Shown: in pieces, positions 1-64,000 of the stretch
How positions within the stretch are numbered: the first letter of the stretch is position 1
How the letters are laid out: each line of letters begins with the position of its first letter
Origin: Abyssogena phaseoliformis symbiont OG214
GTDB lineage: Bacteria > Pseudomonadota > Gammaproteobacteria > PS1 > Pseudothioglobaceae
Direction: 5' to 3'
Length of the DNA stretch: 64,000 nucleotides
NCBI RefSeq assembly: GCF_016592595.1
Contig: NZ_AP012977.1
Location: 1-64,000, forward strand
Made by a program: the position numbers and the translations under genes
The notes under the pieces: model-generated
Databases searched by the model: none
The model's input: the letters and a program-made list of their open reading frames with translations, nothing else
What the model was told of the DNA's origin: nothing

Positions 1-18
1 CACTTTAGTATATCATTA

Positions 19-34
19 CTTAATTTTAATTAAG
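19..34. repeat. 16-bp palindrome upstream of dnaA
   Basis: CTTAATTTTAATTAAG is a perfect inverted repeat with two 7-base arms and a TT centre, six bases before the dnaA start. A TATCAT hexamer at 11-16 could be a -10 element. The palindrome could be an operator or part of the origin region, but palindromes of this base composition arise easily in AT-rich DNA. Confidence 0.35.
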
Positions 35-40
35 CTTTAT

Positions 41-1342
41 ATGTCGCAAACTTGGTCACAATGTTTAAACACACTTAGAGACAACATCCCCCTTTCTCAA
101 TATAGTGTATGGATACAACCCTTAAAAGCACTTGAAAATAATAATACTTTATTTTTATTAGCACCCAATTCACAAGTGCTTAACTACATCAATAAGAACC
201 TGAAAGTGCAAATCAAAAATGCGGTTGCGCAACACAACAAAAATCTAAAAATTTTTATCAGTATTGCAACCAATCAAAATTCACAAAACACCCAACAACA
301 CACCTCCCCTTTATTTAAAGACTACACATTTGATAATTTAGTACTGGGCAATGCCAACCAAATGGCCTATGGTGCAACCAAACAAATTGCTGAAAATATA
401 AAAACCTCGCCCTACAATCCTTTTATTATTTATGGTGGTTCAGGGCTTGGAAAAACACACTTAATGCAAGCCGCTGGACACTTGGCAAAAGAGAAAAATC
501 CAAATATTAAAATAATCTATGCGCCTTTAATGGACTTTGTTAGGAACATTACCTCCAGTCTGAGACACAATACCATTGAAAATATTAAAACTTTTTATCA
601 GTCTGCTGACTTATTATTGGTTGATGATATCCATTTAATTGCAGGCAAAGAAAAATCTCAAGAAGAGTTTTTTCATATTTTTAATTTTCTATTCAGTGGT
701 AAAAAGCAAATTATTTTTACCTGTGACCAACCACCTAAAAATATCAAATCGCTAGAAGATCGCTTAAAAACCAGATTTTCCCAAGGTTTAAACCTACAAC
801 TAACCCCGCCAGAATTAGAAATGCGCGCTGCTATTTTACTTAAAAAATCACAAAACAAAAGAATTAACATCAACTTAACAGAAGATACTGCTTTGTTTAT
901 TGCTGGCCATATTGCTTCTAATGTTAGAGACCTTGAAGGCGCACTTCTTAAGCTCAAAGCCTTTGTTGACTTTTCAAAAATAAATAATAATTTTATTTCC
1001 AAAGAAGTGATTGAAACAGCTTTAGGTGATTTAATCAAACCCCAAATTAAAAACATAGACATTAACGATATACAAAAAGAAGTGGCTAAACATTACGCTT
1101 TAACCATCTCGGATTTAAGCTCAAAATCCCGTAAACAACACATGGTACTTGCCAGACAAATGGCAATATTCATTTGCCATGAACTAAGCTCTTTATCACT
1201 GAGTAAAATTGGAAAACATTTTGGAAATCGAGATCATTCCACTGTTTTACATGCGATTAAAAAAATCAAAGAAAAACACCTAGAGAGCATTGAAATAAAG
1301 AATGATTACGAATTAATAAAATTAAAATTAGCCAACTTATAA
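41..1342 (+). CDS. dnaA: Chromosomal replication initiator protein DnaA
   Basis: DnaA binds DnaA boxes at oriC, opens the duplex and recruits the DnaB helicase. The 433-residue product is slightly shorter than the usual 450-470, mainly because the linker after the N-terminal domain (residues about 1-80) is short. The AAA+ core shows Walker A GGSGLGKTHL (about 132-141) and Walker B LLLVDDIHLI (about 190-199). The C-terminal DNA-binding domain carries the family signature GNRDHSTVLHAIKKI near residue 400. It is the first gene of the dnaA-dnaN-recF-gyrB order typical of bacterial origins. There is no clear ribosome binding site before the ATG at 41, but this start gives the expected N-terminus, MSQTWSQCL. 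Confidence 0.98.
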   Translation: MSQTWSQCLNTLRDNIPLSQYSVWIQPLKALENNNTLFLLAPNSQVLNYINKNLKVQIKNAVAQHNKNLKIFISIATNQNSQNTQQHTSPLFKDYTFDNLVLGNANQMAYGATKQIAENIKTSPYNPFIIYGGSGLGKTHLMQAAGHLAKEKNPNIKIIYAPLMDFVRNITSSLRHNTIENIKTFYQSADLLLVDDIHLIAGKEKSQEEFFHIFNFLFSGKKQIIFTCDQPPKNIKSLEDRLKTRFSQGLNLQLTPPELEMRAAILLKKSQNKRININLTEDTALFIAGHIASNVRDLEGALLKLKAFVDFSKINNNFISKEVIETALGDLIKPQIKNIDINDIQKEVAKHYALTISDLSSKSRKQHMVLARQMAIFICHELSSLSLSKIGKHFGNRDHSTVLHAIKKIKEKHLESIEIKNDYELIKLKLANL

Positions 1343-1552
1343 ACATGTCCACACCTAACTTATCCAACCAGCTGTTAACAACATTAATAACCTAGACACT
1401 TTACAAAATTTATGCACATATCCACATTTTTTTACATAAAATACTTAAATGTTATCAACAGACTAAAACTTTATTTTTAAAAGAAAAATAACCATTATTA
1501 ACATAAAATAACCATACTAACAACAACAACAACTTCTTAATAAAAGGATTTT
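1343..1552. other. oriC: Candidate replication origin (dnaA-dnaN spacer with DnaA-box-like sites)
   Basis: This 210-base AT-rich gap has a cluster of 9-mers close to the DnaA box TTATNCACA. TTATGCACA at 1410-1418 is a full match to the relaxed consensus. ATATCCACA at 1418-1426 and TTATCAACA at 1452-1460 each differ by one base, and TTATCCAAC at 1360-1368 and ATGTCCACA at 1345-1353 are weaker. The gap between dnaA and dnaN is a common origin position. No strand-asymmetry calculation was possible, so origin function is inferred. Confidence 0.55.
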
Positions 1553-1555
1553 TTG

Positions 1556-2659
1556 ATGAACACACAACTTACCGTTAAAGAACTACTTGAACCCTTACAA
1601 ACAGTTATTAGTGTGATTGAGAGAAAACAAACATTACCCATCCTTTCCCATGTTCTTATCCAACTTAAAGATAATTTACTAACTTTAACCACAACAGACA
1701 TGGAAATTGAAATAAGAACTTCTCAAGTTATAAAAACTCAAGAAGAAATTTCTTTTACAATTTATGCAAAAGATTTAATTAATATCATCAAAAAATTATC
1801 AGAAGATACCATAATTGAATTTATTATTGAAAGTTCTAAAATTTACATCAAAACTAATAAAAATTCGTTTGAGCTTAATACCTTTAATCATCAAGATTTC
1901 CCGTCATTACCAAAAATAGAAGACAGCGATGTCATTAAAATTAAACGGCATGTTTTAACAGATTTAATTAAAAACACTAGTTTTTCAATGGGTAATCAAG
2001 ATATTAGAGCTTACTTAAACGGTTTATACTTTAAGGTTGATAAAAATAGTATCACCGTTGTTGCAACTGACGGTCATCGACTTTCTATTGGGGAAGTAAA
2101 ACAAGTCAACAACTTATCCAATAGAAAAACAGTTATTTTACCAAGAAAAGCGGTACTTGAATTAACCAAGCTACTTAATAAAAATGGACATGAAGAAATT
2201 AACATCCATTTATCAGATAATTATTTTTATCTTATTAGCGATAATACGACCATTATTAGTCGACTAATTGATGGTAATTTCCCTAATTATTTACAAGTAT
2301 TGCCCACAGATTTTCACAATACCATTATTATTGATCGCTTAGCTTTTTTAAATTCATTACAGCAAGCCTCAATTTTTGTTGAGGAACGAACTAAGGGTGT
2401 TAAATTGGTATTTAAGGATTCACAACTACACATTTTTTCACATTCCGAAAGAGGGCAAGCCAAAACACAAATCAGCACTAAAAATTTTGATAAAGAAATT
2501 GAAATCACATTTAACATTCACTACTTGATTTCAATTTTAGAAAAATTATACACCAATGAAATTAATATGGTAGTGCCTAACGGAGAAAACCAATCTTGTT
2601 TACTAAGTAGTATGAATGACAACATTTATCAATATGTTGTTATGCCTATGCGTATTTAG
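1556..2659 (+). CDS. dnaN: DNA polymerase III beta subunit (sliding clamp)
   Basis: The beta clamp is a ring-shaped dimer that tethers DNA polymerase III to DNA and docks other replication and repair proteins. The 367 residues match the usual length of about 366 for three repeated clamp domains. Recognisable stretches are ERKQTLPILSHVLI near the N-terminus, VATDGHRLS near residue 173 and the C-terminal end QYVVMPMRI. ATG at 1556 is preferred over the TTG at 1553 because it lies at normal distance from AAAGG (1543-1547) and gives the family N-terminus MNTQLTVKELL. recF follows after 13 bases. Confidence 0.98.
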   Translation: MNTQLTVKELLEPLQTVISVIERKQTLPILSHVLIQLKDNLLTLTTTDMEIEIRTSQVIKTQEEISFTIYAKDLINIIKKLSEDTIIEFIIESSKIYIKTNKNSFELNTFNHQDFPSLPKIEDSDVIKIKRHVLTDLIKNTSFSMGNQDIRAYLNGLYFKVDKNSITVVATDGHRLSIGEVKQVNNLSNRKTVILPRKAVLELTKLLNKNGHEEINIHLSDNYFYLISDNTTIISRLIDGNFPNYLQVLPTDFHNTIIIDRLAFLNSLQQASIFVEERTKGVKLVFKDSQLHIFSHSERGQAKTQISTKNFDKEIEITFNIHYLISILEKLYTNEINMVVPNGENQSCLLSSMNDNIYQYVVMPMRI

Positions 2660-2672
2660 TATTATTAATCCC

Positions 2673-3758
2673 ATGGCTTTTATTAATAAACTGTTTATTA
2701 ATCAGTTTCGTAATCTTAATAATCAATTAATTAAACCTGGTAAAAATATTAATTTATATATTGCTGATAATGCTCAGGGAAAAACCAATTTAATTGAAGC
2801 TATTTATTATTTAGGCCATAATCGATCTTTTAAAACCAAAGTTATTAAAGAGCTAATCAATGTAGATAATGATAATTTTCAGCTCAACGCCATTACCGAC
2901 ACACATAGAATTAAATTAGAAAAATCCAGGAAGAAAACCATCATTAACATCAATCAACAACGATTGAAAAACACCAGTGAATTAGCGCAAATACTACCCA
3001 TGCAAATTATGACACCCGACAAAGGCTTTATTGTTAACGGTACACCAAAAAACAAAAGATCCTACCTTGATTGGGGAGTGTTTCACGTGAAACCAACTGT
3101 TTCAAGTTATTTTAAAAATTATAATAAAGCCCTGAAAAATATTAATTCATTGCTTTTAAGCAAAAAAGTACAAGAGCTTGATTTTTGGTTTTTAGAAATT
3201 GCAAAAATATCCACTAAAATTAACCAAGCTAGAGTTGACTATATTAACCAACTTAAAAAAATCCACTCAAATGAAATATTACCTTTATTGTCTGAATTGT
3301 TTAACTCAGTTAAAACTTTTGACTATCAATTTAAATCAGGCTGGCCAAAAGAAGCTGATGCGTTAAATCATCAAAGTATTTATCAATATTTAACTCAAAA
3401 CAAAGTTTTTTTATTAAAAACAAAGTATTTAAATTATGGGCCTCATAAAGCCAGTATTAAATTTTCACTTAATGCAAAAGAAGAGTTTTTATTATCTCGG
3501 GGTGAACAAAAAATCCTATCAATTATATTCTGGCTAACCCAGGTACTAATATTGGTTAAATCAGGTATTAACCCAATTGTACTTATTGATGATATTTCAT
3601 CTGAATTAGACAAGAAAAAAATTAAAATAATACTGCACTATTTAAACACCTTGGATGTACAAACTTTTATAACGAATATTAATCATAATTTACCTTTGAT
3701 TAAAGATGATAGTACAAATATTTTCCATATTAACAAAGGTGTTATCACGCCTTCATAA
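2673..3758 (+). CDS. recF: DNA replication and repair protein RecF
   Basis: RecF is an SMC-like ATPase that helps load RecA at single-strand gaps during replication repair. Walker A DNAQGKTNL lies near residues 31-39, the ABC signature-like LLSRGEQKI near 270, and Walker B VLIDDISSELD near 305. The reading frame is open further upstream, but the ATG at 2673 gives the conserved N-terminus MAFINKLFINQFRNL and starts 13 bases after dnaN, so the two are probably co-transcribed. The 361-residue length is typical. Confidence 0.95.
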   Translation: MAFINKLFINQFRNLNNQLIKPGKNINLYIADNAQGKTNLIEAIYYLGHNRSFKTKVIKELINVDNDNFQLNAITDTHRIKLEKSRKKTIININQQRLKNTSELAQILPMQIMTPDKGFIVNGTPKNKRSYLDWGVFHVKPTVSSYFKNYNKALKNINSLLLSKKVQELDFWFLEIAKISTKINQARVDYINQLKKIHSNEILPLLSELFNSVKTFDYQFKSGWPKEADALNHQSIYQYLTQNKVFLLKTKYLNYGPHKASIKFSLNAKEEFLLSRGEQKILSIIFWLTQVLILVKSGINPIVLIDDISSELDKKKIKIILHYLNTLDVQTFITNINHNLPLIKDDSTNIFHINKGVITPS

Positions 3759-3834
3759 TTTTATTATATCCCTTTAAATATAACAGCATAAACAACACCA
3801 AAAGCCATAAATAAATAGGATTTATCTGTTTGCA

Positions 3835-6275
<2,441 letters not shown>

Positions 6276-6304
6276 TAAAAACCAATACAAATAAGGAGAC
6301 AAGT

Positions 6305-7192
6305 ATGTCAAATAAACATCCAGTTATTGTAGTGACAGGCTCATCGGGCGCTGGAACAACCTTTGTTAAACGTGCTTTTGAGCATATTTTTAGAAAAGAA
6401 AGTATTAATCCTTTGATTGTTGAGGGGGATAGTTATCACAAATATGATCGTACTTCAATGAAAGTAAATGTTAAAAAACAAGAGGATTTAGGTAATAATT
6501 TCTTTTCTCATTTTGGCCCTGATGCTAATTTATTTAACAAAATCGAACAAACTTTCAAAGATTATGGCGAAACAGGCAAATGTGATCGTCGTTATTATTT
6601 GCACTCTGAGGAAGAGGCCGCTGAACACAACCAACGTCTAAACACCGATTTAAACCCAGGCAAGTTTACCCCTTGGGAAGAAGTGGGTGGCGGCACAGAT
6701 TTATTATTTTATGAAGGTTTGCATGGCACTGTAGTTACAGACGATGTAAATATGGCACAATATGGTGATTTAAAAATTGGCGTTGTACCCAGTGTTAATC
6801 TTGAATGGATTCAAAAAATTCATCGTGATAATGTGGAAAGAGGCTATTCAGCAGAAGAAACAGTCGATACCATTTTGCGTAGAATGCCAGATTATATTAA
6901 CTATATAACACCACAATTCTCACAAACAGATATTAATTTCCAACGTGTGGCAACGGTAGATACTTCCAACCCTTTTATTGCTCGAGATATTCCAACACCA
7001 GATGAAAGTTTTGTAGTGATTCGCTTTAATGATTTAGACAAAACACCTGTTAATTTTGTGTACTTATGCAATATGATTAATGGCTCGTTTATGTCCAGAC
7101 GCAATACTATCGTTGTTCCAGGTGGAAAAATGAGCTTAGCAATGGAAATTATTCTTTATCCAATTATTAAAAAAATGATTGAAAATAAGTAA
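6305..7192 (+). CDS. prkB: Phosphoribulokinase, type I (Calvin cycle)
   Basis: The enzyme phosphorylates ribulose 5-phosphate with ATP to give ribulose 1,5-bisphosphate, the substrate of RuBisCO. The P-loop near residues 12-19 reads GSSGAGTT, and VEGDSYHKYDR follows near residues 40-50. FYEGLHG near residue 138 and the 295-residue length fit the bacterial octameric type I enzyme rather than the plant/cyanobacterial form. AAGGAG at 6294-6299 is a strong ribosome binding site. No RuBisCO or other cbb gene adjoins it, so the cycle's genes are dispersed. It is the clearest sign of autotrophy in the window. Confidence 0.95.
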   Translation: MSNKHPVIVVTGSSGAGTTFVKRAFEHIFRKESINPLIVEGDSYHKYDRTSMKVNVKKQEDLGNNFFSHFGPDANLFNKIEQTFKDYGETGKCDRRYYLHSEEEAAEHNQRLNTDLNPGKFTPWEEVGGGTDLLFYEGLHGTVVTDDVNMAQYGDLKIGVVPSVNLEWIQKIHRDNVERGYSAEETVDTILRRMPDYINYITPQFSQTDINFQRVATVDTSNPFIARDIPTPDESFVVIRFNDLDKTPVNFVYLCNMINGSFMSRRNTIVVPGGKMSLAMEIILYPIIKKMIENK

Positions 7193-7209
7193 GTTTTATT
7201 TTTAAGTAG

Positions 7210-8516
7210 ATGCAAGCAACAAACATCCCTTTAAAGCCCAGTTTTTTATTTATTGGTTAAAATTGGATTTTATTAGTTTTGGTGGTCCTGTTGAGAAAAT
7301 CTCTATGATGCACCAAGAACTGGTAGAAAAACGCCGCTGGATTTCTGAACATCGTTTTCTACACGCCCTTAACTACACCATGGTATTGCCAGGCCCTGAA
7401 GCCCAGCAATTAGCCACTTATATTGGCTGGCTAAATGTTTTGGGGGTGCGTGGTGGACTTGTCGCCGGTGTACTGTTTGTCTTGCCTTCTTTGTTTATTT
7501 TAAGCACATTAACTTGGATTTATTTAACCTACAGGCACACTTAACGAAGTTGCCGGTATTTTATATGGTATTAAGCCAGCAGTTACTGCTATTATTTTAT
7601 TTGCTGCTTATCGTATTGGATCTAAAACCCTATCAAACAACATCCTAAGAGTACTCGCTGTGTTGGCATTTATTACAATCTTTGTATATTACAAATGCCT
7701 TTTCCTTATATCGTTGTGATTACTGCACTACTCGGCTATCTAGGCGCACAATTTTCACCAAATACCTTTAAAATTAGCATTCATCACGACGATGGTAAAA
7801 GCAGTTACGGCACAGCGTTGATTGATGATGACACGCCTATTCCTGAACATGCTAAGTTTAAATAGTCTTGTCTGTTAAGTTTTGCTGTAGTTGCTGTAGT
7901 TGGTGTAGTTGGTGTTGTTCTTGGTTTTTTAGTGATGAGTTTTTTTGGACAATAAAGTTCTGCATGATATGGGCGAGTTTTTTACCAAGGCAGCGTTCGT
8001 TACTTTTTGCGGGGCTTATGCAGTCTTGCCTTATATTTATCAAGGTGGGGTTGATCAGCACCACTGGCTAACCGCCACTCAGATGATGGACGATTTAGTA
8101 CTTGGCAAAACCACGCCAGGTTCGTTGATTATAGTAGCGTGGCTTTATAAGCGCAACAGAAAAAGGAGGTCTTTAGCGCAGATTCAATGTTAATGGCAGG
8201 CTTTGCTGGTGCTTCAGTGGCAACTTTTTTCACTTTTTTACCCTTATTTTTATTTATTTTCTTAGGTGGGTCAGGGATTGAAGCCACACGCGGTGATTAA
8301 AAATTAAGCGCCAGTAAAACCGCCGCTGTGGTTGGTGTGATTGTGAATTTAGCTGTATTTTTTGCCCTTGCTATGCTGTATCAAAACCAGCAAATCGATT
8401 GGACTACTCTCGCCATTACTTTCACCGCATTCGTTGCACTATTCTGCTTTAAAATCAGTATTATGAGTGTTATCGCCACCAGTGCTATGATTGGTTTGAG
8501 CGTATCAATGTTTTAA
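7210..8516 (+). pseudogene. chrA: Chromate transporter ChrA, decayed
   Basis: Pieces of a long-form ChrA (CHR family, proposed chromate/proton antiporter with two homologous membrane halves) are spread over three frames. The first half gives [18 protein letters not shown] and [18 protein letters not shown] from 7263 to 7544. It then continues in another frame with NEVAGILYGIKPAV and IVVITALLGYLGAQFSP. The second half gives FFTKAAFVTFCGAYAVLPYIYQ near 7980 and ends in membrane segments at 8328-8516. There is an in-frame stop at 7258, a frameshift just after it, others near 7540, 7690 and 8190, and a 9-bp tandem repeat in the linker. It cannot make a full transporter. The start at 7210 is approximate. 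Confidence 0.85.
7883..7918 (+). repeat. Four tandem copies of a 9-bp unit
   Basis: The unit TGCTGTAGT occurs twice (7883-7891 and 7892-7900), then TGGTGTAGT and TGGTGTTGT follow directly. The array lies in the linker between the two halves of the decayed chrA gene, and each unit adds three codons. It looks like slippage-driven expansion in a gene no longer under selection. Confidence 0.75.
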
Positions 8517-8628
8517 AAAACAGTTAATTTTTATAGTTATATTTAACACAGACAACCAACCCGACCTAGAATATTTGAAATAGAGTAAACTTTAAAACAA
8601 ATTTACTAGACGGGTTATCTCCACTCCG

Positions 8629-9548
8629 TTATACTCGAATCAATTCTAATAACGGCTCAAAAGAGTACATTGCACCTCGTCTACTAGAGGACTCCATAAC
8701 AACTTTTATCAGGCCTGCATTTAATAATACTTTACTAAAACGCGCGGCATTTTGTGGAGAAATACCGCATTTTTTTGACAAGCCATTATTTTTAGAAACA
8801 CCTCTCATAATATCAATATATAAATCCTTCTTTCCTTCTAAGTAGTGGCTCATATAAAAATGTGGCTGAGAAATTAAACCCAACGACTACAGCATGAGTG
8901 TAATTAACATTCTACCAATACGGCCGTTACCATCTTAGGGGTATAACGCTTCAAATTCAATGTGGGTAATAGCGACTTTAACTAATTGAATTTCTGAACT
9001 ATTATCAATATAAGAAAATAAGTCATCTATACCTTGTTGTAAATGTTCAGGCGCTATTGGAGTAAACAATACATGAGTTTTAGTTTTGTCGCTCAGGTAA
9101 TTTTGTTCTGTTTTTAATTTCCCGGGATTTTTATCAATTATTTGACCAAAAGACAGTAATACTTGGTGTGCAGAGCGCAGTAAAAAAATTGAAAATGTTT
9201 GTCCGTCCTCTATAGAGAGCTGAGTTTTGTTGAGTGCCCTTTGGTATAAAAGAGTTTCAACAACTTCATTTCTGACACGAATCGGGCCCGAATCTGAACT
9301 TTCAGCATCGTATTACAATATTTCATAAAGCAACTAGTCGTATCTTCCATTCCTGAAGTGAGTACCGCTTCTTGATTTCTCAGGGGTACAGACAGTATGG
9401 CGCTATTGTGTAAATTTTTAAGTATTTAGTCGTAACAAGACAATGTATCAGTAGCCCGTGTTAACGGTACAATGAGTTTTTCATAGCTTAATGTTGATGG
9501 GAATTTTTCATAATGATATGTAACAGAATCAGTTAAATTGATTGTCAT
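8629..9548 (-). pseudogene. Fic-family protein, decayed
   Basis: Reading the minus strand from an ATG at 9548 gives a typical Fic-family N-terminus, MTINLTDSVTYHYEKFPSTL, then NQEAVLTSGMEDTT, corresponding to the family's TQEAVLSSxIEGT region. The catalytic motif, usually HPFxDGNGRxxR, reads HIEFEALYP-stop-DGNGRIGRML near 8910-8945. The C-terminal winged-helix part, SQPHFYMSHYLEGKKDLYIDIM, is open from 8883 to 8629. Stops also occur near 9430 and 8887 and there are several frame changes. Fic proteins usually attach AMP to target hydroxyl groups. Here the catalytic motif itself is broken, so this copy is inactive. Confidence 0.85.
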
Positions 9549-9610
9549 CGTTTATTTCGACATACCAAAAAAATCGAATTTTACATCAATAAAATAGTTT
9601 TTATTTATTA

Positions 9611-12043
9611 TTAACGAATAACAATATTAACCAACTTATTCGGCACCACAATCACTTTAATGACAGTTTTATTTTTGGTGAATTTAGTAATATTTTCATC
9701 TGCCAATGCTTGCGCTTCAACTTGTGCTTTATCGGCATCAGTGCCAAGCATCAGTTTTGCGCGTAGTTTACCGTTGACTTGCACGATGATTTGCACTTCG
9801 TCTTGAACCAGTGCTGATTTATCAACATTTGGCCATGGTTCATTGATAATTGCTTTTGTGTTACCTAATTTTTGCCATAAGTAGTGGCACAGATGTGGCG
9901 CAATTGGGCTTAGGGTTTTAAGTAGGATGTGGATAGATTCTTGGCGGAGCGCCATAGAAGTTTCGCTGGTATCCTTAAATTTTGATAAGGTGTTGCACAG
10001 TTCCATGAGTGCGGCAATAACGGTATTAAATAAATACCTACGGCTCATATCATCAGTAATTTTGTTAAGTGTTTGATGAGTCTTAAGGCGTATGTCTTTT
10101 TGAGTTTTGTCAAGATTTTTCAAAGTACCAATAGTATGATTTTCATGGTCTTGTATAAAGCCCCTAATCAAACGATAAACCTTGTTAATAAAGCGATGTG
10201 CGCCTTCTAGACCTGAATCACTCCATTCTAGGTCTTGGGTTGGTGGTGCGGCAAACAAGATGAATAGGCGCACTGTATCAGCACCATATTTTTCAATCAT
10301 TTGTGCAGGGTCAACGGTATTGCCTTTGGATTTACTCATCTTGACGCCATCTTTAAGCACCATGCCTTGGGTGAGTAAGTTTTTAAACGGTTCGTCGTTT
10401 TTAATAAAACCCTCATCACGTAATAATTTATTAAAAAAGCGAGCATAAAGTAAGTGCAAAATTGCATGTTCAATACCGCCAATATATTGATCTACACCGC
10501 CATTAGCTAGCCAATAGTTGGCGCGCTCATCTAGAATTTTGTCGCTATTATCTTTGCAAGTATAGCGGGCAAAATACCAAGATGATTCAAAGAAAGTATC
10601 GAAAGTATCGGTTTCTCGTTGTGCTGCCTCGCCACATTTTGGGCAAGTGGTTTGATAAAATTCGGGCATTTTTTTAATCGGCGAGCCAACACCATCAAAA
10701 CTCACCTCCTCAGGCAAGACAACAGGTAAGTCGGTCTCAGGCACTGCTACTACTCCGCAACTTGGGCAGTTGATGATGGGGATTGGGCAGCCCCAATAGC
10801 GTTGGCGTGATACGCCCCAATCACGTAGGCGGTAGTTGGTTTTTTTGCTACCTAGGTTTTTGTCTGTTAAGGTCTTGGCAATGCTGTTAAAGGCTTGGTT
10901 GGAGTCCATGCCGTTAAATTCACCTGAGTTAAACAACACGCCTTTGTCAATCATGGCGTTTTCATCAATGACTTGTTTGATGGCAATGCCGTATTTTTTG
11001 GCAAATTCATAATCCCGTTCATCATGTGCAGGTACACTCATAACTGCGCCTGTGCCGTAACCCATTAAGACAAAATTAGCAATCCAAATGGGCACGTCAT
11101 CATTTGTGATTGGATGCGTGCATTTTAGTCCTGAATCAATGCCTTTTTTGTCCATGGTTTCCATTGCTGCTTCAGTGGTTTTCAGGGTTTTGCACTCGTC
11201 AATAAAGGCCTGTATTTGTGGGTTATTTTTACCTGCTTCAAACGCAAGCGGGTGTTCACTGGCGATAGTTAAATAAGTTACTCCCATCAGAGTGTCTGGG
11301 CGGGTGGTGTAGACTTCAAGTGTATCAGTGCCCTCTCTCGGGAAGGTGATTTCTAAGCCAACGGATTTGCCAATCCAGTTTTTTTGCATGGTTTTGACCG
11401 CGTCGGGCCAACCATCGAGTTTGTCTAAACCACTGAGTAATTCGTCGGCATAATCGGTGATACGCATAAACCATTGTGAGATTTCTTTTTTCTCAATCAG
11501 CGCATCAGAACGCCATCCATGACCATTAATCACCTGCTCATTTGCCAATACGGTTTGATCAACAGGGTCCCAATTGACAATGGCATTTTTCTTATACACC
11601 AAGCCTTTTTCAAATAGCTTAATGAATAACCATTGTTCCCAGCGATAATATTTTGGGTGACAAGTAGAAATTTCGCGCGACCAATCATAGCCAAAACCTA
11701 GTTGGCTTAACTGCTCTCTCATATAATCGATATTTTCATAAGTCCACTTGGCTGGCGGGACTTTGTTCTTTAATGCGGCATTTTCAGCTGGCAGGCCAAA
11801 TCCATCCCAGCCAATCGGCTGCATGACATTTTTGCCCTGCATTTTTTGATAGCGAGAAATCACATCACCAATACTATAATTACGCACATGCCCCATGTGC
11901 AAACGCCCAGACGGATAGGGGAACATACTCAAACAGTAATATTTTTCTTTTGAAGTGTCTTCGCTAACTTCAAAAGATTTGTTTTCTTGCCAATATTTTT
12001 GTGCTTGAGCTTCAATTTGTTGAGCGTTATATTCTGAGTTCAT
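9611..12043 (-). CDS. leuS: Leucine--tRNA ligase
   Basis: LeuRS is a class I synthetase that charges tRNA-Leu and has an editing domain for mischarged residues. The HIGH-type motif is in [15 protein letters not shown] (about residues 42-56) and the KMSKS motif in [15 protein letters not shown] (about 570). The CP1 editing domain has [13 protein letters not shown] near 250, and zinc-ligand-type cysteines appear in [12 protein letters not shown] and [11 protein letters not shown]. The 810-residue length is somewhat short of the usual 860. Its ATG overlaps the pyrD stop codon by four bases (ATGA), so the two are probably translationally coupled. Confidence 0.98.
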
Positions 12044-13017
12044 AGAGTGTTTTTTTTATTGGCGTCAGTATTATTGGCTAATATGGAGGAATTGAGCTTT
12101 AATGCGCCTACTAAATCGCTAATACTACCCAAGTTGTTTTTATTTAAATATTCACTAATACCACCATTGATTTTATGACACACTAATGGGTCATAAAACA
12201 TTGCCGTACCTATGCCAACAGTGGCAGCACCTGCGATGATGAATTCTATTGCATCATTTGCAGTGGTAATACCACCTTGACCAATAATGGGCACATTGTG
12301 ATGTTTGCTGATTTGATAAACTTGATGTACCTTTAACAGAGCGATTGGTTTAATAGCAGGACCAGATAGACCACCTTGATTGTTACCAATGATTGGTTTT
12401 TTAGTTTTAGTATCAATGGACATGCCCATAAGCGTGTTAATCACTGCCAAACCGTCAGTACCTGCATCAATACAGCGTTGGGCGCTAAAAGCAATGTCAG
12501 TTTGGTTGGGCGATAATTTAGTAATGATAGGTTTAGTGGTATTTTTTCGGCAAATTTCTACGACTCGATACGACATATCTGGGTCATTGCCAAAAGCCAC
12601 ACCACCTTCTTTAACATTTGGACAAGAGATGTTAATTTCAATTGCATCAATATCTGTATTGTTAAAGCGTTTGGTAATTTCACCATATTCTTCAACGGAT
12701 GAGCCAGAAATGTTAATGATAAAACGAGTTTCGGCTTTATCCAATTTTGGTAGGATATTGTTAATGACTACATCAGTGCCAGGATTTTGCAACCCAATGG
12801 CATTAATCATGCCACTAGGTGTTTCACATACTCGATGAGGGATATTGCCTAAACGTGGCTCTAGGGTTGTGCCTTTAAGACAAACTGCGCCCACATCAGC
12901 GTTAGAAAATCCATCAATACGTGTATATTCCTCACCAAAGCCAACACAGCCCGATAAAAGAACAATGGGCGAGTTTAACGAAAGCCCGCAGAACTGGGTT
13001 TTTAAGTTATTATGCAT
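12040..13017 (-). CDS. pyrD: Dihydroorotate dehydrogenase, class 1B-like
   Basis: This FMN enzyme oxidises dihydroorotate to orotate in pyrimidine synthesis. The sequence resembles soluble class 1B catalytic subunits: [51 protein letters not shown] and [13 protein letters not shown] with the catalytic cysteine near residue 133. It lacks the membrane-anchoring N-terminal extension of the quinone-linked class 2 enzyme usual in gammaproteobacteria. Class 1B normally works with PyrK, an iron-sulfur flavoprotein that passes electrons to NAD; no pyrK is in this window. The gene leads the pyrD-leuS pair and is divergent from bioD. TATAAT at 13030-13025 ends seven bases before the ATG. Confidence 0.93.
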
Positions 13018-13023
13018 GGGTGG

Positions 13024-13030
13024 TATTATA
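13024..13030. promoter_or_regulatory. Overlapping divergent -10 elements (pyrD and bioD)
   Basis: On the minus strand TATAAT occupies 13030-13025 and ends seven bases before the pyrD ATG. On the plus strand the same bases give GGTATTAT with a -10-like TATTAT at 13024-13029 facing bioD. Only 39 bases separate the two start codons. A second candidate for bioD is TAAAAT at 13043-13048, eight bases before its ATG. The two genes probably share a compact bidirectional promoter; no good -35 was found for either. Confidence 0.5.
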
Positions 13031-13056
13031 CATTTTTGCTGTTAAAATTATTATTT

Positions 13057-13698
13057 ATGAAAGGATTATTCATTAGTGGCAGTGGCACCAATGTTGGTAA
13101 AACATTTATTGCTCAGCATTTGATTAGGTTATTAGCAAGTACTCGCAAGGTGAGTGTTAGAAAACCAGTTGAAAGTGATTGTGAAAATCAGAATGGGCGG
13201 TTGATACCAAAAGATGCCTTATTATTATCCAAGGCTTGCAATATTAATGAGCCAATTAACAAAGTATGTCGATATAAGTTTGAGGCGTGTAGTAGTGCGC
13301 AGATGGCAAGCCAAGCCTTGGGGTTAAAACTTACCCTAGATGATTTGGTTGATGCTTGCATGGCAGATGAGTTTGTTGTTGTTGAAGGGGCGGGCGGGTT
13401 GCTTTCTCCAATAGCAATACAAGCATTAAACAGTGATTTAATTCAAGTGCTTGATATGCCTGTAGTGCTGGTGATTAAAGATGTACTAGGTGCGGTCAAT
13501 CAGGCGTTGCTCAGTATTAATGCGGCTCAACGTTATGGGCTTAATATAAGCATGTTGGTGTTGAATCAGATTCAACCTAATTTGTTAAAAAATGCACAAG
13601 AAATCGCTCAGTATACGGACATTGATATCAGTGTGTTTAATCAAGATGATTTAGCAGCATTTGAAAGCCAAGTTGAGAAAATTCTATTAGTAATTTAA
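13057..13698 (+). CDS. bioD: Dethiobiotin synthetase
   Basis: BioD carboxylates and cyclises 7,8-diaminopelargonate with ATP and carbon dioxide to form dethiobiotin, the penultimate step of biotin synthesis. It has the P-loop ISGSGTNVGKTF (about residues 5-16), the KPVES motif near 40, and EGAGGLLSPI near 108. ATG at 13057 is chosen because it gives MKGLFISGSGTNVG; the open frame upstream runs over the divergent pyrD start. It stands alone here without bioB, bioF or bioA. Its end overlaps the converging sspB gene by four bases. At 213 residues it is slightly short for the family. Confidence 0.93.
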   Translation: MKGLFISGSGTNVGKTFIAQHLIRLLASTRKVSVRKPVESDCENQNGRLIPKDALLLSKACNINEPINKVCRYKFEACSSAQMASQALGLKLTLDDLVDACMADEFVVVEGAGGLLSPIAIQALNSDLIQVLDMPVVLVIKDVLGAVNQALLSINAAQRYGLNISMLVLNQIQPNLLKNAQEIAQYTDIDISVFNQDDLAAFESQVEKILLVI

Positions 13699-14054
13699 TC
13701 AAGCAGCGTTAAGTTTGGTTTTTTTTCTTCGGTTTTTTTAGTTTCAGTTTCAAAGAACATGCCTTCACCATTTTCACCCGCATAAATGCTAGCAACCGCA
13801 TTGATAGGCACAAAGATATCAATTGATTTATTAGAAAACCTTGCTTTAAAACTAAGATTATCGTTATTAATCACTAAGTCATGAGTTGCGTTGCTGGCAA
13901 TATTTAGAACAATTTTGTCCTGTTGAATGAATTGCTTTGGTACAACTACGCCTGAATAGGCGCAGTCAACCAATATATGGGGGGTCAGCTCAGCGTCTTC
14001 CATCCATGCGTGATAGGCTCTGATTAAGTAAGGCGCTACAGAAGGCATAGCCAT
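13695..14054 (-). CDS. sspB: ClpXP protease specificity-enhancing factor SspB
   Basis: SspB tethers ssrA-tagged proteins to ClpXP and speeds their degradation. The N-terminal substrate-binding fold is recognisable in PYLIRAYHAWMEDAELTPHI and HDLVINNDNLSFKARF, with VASIYAGENGEGMFF near residues 87-101. A charged flexible tail (KTEEKKPNLTLLD) ends in the short hydrophobic segment expected to contact the ClpX zinc domain. The 119-residue product follows sspA after four bases, the standard gammaproteobacterial pairing. Confidence 0.95.
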   Translation of the reverse strand: MAMPSVAPYLIRAYHAWMEDAELTPHILVDCAYSGVVVPKQFIQQDKIVLNIASNATHDLVINNDNLSFKARFSNKSIDIFVPINAVASIYAGENGEGMFFETETKKTEEKKPNLTLLD

Positions 14055-14058
14055 TTTT

Positions 14059-14688
14059 TTAGTTATATTCTTTTTCGCAGTCGGTTAGGCTTGCTTTAAA
14101 GCTGTCCCTAGTAAAAAGTCTATTTGCATAATCTGTAACGGATTTTCCCGGTGCGCCCAGTTCAATACCAAGCTTTTTTAAACGCCATAATAAAGCACCT
14201 AGGCAGGCATCAACAATGGTCATATCGTTGCTTTTGAAGAAAGGTTTATAGGCAAACAAAGGCACTAATTCAATCAGATTGCTTTTTAGGATTTTGCGCG
14301 CCTCATTGGCGTCTTTCTTGCTACCTGATTCAATAATATTTACTAATTCAAACCAACAGCCAGGCGCTCTGGTAAATCTAAAGATAAGCAATCTTTTCTC
14401 CGATTTTTTAATCGGGTCTACAGGCAGTAATGGCGGGAACGGGAAGCGCTCATCAAGGTATTCCATCACCACCGAAAGGTCGTATAAAACAATCCCTCTA
14501 TCAAACAAAGTAGGTAATGATTGGCACGGGTTAAGCTCTAGAATTTCTTCAGGAATTTCCTCAAGTGTTAAATTTAACACTTCTCTTTCAATATTTTTCT
14601 CAGCCATGATGAAGCGCACTGCATGGGACTCCATGTCTTGTGGTGAAGAATAAAGCGTTGTTGAAGCAGGATTAGGTTTTGTTAACAT
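14059..14688 (-). CDS. sspA: Stringent starvation protein A
   Basis: SspA is a glutathione-transferase-fold protein that binds RNA polymerase and modulates stress and stationary-phase transcription. The N-terminal thioredoxin-like domain shows TTLYSSPQDMESHAVRF and PCQSLPTLFDRGIVLYDLSVVMEYLDERFP, followed by an all-helical C-terminal domain. As in other SspA proteins, the catalytic residues of true glutathione transferases are not evident. ATG at 14688 is preferred because AAGGTAATC sits at normal spacing before it and it gives MLTKPNPASTTLY; the open frame extends 15 codons further. It is co-transcribed with sspB and lies next to petC. Confidence 0.93.
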   Translation of the reverse strand: MLTKPNPASTTLYSSPQDMESHAVRFIMAEKNIEREVLNLTLEEIPEEILELNPCQSLPTLFDRGIVLYDLSVVMEYLDERFPFPPLLPVDPIKKSEKRLLIFRFTRAPGCWFELVNIIESGSKKDANEARKILKSNLIELVPLFAYKPFFKSNDMTIVDACLGALLWRLKKLGIELGAPGKSVTDYANRLFTRDSFKASLTDCEKEYN

Positions 14689-14767
14689 AATGATTACCTT
14701 TAAAAACAATAAAAACAGCGTCTTTAAAAACACTGTTATGTAGAGTGAACTTTACTTGTATTAGAAA

Positions 14768-15634
14768 TTAATCTTTAGCGCGCCATTTACCGTATTTAAC
14801 ATCTTTCCAATATTCTTTTTTCAGTAAATAGGCAAAAATGAATAAGACAAACAAAAAGCCCAATACTTTAATACCAAGGTCAAATCGTACTAGCTTAGCT
14901 GGCTCACCAACATAGTCTAGGAAGTTGGTAATATCTCTGATATCTTGATCAAATTCTTTGCTAGATTTGTCTTGTTTTAACTGCCATAGAACATCTGGCA
15001 TGGAGGCGTTTTCTAGCACATGATTGTTTACACCAAACACACGCGAATCGTCTTTATAAAACCCACGTAAGTAGGTGTATATCCAATCTACGCCTTTTGA
15101 ACGCGATACTAAAGATAAGTCTGGATTGTTGCCAAACCATTGGTTAGCATCAGAAACAGACATGGCTAAAGTGATTAGTGAGCCTACTTTTTCATCGGTG
15201 AATATTAGATTTTTTTCCACCTCTTTATCAGTCGCTTTTATTAAATTTTCTTCAATTTCTTCTTTAGAAATTTTTGTAAAAAAACTTTTAGCCTGGTCAA
15301 GGCTAGTGATTTCATTATCAAATGCCCTTGAAAGAGCTGCAAGGTCGTTATGTTCTAGCGATTGATTATTTATCACAGCTGCTTTTGCTTTCTCATAAGT
15401 AGCAATGATACCATCTAAAAATAAGTCCTTTCCAATGCGATTGTAGCGCATAAATTGGATTGAATGGCAGCCAGAGCAGTAATTCATAAATAATTTTGCA
15501 CCTCTTTGCAACGATTTTTTATCATTAATGTCAGTATTAGCATGGTCTAGATGAACCTCAGTTGATGCAAAGACATTAAAAGAGAAAGTTAAAATTGCGA
15601 CTGTTATTAGTGCTGCGTGTAATTGTTTTTTCAT
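14768..15634 (-). CDS. petC: Cytochrome c1 of the bc1 complex
   Basis: Cytochrome c1 carries electrons from the Rieske protein to soluble cytochrome c on the periplasmic side. A signal peptide (residues about 1-24) precedes heme site CSGCH (53-57); the distal region reads DDSRVFGVNNHVLENASMPDVLW, and a C-terminal membrane anchor (GIKVLGFLFVLFIFAYLL) ends the protein. Compared with typical gammaproteobacterial c1 there is an extra charged helical stretch of about 60 residues (roughly 72-138) between MRYNRIGKDL and NLIFTDEKVG. The second of two adjacent ATGs (15634) is preferred for spacing from ACGGAG. It is the last gene of petABC. Confidence 0.95.
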   Translation of the reverse strand: MKKQLHAALITVAILTFSFNVFASTEVHLDHANTDINDKKSLQRGAKLFMNYCSGCHSIQFMRYNRIGKDLFLDGIIATYEKAKAAVINNQSLEHNDLAALSRAFDNEITSLDQAKSFFTKISKEEIEENLIKATDKEVEKNLIFTDEKVGSLITLAMSVSDANQWFGNNPDLSLVSRSKGVDWIYTYLRGFYKDDSRVFGVNNHVLENASMPDVLWQLKQDKSSKEFDQDIRDITNFLDYVGEPAKLVRFDLGIKVLGFLFVLFIFAYLLKKEYWKDVKYGKWRAKD

Positions 15635-15637
15635 CAT

Positions 15638-16861
15638 TTACTCCGTTACTCTTGTTGGCACTGGTTTGGTTTTTCCAATGGAAGTAAACCAAGGCATTAA
15701 GATAAAGAACCCAAAATAAGTAACTGTAAACACTCTTGCTAAGAGTGCATTAATTGGTGTTACTGGCTGCATACCTAAGTAGCCAAGCACAACAAAACTA
15801 ATCACAAAAACCCCTAGGGCAACTTTATAAGGCCATGAACGATAGCGGATTGATTTCACGCTAGATCTGTCCAACCATGGCAGTGCAATTAAAATTAATA
15901 GTGCTGCAAACATACCAACAACGCCTGGGAATTGTGAACCAAACATAGGTGGAATAGCCCTTAATACTGAATAAAAAGGTGTTAAGTACCAAAGTGGTGC
16001 AATATGACTAGGTGTTTTAAGTGGATTTGCTTCAACAAAGTTGGTATTTTCTAAGAAATAGCCGTTCATTGCTGGGGCGAAAAATACAACAGCTGAGAAA
16101 ATCATTAAAAATACCACCACGCCTACAATATCCTTAACACTATAATATGGATGAAACGGAATGCCGTCTTTAGGAATACCATTTTTATCTTTATTTTGCT
16201 TGATTTCTATCCCGTCTGGATTGTTTGAGCCTATTGTGTGTAATGCCACAATGTGCAAAAACACCAAAATAACTAAAATCAACGGTAAAGCAATCACGTG
16301 TAATGAGAAGAAACGATTTAGAGCAGGGTCGCCAACTGCATAGTCACCTAAAATGAAGGTTAGGATGTCTGGACCAAATACAGGCACTGAGCCAAATAGT
16401 GAGATAATAACTTGTGCGCCCCAATATGACATTTGTCCCCATGGTAATACGTAGCCCATAAAGGCTTCTGCCATTAATGCAATATATAGTACCATGCCTA
16501 AAATCCAAATCAGCTCACGTGGGGCTTTGTATGAGCCATAAAGTAAACCACGATACATGTGCAAATAAATAACAATGAAAAAAGCAGAGGCACCTGTTGA
16601 GTGTAGGTAGCGAATAAGCCAACCCCAGTCAACATCACGCATAATGTATTCAACTGAGGCAAAGGCATGTGCTGCATCAGGCTTAAAGTGCATGGTTAAG
16701 AAAATGCCAGTTACGATCTGCATGACTAATACCAACATGGCTAATGAGCCAAAAAAATACCAGAAATTAAAATTTCTAGGGGTGTAATATTCTGCTAAAT
16801 GCTCGTTCCAAACCTTGGTTAGTGGGAATCTTTGATCAATCCAATTTTTGTTGTTATCCAT
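15638..16861 (-). CDS. petB: Cytochrome b of the bc1 complex
   Basis: Cytochrome b is the membrane core of ubiquinol:cytochrome c oxidoreductase, with two b hemes and the Qo and Qi quinone sites. Seen are the N-terminal DQRFPLTKVWNEHLAEYYTPRNFNF split across the start region, GYVLPWGQMSYWGAQVI near residue 135, heme-ligand histidines in RYLHSTGAS and FSLHVIALP, and WYLTPFYSVLRAIP near 290 close to the Qo PEWY-type position. The 407-residue length fits a fused cytochrome b. ATG at 16861 follows CAGGAGAATAGG, a good ribosome binding site, whereas the longer open frame overlaps petA. Confidence 0.97.
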   Translation of the reverse strand: MDNNKNWIDQRFPLTKVWNEHLAEYYTPRNFNFWYFFGSLAMLVLVMQIVTGIFLTMHFKPDAAHAFASVEYIMRDVDWGWLIRYLHSTGASAFFIVIYLHMYRGLLYGSYKAPRELIWILGMVLYIALMAEAFMGYVLPWGQMSYWGAQVIISLFGSVPVFGPDILTFILGDYAVGDPALNRFFSLHVIALPLILVILVFLHIVALHTIGSNNPDGIEIKQNKDKNGIPKDGIPFHPYYSVKDIVGVVVFLMIFSAVVFFAPAMNGYFLENTNFVEANPLKTPSHIAPLWYLTPFYSVLRAIPPMFGSQFPGVVGMFAALLILIALPWLDRSSVKSIRYRSWPYKVALGVFVISFVVLGYLGMQPVTPINALLARVFTVTYFGFFILMPWFTSIGKTKPVPTRVTE

Positions 16862-16874
16862 CCTATTCTCCTGG

Positions 16875-17471
16875 TTATGCTTTTGGGTCAACGCCAATTC
16901 GAATGAGAGAATCAGCGACAAAATGATAAGGCGGAATGACCAAGTTTGTTGGTGCTGGAACGCCCGCATAAACTCTGCCTGCTAAGTCAAACTTAGAACC
17001 ATGGCAAGGACAGTAAAAACCACCTTTCCATGAGGCTCCACCAAGATCGGCAGCGCCCAGTTCGGGTCGATAAGTTGGCGAGCAGCCTAAGTGGGTGCAA
17101 ACACCAACAATAACGGCAATATCAGGATTGATTGAGCGATAAAGATTTTTAGCGTATTCTGGCTGTTGAGAGAGCTCATTACTATCAGGGTCGGTTAAGA
17201 CGCTGTCCAGCGTATTTAAATTTTCAATGGTTGTTTTGTCACGCTTAAAAATCCAAACGGGTTTTTTCCGCCACAGAACCCTAACCAACTGTCCATTGTC
17301 TAACTTGCTAATATCAACATCAACGGGTGCACCAGCGGCTTTTGCTCTTGCTGAAGGCATCCATGATGATAAAAATGGCACCAACACAAAACCAACACCT
17401 ACTGCACCAACCATGCTTGTAGCACCTGTTAAAAAGCGTCTTTTCTTTAAGTCTATCTCTTGTTCTGACAT
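16875..17471 (-). CDS. petA: Rieske iron-sulfur subunit of the bc1 complex
   Basis: The Rieske protein takes electrons from ubiquinol through a [2Fe-2S] cluster and delivers them to cytochrome c1. Cluster ligands are in CTHLGCSPTYRPE and CPCHGSKFDLAGRVY near residues 125 and 153. The N-terminus, DLKKRRFLTGATSMVGAVGVG, has a twin-arginine-like KRRFL stretch followed by a single membrane anchor, as expected for Tat export. At 198 residues it is normal for proteobacteria. It is the first gene of petABC; petB begins 13 bases after it. Confidence 0.97.
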   Translation of the reverse strand: MSEQEIDLKKRRFLTGATSMVGAVGVGFVLVPFLSSWMPSARAKAAGAPVDVDISKLDNGQLVRVLWRKKPVWIFKRDKTTIENLNTLDSVLTDPDSNELSQQPEYAKNLYRSINPDIAVIVGVCTHLGCSPTYRPELGAADLGGASWKGGFYCPCHGSKFDLAGRVYAGVPAPTNLVIPPYHFVADSLIRIGVDPKA

Positions 17472-17575
17472 AGGGTTACAATCCTTTATTTTAAATATTC
17501 GAAATAAAATCTAATTTTAAACCCCAATTATTATAATGTATATCAGCTTTATGTAATAGATAATTGTTATGGGCT

Positions 17576-17884
17576 CTATTTGTTGATATTAATTTTTATT
17601 TCTACGTGTGTTATGGATTCAAGCATTGGTATTTGTGTCAAAAGTTCTAGTAATACCACTAATTGCTTTTGAGCCCTAAAGGCAATGGCTTGATTGTGAG
17701 TTATTAATATTGCTGTATTGTCCTTAATTAAACACAACTCAAGTGGCTTTAATGTGCTTGGTAAAAGCTTAGCCAGCTCAATGTTGATTTGGTTATAAGC
17801 TTTTGCTTGGGTAAATAGCTGTCCAAGTTGACCACCACTGGGCGCAAAACTTGCAAGATTTGTTAGGGTTTTATACTGACACAT
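17576..17884 (-). CDS. dciA: DUF721 family protein (DciA-like helicase loader)
   Basis: This 102-residue protein fits the DUF721 family found next to secA in many gammaproteobacteria. Members named DciA help load the replicative helicase DnaB in bacteria lacking DnaC. Visible features are a short N-terminal helical region, the segment LAKLLPSTLKPLELCLIKDNTAILITHNQAIAFRAQKQ (given in part: LPSTLKPLELCLIKDNTAIL) and a C-terminal beta-rich end. It diverges from secA with 53 bases between the starts. Assignment rests on overall sequence character and neighbourhood, since no catalytic motif defines the family. Confidence 0.7.
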   Translation of the reverse strand: MCQYKTLTNLASFAPSGGQLGQLFTQAKAYNQINIELAKLLPSTLKPLELCLIKDNTAILITHNQAIAFRAQKQLVVLLELLTQIPMLESITHVEIKININK

Positions 17885-17937
17885 TAATATATCTGTGAGA
17901 AAATAGGTTTTTTAAATTAATTTAAATATATTCTAAT

Positions 17938-20616
17938 ATGAGTATTATAAATAAAGTTTTATCAAAGATTGTTGGATCTAGAAATGATCGACTCATTAAA
18001 GCAGTATACAAAACTATTGGTCAAATTACTGAATTAGAACCAAACATGCAGGCACTTAGTGATGAGCAACTTAAGTCTAAAACTCAAGAATTTAAAGACA
18101 GAATTAACAACCAAGAGCCCCTAGATTCAATTCTTGTTGAGGCATTTGCCGTAATTCGCGAAGCATCAACACGAGTATTAGGTCTTAGACACCATGATGT
18201 GCAACTTATTGGTGGCATGGTGCTTAATGATGGCAACATCGCAGAGATGGGCACAGGCGAAGGTAAAACTTTAGTGGCAACTTTGCCAGCCTATCTTAAT
18301 GCGCTTAGCGGCAAAGGCGTACACATAGTCACTGTGAATGATTACTTAGCAACTCGTGATGCGCAGTGGATGGGCAAGGTGTTTGATTTTTTAGGCATGA
18401 ACGTAGGCATTATTACCTCAAATATGGCACATGAAGACAAACAAGCCGCCTATCTGTGTGACATTGCTTATGCAACTAATAATGAGCTGGGTTTTGATTA
18501 TCTTCGTGACAATATGGCATTTACTTCTGAGCAAAAAGTGCAACGTGTGCTTAATTTTGCCATTGTGGACGAGGTGGATTCGATTTTAATTGATGAAGCT
18601 AGAACGCCTTTGATTATTTCTGGTCCAGTGGATGATTATGCGCAAATTTATCAGGCCATTAATCACATGATTCCTAATTTTACCAAGCAAACAGAAAGCG
18701 GTGAAGGTAAGGAAATAGTCATTGAAGTGGTAGGTGATTACACTGTTGATGAAAAGCACAAGCAAGTGTTTTTGACTGATGATGGCCACGGCAAAGCCGA
18801 ACGTCTATTAATTGATGCTGATGCTTTGCCAGAGGGCGCCAGTCTTTATGATGCGAGTAATATTTTGCTAATGCAGCATATTAATTCAGCATTACGTGCA
18901 CATATTTTATTCCAAAAAGATGTGGACTATATTGTGCAAGATGACGAGGTTGTGATTGTTGATGAATTTACTGGCAGGACTATGCCAGGTCGTCGTTGGT
19001 CAGAAGGACTACATCAGGCTATTGAAGCCAAAGAAGGGGTAAGCATTAAAAAGGAAAACCAAACGCTCGCCTCAATTACTTTCCAAAACTATTTTAGGCT
19101 TTATACAACACTTTCAGGTATGACAGGCACTGCTGATACTGAAGCGGTAGAATTTCAAGATATTTATGGGTTAGAAACCGTAGTTGTTCCACCTAACAAG
19201 CCGTCTGCGCGTGTAGACAAATCAGATCAAATTTATTTAACAACGCAAGAAAAGTTTGAAGCCATTGCCCTTGATGTTGCTAATTGTCAGCAAACTGGAC
19301 AGCCAGTTTTGGTGGGCACTAGTAGTATTGAAAATTCAGAATTAATTTCCGCTTTATTAGAAAAAAACAACATTAAACACGAAGTTTTAAATGCCAAACA
19401 GCACGAACGAGAGGCAATTATTATTGCTAATGCTGGAAGTATTGGTGCAGTGACCATTGCGACTAATATGGCGGGTCGAGGTACGGATATTGTACTCGGC
19501 GGTAAATTACCTGAAGAGGCAACGGATAAGCAAAAAGTTGATTGGCAAATTCAGCACGACGACGTTATTAAAGCAGGTGGTTTGCATATTGTGGGCACAG
19601 AACGTAACGAGTCACGCCGAGTGGATAATCAACTACGTGGTCGTGCTGCGCGTCAGGGCGATGTAGGCTCAACGCGTTTTTATTTGTCGCTAGAAGATAA
19701 TTTAATGCGTATTTTTGCCAGCAAAAAAATGGCCCTCACGATGCAAAGATTGGGCATGAAAAAAGGTGAGGCGATTGAGCATAAAATAGTCAATCGAGCC
19801 ATTGAAAATGCCCAAAGAAAAGTAGAAGGTATGAACTACGATGCACGTAAACACCTTTTAGAATATGATGATGTTGCTAACGATCAAAGAAAAGTTATCT
19901 ATCAGTTGCGTGATGATTTGATGAGTGTAAGCGATGTCCAAGACCGTTTTATCAGTATTAGAGAAAAAGTCATTGAGCAGCTTTTTGCAGACTATATTTC
20001 AGCCGAATTGATGGAAGAGGATTGGGATGTTGAAGGCTTACATAATGCACTAAAATCAGACTATTCGGCCGATTTTCCATTACAACAATGGCTTGATGAA
20101 GGTATTGATATTGATGAGTTGCAATCAAGAATTATCCAAGGGCTCGGCACAATTTATGACCACAAAGAAGACATGGTTGGCACTGAGCCCATGCGTGAAT
20201 TTGAAAAAGCAGTTATGTTGCAAACCCTTGGTCACTATTGGAAAGAGCATTTAGCAGCCATGGATTATTTACGCCAAAGTGTTAATCTACGTGGCTACGC
20301 ACAAAAGAATCCAACACAAGAATATAAGCGCGAATCGTTTGTCATGTTTACCTCGCTGTTAGACACCATTAATATTGAAATTGTTAAATCTCTATCAAGT
20401 GTCACTATTAATGAAAATACCGATGCCTCAGATGTTGAACAGCAAAACAATGAAGGTACGCAGGCTCAGCATGAAGAAGTTGGAACGCTGGGTATTGATG
20501 ATGCCGAAGTAGAAGCCGCTCAACAAAATACATACCAAAGAGAAGAGAAAAAAGTAGGGCGAAACGACCCCTGTCCTTGTGGCTCAGGTAAAAAATATAA
20601 AAAGTGTCATGGCTAA
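17938..20616 (+). CDS. secA: Protein translocase ATPase SecA
   Basis: SecA drives preproteins through SecYEG using ATP. The 892-residue protein has Walker [19 protein letters not shown] (about residue 102), DEAD-like [20 protein letters not shown] (about 210), the second nucleotide-binding domain with [14 protein letters not shown] (about 508) and [20 protein letters not shown], and the C-terminal zinc motif [14 protein letters not shown] that binds SecB and lipid. There is no Shine-Dalgarno sequence; TATATT at 17927-17932 ends five bases before the ATG. The stop codon overlaps the start of anmK by eight bases. Confidence 0.98.
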
Positions 20617-21667
20617 CTATATCGGCTTAATGTCAGGTACCAGTCTTGATGGCGTTGATGGCGTTATTATCAATAAGACGGGTAGGGAAATACTAACCCA
20701 AGCCTATCTACCCTACTCTGATAAGCTAAAGCAAAGCTTATTAGAGCTTACCCAAAGCTCAAAAACCTCTCTAGAAAATCTGGCTAATATTGACATTCAA
20801 GTGGCGAGTTACTTTGCTGACACAGTACATTTATTATTGAAACAATCAGGGCTTGAAGCAAAGAATATCAAAGCAATCGGCTCACACGGGCAAAGCATTT
20901 TCCACCAAGGCGGCAAGTACTCAATGCAAATTGGCCACGGCGCATTGATTGCTGAGCAAACGAGCATTACCACAGTGGCTGATTTTCGTATGCAAGATGT
21001 GGCTGCTGGCGGGCAAGGTGCGCCACTCACACCGCTTTATCATCAGCATATGCTTAATGTCAAAGACGGCGTTATTATTAATTTGGGCGGCATCGCTAAT
21101 ATCACCCACAGCTTTAATGGCGAGGTAATTGGGTTTGACACAGGTCCTGCCAATACATTACTAGACAACTGGATAAAAAATAACAAAGGATTAGAATACG
21201 ATCGGGATGGCGTTTGGTCGCGTTCTGGACGAGTGAATCAATCTTTATTAAACTCAATGCTTGCAGATGATTATTTCCATCAAGAGCACCCCAAAAGCAC
21301 AGGTCCAGAATATTTTAATTTAGACTGGTTGTCGCAACATCTAAACGGCACTGAACCATCTGAAGATGTGCAAAGAACGCTGATAGAACTCACAGTAATG
21401 AGCGTTTCTGCAAACATTCCCTTAGGTTCAGATGTATATTTGTGTGGTGGCGGTGTACACAATTTATTTTTGTTTGAGCGTTTGGCTTGTCAAAATCCTG
21501 ATAGCAAAGTTACATTAACTAATGATTTGGGCGTATTTGTGGATTATGTAGAAGCTGCTGCATTTGGTTTTTTTGCCCAACGAACTTTAGCAGGTTTGTC
21601 GTCAAATTTGCCGTCAGTAACAGGCGCTAAGAGCGAAAGGGTATTAGGAGCAATTTATGCAATTTAA
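20609..21667 (+). CDS. anmK: Anhydro-N-acetylmuramic acid kinase
   Basis: AnmK opens the 1,6-anhydro ring of anhydroMurNAc and phosphorylates it, recycling peptidoglycan fragments. It shows the family N-terminus [17 protein letters not shown], then [20 protein letters not shown] and [15 protein letters not shown], all parts of the hexokinase/actin-type ATPase fold. ATG at 20609 overlaps the end of secA by eight bases, giving a 352-residue product close to the normal 360-370. It overlaps pyrC by 11 bases, so secA-anmK-pyrC is likely one transcript, an unusual functional mixture. Confidence 0.95.
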
Positions 21668-22685
21668 AATGATTCAGCCGGATGACTGGCATTTACACGT
21701 GCGCTCAGGCGTAGCACTAAAATCAATTATTGGCATGACGGCGACGCAAATGGGCAGAGCAATTATTATGCCTAATTTAAATCCACCTGTGACTAATGCT
21801 ACTCAAGCGCGTACTTATAAAGAAGAAATTTTATCTGCTTTGCCAAAAGGCAGCAAATTTAACCCATTGATGGTCTTATATTTGACCGACAACACCACGC
21901 CTAAAGACATTCAAGAGGCGGTTGATAATAGCGTTGTAGCAGCTAAGTTGTATCCTGCAGGGGCAACGATCAACTCAGATAGCGGCGTGACTGATATTGA
22001 CAAACTACATCCAACGCTGGAGAGTATGCAAAAATTAGGCATGCCACTTTTGGTGCATGGTGAAGTAACGCGTAGCAAGGTGGATATTTTCGACCGCGAA
22101 GCGGTGTTTATTGATGAGGTGCTGACTCAAGTAGTGAGTGATTTTCCTGAGTTGAAAGTCGTGTTTGAACACATTACCACTAAAGACGCCGTTGATTTTG
22201 TTTTGGCGAGCCATCATAAAATAGCAGCAACCATTACACCGCACCATCTTTTGGCCAATAGGAATGATATGTTGGTAGGCGGTATCAAGCCACATTACTT
22301 TTGTTTACCAGTCTTAAAGCGTAAAAATCCGCATCAATTGGCACTATTAGACGCTGTAACCAGTGGCAATACTAAGTTTTTCTTAGGCACTGATTCTGCA
22401 CCACATGCTAAAACAGATAAAGAGTCTGCCTGCGGTTGTGCTGGCATCTTTACCGCACATTGCGCCATTGAACTTTATGCGACGGTTTTTGAACACCAAA
22501 ATGCACTAGATAAGTTAGAAGGGTTTGCCTCAAAATTTGGTTCAGATTTTTACAACCTGCCTCATAATACACAGACCATTACACTCAAAAAGCAAGATTG
22601 GACTGTGCCAGCAAGCTATCCTTTTGCACATAGCGATATTGTGCCATTTATGGCAACCAAAACACTCAGTTGGAAACTTATTTAA
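21657..22685 (+). CDS. pyrC: Dihydroorotase (class II)
   Basis: PyrC catalyses reversible ring closure of carbamoyl aspartate to dihydroorotate, the step before PyrD. The zinc-binding N-terminal motif reads [10 protein letters not shown] (about residues 9-18), the carboxylated lysine region [16 protein letters not shown], further ligands HGEV and FEHITTKDA, and the catalytic aspartate in [15 protein letters not shown] near 250. Its 342 residues match the E. coli type. AGGAG at 21646-21650 is a good ribosome binding site. Together with pyrD at 12-13 kb, two consecutive pyrimidine steps are in this window but not in one operon. Confidence 0.97.
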
Positions 22686-22723
22686 AGTAAGGACAAGGGC
22701 AATAGTCTCCTTTTAACGTCCTT

Positions 22724-22819
22724 TTATTTTCTTTTTTGGCTTTTGGGGTTGTGAATAATGCCAGCGCTAGCACCAGACAGTCCAACTGCCATTAGTGGGT
22801 TGTGCTTATGTGTTTTCAT
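22724..22819 (-). CDS. Possible 31-residue small protein
   Basis: A short minus-strand frame, starting MKTHKHNPLMAVGLSGASAG and ending in a basic tail, lies in the 268-base gap between pyrC and the XRE regulator. AGGAG occurs 12 bases before the ATG, which is rather far. The rest of the gap shows no other reading frame of note. I recognise no family, and it may be chance or a remnant of a longer gene. Confidence 0.2.
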   Translation of the reverse strand: MKTHKHNPLMAVGLSGASAGIIHNPKSQKRK

Positions 22820-22953
22820 TTTTATTGCTTGCTCCTAAAACAGTAATGTTATACGATATTACCAAAACAGTAGCAAACTATATTGCTCCTAAAATAGGTG
22901 CAATGAAATATGTTAAATTTAGGTAATCAGTCCACTCAAATACACACGCTACT

Positions 22954-23169
22954 TTGCGTAAGTTTTGGCTTGAACAAAGAAATAAATTGGGCTTATCTCA
23001 AAGAGCTTTAGCGAAAAAACTACAAGTGGCACTGCCGCTTATTTGCAAAATTGAAACAGGCGATAGACGCCTAGACATTGTAGAAGTAATTGAGTATTGC
23101 AAAGCTTTAAAAGTTGACCCGCACCAAGTCATTGATTTACTTGTCCAACTTGATAAGGAAAATTTTTAA
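22954..23169 (+). CDS. Small XRE-type helix-turn-helix regulator, start uncertain
   Basis: The 71-residue product is nearly all one Cro/C1-type DNA-binding domain: FWLEQRNKLGLSQRALAKKL (first helices and the turn), then LICKIETGDRRLDIVEVIEY, with the conserved ERxLD-like GDRRLD. The first start codon in frame is a TTG at 22954. The frame stays open upstream to a stop at 22924, encoding SVHSNTHATL with no ATG, GTG or TTG. Related proteins usually have about ten residues before this point, so the true start may have been lost. Target genes are unknown. It ends ten bases before the converging ribF gene. Confidence 0.6.
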   Translation: MRKFWLEQRNKLGLSQRALAKKLQVALPLICKIETGDRRLDIVEVIEYCKALKVDPHQVIDLLVQLDKENF

Positions 23170-23179
23170 AGAAGGTTGT

Positions 23180-24082
23180 TCAGAGTCCAAAAAAGTTTTT
23201 GGCATCTTTGACGTCTGACTTTATTTGTTGTTTTAGTGCTGAAAAAGAACCAAACTTTTGTTCGTCGCGAATTTTGTATTTGAATATAACCTCGGCATTT
23301 TCGCCATAAACCTGATTGTTAAAGTCAAATAAAAAGACCTCTAATAAGATTGTTTCGCCCCCAACTGTGGGGCGCTTGCCAAGATTGCATACACCGCTGT
23401 AAATCTTGCCATTTAATGCTACATTAACGGCAAGCACGCCTAATAGTGGGCTGATTTTTCTTTTAATGGGAATGTTGATTGTGGGAAAACCGATGGTTCT
23501 GCCCTGTTTTTGGCCGTGAATGATTTTTCCTGAGATTGAAAATTCTCGCCCTAATAGCTGGCTTGCTAAGCCAAAATTACCTTCTTTAAGTGATTGTCTG
23601 ATTTTTGAGCTGCTGACCCTGTCAAAGTTGTGAAACACAGTGGGTGTTTTTTCTACCTCAAAATCAAAGGTTTGTAGTAAAGAAAAATCACCTGTTCGGT
23701 TGGTGCCAAAACGAAAATCATCGCCAACTAGGCAGTACTTAACATTGAGTTTATCTAGCAATATCTGCTGAATAAAGGCGTCAGCAGAGAGTTGTGAGAA
23801 TGGCATACTAAAGTTAATTAATAAGTGCTCGTCTAGTCCAAGGTTTGTAAGCAAGGCGTGTTTTTGCTTAAAACTACTCAGTGTGGCTTGCGCGTGCCCA
23901 AAAAAGTGTTGTGGTGTTGGTGCAAAGGAAACAAGCACTGACGGTAAATTCATGGTTTGTGCTTTATTAATCAAAGTTTTGATAATTTTTTGATGTCCTA
24001 TATGCACACCATCAAAGTTTCCAATGGTGACAATACTGCCCAAATGAGGTTTTAAATTTTGTAAGCCACGAATGAGTTTCAT
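23180..24082 (-). CDS. ribF: Bifunctional riboflavin kinase / FAD synthetase
   Basis: RibF phosphorylates riboflavin to FMN and adenylates FMN to FAD. The N-terminal adenylyltransferase domain shows IGNFDGVHIGHQKII (about residues 19-33) and a VGDDFRFGTNRTGDF stretch near 118. The C-terminal kinase domain has HGQKQGRTIGFPTINI (about 194) and GVCNLGKRPTVGG. The 300-residue length is typical. It is the last gene of the eight-gene minus-strand run and lies 11 bases after mutY. It does not sit beside ileS, its common neighbour elsewhere. Confidence 0.96.
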   Translation of the reverse strand: MKLIRGLQNLKPHLGSIVTIGNFDGVHIGHQKIIKTLINKAQTMNLPSVLVSFAPTPQHFFGHAQATLSSFKQKHALLTNLGLDEHLLINFSMPFSQLSADAFIQQILLDKLNVKYCLVGDDFRFGTNRTGDFSLLQTFDFEVEKTPTVFHNFDRVSSSKIRQSLKEGNFGLASQLLGREFSISGKIIHGQKQGRTIGFPTINIPIKRKISPLLGVLAVNVALNGKIYSGVCNLGKRPTVGGETILLEVFLFDFNNQVYGENAEVIFKYKIRDEQKFGSFSALKQQIKSDVKDAKNFFGL

Positions 24083-24093
24083 AAGCGTTTATT

Positions 24094-25119
24094 TTAGTCT
24101 AATTGGCAGATGATGTTATCAACTGGTTTTGGCACGCCAATATTTAACTGAGATAAGGATTTAAACTCACCCTTGACATCTGGGCAGTGAATGAGTATTG
24201 GGTGAATCAGTAAATGATAGTGGGTGAAACTATGTTTAAAAATGGTTAGGCTTTTTTCTATCAAAGCTGATGGGTGAAAATCAGTTATGGTTTGTTGAAT
24301 ATCTTTGTCACTGTCTGTGCACTCTACAAAACTCCACAACCCACCCCAAATGCCCTTGTTTGGGCGTTTTTGTAAGTAGATATTGTGTTTGTCATCTTTA
24401 AAAATTAGCATGGCAATTGAGCGGACGGGTTTGTTTTTCCTTGGCTTTGGGTTGGGATATTTATCTTGGGTGTTGGTTTGCTGTGCCAAGCAATCAGATT
24501 GGATTGGGCACTGTTTACAATTTGGTTTACGTTGAGTGCACAGGGTTGCACCTAAATCCATGATGGCTTGTGTATAGTCAGCATTACGCTCATTAGGCAT
24601 GTGATATCTGGCCAAGTACCATAATTCTTTAAGTGTTTTGCTTTGCCCATAATGACCTTTAACCTGGTGGTATCTTGAGAGTACACGCTTAACATTACCA
24701 TCGAGTATGGCGTGTTTTTGATTAAAGCTAATGGATAAAATAGCACCTGCTGTGGATTCGCCCACACCAGGTAAGCCAATCACTTGTTTAAACTCAGTTG
24801 GAAAATTGCCCTGGTATTGGTTCATGATGATATTGGCAGTTGTGTGTAGGTTTCTTGCTCTGGCGTAATACCCCAAGCCTGCCCATTGAGCTAATACTGC
24901 ATCTTCAGAAGCGTTGGCTAAGGCAGCCAATGTGGGGAAATGCTGAATAAAATTATTAAAATAATCAATAACCATTGTTACTTGGGTTTGTTGCAACATG
25001 ATTTCACTTAACCAAACATGATAAGGGTTGTTTGGTTTGCCTTGTATTGCCTGCCAAGGCAGGCAGTGACGACCAAATTGCTCAAACCACTTCAGTAGTG
25101 GCTTTGAAATTGGGCGCAC
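24094..25119 (-). CDS. mutY: Adenine DNA glycosylase MutY
   Basis: MutY removes adenine mispaired with 8-oxoguanine, preventing G:C to T:A changes. The catalytic glutamate is in NPYHVWLSEIMLQQTQV (about residues 30-46), the helix-hairpin-helix reads LPGVGESTAGAIL (about 113), and the catalytic aspartate is in LDGNVKRVLSRY. The [4Fe-4S] cluster cysteines are in CTQRKPNCKQCPIQSDC near 190. A C-terminal NUDIX-like domain for 8-oxoG recognition is present (AMLIFKDDKHNIYLQKRPNK). The start is GTG, overlapping the metA stop as TAGTG. Length 341 is typical, so the gene looks intact. Confidence 0.96.
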   Translation of the reverse strand: MRPISKPLLKWFEQFGRHCLPWQAIQGKPNNPYHVWLSEIMLQQTQVTMVIDYFNNFIQHFPTLAALANASEDAVLAQWAGLGYYARARNLHTTANIIMNQYQGNFPTEFKQVIGLPGVGESTAGAILSISFNQKHAILDGNVKRVLSRYHQVKGHYGQSKTLKELWYLARYHMPNERNADYTQAIMDLGATLCTQRKPNCKQCPIQSDCLAQQTNTQDKYPNPKPRKNKPVRSIAMLIFKDDKHNIYLQKRPNKGIWGGLWSFVECTDSDKDIQQTITDFHPSALIEKSLTIFKHSFTHYHLLIHPILIHCPDVKGEFKSLSQLNIGVPKPVDNIICQLD

Positions 25120-26174
25120 TATTTTAAATTAAGCGGGTCATGTGGATTAATACCGTCCATAAACGGTTTATTAATGTCTTCATGAGTCGTTTGGTAAACA
25201 CAGCCAATCCAGTTGTTGATAATGACATTAGTGGCATTACCCCAAGTGTTATCTAAGGTTTTGCTAATTAGTTGTTCAGGGAAGTCTGTAACGCTAAGCT
25301 CTTTGGATAAAAGCTTAGTTTTATACTCATTGAGAATAGCCTTGCTTTGTTCGGTTAAATAATATTTAGGGAAAGGCGGATAGTCATCTCGTGTTTTTTC
25401 CAAATAGGCAATAATATCACGCTTGTATTCTTTTAATAGGCTGATAGTGTCGTATTCTGGATGGCCTTGGAAAAACACAACCCTTAATAAATCTTCACTA
25501 ACGCCTAAGTGTATACCGATTTTACTTTCAACCAAAATTTTAACCCCGGCAGCATTAAATTGCGCCTTTGAAATTTCATTAAAGCGGGAATGCGGTACAT
25601 CAAAGCGTGTATTCACGCCATTCATTAAAGGGTGTTGCCTCTCTAGTACTTGGTGTGGAAATACGCCCCAGCACTTTTCACCAATGGCTTGGCGTTTTTG
25701 TCCATATCTAAATTCTAAAACAGCGTGTGTTGCCAAACACGAGCATAGTGTTGAAGTAACGTGGTCGTACGACCAATCAACCACTTCTTTTAATTCTTCA
25801 TAGAAAGGTGCTTTTTGTAAACCTGCTTGTTCAATGTGTGCACCTGTAATAATCAGTGCATCAAGCCCTTGAGCTTTAATATCTGCGAAAGTTTGATAAT
25901 GCTGTTTGACATGCTTGCTTGTTTTTTTGTTTCGCTTGATTGACGATAATGTAAATGGATGTAGATAAAATTGTGCAATTTGATTAGAATGTCCAACGAG
26001 GCGAAAAAACTGGCGCTCGGTTGCTTCAAGTGCGGCATCTGGCATCATGTTTAATAAGCCAATGTGCAATTCACGAATGGCTTGGTTGTTTGCCCTGTCT
26101 TTTGACAGAATGGTTTCGCCCTCATCTTTAAGGCGTACAAAAGAAGGCAAGTTTGAATGTGCAATTAGTGGCAT
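25119..26174 (-). CDS. metA: Homoserine O-succinyltransferase (MetA family)
   Basis: MetA acylates homoserine in the first committed step of methionine synthesis. The N-terminus, MPLIAHSNLPSFVRLKDEGE, and LHIGLLNMMPDAALEATERQFFRLVG are characteristic. The nucleophilic cysteine is in TLCSCLATHAVLEFRYG (about residue 140), and the catalytic histidine and glutamate in FFQGHPEYD (about 235). ATG at 26174 overlaps the upstream ATPase stop as TAATG; the open frame extends 17 codons but overlaps the ATPase. Length 351 is slightly longer than the E. coli 309, with a C-terminal tail of about 40 extra residues. Acyl donor (succinyl- or acetyl-CoA) cannot be fixed from sequence alone. Confidence 0.93.
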   Translation of the reverse strand: MPLIAHSNLPSFVRLKDEGETILSKDRANNQAIRELHIGLLNMMPDAALEATERQFFRLVGHSNQIAQFYLHPFTLSSIKRNKKTSKHVKQHYQTFADIKAQGLDALIITGAHIEQAGLQKAPFYEELKEVVDWSYDHVTSTLCSCLATHAVLEFRYGQKRQAIGEKCWGVFPHQVLERQHPLMNGVNTRFDVPHSRFNEISKAQFNAAGVKILVESKIGIHLGVSEDLLRVVFFQGHPEYDTISLLKEYKRDIIAYLEKTRDDYPPFPKYYLTEQSKAILNEYKTKLLSKELSVTDFPEQLISKTLDNTWGNATNVIINNWIGCVYQTTHEDINKPFMDGINPHDPLNLK

Positions 26175-27010
26175 TAGTTCATTGCTCCATAAATAAGCCC
26201 AAAGACCTCGTTGGCATTTTTGCACTGATACAAATCTTCGCTGTCAATAGTGTAGCCATACTTGTTGGCAATGGCTTCATATTTTGGCTTGCGGTGTTCA
26301 AGCAGGCGTGGAAACACCCAGCGTACAAACTCGTTTGGGTTGATTTGTGCGACATAAATTAGCTGATTTTTTTGTAGGTAGATGTCTAATTGCTGTTTCA
26401 GAAAATCAGCCTGATAATACAAAGGCTTTGGATGTGTTTGTGCGCGTTCAATCAAAGCGGTTTCGTTAGTTTTACTGGCTCTAATGTAGAGAATCACCGT
26501 GTTGTCAGCTAGGGTCTGATATACCTGCTCATTGTCTAATTCACACAGACTACCACCCGCGTCATTAATAAAATGATTAAACCCTTGTGTCTTGGATTTT
26601 TGTATAAATTGTGGCACGTCAAGCATGGCTTTGGTTTCTGCGTTTAAGTGCATCGTTTGACGGGTAATAAAAGTATCAATGGGCGTGCCACCTAGTTCAG
26701 GATTGCCAGCCTTGCCTAAAAAAGCAGAGACTGATGATAAATTATCAAAGGTAATGTGATTTTGAATGCTGATAGACTCGTTATCCAACAAGTTTCTAAG
26801 CCATTTGTCTTGTCTGACGTGATTCTTGATGTTGTCTAAAATTTTATCATTCAAATATTCAGCACCGATGCGATAGTCGCCAGAATAATGAAAGTATTTA
26901 TCTTGACGGCTAAGGAGTTTTGCTAGGTGTGTTTTCCCCACACCTGACATGCCTAATAGCGTTAAGCATTTGCGGTTAGAGTTTTTGAATTCGCTGGCTG
27001 ATAATTTCAT
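26174..27010 (-). CDS. P-loop ATPase of unknown function in the metA operon
   Basis: The 278-residue protein begins with a P-loop, LTLLGMSGVGKTHLAKLLSR (about residues 16-35), and has a possible Walker B in FNHFINDAGGSLCEL near 155. The fold is probably kinase-like or AAA-like, with regions ITRQTMHLNAETK and LADNTVILYIRASKTNETAL. There is no membrane segment or DNA-binding motif. It is fused into the operon by a TAATG overlap with metA and lies 26 bases after alaC. The similar pairing with metA and an alanine aminotransferase suggests an amino-acid-metabolism role, but I do not recognise its substrate. Confidence 0.85.
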   Translation of the reverse strand: MKLSASEFKNSNRKCLTLLGMSGVGKTHLAKLLSRQDKYFHYSGDYRIGAEYLNDKILDNIKNHVRQDKWLRNLLDNESISIQNHITFDNLSSVSAFLGKAGNPELGGTPIDTFITRQTMHLNAETKAMLDVPQFIQKSKTQGFNHFINDAGGSLCELDNEQVYQTLADNTVILYIRASKTNETALIERAQTHPKPLYYQADFLKQQLDIYLQKNQLIYVAQINPNEFVRWVFPRLLEHRKPKYEAIANKYGYTIDSEDLYQCKNANEVFGLIYGAMN

Positions 27011-27036
27011 GATTTTGAGTTTGCATCAAATTCGTT

Positions 27037-28224
27037 TTATAACAAGCCATCTTGTTTAAACATCTCACGAATGCCTCGGATTGCTTGGCGGGTTCGGTGT
27101 TCGTTTTCAATCAGCCCGAAACGCACGTATTGATCGCCATAACTACCAAAGCCAATACCGGGCGACACACCAACTTTTGCGATTTTGAGCAGTTTTTTGG
27201 TAAACTCTAGTGAGCCCATGTGCTGATAAAATTCAGGAATTTTTGCCCAAACAAACATTGTAGCTTTAGGCGATGTCACCACCCAGCCAATTGATTTCAA
27301 ACCACCACAGAGCACATCGCGTCTGTCTTGGTACATGCCAGATATTTCTTTTACACAGCTTTGGTCGCCTTCTAGCGCCTCAATAGCGGCGACTTGAATG
27401 GGGGTGAACATACCATAATCTAGGTAAGATTTGATTTTGGCAAGTGCGCTTACCAAGGTTGGATTACCCACCATAAAGCCCACGCGCCAACCTGGCATGT
27501 TGTAGCTTTTTGACAACGAGAAAAACTCAACAGCAATCTCTTTAGCGCCTTCTACTTGTAAAATACTGGGCGCTACGTAGCCATCAAATACAATGTCTGC
27601 ATAAGCTAAATCCTGCACCACCCAAATTTCATGCTCTTTGGCAATTTTGATGACTTTTTCAAAAAAATCTAATTCAGCACACTGTGTGGTTGGATTAGAT
27701 GGATAATTTAAAACCAGCATTTTTGGCTTCGGCCAAGTGTTTTTAATAGAGCGTTCTAATTCTGCCAAGAAATCATCATCTGGACCACAAGGCACATGTT
27801 GAATATCTGCACCTGCAATCACAAACCCGTACGGATGAATAGGATAGGCAGGATTAGGCACCAATACCGTATCGCCACTACCCACAACAGCTTGTGCTAA
27901 ATTAGACAGCCCCTCTTTAGAGCCAATGGTAACAATGGCCTCAGTTTCTGGGTCAATATCAACATCAAAGCGCCTTTTATACCAATTGGCAATCGCTTTG
28001 CGTAACCGTGGAATGCCACGAGAAGTAGAATAGCGATGCGTGTCTTTACGCCGAGCTGCCTCTACCAGTTTTTCAACAATACGATCAGGTGTTGGCTGGT
28101 CAGGATTGCCCATGCCAAAGTCAATAATATCTTCACCACGAGCACGTGCCTTGGCCTTTAGCTCGTTAGTAACTGCAAAAACATAAGCGGGCAGTCTTTT
28201 TATTCGTGGGAAGTCATCGTTCAT
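27037..28224 (-). CDS. alaC: Alanine transaminase AlaC-like aminotransferase
   Basis: This is a fold-type I PLP aminotransferase of the AlaC/YfdZ group, which makes alanine from pyruvate and glutamate. The N-terminus reads [20 protein letters not shown], followed by [12 protein letters not shown], and the cofactor lysine is in [20 protein letters not shown] (about residue 235). [11 protein letters not shown] holds the conserved asparagine, and the C-terminal arginine region is [20 protein letters not shown]. The 395-residue length fits. It lies 30 bases after the FKBP gene in the same direction. The exact keto-acid preference is inferred from the family. Confidence 0.92.
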
Positions 28225-28254
28225 TGTTGTTTGGTTTGTATTGGTTAGGGCGAA

Positions 28255-28581
28255 TTATTGAATGGCTAATAACTCAACTTCAAAAACCAGTGTGGCGCTT
28301 GGTGGAATAAGACCGCCTGCACCCATCTCGCCATAAGCCAGTTTTGAAGGGATGGTGAGTTTGCGCTTACCACCAACGCACATGCCATCAATACCTTGGT
28401 CCCAGCCAGCGATGACCTGCCCAACGCCAAGTTTAAAATCAAAAGGCTCGTTTCTATCGATGCTAGAATCAAACTTTTTACCATTGGTAAGCCAGCCAGT
28501 ATAGTGCATTGAGACAAAATTTCCCACTTTGCAAGTGGCGCCTGTGCCAATTTCTAAATCCTGTATTTCTAAATCTGCCAT
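28255..28581 (-). CDS. FKBP-type peptidyl-prolyl isomerase
   Basis: The 108-residue protein is a single FKBP domain with no signal peptide, so it is probably a cytoplasmic prolyl isomerase or chaperone. It shows the canonical core [53 protein letters not shown] and [14 protein letters not shown], including the aromatic pocket residues. It is closest in layout to small FKBPs similar to the human FKBP12 type rather than SlyD or FkpA, which have extra domains. It sits 10 bases after the DUF2797 gene, inside the long minus-strand operon. Confidence 0.93.
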
Positions 28582-28591
28582 GTTTATTTTC

Positions 28592-29392
28592 CTAATAAGT
28601 TAATGTAATATGATACGAGCTAAATTTTCTAATGTTTAGCACACCTGTATCAAGCAGTAAGTATTGTCCTTTAATGCCTTGTAAAACGCCTTCAATTTTA
28701 GGGGTTTTATCAAAATTTAATGAGATAATTTTGCTAGGGTATTCTACCACAGGGTAGTTAATTTCTAGAACTTCATTGTCCAGCACGATTGCACCTAAAG
28801 TATCAATTAAGTGGGATATTTTTTTAAGCAAAGCATCGCGCGTTGTGCCTAAGTTGGCGTATTCCACCTTGTTTTTGAGCATTTTTCGCCAGTTGGTTTT
28901 ATCATTAACATAATCTTTAAGTGCTATTTCAATTTGCCCTGATTTGAGCCGATTGCTGACCTCAAGTATTGGCAGTGTAGCAATTGCACCTTGATCAATC
29001 CAACGGCTAGGAATGTTGCTTTTACGGGTTATGCCAACCTTTACGCCAGATGAATTGGCCAAATAAACAATATGTGGATTAAAGCAATTGTCCAGCCCCC
29101 ATTGTGGTTCACGACACGTGCCAAGGTGATGATGGCAAGTTTCAGGCTTCATAATACACAAATCACACCAGGCTAAACGCTGACAGCAAGGATAGCAAAA
29201 CCCTTGAGAGTAGCTTTTATTGGTGCGTTTTTTACAATTTGAGCAAATAATTTCACCATTAAATTCAAGACTGATTTGTTCGCCCACCAAATCATTCATA
29301 GTTAGCAATTTATCACCTATTGGCAGTTGATACTGTGCTACGCTATTATTTAAGTGGGCGTGCATTTTTGCAATAAGTCCATTAATTTGCAT
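28592..29392 (-). CDS. DUF2797 family protein with zinc-type cysteine clusters
   Basis: The 266-residue protein matches the DUF2797 family, whose function is not established. A cysteine-rich segment (about residues 50-92) contains [20 protein letters not shown], then [18 protein letters not shown], which looks like one or two zinc sites. After it come [20 protein letters not shown] and a GIY-YIG-like stretch [20 protein letters not shown], a pattern seen in the family. The C-terminal part is beta-rich ([20 protein letters not shown]). It lies five bases after purC, so it is probably co-transcribed. Confidence 0.85.
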
Positions 29393-29397
29393 GGTTT

Positions 29398-30276
29398 TTA
29401 ATCTTGCATTAATCGTTGCTGAACTTCTTTGTATTTGTCAGCGGTTTGTTGAATAATGGATTGGGGCAGTATTGGGGCGGGCGGGGTTTTGTTCCAATCT
29501 AGCGTTTCTAAATAATCGCGCACAATTTGCTTGTCAAAACTTTTGGGGCTAGTGCCAACTTGATAATCAACCTTTGACCAAAAGCGTGATGAATCAGGCG
29601 TTAGCATTTCGTCCATTAAGGTTAATTGGTTGTGCTCATCCAGTCCAAATTCAAATTTGGTGTCAGCGATAATAATGCCACGTTCTAAAGCATAATCAGC
29701 AGCAAATTGATAAATTTTAAGGCTTGCTTGCTTAACTTGTTCAGCCAGATTTTGACCTAAAATTTCAACTGTTTCATCAAAATCAATATTGGCATCATGT
29801 TCGCCTAAATTTGCTTTTGTGGAGGGGGTGTAGAGTGCTTTAGGCAGCTTTTCGGCCAGTTGTAGGTTGGTGGGTAGTTTGATACCACAAACCTTGCCTG
29901 TTTGTTGGTAGTCTTTCCAGCCAGAGCCGATAATATAGCCACGAACAATGGCCTCAATAGCAAGGGGTTTGAGTTTTTTGACAATAACGCCACGACCTTT
30001 GATTAAAGCTACCTCTTTAGTATTTAGAACATTATCAAGTGGCTCAAGGGTTAAGTGATTGGGAATGGTGTGCTTGGTTTTTTCAAACCAAAAATTTGCC
30101 ACTTCGGTTAAGATTGCACCCTTGTTGGCAATAGGCTTATCAAAAACAACATCAAAGGCGCTGAGCCGGTCTGTGGTGACAATTAACATGCGTTTATCGT
30201 CAATGTCATAAATGTCTCTAACTTTGCCTTTTTGAATCAGTGGTAAGCTTAGGCTTGTGCTAAATAATGTTCCCAT
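29398..30276 (-). CDS. purC: Phosphoribosylaminoimidazole-succinocarboxamide synthase
   Basis: PurC joins aspartate to CAIR with ATP to form SAICAR in purine synthesis. It has [39 protein letters not shown], the substrate loop [17 protein letters not shown], and [16 protein letters not shown]. The 292-residue length matches the longer bacterial/yeast-like form. ATG at 30276 gives [18 protein letters not shown]; the frame stays open 16 codons upstream. No Shine-Dalgarno is visible, and a TATACA hexamer (30293-30288) lies 11 bases before the ATG. It leads the eight-gene minus-strand operon that runs to ribF. Confidence 0.95.
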
Positions 30277-30363
30277 GAGTTTACGTGTGTATAAATTGTT
30301 TAATTTAGGTGTTATTTTAATCAATTGTGTGACTAGGCTTGCAAATTATGACAACTTAAGCCA

Positions 30364-30372
30364 TGGTAAAAT
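30364..30372 (+). promoter_or_regulatory. Extended -10 promoter for the secreted-protein gene
   Basis: TGGTAAAAT at 30364-30372 lies 12 bases before the ATG at 30385. The predicted transcript start, near 30379, leaves only about six untranslated bases and no ribosome binding site. The GGTAAAAT core is shared with the hisF promoter. Confidence 0.5.
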
Positions 30373-30384
30373 AATTATTAAGTT

Positions 30385-31005
30385 ATGATGCTAAGAAAAA
30401 TCCTCATTATTTGCGTACTTGTACAGCATTCGGCAATTGCCTCAACGTTGTCAGAAGGTGCATTGCGACTTATTAAAATTGGCCATGAAATTGGTTCGCG
30501 CGATGTGGCGTTAAGGGGGCAGTCTTTATTATTAAAAGGTGCTTTTGATTTGGATGATTTTGATGCTATGTATGAGGTTTCAAAACAAGTTCGATACGGC
30601 AGTAAATTGATGGGATACGCCCCTTTAGAGCGCAAAGCCAATGAAATTTTGATTAAATTGGTGAGAAAGAGTTATGACCCCGCTTTGTATGAGTATGCTT
30701 TAAATTTGCTTGATGGCAGTAGTGGCTTTATTAAGAATGAATTTTTGGCCTTAAATTTATTTGAAGAGTCTTTTAAAGTGCATGGCAATGCAAAATCTGC
30801 ACTAATGGCAGCTATTATTCGTAATGAGTCGCTGGTGCCAGGCACTAAAAAAGTACAATATATTAATGAGCTAATTTTATTTGCAATATTAAACCATATT
30901 GCAGGGGCACAGGCATATCAAAAGCAATACATAAAGTTAGATTATTTATCTGATCTTAACCCACCCAGTTGGCGTGTTTGGATTGATGCCCAAACTACAA
31001 ATTAG
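30385..31005 (+). CDS. Secreted helical-repeat protein, unknown function
   Basis: The 206-residue product starts with a likely signal peptide (MMLRKILIICVLVQHSAIA, cleavage probably after residue 19 or 20). The remainder is helical, with segments such as AFDLDDFDAMYEVSKQVRYG and DPALYEYALNLLDGSSGFI that resemble Sel1/TPR-like helical repeats, though too divergent to place firmly. A role as a periplasmic binding or assembly protein is a guess. It diverges from purC and converges on a decayed peptidase gene, overlapping the latter's stop by 11 bases. Confidence 0.75.
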   Translation: MMLRKILIICVLVQHSAIASTLSEGALRLIKIGHEIGSRDVALRGQSLLLKGAFDLDDFDAMYEVSKQVRYGSKLMGYAPLERKANEILIKLVRKSYDPALYEYALNLLDGSSGFIKNEFLALNLFEESFKVHGNAKSALMAAIIRNESLVPGTKKVQYINELILFAILNHIAGAQAYQKQYIKLDYLSDLNPPSWRVWIDAQTTN

Positions 31006-31999
31006 ATAAAATCTTGTTAACCTTGATTTTAAAATCCTGTAAATCAGCACGGCTGATGCTCTTTTGTGCGGGCAGTTTATAAGTGAGTGGGTTTCTTCTT
31101 TGGCCTTTGTGATGTAGTTCATAATGTAGGTGTGGACCTGTTGAACGACCTGTTGAGCCTACATAACCAATTATTTGACCTTTTTTAACCTTTTTGCCCT
31201 TGTACAGGCTGTTGGCATATCTTGATAAGTGCGCATAAACAGTGGTGTAATCAAAGCCATGTTGAATTATGACAGCCTTGCCAAGTACGCCTTTTCTGCC
31301 TTTAGTAGTGATTACGCCATTGGTAGTAGAATAAACAGGTGTACCGTAGTTGGCCGCATAATCAACAGCTTGATGGGGCGCTAAGTTTTTAAGATTGGGT
31401 GGTAGCGCCTGAGTTGAAATTTAGAGCTAATGCACCTGTATTTCAAAGGTGCTTTTAAAAAAGACGAACTCAGAGAGTGACCAAAGCGATCAAAGTAATC
31501 AAGATGCCCATGTTTATTTTTGTAAGCAAACACCTCAATGGGTTTGTTTTTGATAATACTTTGGTAAATGATGGCCACTGGTTTTGTACTACTGTTATTA
31601 ATAATGAGGTTAATAGTGCTAAAACCAACCTCCCTGATTTTTGCGCATTAGCACCAAAGGAGTGGTTAATATTAACCACTGTTGTGGACAAACCACTAGG
31701 CGACTGTTTAGATTGCCTGTTGAGAATGGTTGAAAAGTAATTACCGTTAAGCACAATATTTAGGTTGGTTTTACGGTTTAATTGATAGGTTGGGGATTTG
31801 AACTGTCGATCTATTACGCAACCTAATGGTTAGCTTATGATCAATAGTAAGTTGGTTGAGTTTTTTTGTTTTTATTGGTAAAAAGAAGATTAGCAAGCAA
31901 TCGATTAGACAGCCCAAACTTGGAAAAATATTGGCTTAGCGAGTCACCGTGCTTAACAGTAAAGTGATATACGTTGTTGGTAGCATAAGCAGATGCCAT
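30995..31999 (-). pseudogene. M23-family cell-wall endopeptidase (MepM/OapA-like), decayed
   Basis: The minus strand encodes, in pieces, a LysM/OapA-like segment (VKHGDSLSQYFSKFGLSNRL near 31900-31960), a middle section (VLNGNYFSTILNRQSKQSPS near 31700) and an M23 domain. The M23 part includes DYFDRFGHSLSSSFLKAPL and, at 31010-31200, GQIIGYVGSTGRSTGPHLHYELHHKG, the conserved HLHYE zinc/catalytic motif. At least four in-frame stops interrupt 31760-31860, and frames change near 31680 and 31400. Intact relatives cleave peptidoglycan cross-links to allow wall growth. The catalytic domain survives in one frame, but the gene cannot give a full exported protein. The start is approximate. Confidence 0.8.
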
Positions 32000-32040
32000 A
32001 CTATAAAGACATCAATATCAGCAATATGCTTGTATAAAGC

Positions 32041-33192
32041 TTACCCATATTGCTTGATGATTTCACGGGTCATTTCACGAGCAACAAGGTCGTTATTAAT
32101 CACCTCTTCTAAAGAATTAAGCACTGTATGTTTCATAGTGCTTAGCGTCTGGTCAATAATTTTTGGTATGTCTAAGAAGTTGATTTGATGGTTAAGAAAA
32201 TGTTCAACTGCAATTTCATTGGCTGCATTCATGGTAATCATAGCATTGCCACCCTTTCTTAGCGCTTCAAAGGCCAGTTTAAGGCCAGTAAATTTTTCAA
32301 AATCTGGTTGATAAAACTCTAAGGCAGGGGTGTCGGTCAAGTCAAGCGCAGCAACACCAGAGTTAATACGTTGTGGATAACTCATGGCATATGAGATGAC
32401 TGTGCGCATATCTGGATTGCCTAATTGAGACAGCGTTGAGCCGTCTTCATAATAAACAGATGAATGCACAATGCTTTGCGGATGTACCACCACGTCAATT
32501 TGTTCTGGCGTGAGTGAGAATAAGTAATGCGCCTCAATCACCTCCAGCCCTTTGTTCATCATGGTGGCAGAATCAACAGAGATTTTTCGCCCCATTGACC
32601 AATTTGGATGTGCACAGGCCTGATCTGGGGTGATGGATTTAAATTGGCTAATTGGCGTGTGTAAAAACGGCCCACCACTGGCAGTTAACTGGATTTTGCT
32701 TAAGCCTGATTTACCACTTTGTAGGCACTGGAAAATTGCACTGTGTTCTGAGTCAACAGGGATTAGTTCAGCATTAAACGTCTCCACTGTCTTCATAAAA
32801 ATATCACCCGCCAATACCAAGGATTCTTTATTTGCCAGCATAATTCGCTTGCCCGCTTTAGCGGCGCAAAGTGCTGAGGACATACCCGCAGCGCCAACAA
32901 TAGCAGCCATGACAAAGTCAGTATTTTGATGAGCGGCAATCTCATCTAGTGCTTGAGCGCCACTAAGTACTTGGGTATCAGTCATAATGGCATTTGATAA
33001 TTTTTCAGCAGATTGCTCGTCTACCATGACTGCATAGTTAGGCTGGTACTTGTTGCACAACCCAAGCATTTGTTGCCAATTAGTATTAGCACTTAGCGCA
33101 AAAATATTAAACTTATCAGGATGTAGATCCACCACCAGCAAAGTACTTTTGCCGATAGAGCCGGTTGCACCTAACAAAGTTATATTTTTCAT
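32041..33192 (-). CDS. dxr: 1-deoxy-D-xylulose 5-phosphate reductoisomerase
   Basis: Dxr converts DXP to MEP with NADPH, the first committed step of the MEP isoprenoid pathway. The nucleotide-binding N-terminus reads ITLLGATGSIGKSTL; metal and substrate residues are in IPVDSEHSAIFQ and KISVDSATMMNKGLEVIEAH (about residues 195-214). The 383-residue length is typical. Its ATG overlaps the cdsA stop by four bases (ATGA), giving the standard uppS-cdsA-dxr order. In many gammaproteobacteria rseP and bamA follow; here the next gene is the broken M23 peptidase. Confidence 0.97.
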   Translation of the reverse strand: MKNITLLGATGSIGKSTLLVVDLHPDKFNIFALSANTNWQQMLGLCNKYQPNYAVMVDEQSAEKLSNAIMTDTQVLSGAQALDEIAAHQNTDFVMAAIVGAAGMSSALCAAKAGKRIMLANKESLVLAGDIFMKTVETFNAELIPVDSEHSAIFQCLQSGKSGLSKIQLTASGGPFLHTPISQFKSITPDQACAHPNWSMGRKISVDSATMMNKGLEVIEAHYLFSLTPEQIDVVVHPQSIVHSSVYYEDGSTLSQLGNPDMRTVISYAMSYPQRINSGVAALDLTDTPALEFYQPDFEKFTGLKLAFEALRKGGNAMITMNAANEIAVEHFLNHQINFLDIPKIIDQTLSTMKHTVLNSLEEVINNDLVAREMTREIIKQYG

Positions 33193-33989
33193 ATCAAGTT
33201 AAGCCCTAGCAGAAAGAATGGTGCTGCCGCTGTTAGCGAGTCAATTCGGTCTAAAACGCCACCGTGACCAGGCAAAATTCGCCCACTGTCTTTAATATTT
33301 GAGACACGCTTGAACAAGCTTTCAAACAAATCGCCCAATACTGATACGCTAGCAACAACAATGGTTAATAGTAAATAACTCAAATATTGATTGATCGCTA
33401 TATTTTGATATTGTAAGAACATAACCATTACCACCAAAGCAACGCCAATGCCACCAATCACACCTTCAATTGACTTTCCTGGACTTACTTTTGGCGCTAA
33501 TTTTTGTTTGCCAATTGCCTTACCAGTAAAATAAGCACCAGAATCAGCACCCCAAATAATCAGCATGAGTAGTAAGAAATACTCAGCGCTGTATTGTTGT
33601 TGTAAAGTAATTAATGCAACCCACGTGGGCACTAATAATAATACGCCACTTATGATACGAACAATAAGCGGATTAAACCACAGATTGGTTTTATTGGGAT
33701 AGCTTAGTACCCAGTATAAATTAACCATCCACCATAAAACGGACAAGTAAAGCACAAACGCAATAATTTGGGCATTGTTTTGGATGATGAGCGCGCAGGC
33801 AACAATACCAGCCACTAATAATAGTCTAACAATCCAGCGTTTAAATTTAATTAAACGTGAGAATTCCCATGCGCCAAGCGCAACAAAAACCAAAAGTAAT
33901 TGTGCGAAGTAATGATTAGGCATGGCGAATATTGCCCAAACAAATAGTGGCGCTAAAATAAGTGCGGTGATGATTCTTTGTATGAGCAT
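33189..33989 (-). CDS. cdsA: Phosphatidate cytidylyltransferase
   Basis: CdsA makes CDP-diacylglycerol from phosphatidate and CTP, the precursor of all major phospholipids. The 266-residue integral membrane protein has about seven hydrophobic segments. It ends with the family signature SLFKRVSNIKDSGRILPGHG followed by GVLDRIDSL (about residues 222-250). WGADSGAYFTGKAIGKQKLAP near residue 145 is also conserved. It starts nine bases after uppS and overlaps dxr by four. Confidence 0.96.
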   Translation of the reverse strand: MLIQRIITALILAPLFVWAIFAMPNHYFAQLLLVFVALGAWEFSRLIKFKRWIVRLLLVAGIVACALIIQNNAQIIAFVLYLSVLWWMVNLYWVLSYPNKTNLWFNPLIVRIISGVLLLVPTWVALITLQQQYSAEYFLLLMLIIWGADSGAYFTGKAIGKQKLAPKVSPGKSIEGVIGGIGVALVVMVMFLQYQNIAINQYLSYLLLTIVVASVSVLGDLFESLFKRVSNIKDSGRILPGHGGVLDRIDSLTAAAPFFLLGLNLI

Positions 33990-33998
33990 GATTTTTCC

Positions 33999-34700
33999 TT
34001 AAAGCCTTGCGCCAAAACGCCGATTACGATTATTAAAGTTGTTGATGGCTTTAATTAGTTCAGACTCGTCAAAATCTGGCCATAACGTTTCTGTGAAATA
34101 AAACTCACTATAAGCAATATCCCACAGTAAAAAATTACTAATCCTAAGTTCGCCACTGGTGCGGATTAACAAATCAACATTTGGTTCATTGGCTAATGAC
34201 AGATATTGTGGAAAACTTTCCACATTAATATTGTTGGCTTCTATGTCGCCAGCGATGGCTGCTTTGGCTATTTTAGCTGCTGCCTGAGCAATGTCCCATT
34301 GACCACCATAATTAGCTGCAATTACTAGTGTTAAACCAGTATTGCCAGCGAGTAATGCTTGTGCATCAAGTGCTGTTTGTTGGATTTTGGCAGGAAATAA
34401 GGGCATATCACCAATTATTTTTAGTCTGATATTGCGCTTATTGAGTTTTTTAACTTCTTGTTTAAGCACGCTAAGAAATAGTTTAAACAACAAAGAGACT
34501 TCTTCAGTTGAGCGGTTTTTATTCTCGCTACTAAAAGCAAACAAGGTTAGTGTTTTAATACCGCGTATTGCACAAGCTTTAACAACACTACGCACCGCTT
34601 TAATCCCTTGCTGGTGCCCTAAAATGTGGGGCAAGGAGCGTTTCGATGCCCAACGACCATTGCCGTCCATGATAATTGCGATGTGTTTAAGCGTGTCCAT
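33999..34700 (-). CDS. uppS: Undecaprenyl diphosphate synthase
   Basis: UppS extends farnesyl diphosphate with eight isopentenyl units in cis to give the lipid carrier for peptidoglycan and other envelope polymers. IAIIMDGNGRWASKR (about residues 8-22) contains the catalytic aspartate; HxxG-like HILGHQQGIKAVR and LTLFAFSSENKNR follow. The C-terminal signature is LLIRTSGELRISNFLLWDIAYSE, given as LLIRTSGELRISNFLLW. The 233-residue length is slightly short but complete. It leads uppS-cdsA-dxr and has TATAAT 11 bases before the ATG with no Shine-Dalgarno. Confidence 0.97.
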   Translation of the reverse strand: MDTLKHIAIIMDGNGRWASKRSLPHILGHQQGIKAVRSVVKACAIRGIKTLTLFAFSSENKNRSTEEVSLLFKLFLSVLKQEVKKLNKRNIRLKIIGDMPLFPAKIQQTALDAQALLAGNTGLTLVIAANYGGQWDIAQAAAKIAKAAIAGDIEANNINVESFPQYLSLANEPNVDLLIRTSGELRISNFLLWDIAYSEFYFTETLWPDFDESELIKAINNFNNRNRRFGARL

Positions 34701-34711
34701 AACAAAGTTGG

Positions 34712-34719
34712 ATTATACC
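34712..34719 (-). promoter_or_regulatory. -10 element GGTATAAT before uppS
   Basis: Read on the minus strand, GGTATAAT (34719-34712) ends 11 bases before the uppS ATG at 34700. A start about seven bases downstream would leave a leader of about five bases. No strong -35 hexamer was found. Confidence 0.5.
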
Positions 34720-34771
34720 CATAGCATTACGAGCAATCAGCAAACACGGTTAATATAGAACTGGCGTGTGC

Positions 34772-34779
34772 GGTAAAAT
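34772..34779 (+). promoter_or_regulatory. -10 element GGTAAAAT before hisF
   Basis: GGTAAAAT at 34772-34779 ends eight bases before the hisF ATG at 34788. Transcription would begin at or within two bases of the start codon, so the transcript is probably leaderless. No Shine-Dalgarno sequence is present. Confidence 0.5.
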
Positions 34780-34787
34780 TCATCATT

Positions 34788-35561
34788 ATGAGTTTAGCAA
34801 AAAGAATTATTCCTTGTCTTGATGTGCGTGATGGTCGTGTGGTTAAAGGCACTAAGTTTGTTGATATCAAGGATGCAGGCGACCCAGTTGAGGCGGCTAA
34901 GCGTTATGATCTTGAGGGCGCTGATGAGATTACTTTTTTAGACATTACTGCATCAATTGAAGGTAGAGATGCCATGACACATATGGTTGAGGCGATTGCC
35001 GATCAAGTGTTTATTCCACTGACTGTGGGCGGCGGTATTCGCAAGGCAGCGGATGTACGCGCGATGTTAAATGCAGGTGCGGATAAAGTTGCCGTTAATT
35101 CTGCCGCTATTTTTAACCCTGATTTAATCAACCAGTTAAGTGAAGAATTTGGTTCACAATGTATTGTGATTGCAATTGATGCCAAAAAAGTTGCTGACAA
35201 TCCACTAAAATGGGAAATTTTTACTCACGGTGGGCGAAAGCCTACAGGTATTGATGCTATTGAGTGGGCAGTTAAAATGACTCAAGGCGATAATGGTGCT
35301 GGCGAGGTGCTGCTTACCTCAATGGATTGTGATGGCGTTAAGACAGGCTTTGATTTGCTACTCACTAAGGCAGTTTCTGATGCGGTGGATGTGCCTGTTA
35401 TTGCCTCCGGTGGTGTGGGCAATTTAGAACATTTATCTGAAGGTGTGTTACAAGGTGGTGCTGATGCGGTGTTAGCAGCCAGTATTTTTCATTTTGGTGA
35501 ATACACGATACAACAAGCCAAACAAGCCATGCAAGAAAACGGCATAGAAGTTAGACTATAA
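34788..35561 (+). CDS. hisF: Imidazole glycerol phosphate synthase, cyclase subunit
   Basis: HisF is the TIM-barrel cyclase that uses ammonia from HisH to make imidazole glycerol phosphate and AICAR in histidine synthesis. The N-terminus [20 protein letters not shown] contains the catalytic aspartate; a second lies in [15 protein letters not shown] (about residue 131). Phosphate-binding motifs are [13 protein letters not shown] and [13 protein letters not shown]. The 257 residues are complete. No other his gene adjoins it; it stands apart, next to uppS on one side and oxidase assembly genes on the other. Confidence 0.98.
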
Positions 35562-35629
35562 TACTTTGTTTTTCAATTTCTTGGTGTTTTTAAGTGTATT
35601 ATTAGGCACTTTATAAGCATCAAATTTTT

Positions 35630-36160
35630 ATGAACTCTAAGAAAGAATTATGGATATTGTTGGCGTCCTTTGTACTGCCGATTGCTTTTGGAACGGCTTT
35701 CTTTTACTTAAGCCCTACTTCTTTTACCCAGCATACGGTTAATTATGGACAGTTTGTTAATCCTGTTATTACCACTACAAAACAAGACGTTAGTTTTGTT
35801 GACACTCAAAGCGGTTTGCAAGGTTTATGGACATTGGCCTATGCAACCAAGCAATGTGACAGTGTTTGTATAAAAGCATTACAAGATATAAAGACTGTTC
35901 GTATTTTGATGAATGAAGACATGCGTCGTATTCAAAGTTTATTGTTAATGACAAGTAAAGCCAAAGCACAACAAGCAGACGCATTAGTTGGACATGCCAG
36001 CGAGGCGCTTAATCGACAACTTAATCAGTTCCCAGAAAGCAGTTTATTTTTGATTGACCCACTTGGCAATGTGATGTTGCGTTACGATTCAAAAAATTTA
36101 GAGATTAAGCGTGTTATTAAAGATTTAAAACGTCTATTTAAGTATTCACGCATTGGCTAA
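35630..36160 (+). CDS. Membrane-anchored protein of the oxidase assembly cluster
   Basis: The 176-residue product has one N-terminal membrane segment (LWILLASFVLPIAFGTAFFY) and a periplasmic domain. QGLWTLAYATKQCDSVCIKALQDIKTVRI, seen here as CDSVCIKALQDIKTVRILM, places a CxxxC motif like that of Sco proteins in a thioredoxin-like fold, and FLIDPLGNVMLRYD fits the fold's C-terminal strand. Similar proteins occur between cox and heme A synthesis genes in gammaproteobacteria, so a thiol or copper role in cytochrome oxidase assembly is likely but inferred. cyoE follows after 12 bases. Confidence 0.75.
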   Translation: MNSKKELWILLASFVLPIAFGTAFFYLSPTSFTQHTVNYGQFVNPVITTTKQDVSFVDTQSGLQGLWTLAYATKQCDSVCIKALQDIKTVRILMNEDMRRIQSLLLMTSKAKAQQADALVGHASEALNRQLNQFPESSLFLIDPLGNVMLRYDSKNLEIKRVIKDLKRLFKYSRIG

Positions 36161-36172
36161 TAGGAGATGATA

Positions 36173-37054
36173 ATGCCTTCAATCAGTGACTTGCTAGCTT
36201 TGTGTAAACTTAAAGTGGTAGCGCTGATATTGCTAACAGCAGTAGTGGGCATGTTTTTGGCCGTGCCTGCGCCGTATTTACCTAATGGGTTTTTGGTACT
36301 GAGCGCCTCAATTGGTATTAGTATGGCGGCCGCCTCAGCTGCAGTATTTAATCATGTGGTTGATGAACAGATTGATGCCCAAATGTCTCGCACTAATAAA
36401 CGCCCTTTACCGCAAGGGAAAGTAAGCCGAAACCAAGCGTTGGTGTGGGGCGTGTTTTTAGGACTTGTTGGTCTTGGTACTTTGCAGTTATTTGTTAATA
36501 CCGTTACCACGGTGCTTACGTTCGTTTCACTGATTGGCTACGCCATTATCTATACCTTGTATCTTAAACGTGCAACACCGCAAAATATTGTTATCGGTGG
36601 CGCAGCAGGTGCAGCACCTCCGGTGCTAGGTTGGACGGCAGTGTCTGGCACTCAAGGCATTGAGTATGCTTGTTTGTTGTTTTTAATTGTTTTTATCTGG
36701 ACGCCACCACACTTTTGGGCACTGGCCATTCATCGGGTTGAGGAGTATAAAAAGGTTGATGTCCCAATGTTGCCAGTAACACATGGGCTGGCCTACACCA
36801 GAACACAGATTTTGTTATACACAGTATTGTTGCTGCTGGTTAGTTTATTACCTTACTTAGCGGGCATGTCAGGGCTTATTTATTTAGCAGTAACAACAGT
36901 GCTAGGCATTAAATTTTTGATGTATGCGATTAAAATCTATAATAATCCAGATGATAAAAGGATTGCTTGGCGTACTTTTATGTACTCAATTAATTATTTA
37001 ATGTTGTTATTTGCTGCACTATTATTTGATCATTATTGGCTAATATTGCCCTAG
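36173..37054 (+). CDS. cyoE: Protoheme IX farnesyltransferase (heme O synthase)
   Basis: This UbiA-family membrane prenyltransferase adds a farnesyl group to heme B to make heme O, the precursor of heme A for the aa3 oxidase. The polyprenyl diphosphate motif reads NHVVDEQIDAQMSRTNKRPL (about residues 59-78), and WTPPHFWALAIHRVEEYKKV near 180 is the second conserved loop. There are about eight to nine membrane segments in 293 residues. ATG at 36173 is preferred to 36167 because TAGGAG directly abuts the earlier ATG. It is also called ctaB. Confidence 0.96.
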   Translation: MPSISDLLALCKLKVVALILLTAVVGMFLAVPAPYLPNGFLVLSASIGISMAAASAAVFNHVVDEQIDAQMSRTNKRPLPQGKVSRNQALVWGVFLGLVGLGTLQLFVNTVTTVLTFVSLIGYAIIYTLYLKRATPQNIVIGGAAGAAPPVLGWTAVSGTQGIEYACLLFLIVFIWTPPHFWALAIHRVEEYKKVDVPMLPVTHGLAYTRTQILLYTVLLLLVSLLPYLAGMSGLIYLAVTTVLGIKFLMYAIKIYNNPDDKRIAWRTFMYSINYLMLLFAALLFDHYWLILP

Positions 37055-37066
37055 GAGGTTTTTTAA

Positions 37067-37258
37067 ATGAAAGGATTGGGGCAAGTATTTAAAGCGGTAA
37101 CGTCTGCCATGATTGGCGTGGGCAAAAAAGAAGACTTGGCTAAGGACTTTGCACGCACTGAAAAACAAGGCCCGTGGGCCTACATTATTGTTGGACTGAT
37201 TACGACCTTTGCTTTTATCGGTTTAATAATAGTGGCTGTTAAGTTGGTATTGCCTTAG
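37067..37258 (+). CDS. DUF2970 small membrane protein
   Basis: The 63-residue protein has a soluble N-terminal part (MKGLGQVFKAVTSAMIGVGK) and one C-terminal membrane segment (IIVGLITTFAFIGLIIVAV). This matches the DUF2970 family, small proteins often found with cytochrome oxidase genes; their function is unknown. AGGAGG at 37054-37059 is a strong ribosome binding site. Its stop overlaps the end of the converging Sco-like gene by four bases. Confidence 0.8.
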   Translation: MKGLGQVFKAVTSAMIGVGKKEDLAKDFARTEKQGPWAYIIVGLITTFAFIGLIIVAVKLVLP

Positions 37259-37995
37259 TCAAGCGTTTCAATAATTATATCAAGCGCAACTGCTATTTTT
37301 TTAGCGTGGTGCGGGTTGGTTAATAATCCAGTTAATTTAAGACTGGGATCCAACAATAAATAACTAGTAGTGCGATTAATTAAGTAATGATTATTCATGT
37401 TTATAGATTTGTGGTTGCTATGGTCTTTGGTAGACCTTTGTTTTGTTTGTACCACTTCGTGATAAACACCCAGTGCTTTTGTTATTTTGTTCAAGACCTC
37501 TTTTTTAGCGCTAAGCCCTATAAATTTTTTGTTAGAATGTTGCGTAAAGTCAGATAAACGGCCTATATCACGCTTTGGATCAACAGAGATAAAAACAACT
37601 TGCAACTTGTCTGCCAGTTTCATTAATGTAAGCGTTTGGTTAAGTATGGACAAGTCTATTGGGCACACATCTGGGCAAGAGGCATAACCAAAATATAGCA
37701 TTGTCCACTTATTTTTACTTACCTCAGAGAGTGTTATTTTGTTGTTATTGTCATCAATTAATGGAAATTTATCCTTCAGAGATTTTGGGCTTGAATACAA
37801 GGAAACACTAGGAGAAACCTGTTCTTGCAATTTCGTCAGTTTGTTGGTATTAGGCGAGGCAAGTAAAAAGTAAGCCAAGATAAACATAACAATACTTAGC
37901 CCAAGGAGAACATTACGTGTTTTTTTAATTTTCGCGCAATCCTTGTTGTCGCTATAAGCGATAAATCGTTTGTTGTTGTGCTTTTTCATAGCCAT
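37255..37995 (-). CDS. SCO1/SenC-like protein with altered copper-ligand position
   Basis: Sco proteins are membrane-anchored thioredoxin-fold proteins that deliver copper to, or reduce the cysteines of, the CuA site of cytochrome oxidase subunit II. After a membrane anchor (NVLLGLSIVMFILAYFLLAS) come TMLYFGYASCPDVCPIDLSI with the CxxxC pair and VVFISVDPKRD. The position that holds the histidine copper ligand in Sco1 (YxVDH[ST]) reads YLINRTTSYLL, so arginine replaces histidine. A histidine occurs four residues earlier in the loop. ATG at 37995 is chosen because the longer frame overlaps ctaA; no clear ribosome binding site. It lies 16 bases after ctaA. Confidence 0.88.
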   Translation of the reverse strand: MAMKKHNNKRFIAYSDNKDCAKIKKTRNVLLGLSIVMFILAYFLLASPNTNKLTKLQEQVSPSVSLYSSPKSLKDKFPLIDDNNNKITLSEVSKNKWTMLYFGYASCPDVCPIDLSILNQTLTLMKLADKLQVVFISVDPKRDIGRLSDFTQHSNKKFIGLSAKKEVLNKITKALGVYHEVVQTKQRSTKDHSNHKSINMNNHYLINRTTSYLLLDPSLKLTGLLTNPHHAKKIAVALDIIIETLD

Positions 37996-38011
37996 GCTTT
38001 TTGACAGTTGT

Positions 38012-38983
38012 TTATGTTGGCACTTTAAAGGCTCTATGCACAAGTTTAATAACGCTAAGTAACAATAATAACGCTACTATAGTATGCAAAACCGCTATTA
38101 TTATTGGCAATGAAAGGACGACATTAAGAATACCAAGTGTGACTTGTGTTGTTAATAAAATAGCAATCAATATTAAATTTGACCTGAAGCGGGTGTAATT
38201 TCTAAATAAATAAATAAGTAGCAGTATGAGCAGGGTTGTTATTAAGGCGCCAATACGGTGAATCATTTGAATGGCAGAACGTGCCGGGTTTTCTAATATG
38301 CCGTATTCATAATTAGCACCCAATGGCCCCCAATATAGTGCGCTAGAAAAATCCATATTGGGCCACCAATCGTTCAAGCATTTTGGAAAGTATTTGCCAC
38401 AAGACAGTGCTGCATAGTTGGTGCTAGTCCAACCGCCCAGAACAATTTGTAAGCTCAGTGTGCCCAGAACAATTAATAATATAAGTTTATGTTTTTTAAA
38501 AGTGTGCTGATAGATTGCTGGTGGCTTGCTTTGGTTAAGTAGCATCCAAATTAGCAATGCAGTCGTCACAAAGCCACCTATTAAATGCAAAGTGACAATG
38601 CCAGGATGTACCAGTAGAGTAACTGTCCACATGCCAAATGCGCCTTGCAGCATAACAAAAAAGGTGCTAAATCCAGGTAGTTTTAGTGACTGATAGCGTT
38701 GTGGGTTGCCTTTTAGTGCTAAGAAAAATAAAACAAGTATTGTCAGCCCAAGTGAGGAAGCAGCATAACGATGTAGCATTTCTTTCCAGCCTTTTGCAGC
38801 CTCTAGTGGACGTGAAAACCCTTGAATGGTAGTGCCATCTTTAACATCAGGAACGCTTAATTGACCATAACACCCTGGCCAGTCTGGGCAACCTAATCCA
38901 GCATCGCTTAGACGTGTGTAGGCGCCTAGAATAACAACAATAAATGCTAAGATAATTGAAATTTGTAGTATTGTTCTAAACAT
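38012..38983 (-). CDS. ctaA: Heme A synthase (COX15/CtaA family)
   Basis: CtaA oxidises the C8 methyl group of heme O to a formyl group, giving heme A. The 323-residue membrane protein shows the N-terminal VVILGAYTRLSDAGLGCPDWPGCYGQL, given as TRLSDAGLGCPDWPGCYG, with conserved cysteines, and heme-ligand-type histidines in EMLHRYAASSLG, GIVTLHLIGG, IQMIHRIGAL and IAVLHTIVAL. About eight membrane segments form two four-helix halves. With cyoE nearby, the full heme B to heme A route is here, supporting the aa3 oxidase downstream. Confidence 0.95.
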   Translation of the reverse strand: MFRTILQISIILAFIVVILGAYTRLSDAGLGCPDWPGCYGQLSVPDVKDGTTIQGFSRPLEAAKGWKEMLHRYAASSLGLTILVLFFLALKGNPQRYQSLKLPGFSTFFVMLQGAFGMWTVTLLVHPGIVTLHLIGGFVTTALLIWMLLNQSKPPAIYQHTFKKHKLILLIVLGTLSLQIVLGGWTSTNYAALSCGKYFPKCLNDWWPNMDFSSALYWGPLGANYEYGILENPARSAIQMIHRIGALITTLLILLLIYLFRNYTRFRSNLILIAILLTTQVTLGILNVVLSLPIIIAVLHTIVALLLLLSVIKLVHRAFKVPT

Positions 38984-38995
38984 TTATTACCGTCA

Positions 38996-39030
38996 AACCC
39001 CCCCCTTGTGTGTTTTGCACAAGGGGGGTT
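38996..39030. repeat. GC-rich inverted repeat upstream of ctaA
   Basis: AACCCCCCCCTTGTG (38996-39010) pairs with CACAAGGGGGGTT (39018-39030) around a TGTTTTG loop, with two unpaired cytosines in the left arm. It is by far the most GC-rich hairpin in this AT-rich window. It lies between the DUF2189 gene and ctaA, both on the minus strand. There is no T-run after it on either strand, so it is not a standard terminator. Its eight- and six-base C/G runs may vary in length. Confidence 0.7.
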
Positions 39031-39076
39031 GAAAAAGTGTTACTAAAAAAGAAAACCAAGCGTTTTTAATTGGTTG

Positions 39077-39901
39077 TTACTCCATCTCACCAATCATAGA
39101 TTTATAAGCATGCCAAGTAGCGTGAGCCAATATTGGGACAGCAACCACCATGCCTATAAAATATGGCGTTAATAAACTGGCTAAAACAATAACACCAACA
39201 ATTGGCACCCATATTAGCATTACAATTTTATTGGCTAACGCAGTCCTAATACTGGTATTAGCAGCTGTAAATGGGTCAACATCTTGATCCAACACCATCG
39301 GAAAAGAAAACCAACTAATCATGAAAGATACCCAAGCAATAGCAGCAGTGAAAACGCCATAAACAATTAGGAATAACGGGTTATTAAAGCTGGTAATATC
39401 AGCCAAAATAGCCTCCATAATTGTTTGGTTTTGGTTAACAAAAGTGTCGGTGTTAAGCACCGCATAAATAAGCGGTGTAAATATCATCCACATAATTGCC
39501 AACACAATCAAAATGACAGATAAAAACAGTGAAGGACAAGAGCCATTGGCTTTGAAGGCAGATTTAATAACCATTAGTATAGACCCAAGAGAAAGGTTTT
39601 CTCCAGCAGACAAACGCTTTGAGGCGTCATACATGGCCATGGCGGAAATAGGGCCAAATATAATAACCACAATGGCTAATAAGGGCGCTGAAAGGTCACC
39701 AAGTGTCGGTGAGTTTGATAAAAAATCCCAGTAAAAATAGGTGAATGAAGTAAACAATGCACCATAAAATAATGCCAATGTTGGGCACTTCATAAAATCT
39801 TCTGCACCTTGTTTTAGCCACGTAAAAGGTGCGCCATAACTAACTTGTTTAATACGAGCTTTTTTATTTAGGCCTTTAGCCATCCGCTGTGTTTGTAGCA
39901 T
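39077..39901 (-). CDS. DUF2189 integral membrane protein
   Basis: The 274-residue protein has about six hydrophobic segments and matches the DUF2189 family of unknown function found in proteobacteria, often near cytochrome oxidase genes. Typical stretches are APFTWLKQGAEDFMKCPTLA near the N-terminus, ISAMAMYDASKRLSAGENLS and VSFMISWFSFPMVLDQDVDP followed by AANTSIRTALANK. ATG at 39901 is chosen because GAGGAG precedes it at seven bases; a start five codons upstream would place the ribosome site inside the gene. It diverges from coxB. Confidence 0.85.
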   Translation of the reverse strand: MLQTQRMAKGLNKKARIKQVSYGAPFTWLKQGAEDFMKCPTLALFYGALFTSFTYFYWDFLSNSPTLGDLSAPLLAIVVIIFGPISAMAMYDASKRLSAGENLSLGSILMVIKSAFKANGSCPSLFLSVILIVLAIMWMIFTPLIYAVLNTDTFVNQNQTIMEAILADITSFNNPLFLIVYGVFTAAIAWVSFMISWFSFPMVLDQDVDPFTAANTSIRTALANKIVMLIWVPIVGVIVLASLLTPYFIGMVVAVPILAHATWHAYKSMIGEME

Positions 39902-39978
39902 TTTTAATCTCCTCAAGATGTAATATCATCTACATTAAAACAGACCTTTTTATACCTGTCAAGAAAATAGTTGAATAA

Positions 39979-39992
39979 TTGACTCAAATCAA
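39979..39992 (+). promoter_or_regulatory. FNR-like site upstream of the cox operon
   Basis: TTGACTCAAATCAA matches the FNR/ANR palindrome TTGAT-N4-ATCAA at nine of ten defined positions. The centre, 39985.5, lies 127 bases before the coxB ATG. A possible -10, TATCAT, is at 40033-40038; relative to its expected start near 40045 the site would be centred near -59.5, suitable for class I activation or for repression of an oxygen-dependent enzyme. It also lies in the divergent space before the DUF2189 gene. Binding is predicted only. Confidence 0.45.
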
Positions 39993-40112
39993 GGAAATTT
40001 ATTATTATTTGTGAACGAGAAAAATAATTGTGTATCATGGTGGCAGTTTTCAGTACAACAATGCATTGAAAACCTACGATACCTGTTTATTTTTTTAGGA
40101 GAGAGAGGAGTT

Positions 40113-41222
40113 ATGAGCAAATTGACGTCTCGCTTGGGCGGTTTGATTGCAATGGTGTCAGCAAATGCATTTGCTGAGTATGGTTTTAACATGACGCAAG
40201 GGGTTACCTCGGTCAGTCGTGATATCTATGGCTTGCACATGATGGTGTTTTGGATTTGTGTTGCCATTGCTGTTATTGTATTCGGTGTTATGATTTATTC
40301 GCTGGTCGTGCATCGTAAATCTCAAGGCGCCGTGGCTGCAAATTTTCATGAAAGCACAAAGGCCGAACTACTTTGGACAGGCGTGCCTATTATCGTTTTA
40401 GTATTAATGGCAATTCCTGCTTCAAGTGTGCTGATTGATTTAGAAGATACTTCTAAAGCGCAAATGACTATTAAGGTTACAGGACATCAGTGGAAATGGC
40501 AATACGATTACCTTAAAGAAGGCATTAGTTTTATCTCTAATCTTAAACAAGATTCTAAAGATGTGATTTATTCTGGAAATAGACATAAGAATTATTTGTT
40601 AGAAGTAGACAACAACTTAGTGTTACCAGTAGACACCTCTATTCGTTTTTTAATTACCTCAAACGACGTTATTCATAATTGGTGGGTGCCTGATTTTGGT
40701 GTGAAACAAGATGCCAACCCAGGTTTCATTAATGATGCATGGGCGCAGATTGATGAAATCGGCACTTATCGTGGTCAGTGTGCTGAACTTTGTGGCAAAG
40801 ACCACGGCTTTATGCCAATTGTGGTTGATGTGGTTTCCAAAGCAGATTACGCTAAGTGGGTATTAAAGCAACAGGCCGCTAAAGCAGCAATACTTGCCAA
40901 ATCAAGCAAAACTTGGCGTGAAGATGAGTTAATAAGTCTAGGTCAAAAAGTTTATAATACAAACTGTTCTAGTTGTCATGGCATTACTGGTAAGGGTATT
41001 CCTGGTGTTTTTCCAGCACTGAAAGGCAGTCCTGTTGCAACTGGCGATATTAAAAAACATATTAGTATTGTTTTGCACGGAAAGGCTGGAACAGCAATGG
41101 CTGGTTATAAAAATATACTAGGAGATGCTGATATTGCGGCGGTAATCACTTTTGAAAGGACTGCTTTTGGCAACCAAATGGGCGATTTAATTCAGCCAGC
41201 ACAAATTAAAGCGGCACGATAA
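40113..41222 (+). CDS. coxB: Cytochrome c oxidase subunit II with C-terminal cytochrome c domain
   Basis: Subunit II carries the binuclear CuA centre that receives electrons for the aa3-type oxidase. A signal peptide (to about residue 22, ANAFA) and two membrane helices lead to the CuA domain, with HNWWVPDFGVKQDANPG and GQCAELCGKDHGFMPI (about 222-237), holding both cysteines and ligand residues. A fused cytochrome c domain follows with CSSCHGITGKG (about residue 286), so electrons can enter directly, as in caa3-like forms. ATG at 40113 follows GAGAGAGGAG; the longer frame gives an implausible N-terminus. It leads coxB-coxA-small protein-ctaG-coxC. Confidence 0.96.
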   Translation: MSKLTSRLGGLIAMVSANAFAEYGFNMTQGVTSVSRDIYGLHMMVFWICVAIAVIVFGVMIYSLVVHRKSQGAVAANFHESTKAELLWTGVPIIVLVLMAIPASSVLIDLEDTSKAQMTIKVTGHQWKWQYDYLKEGISFISNLKQDSKDVIYSGNRHKNYLLEVDNNLVLPVDTSIRFLITSNDVIHNWWVPDFGVKQDANPGFINDAWAQIDEIGTYRGQCAELCGKDHGFMPIVVDVVSKADYAKWVLKQQAAKAAILAKSSKTWREDELISLGQKVYNTNCSSCHGITGKGIPGVFPALKGSPVATGDIKKHISIVLHGKAGTAMAGYKNILGDADIAAVITFERTAFGNQMGDLIQPAQIKAAR

Positions 41223-41244
41223 TTAAAGGACATAGGAGAATATC

Positions 41245-42849
41245 ATGACAACAGCAATTGCTCACACTGACGACCATCACGGCCCTGAAAAGGGCCTAAT
41301 GAGGTGGATTAAAACAACCAACCACAAGGATATTGGTTCACTATATTTATGGTTTGCATTTACCATGGTGCTCATTGGTGGCGTAATGGCAATGGTTATT
41401 CGCATGGAGTTATTCCAACCAGGTATGCAATTGGTTGAGCCACAATTTTTTAATCAGATGACAACCATGCATGGTTTGATTATGGTGTTTGGTGCGATCA
41501 TGCCTGCGTTTGTCGGTTTAGGTAACTGGCTTATTCCAATGATGATAGGTGCGCCTGATATGGCATTGCCACGGATGAATAACTGGTCTTTTTGGATTTT
41601 GCCATTTGCTGGCGGTATTTTATTAAGCACGTTTTTTATGGAAGGCGGCGCGCCTGCATTTGGCTGGACATTTTATGCACCATTATCAACAACGTTTGCA
41701 CCAGACAGTACTGACTTCTTTATTTTTTCAGTGCATTTATTAGGATTTTCATCCATCATGGGTGCGATTAATATTATTGCAACTGTGCTTAATATGCGCG
41801 CACCAGAGATGAAACTTATGGATATGCCATTGTTTGTATGGACATGGTTAATTACCTCATTTTTACTGATTGGTGCGATGCCAGTACTTGCGGGTGCAGT
41901 CACCATGATGTTGACAGATCGTAATTTTGGCACAGCATTTTTTGATGCAACAGGTGGCGGTGACCCAGTATTGTTTCAACATATCTTTTGGTTTTTTGGA
42001 CATCCTGAAGTTTATATTATGATCTTGCCAGCGTTTGGCGTGATTTCACACATCATTCCAACTTTTGCGCGCAAGCCTTTATTTGGCTATTCGTCGATGG
42101 TTTATGCCACTGCGTCGATTGCATTTTTATCCTACATTGTGTGGGCGCACCATATGTTTTTAACTGGTATGCCAGTTGCAGGCGAGTTGTATTTTATGTA
42201 CGCCACCATGCTCATTGCCGTGCCAACGGGCGTTAAGGTGTTTAACTGGGTGTCAACCATGTGGAGAGGCTCTATGACTTTTGAAGCACCAATGTTATGG
42301 GCGATTTCATTTGTATTCTTATTCACGATTGGCGGTTTTTCTGGTTTAATGCTGGGTATTGCACCGGCTGATATTCAGTATCACGATACTTATTTTGTGG
42401 TTGCACACTTCCATTACGTATTGGTGACAGGTGCGTTATGGTCTATCATTGCAGCAACGTTTTACTGGCTGCCTAAATGGACAGGCAAAATGTACAACGA
42501 AACTTTAGCAAAGGTGCATTTTTGGTGGGCAGTTATTTCAGTGAATGTATTATTCTTTCCTCAGCATTTTTTAGGGCTGGCAGGTATGCCTAGGCGTATT
42601 CCTGATTATTCGTTGCAGTTTGCTGATTTTAATATGATTTCCTCTATTGGTGGTTTTGCGTTTGGCGCATCATTTATTTTATTCACCTATATTGTGATTG
42701 ATTGTATTCGCAACGGCAAGCCAGCAGATGCTCGTCCTTGGGAGGGTGCTAAGGGTTTAGAATGGACTTTAGAGCCTAAGGCGCAGTATCATAGTTTTAA
42801 TACGCCACCAACAAGAGCATTAATTGAGAAAGAATCTCAACACTCTTAA
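41245..42849 (+). CDS. coxA: Cytochrome c oxidase subunit I (aa3 type)
   Basis: Subunit I is the catalytic core with heme a, heme a3 and CuB, reducing oxygen to water and pumping protons. [20 protein letters not shown] holds a heme a ligand; [20 protein letters not shown] contains the CuB histidine and the cross-linked tyrosine region; [12 protein letters not shown] has the paired CuB histidines; and [16 protein letters not shown] has the heme ligands near residue 386. The glutamate of GHPEVYI marks an A-type oxidase. At 534 residues and about 12 helices it is normal length. CATAGGAG at 41229-41236 is the ribosome site. Confidence 0.98.
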
Positions 42850-42947
42850 TGGCAAATAAAAACAATCAAGGCGTGGTAATTACCGTGGTAATTACTAGCG
42901 CTATTGCAATAGGTGTGTTTGTAGCAACCATTGTATTGTATGGCTAA
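42849..42947 (+). CDS. 32-residue small membrane protein of the cox operon
   Basis: A short frame starts at an ATG overlapping the coxA stop (TAATG) and ends overlapping ctaG by eight bases (ATGGCTAA). It encodes [19 protein letters not shown] followed by a further hydrophobic stretch ending VLYG: one membrane segment with a short basic N-terminus. Its exact fit between coxA and ctaG and the double overlap argue that it is translated. It resembles in size and place the small oxidase accessory proteins annotated between coxA and ctaG in other proteobacteria, but I do not recognise a specific family. Confidence 0.75.
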   Translation: MANKNNQGVVITVVITSAIAIGVFVATIVLYG

Positions 42948-43473
42948 AATAGAGAGCAGGCAAAAAATAACAAAGAAGTTTTGGACAAAACTATTTCTAG
43001 CACCAATATTGATGTTTTTCTTTGCTTATGCAATGGTGCCTATTTATGATGTGTTTTGTGAAATTACTGGGTTTAATGGCACAACAGGCAGGGTGGATAG
43101 TGAACAGACGTATGTTGTAGATGAGACACGTAAGGTTGAGGTCAGTTTTTTTGCCATGACAATGGGCGGCTTCCCAGTCCAATTTGGACCTAAAGTGAGT
43201 TCAATGGCGGTCATACCTGGTAAGTTTTATACCACCAGCTATATTGCCAAGAACAATACTGATGAAATTGTTATCGGACAAGCAGTTCCTAGTGTTGCAC
43301 CGACAGATGCCGCTGCATATTTTAAAAAATTAGAGTGTTTTTGTTTTAATAAACAAGTGTTTAAGCCACATGAGCAAGTTGAGATGACTTTAAGATTTGT
43401 GATTGAACCAGAATTGGACGAACGTATTAAAGATGTGAGTCTGTCTTATAACTTTTTTAAACTTAAGGGCTAA
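42940..43473 (+). CDS. ctaG: Cytochrome c oxidase assembly protein CtaG/Cox11
   Basis: Cox11/CtaG is a copper chaperone that builds the CuB site in subunit I. One N-terminal membrane helix (LAPILMFFFAYAMVPIYDVF) precedes a periplasmic immunoglobulin-like domain. The copper-binding motif is KKLECFCFNKQVFKPHE (about residues 126-142) with the conserved CFCF, and PSVAPTDAAAYFKKL comes before it. ATG at 42940 is preferred to the frame's earlier start because it gives MAKIESRQK and overlaps the small upstream gene by eight bases, suggesting coupled translation. The 177-residue length is typical. Confidence 0.95.
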   Translation: MAKIESRQKITKKFWTKLFLAPILMFFFAYAMVPIYDVFCEITGFNGTTGRVDSEQTYVVDETRKVEVSFFAMTMGGFPVQFGPKVSSMAVIPGKFYTTSYIAKNNTDEIVIGQAVPSVAPTDAAAYFKKLECFCFNKQVFKPHEQVEMTLRFVIEPELDERIKDVSLSYNFFKLKG

Positions 43474-43490
43474 AAAAAGGGGGGAGAACT

Positions 43491-44375
43491 ATGAACGAAC
43501 AAGAATATTATGTACCAAGTGGCACCTACTGGCCTATTATCGGCTCAATTGGTGTTGCCACTCTATTTGTAGGTTTTGCTAATCAAATGCATGGTGCCAG
43601 TTGGGGCGGGCCAATCATGGCTTTAGGGTTTGCTATTTTGGTGTTTATGATGTTTGGCTGGTTTGGCCAAGTTGTTAAGGAAAGCACTAGCGGTATGTAC
43701 AATAGCCAAGTTGATCGTTCATTTCGTTGGGGCATGAGCTGGTTTATTTTTTCTGAGGTGATGTTTTTTGCTGCCTTTTTTGGTGCGTTATTTTATGCAA
43801 GGCAATTATCAGTTCCGTGGCTAGGTGGTGCAGATAATAATATGTTCACCCCAGAGTTATGGGACGGTTTTAGTGCAACATGGCAGCAAATTGCCTTTAA
43901 TACGCCAGGTGCAACGCTACAGTCAGGCACAGCGGTTTCTGTGCCAACACAATTGGTTGATGCTTGGGGCTTGCCAGCACTTAACACTGCATTATTATTA
44001 TTATCAGGTGTTACTTTAACATTTGCACACCACGCATTGCGCACGCGGCATCGTAATAAAATTATTGGTTGGTTGGTTGCCACCATTGTTTTGGGTGTTT
44101 TATTTTTAGGTTTTCAAATTACTGAGTATGGACACGCATATCATGATGGTCTAAAACTAACCTCTGGTATTTACGGATCAACGTTTTATATGTTAACTGG
44201 CTTTCACGGCTTCCATGTAACAGTGGGCGTGATTATGTTAACAGTTATTCTTTATCGTGTGCAAAAAGGACATTTTAGTGCAGACAATCACTTTGGCTTT
44301 GAAGGTGTTGCTTGGTATTGGCATTTTGTAGATGTGGTTTGGCTGGGTTTGTTTATCTTTGTATACTGGTTATAA
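43491..44375 (+). CDS. coxC: Cytochrome c oxidase subunit III
   Basis: Subunit III is a seven-helix membrane protein without metals that stabilises the proton uptake and catalytic lifetime of the aa3 oxidase. Conserved pieces are YYVPSGTYWPIIGSIGV, RWGMSWFIFSEVMFFAAFFG with the functional glutamate, TLTFAHHALRTRHRNKI, YGSTFYMLTGFHGFHVTVG and VAWYWHFVDVVWLGLFIFVY. The 294 residues are complete. GGGGGGAG precedes the ATG. A hairpin follows the stop codon, so the core cox operon may partly end here. Confidence 0.97.
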   Translation: MNEQEYYVPSGTYWPIIGSIGVATLFVGFANQMHGASWGGPIMALGFAILVFMMFGWFGQVVKESTSGMYNSQVDRSFRWGMSWFIFSEVMFFAAFFGALFYARQLSVPWLGGADNNMFTPELWDGFSATWQQIAFNTPGATLQSGTAVSVPTQLVDAWGLPALNTALLLLSGVTLTFAHHALRTRHRNKIIGWLVATIVLGVLFLGFQITEYGHAYHDGLKLTSGIYGSTFYMLTGFHGFHVTVGVIMLTVILYRVQKGHFSADNHFGFEGVAWYWHFVDVVWLGLFIFVYWL

Positions 44376-44390
44376 TTAGTTATAGAATCG

Positions 44391-44420
44391 AAAAAAAGAC
44401 CCCGTTTGGGGTCCTTTGTT
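44391..44420 (+). terminator. Hairpin after coxC
   Basis: GACCCC (44398-44403), loop GTTT, GGGGTC (44408-44413), then CTTTGTTT. A seven-base A-run precedes the stem and could pair with the T-rich tail. The T-tract is short, so this may be partial termination within the operon, reducing expression of the DUF2909 and SURF1 genes relative to coxBAC. Confidence 0.6.
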
Positions 44421-44439
44421 TATCGCGTAGGAGGCATTA

Positions 44440-44667
44440 ATGACACAAATTATTATCATTATTATTATTGTCACCATTTTAATAGCGTTAGGTTCAGGCT
44501 TATTAGGTATGCTTAGAGGCGGGTCAGCTGGTTCAGATAAAATGTTCAAATCATTAGTGATACGCGTGGCTTTATCCTTGTTCTTGTTTATCTTAGTTAT
44601 GTTCGCTGCGTTTATGGGCTGGATAGAACCAAATGCGGTTATGATGGATGTGCCCACACCTAAGTGA
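44440..44667 (+). CDS. DUF2909 small two-helix membrane protein
   Basis: The 75-residue protein has two membrane segments (IIIIIIIVTILIALGSGLLG and SLFLFILVMFAAFMGWI) joined by a short polar loop, MLRGGSAGSDKMFKSLVIRV. This matches the twin-transmembrane DUF2909 family that usually lies between coxC and the SURF1 gene. Its function is unknown. TAGGAGG at 44428-44434 is a strong ribosome site. Its stop overlaps the SURF1 start codon as GTGA. Confidence 0.85.
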   Translation: MTQIIIIIIIVTILIALGSGLLGMLRGGSAGSDKMFKSLVIRVALSLFLFILVMFAAFMGWIEPNAVMMDVPTPK

Positions 44668-45356
44668 TTAAACGCAGCATTTTTATACCTGCAATTTTAA
44701 TACTTTCAAGTATTTACGGACTAGTGTTGTTAGGATTTTGGCAACTTGAGCGTGCTGATGAAAAACGAGCTATTGAGCATGAGATTGTATTAGCGCAGCA
44801 AAGCCCAGCCCAATTGATAACGAGCGTAGATGAGTTATTAGATAAAGAGCATTATCAAGTTTTACTAAAAGGTCGTTATGACACCAATAAACAGTTTATT
44901 TATGACAATCAAATTGTTAAAGGTAATGCTGGTTATTATGTACTCACGCCATTCATTTTAAGTGATAAAACTGCTATTTTAGTAAATCGAGGTTTTGTAC
45001 CTTGGCATGGGAAGCGCGAGCAATTGGCTAATATCAAGCTAGATAATTTGCCAAGAGTTATTAAAGTGGGGCTGATTAAGCCTGTTGAGCGTATTAAACT
45101 CAAGCAACAACCAATCAAGCCAAATTTTCCGATATTAATTCAATCTTTGAATTTGGACGAATTATCCATGCTGTCTAATTATCAAATTGTTGTGATGTTG
45201 GCACGTCTTGATGTTAAAGCCAGTGATGGCTTTTTTAGGCAATGGCAACCTTTTTACGGTAGTGTTGATAAGCACTTAGGCTATGCACTGCAATGGTTTT
45301 TAATGGCCTTGGTGTTAGGTATTATTGCCTTAAGACTGTTGATGAAAAAAAAATAA
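44664..45356 (+). CDS. SURF1-family oxidase assembly protein
   Basis: SURF1 proteins help insert heme a into cytochrome oxidase subunit I. The 230-residue protein has the standard layout: an N-terminal membrane helix (IFIPAILILSSIYGLVLLGF) followed by WQLERADEKR, a periplasmic domain with GRYDTNKQFIYDNQIVKGNAGYYV (given as YDTNKQFIYDNQIVKGNAGY), ILVNRGFVPWHGKRE, and a C-terminal helix after HLGYALQWFLMAL. The start is GTG, overlapping the DUF2909 stop. It is probably the last gene of the cox transcript; ccoN follows after 125 bases with its own promoter. Confidence 0.92.
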   Translation: MIKRSIFIPAILILSSIYGLVLLGFWQLERADEKRAIEHEIVLAQQSPAQLITSVDELLDKEHYQVLLKGRYDTNKQFIYDNQIVKGNAGYYVLTPFILSDKTAILVNRGFVPWHGKREQLANIKLDNLPRVIKVGLIKPVERIKLKQQPIKPNFPILIQSLNLDELSMLSNYQIVVMLARLDVKASDGFFRQWQPFYGSVDKHLGYALQWFLMALVLGIIALRLLMKKK

Positions 45357-45362
45357 GAAAAA

Positions 45363-45404
45363 TTGATTTATACCAAGCAACCATGATGCGGTTAACTGTA
45401 TCAT
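45363..45404 (+). promoter_or_regulatory. Predicted FNR/ANR-dependent class II promoter of ccoNOQP
   Basis: TTGATTTATACCAA (45363-45376) matches TTGAT-N4-ATCAA at nine of ten positions. A -10-like TATCAT lies at 45399-45404. With transcription starting near 45411, the site is centred at -41.5, exactly the class II activation position. Oxygen-responsive FNR/ANR control of cbb3 operons is common in proteobacteria. The untranslated leader would be about 70 bases. Binding is predicted, not shown. Confidence 0.65.
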
Positions 45405-45481
45405 AAGCGCTAGTGTAGAATTCAAACCTATTTCTTTTATTAAAGAATCAGGATATTAACTAAAAATAAAGAGGGCTATTG

Positions 45482-46900
45482 ATGAATTTAACAGAAAAGT
45501 ATGATTTGGGTATTGTTAAATGGTTTACCATTATGGCATCTGTTTATTTAGTAGTAGGCACACTGCTTGGTGTCTACATTGCCTCTGAACTAGCCTTCCC
45601 GTTTCTTAATGATTTAGGTACAGATTTACCTTATTTCCAATTTGGTCGATTGAGACCTTTGCACACCAATGCTGTTATTTTTGCTTTTGGCGGCTCAGCG
45701 TTGATGGCAACCGCTTTTTATATTGTACAGCGCACTAACCAAACTCGTCTTTGGTCCAATAAAATGGCTTGGTTTACGTTTTGGTCATGGAATACTGTGA
45801 TTGTTTTGGCGGTCATTACGTTGCCTTTAGGCTTGACTCAATCTAAGGAGTATGCAGAATTAGAATGGCCGATTGATATCTTAATTACCCTGTCATGGGC
45901 TACTTACTTATATAACTTTATTATGACCATTCACATTCGTAATCGTAATAAAGTGCCACATGTTTATGTGGCTAACTGGTTCTTTATGGGCATGATGGTC
46001 ATGGTTACTTATCTTCATGTGGTTAATAATTTATCTATTCCAGTGAGTGCTTTCAAATCTTATTCAATTTTCTCTGGTGTGCAAGATGCGATGATTCAGT
46101 GGTGGTGGGGTCATAATGCTGTTGGCTTTTTCTTAACAGCAGGGTTCTTGGGTATTATGTATTATTTTGTACCAAAACAAGCACAGCGCCCCGTATATTC
46201 TTATCGCTTGTCAGTGATTCATTTTTGGGCACTAATGTTTGGCTATGTTTGGTTAGGTGCACACCATCTTCAATATACGGCATTGCCAGATTGGGCAGGC
46301 TCATTGGGCGCAACAATTTCACTAGCCATGATTATTCCATCATGGGGTGGCGCACTTAATGGTATCTTGACGTTATCAGGTGCTTGGGACCGTTTGCGTG
46401 AAGACTACATCTTGCGTTTCTTGATTATGTCTTTAGCATTTTATGCTATGAGTACATTTGAAGGCCCAGTTATGGCAGCGAAGACAGTTAATGCCTTATC
46501 GCATTACACAGACTGGACGATTGGTCATGTGCATTCTGGCGCATTGGGTTGGAATATTATGGTGGCAGCAGGCGCAATGTACCATATGATTGAGAAAATC
46601 TATAACGTGAAAATGTCGCAAAAGCTCTTGGGCATTCACTTCTGGGTGCATACGATTGGCACGGTGGTTTATATTGTGGCGATGTGGGTATCAGGCATCA
46701 TGCAAGGCTTGATGTGGAGAGCGTATGATGAATACGGTACACTGGCTTATACGTTTGCTGAGTCAGTATCAGCCATGCATCCTTATTATGTCATGAGGGC
46801 TGTAGGCGGTGCATTGGTATTAGTAGGTGCAATTATCATGTTAATTAATATTGTGACGACTATTCGTAGATCAGGCGCTGGTCAAACGGCTAACGTATAA
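45482..46900 (+). CDS. ccoN: cbb3-type cytochrome c oxidase subunit I
   Basis: CcoN is the catalytic subunit of the high-affinity cbb3 oxidase, with two b-type hemes and CuB, suited to low oxygen. [20 protein letters not shown] holds a low-spin heme ligand; [20 protein letters not shown] contains a CuB histidine; [15 protein letters not shown] has the paired CuB histidines; and [18 protein letters not shown] carries the heme ligands near residue 345. The 472-residue length is typical. ATG at 45482 is chosen over TTG at 45479. It leads ccoNOQP. Confidence 0.97.
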
Positions 46901-46915
46901 AGAGGGAACGAAACT

Positions 46916-47647
46916 ATGGCAAATAAAAACGTAAAAGAAAGTTTACAAGTTAAGCTAGAAAAGAATGTTTTTGGTATGTATTTGTTTATGGCGCTATCAG
47001 TGTCATTAGCAGGTATTGTAGAGATTGTTCCTTTGTTTACCAATCCTGAAGCAGTCAAGGACGAAGTGATTGCAGCTGACGGTAGCACAAAAAGTTTATT
47101 ATGGCTTCGTTCTGAAGGTCAAGAGTTGTCTGACTGGAGGCCTGGTGATGGCGTAAGACCCTTAACCGCTTTAGAATTAGCAGGTCGTGATATTTATCAG
47201 CGCGAAGGTTGTTATTTATGCCATTCGCAAATGATACGTCCATTTAGAGATGAAAAAGAGCGCTATGGCCATTTTTCGTTAGCGGTAGAGTCAAAATATG
47301 ATCATCCATTTCAATGGGGATCTAAAAGAACAGGTCCTGATTTAGCGCGCGTTGGCGGTAAATATTCTGACGAGTGGCATATTTTGCATTTACGCCACCC
47401 ACAAGCGGTTGTACCAGAATCAGTTATGCCAAAATATCGTTTCTTAGAAAGCGCCTTAGTTGATGGCGAAACAATTGCCACACACATGAGCGGCTTGTCT
47501 AAAGTCGGCGTACCTTATACACAGGCAGATATTGCACAAGCACCAGCTTCTGTTGAAGGTAAGAATGAAATGGATGCAATGGTGGCTTATTTGCAATCAT
47601 TAGGCAATATGATTAAATTTGAAGACGGCGTTACTTACAGAGAGTAA
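46916..47647 (+). CDS. ccoO: cbb3-type cytochrome c oxidase subunit II (mono-heme)
   Basis: CcoO is a membrane-anchored mono-heme cytochrome c that passes electrons to CcoN. An N-terminal membrane helix ([20 protein letters not shown]) is followed by [20 protein letters not shown] with the CxxCH heme site (about residue 98) and [25 protein letters not shown]; the distal methionine is probably in [11 protein letters not shown]. The 243-residue length is somewhat longer than the family's usual 200-240. GAGGGAACGAA lies before the ATG. Its stop overlaps the ccoQ start as TAATG. Confidence 0.97.
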
Positions 47648-47787
47648 TGACTTTAGTTGACAAAATTGGTGCTGTTGTGGCGATTGTTATATTTGTGTTA
47701 TTAGCGATTGCTTATTTTTATGCTTTTAGACCAAAAAACAAGCAAAAATTTGAAGACTTGCGCAACGTTGTGAACGACAAAGATTGA
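47647..47787 (+). CDS. ccoQ: cbb3-type oxidase small subunit CcoQ
   Basis: A 46-residue protein with one membrane segment, IGAVVAIVIFVLLAIAYFY, then AFRPKNKQKFEDL, the typical CcoQ pattern in which a single helix is followed by a charged tail with an RPKNK-like motif. CcoQ stabilises the interaction of CcoP with the CcoNO core. Its ATG shares a base with the ccoO stop codon. ccoP begins 23 bases after it. Confidence 0.92.
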   Translation: MTLVDKIGAVVAIVIFVLLAIAYFYAFRPKNKQKFEDLRNVVNDKD

Positions 47788-47810
47788 TTGGGTTAAGAGG
47801 AGAAAAAACA

Positions 47811-48713
47811 ATGAGCGAACATAAAAACCCATTCCCAGGTGAGAACAATACAGGGCATTTTTGGGATGAAGAAAACGACATTAGAGAGCTAAATAATCGC
47901 CCACCAAGATGGTATATGCTGTCCTTATATATTGGCACACTTGCTATTGTGGTTTACACGCTCTACTATCCAACCATTCCTTGGTTTGGTGAGCACAACA
48001 AAGGCTTTGCCAATTGGACGCAAATTAGCGAAATGAACGAAAGTGTTGCTCAATTAGAGGCTTATCGTGAAAAAAGATTTGCCGATACTGAAAAAGCCAT
48101 TGCTGAAAAATCATTAGAAGAAATTGTACTTGATGATGAGTTAAGAACTTATGCCATCAAAACAGCCAAGGTTCTATTTGGTGATAATTGTGCAGCTTGC
48201 CACGGCGCTGCTGGTCAGGGTAATGTAGGCTTTCCTGTTCTAGCTGATGATGATTGGCTGTATGGCGGTAAGCTAGCACAAATTAGCACAACCATTTCTA
48301 ATGGCCGCAAAGGTAATATGCCAGCACGCATGTTGGGCATTTCAGATGCTGATGCAAACACATTGGCCACTTTTTTAATTGAAACAGGCAAGGGCAGAAA
48401 GGGCAACCCTGACCCAGCTTCTAAGGCCTTATATATGAGTAAGGGCTGTATTGCTTGTCATGGTCCTGATATGAAAGGCAATCAGTTGTTAGGCAGTGCT
48501 AATTTAAGTGATGGTATTTATCGCTTTAAAGCAGACGACCAGCACGCATCAGTCGTGCGCACAATCTTACATGGCGTGGGTCAAACAAATGATCTATTAA
48601 CGCAAGACGCTGTTATGCCAGCATTTGGTCATTCAAGTGTTATTGATGCCGTTCAAATTAAAAAACTTACTGTTTATGTGCGCCAATTAGGTGGCGGTGT
48701 TGCCGTTAAATAA
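47811..48713 (+). CDS. ccoP: cbb3-type cytochrome c oxidase subunit III (di-heme)
   Basis: CcoP is a di-heme cytochrome c that accepts electrons from soluble cytochrome c and hands them to CcoO. The N-terminus contains NTGHFWDEENDIRELNNRPP, given in part, before a membrane helix (WYMLSLYIGTLAIVVYTLYY). Two heme sites follow: CAACHGAAGQG (about residue 127) and CIACHGPDMKG (about 218). Distal methionines are probably in GNMPARM and AVMPAFG. The 300-residue length is typical. AAGAGGAG precedes ATG 47811. A strong terminator follows. No ccoGHIS maturation genes are in the window. Confidence 0.97.
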   Translation: MSEHKNPFPGENNTGHFWDEENDIRELNNRPPRWYMLSLYIGTLAIVVYTLYYPTIPWFGEHNKGFANWTQISEMNESVAQLEAYREKRFADTEKAIAEKSLEEIVLDDELRTYAIKTAKVLFGDNCAACHGAAGQGNVGFPVLADDDWLYGGKLAQISTTISNGRKGNMPARMLGISDADANTLATFLIETGKGRKGNPDPASKALYMSKGCIACHGPDMKGNQLLGSANLSDGIYRFKADDQHASVVRTILHGVGQTNDLLTQDAVMPAFGHSSVIDAVQIKKLTVYVRQLGGGVAVK

Positions 48714-48720
48714 AACACTT

Positions 48721-48746
48721 AACGCCTCTACTATGAGGCGTTTTTT
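48721..48746 (+). terminator. Rho-independent terminator of ccoNOQP
   Basis: AACGCCTC (48721-48728), loop TACTAT, GAGGCGTT (48735-48742) and a run of Ts to 48746. This is a perfect eight-base stem with a standard T-tract, 8 bases after the ccoP stop, the clearest terminator in the window. Confidence 0.92.
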
Positions 48747-48802
48747 AATTTTAAAAATTATTTAAAGGCCTATTTATTTTTTAAAAATTTATTAGATTTG
48801 TA

Positions 48803-48810
48803 GGTATAAT
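48803..48810 (+). promoter_or_regulatory. -10 element GGTATAAT of tRNA-Thr
   Basis: GGTATAAT at 48803-48810 lies 12 bases before the first base of the mature tRNA. It is identical to the core of the gyrB promoter. No strong -35 is obvious upstream. Confidence 0.6.
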
Positions 48811-48822
48811 TCCTCTTTTAAC

Positions 48823-48898
48823 GCCGAAGTAGCACAGTTGGTAGTGCAACTGATTTGTAATCAGTAGGTCGCCAGTTCGAGTCCGGCCTTCGGCACCA
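48823..48898 (+). tRNA. tRNA-Thr, anticodon TGT
   Basis: The 76-base sequence folds as a cloverleaf: acceptor GCCGAAG pairs with CTTCGGC, the D-arm contains AGCACAGTTGGTAGTGC, the anticodon stem ACTGA/TCAGT encloses TTTGTAA with anticodon TGT (threonine), and the T-arm has GTTCGAGTC. The 3' CCA is encoded (48896-48898). It stands alone between the ccoP terminator and an accessory surface-gene region. Confidence 0.96.
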
Positions 48899-48979
48899 TA
48901 TCAAGTCTAAATTAATAATAATCCTAATTTCTATATCGTGTAGGTTGATGGTAACCTTATAAAAAGCAAAAATGACTAC

Positions 48980-50732
48980 TTATCGCTGGCTAAACGCAAG
49001 ATTAACCCTTTTTATGATTGCCTCATAAGGCCCAAAGCCGTAACGTCCATCAAAATAACGCAACCATTTGAGCATTTGTTCATAATGATAAGTGGCTTTT
49101 TCTTTGTTGTTTTGTCTAATATAAATCAGTGTTAATTGTGCATGTGCCTTAAACACTACGGCGGTTAACTTTAAGCATCGTTTCTAGCGTTTTAAGAGCC
49201 TGATCAATTTATTTATTCTGTGTATAAGCCGGGGGTTGCTAATAATAATAAATTTTTATCAAAATTAGGCTTTAATTTTAAGGCGCAGTTAAACATTTGG
49301 ATTGCCATTTCTATTTTGCCTATTTGTAAACTCACAACCCCTAGCATTTGTAGAGTATAAACGTTGTTAAAGTCATGGTTGAGTGATTTTAATGTGTATT
49401 TAAAAGCAGCACTATTCTGTTTAACCATTCTTAACCGTTGTGCTATATTGTAATAATGCGTTGATAACGTCCTGTTATACACTTGCCAAGAAAGAAGCAA
49501 ACCCAGCATTAATAATTTGCCAAAATAAATGCTAAAGTGATGGTATTTAATTGTCCCTTGTTTGATAGATAACTTAGCAATAAAACCAATATAACTCGGC
49601 CCTTGGCGTTAATACACGTAATGGGAATGAAAATAAGGCATTAATGGAAAAGCCAACAAGCGCCAACAAGCGCTAACACAAAGCCAAACATAAATAGCAT
49701 GTTAGCAAGCCTGCCTTATTAAGCAAACTGTAAGCAGACTTAACAGTGAGTGCAACTAGCCATAGTAAAAATCCGTATCCAATTAACCCAACATTTGTAA
49801 ACATTTCTAAATAGCTATTGTGCAAACGTTGCAGGCGAGTTTTTCCATTAAAGATAAGGGCTTTTGCCACCTCGTCATAATAAAGTGGGTAGACCTGCTC
49901 CCAATTACCAACACCAGCACCCCATATCAAAAAATGATCTTTAATCATCCCTAAAGTATTCAACCAAGTGGGTATTCTGGTATTAGAACAACTAAGTGCA
50001 TTGTTTAAATATTCAGGCATGCCAGCAACATGCCACTGCCAGCCTTGATTGATATAATTAATCAACACCAACCCAATCATCACAGAAAACTAACCAGCAC
50101 GAGTGTTGGTATGTATTAAAAATGCAGGCAATAATAACGCTTGAGATGGTATAAAAAACAATTTTTTTAACTTTGTTTTCATACAACATAAACACCAAGG
50201 CAAGCGGCAAGGTCATCATTAGAAAATACGCCGCCATATTTTTATTGCCAAAGGTTGAAGCGGTCGGTATCGCTTGTCTAATAGAGGACTGAATTTCAAT
50301 ATGATTAGGAAAATAATATTGGATTAGCCCAATAATACTCATCAGTACCGTAACAAGAACAATGGTGAGTAAGAAGTGTTTAATTTAAAATTCATTGTTA
50401 AAATTATTCACCACTAAGAACAGTGCTAACCCCATCAGTAAATACTGAGTGATAAAATATTGTGCAGAATAAGTATCTATCAAGTACAAAACCCCCAATC
50501 CACACCAAGCAATAAAGCCGATAATTGGAAAATAAAATTGGGTTTTGACAACCCTAAATCCTAATTCATTGTCTTGTTTTAAGGCTCATAATATTAATAA
50601 GCCAAACAGCGCTATAACAGCATAAAGTATTTTTAAATCTTCTGGCGTGACAATCAAAGACTATCCTGGCACTATTAATCCGATAGGTGCGATCATAAGG
50701 ATGATAAGAGGGTAAGGCAGTTTGTGAGGCAT
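48980..50732 (-). pseudogene. O-antigen ligase/polymerase-like membrane protein (Wzy/PglL type), decayed
   Basis: From an ATG at 50732 (MPHKLPYPLIILMIAPIGL) the minus strand encodes membrane segments broken by stops near 50661, 50585 and 50384. Homology-like stretches are MSIIGLIQYYFPNHIEIQSS, TASTFGNKNMAAYFLMMTLP, GAGVGNWEQVYPLYYDE and RLQRLHNSYLEMFTNVGLIG, the last typical of O-antigen ligase/polymerase domains. A C-terminal tetratricopeptide-like part survives at 49213-49509 and ends in KWLRYFDGRYGFGPYEA. Frames change near 50080, 49670 and 49150. Intact relatives join glycan to lipid A or protein; this copy is dead. Confidence 0.82.
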
Positions 50733-50836
50733 GAATAACTTTAAAAATAAAAGATTATAAACAAGTTGTTTATATTTTTTGCTTTATAATTAACGTACGT
50801 GTGTGTTTTGGTGTTATTTAGATAGGAGGCCTGAGT

Positions 50837-51174
50837 ATGAAAAAGATATTTTTAAAGGGTTTAATATTATTTACTTCTTTTGGATTTGGTTCTGCAAATA
50901 CGGCTAATATTCAAGGGGACATCCATGTTTGTAAAGGTATTGATGTTTGAGGGGCATCTGTCAAGACGGCATGGTGTGCTGGCGCTAGTAATGGCTATGC
51001 AATACGATCTTAAGTAGGTACTACAACCTCCCACGAGTTTGGATTTCTTTTAATAGCTATGGTAGTATTGCATTTGATGCAGAGGTAACACTATCTGATT
51101 TGGGGCAGGCTTGTGGGGATAACAGCAATGGTAATACAGTAGTAACACCGCCGCCTGCCCAAAAAAACCAATAA
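50837..51174 (+). pseudogene. Small secreted protein, decayed
   Basis: GGAGG at 50824-50828 precedes ATG 50837, which opens a signal-peptide-like sequence, MKKIFLKGLILFTSFGFGSA, then NIQGDIHVCKGIDV and a stop at 50948. The frame resumes with ASVKTAWCAGASNGYAIRS and a second stop, and in another frame ISFNSYGSIAFDAEVTLSDL and TVVTPPPAQKNQ before a stop at 51172-51174. The original was probably a secreted protein of about 110 residues with a Gly/Ser-rich beta domain. I do not recognise a family. Confidence 0.55.
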
Positions 51175-51505
51175 AGCCCCTATTCTGTTGATCCATCAGC
51201 ACCCCCAAGGCCTCTTAGTAGAGCATTTTAGGATGTTGCCATTACCGCTGTATTGTGCTTGTTTTTTAGCGATAAAAAGTGTGCAAGTAAGCAGTGAAAA
51301 TTTATTAGACGCCACAGCTGTGAATGGTTCAGGTGTATTGTTGCCATCAGTCATACATTCGTATTATGCAGAAAAGTTGGCCCAAAAAAACAGCTTGTTT
51401 TTCCTACCAAGGCTAGACGCAAAATCCAAAAAACGCTGCTTATTGTAGTGGATTTAACTCTAATACCGACTCTAGTCTTCCTTACTTATAAGCCGGCTGC
51501 TTTTC
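51175..51505 (+). other. Degenerate coding remnant between two pseudogenes
   Basis: An 86-codon open frame (51188-51448) and fragments in other frames, such as YSVDPSAPPRPLSRAF and KPAAFHVIDKDGNSS, cover this stretch, but none has a ribosome site, a known domain or the composition of an intact gene. It probably is the lost N-terminal part of the following adhesin pseudogene or the tail of the preceding one. I see no intact gene here. Confidence 0.35.
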
Positions 51506-54241
51506 ATGTCATTGACAAAGATGGAAATAGCAGCACCTCCAATTATTGCTGTGTCAGTTAAACTCGTCATGATTAATATTGTATTTTTTCTATTTATTGC
51601 TATTAATATTCCAGTTAAAGCAGTAAATATAGAGCAATTGTTAAACTCTAGTGATGTAGATAATAGCAGTAGCTTTAATGCGAGAGATACTTTAACAGTT
51701 TCTTTTAATGAGGCTGTAAGATTAGCAGTCTAACTACTGATGTGACTAATGTCTTTAGTCTTAACAGTTCTCATACATTGGGCACAGGTTTCAGTGTTGT
51801 TGCAGTGGGGGATGCTAATGGTTTTAGTACTCAGTTTAGGATTATTTTAGGTACGAGTCCTAGTATTGTTGCAATAGATACGCTTAGTGTTGTTAAGGAT
51901 AGGGTAGAGGATGGCCCAGGTAATAAGCCAAAGGCTGGTTTAACTTTTAGTGTGCCTTCTGTTTGTGGTTTCAGCAGCGGATGGGACTATACCTATTACG
52001 CAAAGTGATGCTGATACAAGTGGTAGTTACAGTGCTGAGGATACGATTATAGTTAAGTTTAATAAGGCTGTTAGTTATTTCTCTTGTGCTTGGTGATTTT
52101 AGTGTTGCTGGTAAGAGTTTTGGTGCTGGGGTTACATTGACTGCGGGCACTGAGGGTCCAACGGGTTATACAACTGAGTTTACGATTACTTTGAAGGTGG
52201 GTACAACGGTTGTTCAGGGGGAAAATCTCGGTTGATGGTACTAAGGTGATTGATGAGGCGAGTGCGTTTGCTAGTAGTAAGGTTGTGTTTACTTTGGCTG
52301 ATATTACGCCACCAAATGCGAGTGGTAGTACTGTGCCAGGTGGTGTTGGTAGTGGTAATACGGGTAGCTATGGTACGGGCGATACTTTGCTGATTAACTT
52401 TAGTGAGGGGATTAAGGTTTCAGAGATTGGTGATGGTGATTTAGGCACAACTATTAATCTAAGTGGTACGAGGTCAACTTTTGGTACGGGTGCTACGATT
52501 GTTACTGCGAATGCTGCGGCTGGTTTGGCCACCCAATTCATTATCACCTTAGGCACGGGCACTGATGTTACTAGTGGTGATACGATTACGGTTAATGTGG
52601 CTTGATGGAAAAGATATTGATGACGATGGAGATATGAATGATCAAAGTATTGGTAATACTGTTAGCCAGTGGAGAGATAAATCAGGTAATAATATTCACA
52701 TATCAAGTAGTAGTACTGAAAGACTAACTGTGTCTGCAGGAGGTGTTAATTTTGATGGTTCAAATGACTATTTGACAACAACGGATGGAAATGCATGGAG
52801 TTTAGGTTCTTCTTATACGGCATTTTATGCTGTTGATTCAGACAAACAAAGTAGCTCTCAAGATATATTAATAGCAAAAAACTCTGCTGGAAATTATATT
52901 CTTACGGAGTATAAGGGAAATGGAAGTTTGAGAGTGCTTTATCGTTCTCCTCCAGGTATTTCTGGCGGTATTGATTCAACGTCAAGTTTAAGTGAGGCAG
53001 CACATAACACACTAACTGTTAGTTTAGAATAAGGTATACAATAAATGCTTATAATAATGGAGGGGTAACAGATACAGCATCAGGCACAACAGGACTTGCA
53101 GACGGGATCACAGAATTTACACTTGGTAGACTTTATGATGGTAGTGGTGGTGGAGCCTAACGATATTTTGATGGAGATATGAATGGAATACTCTATTTTC
53201 AATAGGGCTTTGAATACAACAGAAAGACTCCAGGTTAATAATTATTTAAGTTCAAAATGGGTACATCATTAGCTTCAAATCTTGATTATCTAAAGGATGC
53301 AGGCGATTCTATTTTTGCGGGTAATAAAGGAACTGGTTCATCAACCACTGACCTGCCAAAGTGGTGTTGCTAACATGCGTTCCGATACTGTATGGTATTT
53401 TAATGCAATAGATATTGCTACTACAGGTGGTAAGGTTAATCTTGGTTTTGATTTAGCTAAGTTAGGCTTAGAGGTAACAAAGTGATTATGTCTTGTTATG
53501 GCGTAGTAGCCAAACGGGCCAGTTCTATCAAATCGTTGTTGCTGACAGTGCAACGGGCAACAACATCAGCTTTAACAACCTAAATGTCGATACACTAGCA
53601 ACTGATGGCATCATTTAAACCCCAACAGATTTAATCAAAGATGGTTACATCACCATAGGGGCTAAAGACAACAGCGCTCCTGAGTATCAAAGTGCAGAGG
53701 TTAGTGGCAATACAGTCACATTTACATTTGATGAGTATCTAAATACCACTTTGATTCCCGATGCCAGTGCTTTTAGTGTTGATGTTGGTGGTAGTAGGAA
53801 CGTGACAGGCGTTGCAATCAGTGGTAAGAAAGGTTGTACTCAACATCAATGGTGCAGTAATCGCTGATGGAAATAGCGTTAAACTAGACTACACAAAACC
53901 ATCTAGTGGTGCAGTGCTAGAAGACACTCAGGGTAATGATGCAGCAATCCTAACCAACTTAATCATTGGTACTGAAGGCAGTAATACACTGGCAGGTAGT
54001 GGCTAACGTAGACATCATTGCCGGTAATGCAGGTGCAGATACACTAACAGGTAACGGTGGTGCTGATATCTTTGACTACAACAGCACAACTGATGGTGGC
54101 GACATTACCATTAAGATTGATGCTGATGGGGGTAGCAACTTTGCTTCGCCGGATATCACTATCACTTTAATAGGAGCAGGTATTACAGGTGCTGAGACGA
54201 TATTGGCTAGCTTTGTTGATGATAGTATTATTATTGGTTAG
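51506..54241 (+). pseudogene. Multidomain secreted adhesin-like protein, decayed
   Basis: Pieces in all three frames line up as one large protein. Three Ig-like repeats of about 105 residues come first, each with a motif like SGSYSAEDTIIVKFNKAV or GSYGTGDTLLINFSEGI (51640-51970, 51980-52300, 52300-52605). Then comes a LamG-like domain (SQWRDKSGNNIHISSS, NFDGSNDYLTTTDGNAWSLG; 52610-53030), a SwmB-like repeat (EYQSAEVSGNTVTFTFDEYL; 53680-53960) and an RTX-like tail (IAGNAGADTLTGNGGADIFD; 54010-54100). Frameshifts occur near 51722, 51975, 52080, 52225, 52600, 53030, 53350, 53490, 53815 and 54005, with stops near 53158 and 53617. It shares plan and style with the intact adhesin facing it. Confidence 0.8.
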
Positions 54242-54279
54242 TTTGTGCTATTGGACCAACAAGAATATAACCCTTATTT

Positions 54280-54306
54280 AACAACCAGGCCTAACGCCTG
54301 GTTGTT
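54280..54306. terminator. Hairpin between convergent adhesin genes
   Basis: AACAACCAGGC (54280-54290), loop CTAAC, GCCTGGTTGTT (54296-54306): a perfect 11-base stem between the end of the plus-strand pseudogene and the end of the minus-strand adhesin. T-tracts are weak on both sides, but position and stem strength favour a bidirectional terminator. Confidence 0.65.
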
Positions 54307-54414
54307 CTTAGGCTGTCCTCAGAATGTAAGCACTGTCTTTAATTTAATGCTTTGTAAACGCTTTAACTTTACCACCTATTGTTTAACACTCTAATACCAA
54401 CTTTTAGCCTAGTC

Positions 54415-57400
54415 TTACTCAAGCACCAAGTTACCATCACTAGCCATAGTAAGTAAATTAGCATTAGTCACCCCTGTTAAGGTAATGCTTATATCTTCAG
54501 AAAACGCACCGCCGACAGCACCATTCTTATCAACATTAATGACGGTGTTGTCACCACTTGCAGTTAAGTTGATAAAGTCAGCTAGATCAGCAGCGTTATA
54601 GTCGGTGAGTAAGTCTTTAAGGTTAAGAGTGTCTTTGTTAGCACCAGTACCGATGGTAAAGTCAGCGATGCTATCAGCACTGCTGTTTGCTGCGGCATCA
54701 CTCCAGGATTTATAGACAAAGGTGTCGTTGCCGCCTCTGCCATAGACTAGTTCATTAAATGAAGACATATTAATGGTGTCGTTGGCGCCTGCACTTCCGA
54801 ATACAACAAGTTCTTGAGCACTAGCATCGTAGGCAAGGGTTGTGTCTTCGTAGATGATGCTATCACCAGTGTCCATCAAGACACTTAGGATAGAAACATT
54901 GGTGTCTAGTTGTGTGTTATTGATGGTGAGCATATTGGCTTCGCCGTTTTGCATGTTAATAAGCTCAATATTAATTAGACTTACTAAAGTGGTATCTAGG
55001 TTGATGCCTGAAGCGTTAGAGAGTTTGACCACATCGTAGCGCAGCTTGCCATCTAGTGTAACCAGCGTACTTTCACCTGCATAGGTAAATACATCATTAT
55101 TAGCACTACCAAGCAAAGCTGTGGGCGCCACCGCTTCGGTGTTGGAAGCGTGTACTAGGAAATCACTGACTTCGCCACTTTGATAAACTTTATAACCATA
55201 ACCAAAGCTCATGAGCGTCCAAGCATTACCTAACGCCAAGCTACTTCCTTTCAGTGTTCCATCGGCAGCTTTATTGTCACCATCCACAAAAATACCTTGT
55301 TTGGCATCCACATTATTTTCTGATGGTGTGCCAGTGCCTGTGTGATTATAGTTGGCGGTAAAGACTAATTGTAAAACCTGATTACCTTGTAGTATGTTGT
55401 TAGCATCTAAACGACCATTATTGGTCGCTTCACCTGCATCCCAATAAGTGTTTCCATCACCCCACGGAGTATGGGCTATGATACGTCCCTTACCAGAAGC
55501 CGTCCCTAAATTAAACAATGTACCGTTTCTTGTAATATTAAATTCATAGGTCACATAGATTTCAAGATTAGTCACAGTGCCGCCACCGGTTCCTGTTACT
55601 TCCATAAAGTCATCATAACCACCATTCAACCCTCTATTAAAACTGATAGTCGCTTGACCGTTAGAGATGGTCTGAACAATGCCATCACTAACAATAACAC
55701 CTTGTTGTGTACCAACTGTTTGAGTCATATCCTGCCCATTGCCAGTTTGGTCATACCAAACACTGACATAACCTGTATCGCCTGTACCTGTACCAACAAA
55801 AGCCAATAAAGCTTGCGTATCCAAATTGCCATACTTATCAAAGTCAATATCTAGTTCGGTATCATCACTAGAACGTCGGACTCGAATAGCATTTGTCGCT
55901 AAATCTGAGTTAACATCTTTTAGACTGTAGGCCACTGCCAGTTGAGTAACGTCTACTTCAGCAATCTCACCAATACCTGTTGCCTTAGAAATTGTACCCT
56001 CTGTTGGATTGGTTAGGTTAACAATGATATTCTGATTCACTTCTTTATAGTAATCACCCTTTACTGTGAAGGTAATTTCTTTAAAGCTTTCACCTGCTTC
56101 AAAGGTGGCTGTGCCAATAGCATTACCACTATAGTCATCATCAATACCATTAGCAGTACCGCCTGACTTAGCCAAACTTAATGTTGTATCTACTTCATAA
56201 TCAACCGTCCCTGCTGCTGACAAATCCCCCTCTCTAATCACCATAAAGGTCATGGTCTTTGTCCCTGTTGTGCCTTCAATCACTCTTGAGTCAGAGATAG
56301 AATAAGAAGACGCTTGCTTGGTTGCTGTTTCTGTTCTGGTTGTCATGTTGCCTGCAGCATCGGTGATGTTGACTTGAACACCTAACTGACTCGCAGTAAT
56401 GTCTGAATAACTGATTGGACTACTGTCTGAATCGGGAGTTATGGTTGCTAAATTGAGTGTCCAGTTACCACTAGCATCACTAGTCACTGTGTAAGTGGCA
56501 TCATCATAGCTGTTGTCATTGTCTGTATCTAGTTTAATCTCAACCGTTATGTTGGCACTGGTTTGTCCTGTGATGGTTGGCAAGCCAGTGATGACTTCAT
56601 CAATCACCACAGTGCTAACAGGTGCGCTCTTATCCACAGTGATGTCTTGTGATAGTTGCGTGGCAGGGTTGCCATGGCCATCATTGGCATTAACAGTGAC
56701 TGCATAAGTTGTGCCTTCGGTTAGCACACTTGTGCCTGTTGAGGGAATGTTAACATTCCAATTACCACTAGCGTCTGTTACTGTTGTTGTGTAAGTTTGA
56801 GTGTTAAGTATAATACTCACTTCACTGCCTATGGCTAAGCCTGTAGAAGTGCCTGTGATACTAAAGCCACTGGCAGATTCAGCAATGTTAATGACATTGT
56901 CATTGCCAACGATGGCGTTATTATCAGTTAAAGTCAACGTTGGTGCAGAAGGTGGCGTGGTGTCAAAGCTTTGGGCATCAGCAAGATCTTGAGTGTGGTT
57001 TATATCAAAAGGATCATTGCCATAGATATCTGTCAGCCCTGTTTTTTCTATTTTTAGACGAGCCACAGTAACATCAATGGCATTTGCACCTGAAGGCGGG
57101 GTGACTGAAACAGTCCATTGTATGCCAGAACTTCCTGAAAACTCAGTAAGGGTACCTATGGTCCAGTTTTTAGTGTCTATTACTTCCCCTGAGGCATCTA
57201 CTAAAACGACGTCGTTTAAGGTGAAACTGGAGGTTACACCATGACTGAAAGTCACGGTGTATATTACTGCTCCAGAACTTGCCAAACTAGCCGTTGTTAC
57301 AAGGGTTGGTCCTGAAGTAAACGCTCCAGCATCTCCAGAAACTTGCATCCAACTGGCTACTGCAGTTGGATCGGTTGCAAAATCTGCTGGATTAGCAACA

Positions 57401-60400
57401 CTTTCCCAGAACCACTTCGTAGTACTATTTAACTGACTGATATGGTAACCACTGCCTGTTCTTGCCCAAAGGTACCAAGTTTCACTTGTAGTACTATTAA
57501 GGTATGAATAAACAGGCTTATCAGTGTCTATTGCACCATTGCTCGCAGCAGGATCAAAATCTGCAGATAATGTCAAATTAGAAGGACCTGCAACAAGTAT
57601 ATAAGCACCGTTTACTTCGGCATCAACACCTGAAACATTAACAACTGAATGATTGTCGGTAACAGAGGTTATAGTTGGTGCAGTCGTAACGACAGTCATA
57701 GTCGCAGTTGCAGAGGTTCCCGGATTGCTACTAGCATCTATATAAGTGAAAGTTGCTGTACGAGCGCCATCAGCTGGAGCAGACTCTATGTTTTGTAATT
57801 TAATAGCTTCAACAATTGCTTTAACATTAGCTGGAGAGAAAGCGCCGCTGCCAGTTTTAGAAATGGTTAGCGTATTGCTAGAAGTAACATAACTGTAATC
57901 AATACCAACACCATCAACTGTATGAGTACCACTGAAATTAGCATTAATTAACTGAGCTGTATCTAATACTAACTTATCTCCCGTTTGCTTACCACCAAGC
58001 ACCATCTTAATTTGTGCTATGTCTGTTGCAGTTGGCGCAGCTATATCAGCATCAAAAGCAATACCACCCGCTATGTCCGCCTTGTTAGCAGTTACTGCAC
58101 TAGTAGCGCCTATTGCGCCACCAGGATCTAGGTCTACTGCGTCTGGCGCTATTTCATCTAAATCATTAATCGTTAAAGATATAGTTTGCTTTGTTTCATT
58201 GCCAGCATCATCTGTTGCCACAACTTCAAAGCTATAATTTGCTTTTACCTCTGCATCAGGGTTGGCTGTGAGTGTTACTACACCAGAATTGTTAATGCTA
58301 AAGGCGCTTTCATCGCCACCAGTAGTACCTAAAGTATAAGTTATATTGCCATTGGTGCCATTGCCACTATCTGTTGCTGCAACAGTATAGATTGTTTGAG
58401 TTGTGCCAGAGTTCTCATCAATTGTAGTTGCTGTTGTGCTAGAGGTAAAAGATGGGGCTACATAGTCAATGGTTATTGCACCCAATAGAGTGGGTTGGGA
58501 ATAATTACCATACTCATTTACTTGTTTAACCTGCACTTGACCTTGTACATAAGATTGGCTTGATAGTTCAAATGATGCACCTGAGCCTTTTATCCAATTT
58601 TCACCACCATCAGTAGAGTACTCCCAAGTACCGCCACCAGTTACATTAATTACTTTATTGCTAGTAATACTATTATCAGCAGCACCTGTGTCACCAGCAG
58701 ATGCAAGTGTTAATGTAGCAGTAGCAGTAGCAGTTGATACATCTATTGATGTCACACCGTAGTGAGAAAGAGTGACGGCATTTGAGTCATCTTGATCTGC
58801 AATTTTAACTTGAATGTCGCCTACTGTATGAGGATTTGACCCTGTCAATTCAAAACTACCATTGCCTGTACCGCCTGTTGCCCAATCTATACTGCCATTA
58901 ATTGTGAACTCCCAAGTAACGTCAGAGCCAGTAATTACATTAATAGTGGCATCCTTGGTTTTACCATCAGATGTATCATTACCTGTATCGCTGTTAAGAC
59001 TCAATGCTAAACTTGACCCTGTAATTTCTGTAGCATTTTTAAGTACTGTGGACTCATTGCCTGCAGCATCTATTTTTTTAACGTGTATTTGATTTGCTGC
59101 ATAGACGACATTAGCAGCCAAAGAAAAGCTAGAACCCACACCTACTTTCCAAGTACCATCAGCTCCATTTTTAGTAGAATACTGCCAAGTATTGCCAGTT
59201 GCTATTTCTGTTACATCTATCACTGAGGTATTAGACAAGCTTAGTGCTGTTGAGGTGGCCCCATTTGGCACTTCTCCATCAACAAAAATTGTACCATTAC
59301 TGTCTAATGTCTTTTCAGTACCATCTATGGAGCCAGGAAGATTGCCCGTACCATTTCGAACCATAATGTCTGCCTTGTTGTAAGCAGTTGCGTTTTCGGC
59401 TAAATCAAAGCCAGTATCAGTGCCTGTAGACCAATTTGCGCCAGCATCAATTGAGTAAACCCAATTTGACTCAACACCAACAACATTAATTCTTATACGG
59501 CCACTGCCAGCAGTGGCAGCAGTCGGGTTACCATCAGCATCGACAGCCTGAACAATACCATCTGTTGCACTAGTGCCCGTATCTTCAAAACCTAACGTAA
59601 TTGTAATCTCAGTAGAAGTGTCAATAGCATCAGTACTTTTAATGGCGGCGGCTAATCCTGAATCAACATCAATCTTGCTATTGCTTGTTTCGGCTTTAGA
59701 AGCACCATCAAGCAAATTCTGTTGACCGGTTTCAGTTAGTTTTAAATCAGCGCCTGTGCCTGTTAACTTTTCTTCAAACTGCTCAATGGTTGCAGCCATA
59801 TTGCCTTCGTTTTTGCTTGAGTTTACACCAGATAATGCTGCTAAAGCATTACCATAAGCATTAGAAGTAGAGGTTTCGCCATCTTGTGTTGTTACTGTTT
59901 GTACTTTAGTGGTGACCACATCAGCAGGATTGCCATCAACATCATTACCCAAACCAAAGGCCTTGGCCACGCCTTTATTAGTGTTATTGACAGTGGATGC
60001 ATCCAACGTAACGCCTGTAGGCAATCCACCAGACGTGGTTAAACCCATTCTAAGTGCAGCTATGGTTGTTAATGGTGTAATGTTAACACCAATATTGCCA
60101 CCTTTAGAGGTGTCAATAACTGCTAATAATGTAGCAGATATGTCAGTATCTACGCCTGTTGCCTCGTCTCTAAAGTCGGCCTCGTCACCATTTTTATCAA
60201 TTAATTTGGCAACAATAATACCCTTATAATCACCAATAGAAAAATCGTACTCACCTGAGCTATCAAGACGCGCACTCTTGAAAAGGACTAACTCTCCATT
60301 GATGTATTTGTACAATTCAATAAATCCGCCATTATCTTCAATAAACTTACCTGCACTAGCGACCATCTGAAGGACGCCTTCCAAAGAAGAAACACCACCA

Positions 60401-60921
60401 CCTGCACCTGCCAAGCTACCTAAGGCTTCACCACTACCTATACTTAAAGATGAAAACATACCAGTAAGAAGGTAAACGTCGTTAAAACTTTCAGCAAACA
60501 ACGCAGATTGATGAGTAGCGATGGCTGATAATGCAGACTCATCGCCATAAAAATGAATGATTTGTGAGCCATCAGCAAGCGTGACAGAACTACCTTCAAT
60601 AACATGATAAATGCCGCCTTCGCTTGGTAAAGATACCAAACAAGACAAATCACTTGTGCACACTTCAAAATATCTATCAAACACAATAGTGGTACCATTA
60701 GGTAACAGCACTTCCAAATCATCGCTTACTTTTTTGGCAATTAGGTCAAAGTCTTTACCATCTTCGATGCTTAGCTCATAGGCACGACCTGGCATGACCC
60801 TAATGTGCTGTTCACCTTTGGTGACAACAACAACTTCTTTACTTAGCGTTTGGGAAAGAGCTTGTGCTTGAGTTTGCAATGCTTTTAATTGTGCCGTTGT
60901 TTTTGTGCTGTTAGGTTTCAT
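54415..60921 (-). CDS. Giant repeat-containing adhesin, probable type I secretion substrate
   Basis: The 2168-residue protein has no classical signal peptide. Residues 1-160 form a BapA-like prefix region (VVTKGEQHIRVMPGRAYELS, FYGDES). Four related repeats with a WxYSxDGGxxW pattern lie near 485-530, 577-625, 665-720 and 764-808. A cadherin-like domain follows (822-925), bacterial Ig-like domains at about 1322-1430 and 1431-1535, a Calx-beta domain (1540-1645; FEAGESFKEITFTVKGD) and a carbohydrate-binding-like domain (about 1660-1930; VSVWYDQTGNGQDMTQ). The C-terminus (2035-2168) has an RTX-like FGSAGANDTI...GRGGNDTFVY region, a type I secretion signal type. The frame is fully open for 6.5 kb. 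It is probably a surface or matrix adhesin. No secretion genes adjoin it. Confidence 0.9.
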   Translation of the reverse strand: MKPNSTKTTAQLKALQTQAQALSQTLSKEVVVVTKGEQHIRVMPGRAYELSIEDGKDFDLIAKKVSDDLEVLLPNGTTIVFDRYFEVCTSDLSCLVSLPSEGGIYHVIEGSSVTLADGSQIIHFYGDESALSAIATHQSALFAESFNDVYLLTGMFSSLSIGSGEALGSLAGAGGGVSSLEGVLQMVASAGKFIEDNGGFIELYKYINGELVLFKSARLDSSGEYDFSIGDYKGIIVAKLIDKNGDEADFRDEATGVDTDISATLLAVIDTSKGGNIGVNITPLTTIAALRMGLTTSGGLPTGVTLDASTVNNTNKGVAKAFGLGNDVDGNPADVVTTKVQTVTTQDGETSTSNAYGNALAALSGVNSSKNEGNMAATIEQFEEKLTGTGADLKLTETGQQNLLDGASKAETSNSKIDVDSGLAAAIKSTDAIDTSTEITITLGFEDTGTSATDGIVQAVDADGNPTAATAGSGRIRINVVGVESNWVYSIDAGANWSTGTDTGFDLAENATAYNKADIMVRNGTGNLPGSIDGTEKTLDSNGTIFVDGEVPNGATSTALSLSNTSVIDVTEIATGNTWQYSTKNGADGTWKVGVGSSFSLAANVVYAANQIHVKKIDAAGNESTVLKNATEITGSSLALSLNSDTGNDTSDGKTKDATINVITGSDVTWEFTINGSIDWATGGTGNGSFELTGSNPHTVGDIQVKIADQDDSNAVTLSHYGVTSIDVSTATATATLTLASAGDTGAADNSITSNKVINVTGGGTWEYSTDGGENWIKGSGASFELSSQSYVQGQVQVKQVNEYGNYSQPTLLGAITIDYVAPSFTSSTTATTIDENSGTTQTIYTVAATDSGNGTNGNITYTLGTTGGDESAFSINNSGVVTLTANPDAEVKANYSFEVVATDDAGNETKQTISLTINDLDEIAPDAVDLDPGGAIGATSAVTANKADIAGGIAFDADIAAPTATDIAQIKMVLGGKQTGDKLVLDTAQLINANFSGTHTVDGVGIDYSYVTSSNTLTISKTGSGAFSPANVKAIVEAIKLQNIESAPADGARTATFTYIDASSNPGTSATATMTVVTTAPTITSVTDNHSVVNVSGVDAEVNGAYILVAGPSNLTLSADFDPAASNGAIDTDKPVYSYLNSTTSETWYLWARTGSGYHISQLNSTTKWFWESVANPADFATDPTAVASWMQVSGDAGAFTSGPTLVTTASLASSGAVIYTVTFSHGVTSSFTLNDVVLVDASGEVIDTKNWTIGTLTEFSGSSGIQWTVSVTPPSGANAIDVTVARLKIEKTGLTDIYGNDPFDINHTQDLADAQSFDTTPPSAPTLTLTDNNAIVGNDNVINIAESASGFSITGTSTGLAIGSEVSIILNTQTYTTTVTDASGNWNVNIPSTGTSVLTEGTTYAVTVNANDGHGNPATQLSQDITVDKSAPVSTVVIDEVITGLPTITGQTSANITVEIKLDTDNDNSYDDATYTVTSDASGNWTLNLATITPDSDSSPISYSDITASQLGVQVNITDAAGNMTTRTETATKQASSYSISDSRVIEGTTGTKTMTFMVIREGDLSAAGTVDYEVDTTLSLAKSGGTANGIDDDYSGNAIGTATFEAGESFKEITFTVKGDYYKEVNQNIIVNLTNPTEGTISKATGIGEIAEVDVTQLAVAYSLKDVNSDLATNAIRVRRSSDDTELDIDFDKYGNLDTQALLAFVGTGTGDTGYVSVWYDQTGNGQDMTQTVGTQQGVIVSDGIVQTISNGQATISFNRGLNGGYDDFMEVTGTGGGTVTNLEIYVTYEFNITRNGTLFNLGTASGKGRIIAHTPWGDGNTYWDAGEATNNGRLDANNILQGNQVLQLVFTANYNHTGTGTPSENNVDAKQGIFVDGDNKAADGTLKGSSLALGNAWTLMSFGYGYKVYQSGEVSDFLVHASNTEAVAPTALLGSANNDVFTYAGESTLVTLDGKLRYDVVKLSNASGINLDTTLVSLINIELINMQNGEANMLTINNTQLDTNVSILSVLMDTGDSIIYEDTTLAYDASAQELVVFGSAGANDTINMSSFNELVYGRGGNDTFVYKSWSDAAANSSADSIADFTIGTGANKDTLNLKDLLTDYNAADLADFINLTASGDNTVINVDKNGAVGGAFSEDISITLTGVTNANLLTMASDGNLVLE

Positions 60922-60984
60922 TATCTTTTCCTATTGTTGTTTTTTTTACTTACCTCTCCCATCATACTTAATTTTAAAGGTATA

Positions 60985-61645
60985 TTACTCGTAATAACAG
61001 TAAATACCAAAGGTTATTTTATATTTTCCACCCTCTTTATCAGAAATGGGCTGCACCTCATCAATGATTTTTTTATAAACTTCTTTCCAAATATCAACAC
61101 TAAATTTAGACAAATATTTAATGTTGATATTTGTGAATGCCATCAACTTTGACGGCTTGTTCTAAAAACGGTGTATCGGAGTTATTTGTTAAATTGCCAA
61201 TACCTGCCAATGCACGTGCTTGAAGATTATCAGTAAAATCAAGCAATAAAGTTTCTTTATCAATTGTTTGATTTTCATTAATACCAACAGGGATGAATGT
61301 CACCTTATTATCAGTTACGCTGACTTGCTTTAAGCGTACCAATTCATCTAAAATGACTGGCTCTAAATCTTGTGCCACCCAAGTGGCAAGGGTTCTTGCG
61401 GGAATACTAATCCACTCACGACTGGTTTTGGTTTTGTTGTTAATTAGTTGAGTCACGTAAGTTCTTGATAGCCCACTAACAATACTAACGGCAGCATCCG
61501 TTACTTTGCTGCTCTTGTTTTTAATGATTTCATTGGCTTGCTTGACAAACACTTGTTTTATTGCAACATCAAACTCTTTATAGGTGGTGTCTAACTCACT
61601 ATCGGGGCAATCGTTTTGGGAAAATTTTCTAATTTTTTTTTTCAA
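60985..61645 (-). pseudogene. DUF6502-like HTH protein with a late frameshift
   Basis: The main frame (61645-61118, TTG start) encodes 175 residues: an N-terminal helix-turn-helix-like part (VTDAAVSIVSGLSRTYVTQL), a central WISIPARTLATWVAQDLEPV region and DFTDNLQARALAGIGNLTNN. The order fits DUF6502 proteins of unknown function. It stops early at 61118, but the next frame continues with LSKFSVDIWKEVYKKIIDEV and ends GGKYKITFGIYCYYE at 60985, which resembles the family's usual C-terminus. A one-base frameshift near 61120 is the simplest reading. The start is also doubtful: a ten-A run lies right after the TTG. It could instead be a natural short form. Confidence 0.55.
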
Positions 61646-61792
61646 AGTTCACTGTTATATAGACAAAAGTTATTTGTGCAAGTTTATTTTTAACTTTTTT
61701 GTATTTATGCTTTATTGAGTATAAATTTAAACAGGAATTCTTGGTCAAGTATTGAGGTTTTCAGTGCTTAAAATCTTAAGATAAGAACTGGC

Positions 61793-63247
61793 TTAGAATA
61801 GTGACAGTGCTAATTTCATCCAAAAATCTGGGAACAAACCAATTGCCAGTATCAAGGTGGCATTGATTGACAAAACTAACTGCATATCTATTGATGCGTG
61901 AATGGTTATATCTTTGTCAGTTTCATCAAAATACATGGATTTAATAATTTGTAAATAATAATAAGCACTAATAACAGCAAAGATAACAGCAAAGACTGCA
62001 ACCGTTATAAATCCTGCTGATATTACTTGTTGAAGGATGAAAAATTTGGAATAAAAACCAACCAATGGTGGCACACCTGCCATAGACAGCATGATAATTA
62101 GCATCATCAGTGCAAACCATGGGGAATGTTTACTAAGCCCCTTAAAGTCAGAAATTTGATCAACTTCAAAGCCTTGCTTGTTAAGCAGGATAATCATGCC
62201 AAACGCCGCTAAACTCATCAGCACATAAACCAACATATAAAACGTGGCCGCACCATAACCCGTTAGCGTTCCAGTGACAAAACCAAGCATGATAAAACCA
62301 ACGTGCGAAATGGTTGAATAAGCCAACATGCGTTTGATGTTGGTTTGCATGAGTGCAACAACAGAGCCTAGTGCAATGGATAAAATAGACAATACCATGA
62401 ATAAATCTGACCAATAGGCATGCATACTGCCCAAGCCATCAACCAAGATGCGCACCAACATCGCAACTGCTGCAATTTTAGGCACGGTTGCGATAAACAG
62501 TGTGACTGAAGTTGGCGCGCCTTGATAAACATCAGGCACCCACATATGAAAAGGCACAGCGCCTAATTTAAAAGCAATACCAATAACCAAGAACACTAAG
62601 CCAAAATTAATAATCAGTGTTTCTCTTGGGGCAAGGCTAGCATTGGATGTAAAACTAGCAATGTCGCTAATATTAAGACTGCCACTAATGCCATAAATCA
62701 TACTCATGCCATATAACAACAAACCTGATGCAATTGCGCCTAGGACGAAGTATTTAAGTGCTGCCTCAATGGCATCTGCCCTTTCGTGTGCAATAGCAAT
62801 AAGTGCATACAGTGACAAAGATAAGATTTCTAGGCCTAGATATAAGGTTAGTAGACTGTAGCCCGATATCATCACCATCATGCCTAGTACTGACAACAAA
62901 ACTAAAACAAAATACTCCCCCCTAAAAAGGGAATGCGCTCTTAAATAATGACGCGAGTAAACCATGGCAACTATGGTAGCACCCATCATAAATACTTTAA
63001 ACACGGATGCCATGTTGTCCAACATGAACGAGCTGCTAAAAATGATTGTTTGAGGGCGGTTAATTAAATTAAATGCCAGTAGTCCAGTGATTAATAAACT
63101 GAGTTGGGTTAAATAATAGGTAACTTGCTTAAAACGCTTGTCTAAGAACAAATTTAGCAATAAAATGACCACAATCGCACTGAGTAAAAAAATCTCTGGT
63201 AGAGCAATCCATAAAGATGATGCGTAAAATTCGATGATATTATTCAT
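61793..63247 (-). CDS. nuoN: NADH-quinone oxidoreductase subunit N
   Basis: NuoN is one of the three antiporter-like membrane subunits that pump protons in complex I. The 484-residue protein has about 14 hydrophobic segments. Conserved stretches include LGLEILSLSLYALIAI with the key glutamate (about residue 135), EAALKYFVLGAIASGLLLYG with the lysine, FKLGAVPFHMWVPDVYQGAP (about 225) and KRMLAYSTISHVGFIMLG (about 307). The ATG lies three bases after the nuoM stop, so the two are co-transcribed. nuoN is normally the last gene of the nuo operon, consistent with the 147-base gap after it. Confidence 0.97.
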   Translation of the reverse strand: MNNIIEFYASSLWIALPEIFLLSAIVVILLLNLFLDKRFKQVTYYLTQLSLLITGLLAFNLINRPQTIIFSSSFMLDNMASVFKVFMMGATIVAMVYSRHYLRAHSLFRGEYFVLVLLSVLGMMVMISGYSLLTLYLGLEILSLSLYALIAIAHERADAIEAALKYFVLGAIASGLLLYGMSMIYGISGSLNISDIASFTSNASLAPRETLIINFGLVFLVIGIAFKLGAVPFHMWVPDVYQGAPTSVTLFIATVPKIAAVAMLVRILVDGLGSMHAYWSDLFMVLSILSIALGSVVALMQTNIKRMLAYSTISHVGFIMLGFVTGTLTGYGAATFYMLVYVLMSLAAFGMIILLNKQGFEVDQISDFKGLSKHSPWFALMMLIIMLSMAGVPPLVGFYSKFFILQQVISAGFITVAVFAVIFAVISAYYYLQIIKSMYFDETDKDITIHASIDMQLVLSINATLILAIGLFPDFWMKLALSLF

Positions 63248-63250
63248 AAG

Positions 63251-64000
63251 TTAAAGTTTAGACGTTAAGGCTTGATGTAATAAATGTTCAATTGAGGTGT
63301 GCATTAACTCAATCACTGGTTGTGGATACAAGCCCATAGCCAATACTGCCACTGCCAAAATAGCAAGGATTGAAAATTCACGAGCATTAATATCTTTTAG
63401 GGTTGTTACAGCAGGATTGGTAACAGCGCCCCAAAACACTCGTTTTACCATCCATAATGTATACGCTGCACCTACAATAAGTGTGCTTGCGGCTAATACG
63501 CCGTACCAGATATTTGCTTGAATGGCGCCTAGGATGACCATAAACTCTCCCACAAAACCTGAGGTGCCCGGCAGGCCTGCATTGGCCATTGCAAACAACA
63601 CAGCAAAGCCTGTGAATTTGGGCATAGAATTAATAACACCACCATAAGTTGATATTTCTCTTGAATGCAAGCGATCATATAACACGCCTACCACTAAGAA
63701 CATAGCGGCTGAGATAAAACCATGTGAAATCATTTGTACCATGGCACCTTCAAGACCCAATAACGCACCTTCTATTGCATCTGGATCGTAAGCTAAAAAT
63801 AAGGTGAATACACCCAATGTTACAAAACCCATGTGTGAAATTGAGGAATAGGCGATGAGCTTTTTCATATCGCGTTGCACCAGTGCAACAAAACCAATAT
63901 AAACAATGGCAATGAGGGATAACACAGCGATGATTTCTGAAAATTCTAATGAGGCATCAGGTGTGATGGGTAGTGAAAAACGGAAAAAACCATAGCCACC
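63251..64000 (-). CDS. nuoM: NADH-quinone oxidoreductase subunit M (C-terminal part, cut by window end)
   Basis: The last 249 residues of NuoM, a proton-pumping antiporter-like subunit of complex I, run off the window edge in frame. Visible are YGFFRFSLPITPDAS at the edge, DMKKLIAYSSISHMGFVTLG with the conserved lysine, MVQMISHGFISAAMFLVVGV with the pumping-channel histidine, and MANAGLPGTSGFVGEFMVIL. The C-terminus ends HQALTSKL three bases before the nuoN start. The upstream nuo genes lie outside the window. Confidence 0.97.
   Translation of the reverse strand, partial: GGYGFFRFSLPITPDASLEFSEIIAVLSLIAIVYIGFVALVQRDMKKLIAYSSISHMGFVTLGVFTLFLAYDPDAIEGALLGLEGAMVQMISHGFISAAMFLVVGVLYDRLHSREISTYGGVINSMPKFTGFAVLFAMANAGLPGTSGFVGEFMVILGAIQANIWYGVLAASTLIVGAAYTLWMVKRVFWGAVTNPAVTTLKDINAREFSILAILAVAVLAMGLYPQPVIELMHTSIEHLLHQALTSKL

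Follow-up and report, generated by a model that had tools for sequence, protein, structure and literature searches.

A Sco homologue with arginine at the copper-ligand histidine position in the aa3-oxidase cluster of a clam endosymbiont: a candidate early stage of gene loss

The analysed window, the first 64,000 nucleotides of contig NZ_AP012977.1 of the Abyssogena phaseoliformis symbiont OG214, encodes an aa3-oxidase cluster in the order PA_0111-like CxxxC gene, cyoE, small ORF, sco-1, ctaA, coxB, coxA, ctaG, coxC, surf1 and ccoN (Table 1). The sco-1 and ctaA genes are read from the minus strand and the remaining listed genes from the plus strand. Four of the genes are presumably cyoE, coxA, coxC and surf1 as named here, and we take the small ORF to be DUF2970-like. 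Sco-1 scored 85.2 bits against PF02630 (curated cut-off 22.8), which identifies it as a SCO1/SenC homologue, and by eye it has a single N-terminal membrane helix. CPDVC comprises residues 105-109 and YLINR residues 202-206, so that of the copper-binding Sco pattern CXXXCXnH (PMC9145763) the CxxxC is present and the distal histidine is absent. The initial annotation had recognized the intact CxxxC. It had placed the gene at 37375-37995, an interval that ends one codon before the arginine and omits residues 206-244, and it had counted the nearby upstream histidine, H201, as four residues before the arginine rather than five. No stops, frameshifts or truncation were found over the 244-residue frame, which carries a private, in-frame 9-bp gap near the N-terminus. 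In a structure model calculated from the single sequence, of too low a confidence for judging geometry (mean pLDDT 42), R206 was positioned between two short strands.

Table 1. Coordinates of sco-1, its residues of interest and neighbouring genes in the window.
Feature	Position	Strand	Remarks
Sco-1, SCO1/SenC homologue, 244 aa	37255..37989	-	PF02630 E 5e-24; reading frame intact
CPDVC, C105 and C109	37663..37677	-	both cysteine copper/redox ligands intact
R206, codon CGC	37372..37374	-	aligned to third copper ligand position of Sco proteins; GCG on the plus strand
S152	37534..37536	-	column is Phe in 33 other complete orthologues
H201, upstream histidine	37387..37389	-	five residues ahead of R206
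H190 and H193, DHSNH loop	37411..37422	-	alternative ligand candidates
ctaA (COX15-CtaA)	38012..38983	-	22 bp upstream of sco-1, same strand
63-aa convergent ORF	37067..37258	+	end overlaps sco-1 by 4 bp
cyoE/ctaB, heme O synthase	36167..37054	+	name assumed
CxxxC membrane protein, PA_0111/PP_0108-like	35630..36160	+	under family cut-off
coxB, CuA motif (H...CAELCGKDHGFM) and cytochrome c domain	40116..41222	+	start approximate
coxA, cytochrome c oxidase subunit I	41245..42849	+	name assumed; served as search query
ctaG/cox11, cytochrome c oxidase assembly protein	42931..43473	+	PF04442 E 1.3e-46

When the Sco-1 family (15 sequences) was aligned by hhalign with the family of the second Sco of these genomes, Sco-2 (9 sequences), YLINRTTSYLLLDP was paired with YLINHTAWIYLVNP, placing R206 in the column of the ligand histidine. 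Plant SCO1 (6n5u) likewise aligned its YLVDH at the R206 column, in a second, weakly scoring stretch (i-Evalue 9.4). Local HMMER alignments to Bradyrhizobium japonicum ScoI (Blr1131) set H190 on the MDHT histidine, at the end of the alignment. H190 was rejected as the ligand equivalent, since the ScoI alignments stop at that point and family members carry both histidines. On the best alignment R206 does occupy the third copper ligand position, which agrees with the initial reading of an arginine at the copper-ligand histidine.

At this site every one of the 33 other complete Sco-1 orthologues has histidine, as have five copies that are partial or broken (G040, G039, G001, G072 and G018), in G040 within the piece that lies past a frameshift. 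A hand tally of the 81 PF02630 matches with E of 1e-12 or better in 83 family genomes gave histidine in 80 of the 80 others. The relics of G039 and G072 are not among these 81 matches, and an order-level search covered the same 83 genomes. The initial annotation had left it to an alignment of homologues whether the change is fixed in the group; it is not, the arginine being found in one genome only. Two relics from the same genus, those of G040 and G039, still extend over the site, and each has CAC where the window reads CGC, a single A-to-G transition on the coding strand, which bears out the description of the codon as one transition from CAC. In the sister pair G036/G041 the Sco-1 relics are deleted at the ligand site, and whether the change predates that split therefore cannot be told. 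The 33 other complete orthologues share 44 invariant columns, from which the window protein departs at two, H206R and F152S. In a leave-one-out count the other orthologues carried 0-4 such changes each, so that two changes do not by count alone set the window gene apart.

The second Sco gene of the genome is canonical (G000:C1:902950-903627, minus strand), with CPDVCP and GYLINHTAW, and is adjoined by a gene for a PCuAC copper chaperone with the motif HX10MX21HXM. The initial annotation had considered that a second canonical Sco gene might make this one a distinct subfamily. Such a gene is indeed present, and a distinct ligand-less Sco subfamily was ruled out because the change occurs in one genome only. 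Sco-2 with its ligand histidine and PCuAC were both found in 12 of 12 genomes of the genus set, the window's genome included. In G034, G038 and G044 the long Sco-2 match spans one stop codon and the Sco domain itself is stop-free. Sco-2 was present both in G043, where ccoN was found with no match to coxA, and in G044 (120 contigs), where coxA was found with no ccoN. Since a second canonical Sco is present, it is unlikely that aa3 assembly depends on the Sco-1 copy.

Among the 12 genus genomes, only that of the window has an open Sco-1 frame. G040 has a single-base frameshift, possibly an assembly error, and in G039 the gene is split into pieces that lie apart. Fragments remain in G036 and G037, and stops or deletions run across the copies of these two and of G041, where stops are combined with a large deletion. 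No Sco-1 remnant was found between cyoE and ctaA in G034, G035, G038 and G042, the draft genome G044 gave no Sco-1 match, and in G043 neither Sco-1 nor coxA was matched. Candidatus Ruthia sp. Cpac_8_S14 is one of the genomes with a broken Sco-1. Ten genomes of the genus possess coxA with no intact Sco-1 found. A tree built from eight concatenated genes placed the window with G036 and G041 with a support of 100. Sco-1 may have been lost on as many as six branches (G036/G041, G037, G039, G040, G044 and the clade of G034, G035, G038 and G042), a count that depends in part on two weak supports (58 and 83). The lesions in G037, G039 and G040 differ from one another.

We next consider selection on the gene itself. 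Changes private to the window branch were counted against G040, G039 and G041, all of them broken copies. Over 134 codons sco-1 had accumulated 10 nonsynonymous and 13 synonymous changes (dN/dS 0.19), as compared with 26 nonsynonymous and 137 synonymous changes (0.05) in ten neighbour genes pooled. This excess was significant against the ten pooled neighbours (Fisher p 0.004) and gave p 0.10 against four control neighbours. The broken copies had ratios of 0.25 (G040), 0.41 (G041) and 0.51 (G039, six changes only). In five intact, histidine-bearing orthologues counted in like manner (G074 and G076-G079) dN/dS ranged from 0.04 to 0.19, and three of the five also showed a significant excess over their neighbours (p below 0.01). 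The values for these orthologues and for the control neighbours weaken any claim of relaxed selection on the window gene. Neutrality over the whole window branch was rejected for sco-1 (binomial p 1e-4). With neutrality rejected and dN/dS within the range of the orthologues, either the histidine was lost recently or the protein keeps a role that does not require copper. On the same branch ctaA had the highest ratio of the ten neighbours (0.385, from the small numbers of 7 nonsynonymous and 5 synonymous changes), exceeding that of sco-1.

We consider that Sco-1 is probably a redundant paralogue in the first stages of being lost, with its frame still open, and that Sco-2 and PCuAC cover its copper job. 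Sco-1 is the oxidase-cluster-linked member of a SCO1/SenC pair in a bacterium of the Ruthia group, which are clam endosymbionts, and comparison shows that a single CAC-to-CGC change turned its copper-ligand histidine into arginine. The R206 protein would then presumably be unable to support CuA metallation of CoxB when copper is low. Sco-2, together with PCuAC, can probably cover CuA assembly, since Sco-2 is found in every genome of the genus, including the ten with coxA and no intact Sco-1. If the two do cover it, Sco-1 is redundant, and the window would represent an early stage of a loss that, judging from the pattern, is more advanced in the other genomes sampled from the genus. That the gene is beginning to fail was one of three suggestions of the initial annotation and is the best supported of them: no intact Sco-1 was found in the 11 other genomes of the genus, and a second canonical Sco is present in the window's own genome.

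The best experimental proxy that we found is the H176A variant of Streptomyces lividans Sco, in which the ligand histidine is likewise gone and the CxxxC kept, the replacement being an engineered alanine instead of a natural arginine. According to the available text of PMC3603459, H176A binds Cu(II), does not rescue the oxidase activity of a sco deletion strain at low copper and has a small negative effect in the wild type. R206 Sco-1 would by analogy be expected to perform poorly as a CuA chaperone. In Paracoccus denitrificans the two paralogues ScoA and ScoB are described as overlapping in function in the available part of PMC9145763. Because these paralogues overlap, and because ten genus genomes have coxA with no intact Sco-1, replacement of Sco-1 by Sco-2 and PCuAC is plausible. 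The Paracoccus pair resembles Sco-1 and Sco-2 in being two paralogues, and it differs in that ligand loss is described for neither protein in the accessible portions of PMC9145763 and PMC6696091, whereas Sco-1 is without the third ligand. More broadly, Sco-1 is like the SCO1/SenC chaperones (PF02630; Bradyrhizobium ScoI, Rhodobacter SenC) in family, CxxxC and linkage to aa3-oxidase genes, and unlike them in having arginine in place of the third ligand histidine. A natural ligand-less Sco paralogue is already known in Arabidopsis HCC2, which the available text of PMC3971200 describes as lacking the copper-ligand histidine with a canonical paralogue alongside, as here. HCC2 also lacks both cysteines and is of a type reported there as common in plants, whereas Sco-1 lacks the histidine only, and in one genome. 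Among the matches listed in the open-licence literature, none described a bacterial Sco without the histidine alone, and nothing on point appeared either for Sco1/SenC in Ruthia or Vesicomyosocius or for natural ligand variants.

Sco-1 might instead now work without copper, as a thiol-disulfide reductase by which the CuA cysteines of CoxB, or Sco-2, are kept reduced, with the histidine dispensable. We consider this unlikely. It is consistent with the retention of the CxxxC and of 42 of the 44 invariant columns, with the purifying selection on the window branch, and with the available text of PMC6696091, which puts forward P. denitrificans ScoA as a possible thiol-reductase and describes human Sco2 as a protein of this kind. 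However, the human Sco2 activity is described there as copper-dependent. In the insulin assay reported in the accessible part of PMC3603459, reductase activity is absent from both the wild-type Sco of S. lividans and its H176A variant, and the ten genus genomes with coxA and no intact Sco-1 found speak against a reductase role as well. The initial suggestion of a protein acting only as a reductase is compatible with the intact CxxxC and the purifying selection on the gene and loses ground on the behaviour of the matching histidine-to-alanine mutant. Furthermore, the cluster holds another conserved CxxxC protein, encoded at 35630, which had been proposed to share the role. This protein is real, with a CxxxC invariant across 30 copies, and is present in 11 of the 12 genus genomes, including the ten with coxA and no intact Sco-1. 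Its sole NCBIfam match is to the PA_0111/PP_0108 redox-active disulfide protein (E 3e-10, 40 bits, cut-off 230). Its kinship with Sco is not convincing: hhalign set CxxxC on CxxxC over 40 columns (E 0.011, probability 3.8%), and the one weak PDB match was a SCO1/SenC lipoprotein (E 0.08). That Sco-1 is a selectively maintained ligand-less Sco whose sole role is to reduce thiols of CoxB or Sco-2 in the periplasm, separate from the loss in sister lineages, seems to us quite improbable.

The arginine, which is unique among the copies read and comes from the single assembly of the species, could also stem from an error in assembly or base calling, or be a minor variant within the symbiont population. 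We judge this explanation improbable too, since the genome is one contig with an estimated completeness of 99.99 and contamination of 0.31, and since F152S is a second invariant-site change in the same gene. Finally, it is very unlikely that H201, or H190 or H193 of the DHSNH loop, replaces the ligand and leaves Sco-1 a copper chaperone, because the near-invariance of H190 and H193 (each kept in at least 90% of the 15 aligned Sco-1 sequences) and the ScoI alignments that end on H190 are set against the longer profile alignment and against orthologues that carry these histidines alongside the ligand histidine. The idea of a compensating nearby histidine was not upheld for H201 in particular, since a histidine at this position co-occurs with the ligand histidine (HYLINHT in G039, HYDIDHT or HYEVDHT in several others) and did not arise as a substitute for it.

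Under the preferred reading of Sco-1 as a redundant paralogue on its way to loss, these genomes would offer a natural series for the loss of a redundant copper chaperone with the aa3 oxidase kept, leading from histidine-bearing orthologues outside the genus, through an open gene with arginine, to copies that are frameshifted, in fragments or gone altogether. How two bacterial Sco paralogues divide their labour becomes testable, and the loss pattern predicts that Sco-2 and PCuAC suffice for CuA assembly in these symbionts.

Several further features were observed in the course of the comparison. The G041 relic (L107) reads CPDVR, with CGT where the aligned copies have a cysteine codon (TGC or TGT), which is another metal-ligand loss in a copy already broken. 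G039 (L110, L111) carries two copies of hisF, of the 35630-type gene and of most of cyoE, and its Sco-1 pieces lie apart, which points to a duplication or rearrangement through the Sco-1 locus. The ctaA gene of G036 (L108 5867-6834) was recovered as two overlapping tblastn pieces with an apparent frameshift, which may be a genuine lesion or an artefact of assembly. G043 gave no match to the 35630 protein either and retains ccoN, Sco-2 and PCuAC; its aa3-oxidase cluster was possibly lost as a unit. The DHSxH stretch is nearly invariant in the aligned Sco-1 sequences, between the LGVYH block and the ligand hairpin, and could be an extra metal site of the Sco-1 family; the Sco-2 copy P0002 is without it. 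Lastly, Sco domains with the ligand histidine present were found in frames of 323-504 residues (G045:C81, G064:C43, G072:C112, G066:C50, G059:C8 and G004:C16), and these longer frames point to an additional type of Sco within the family.
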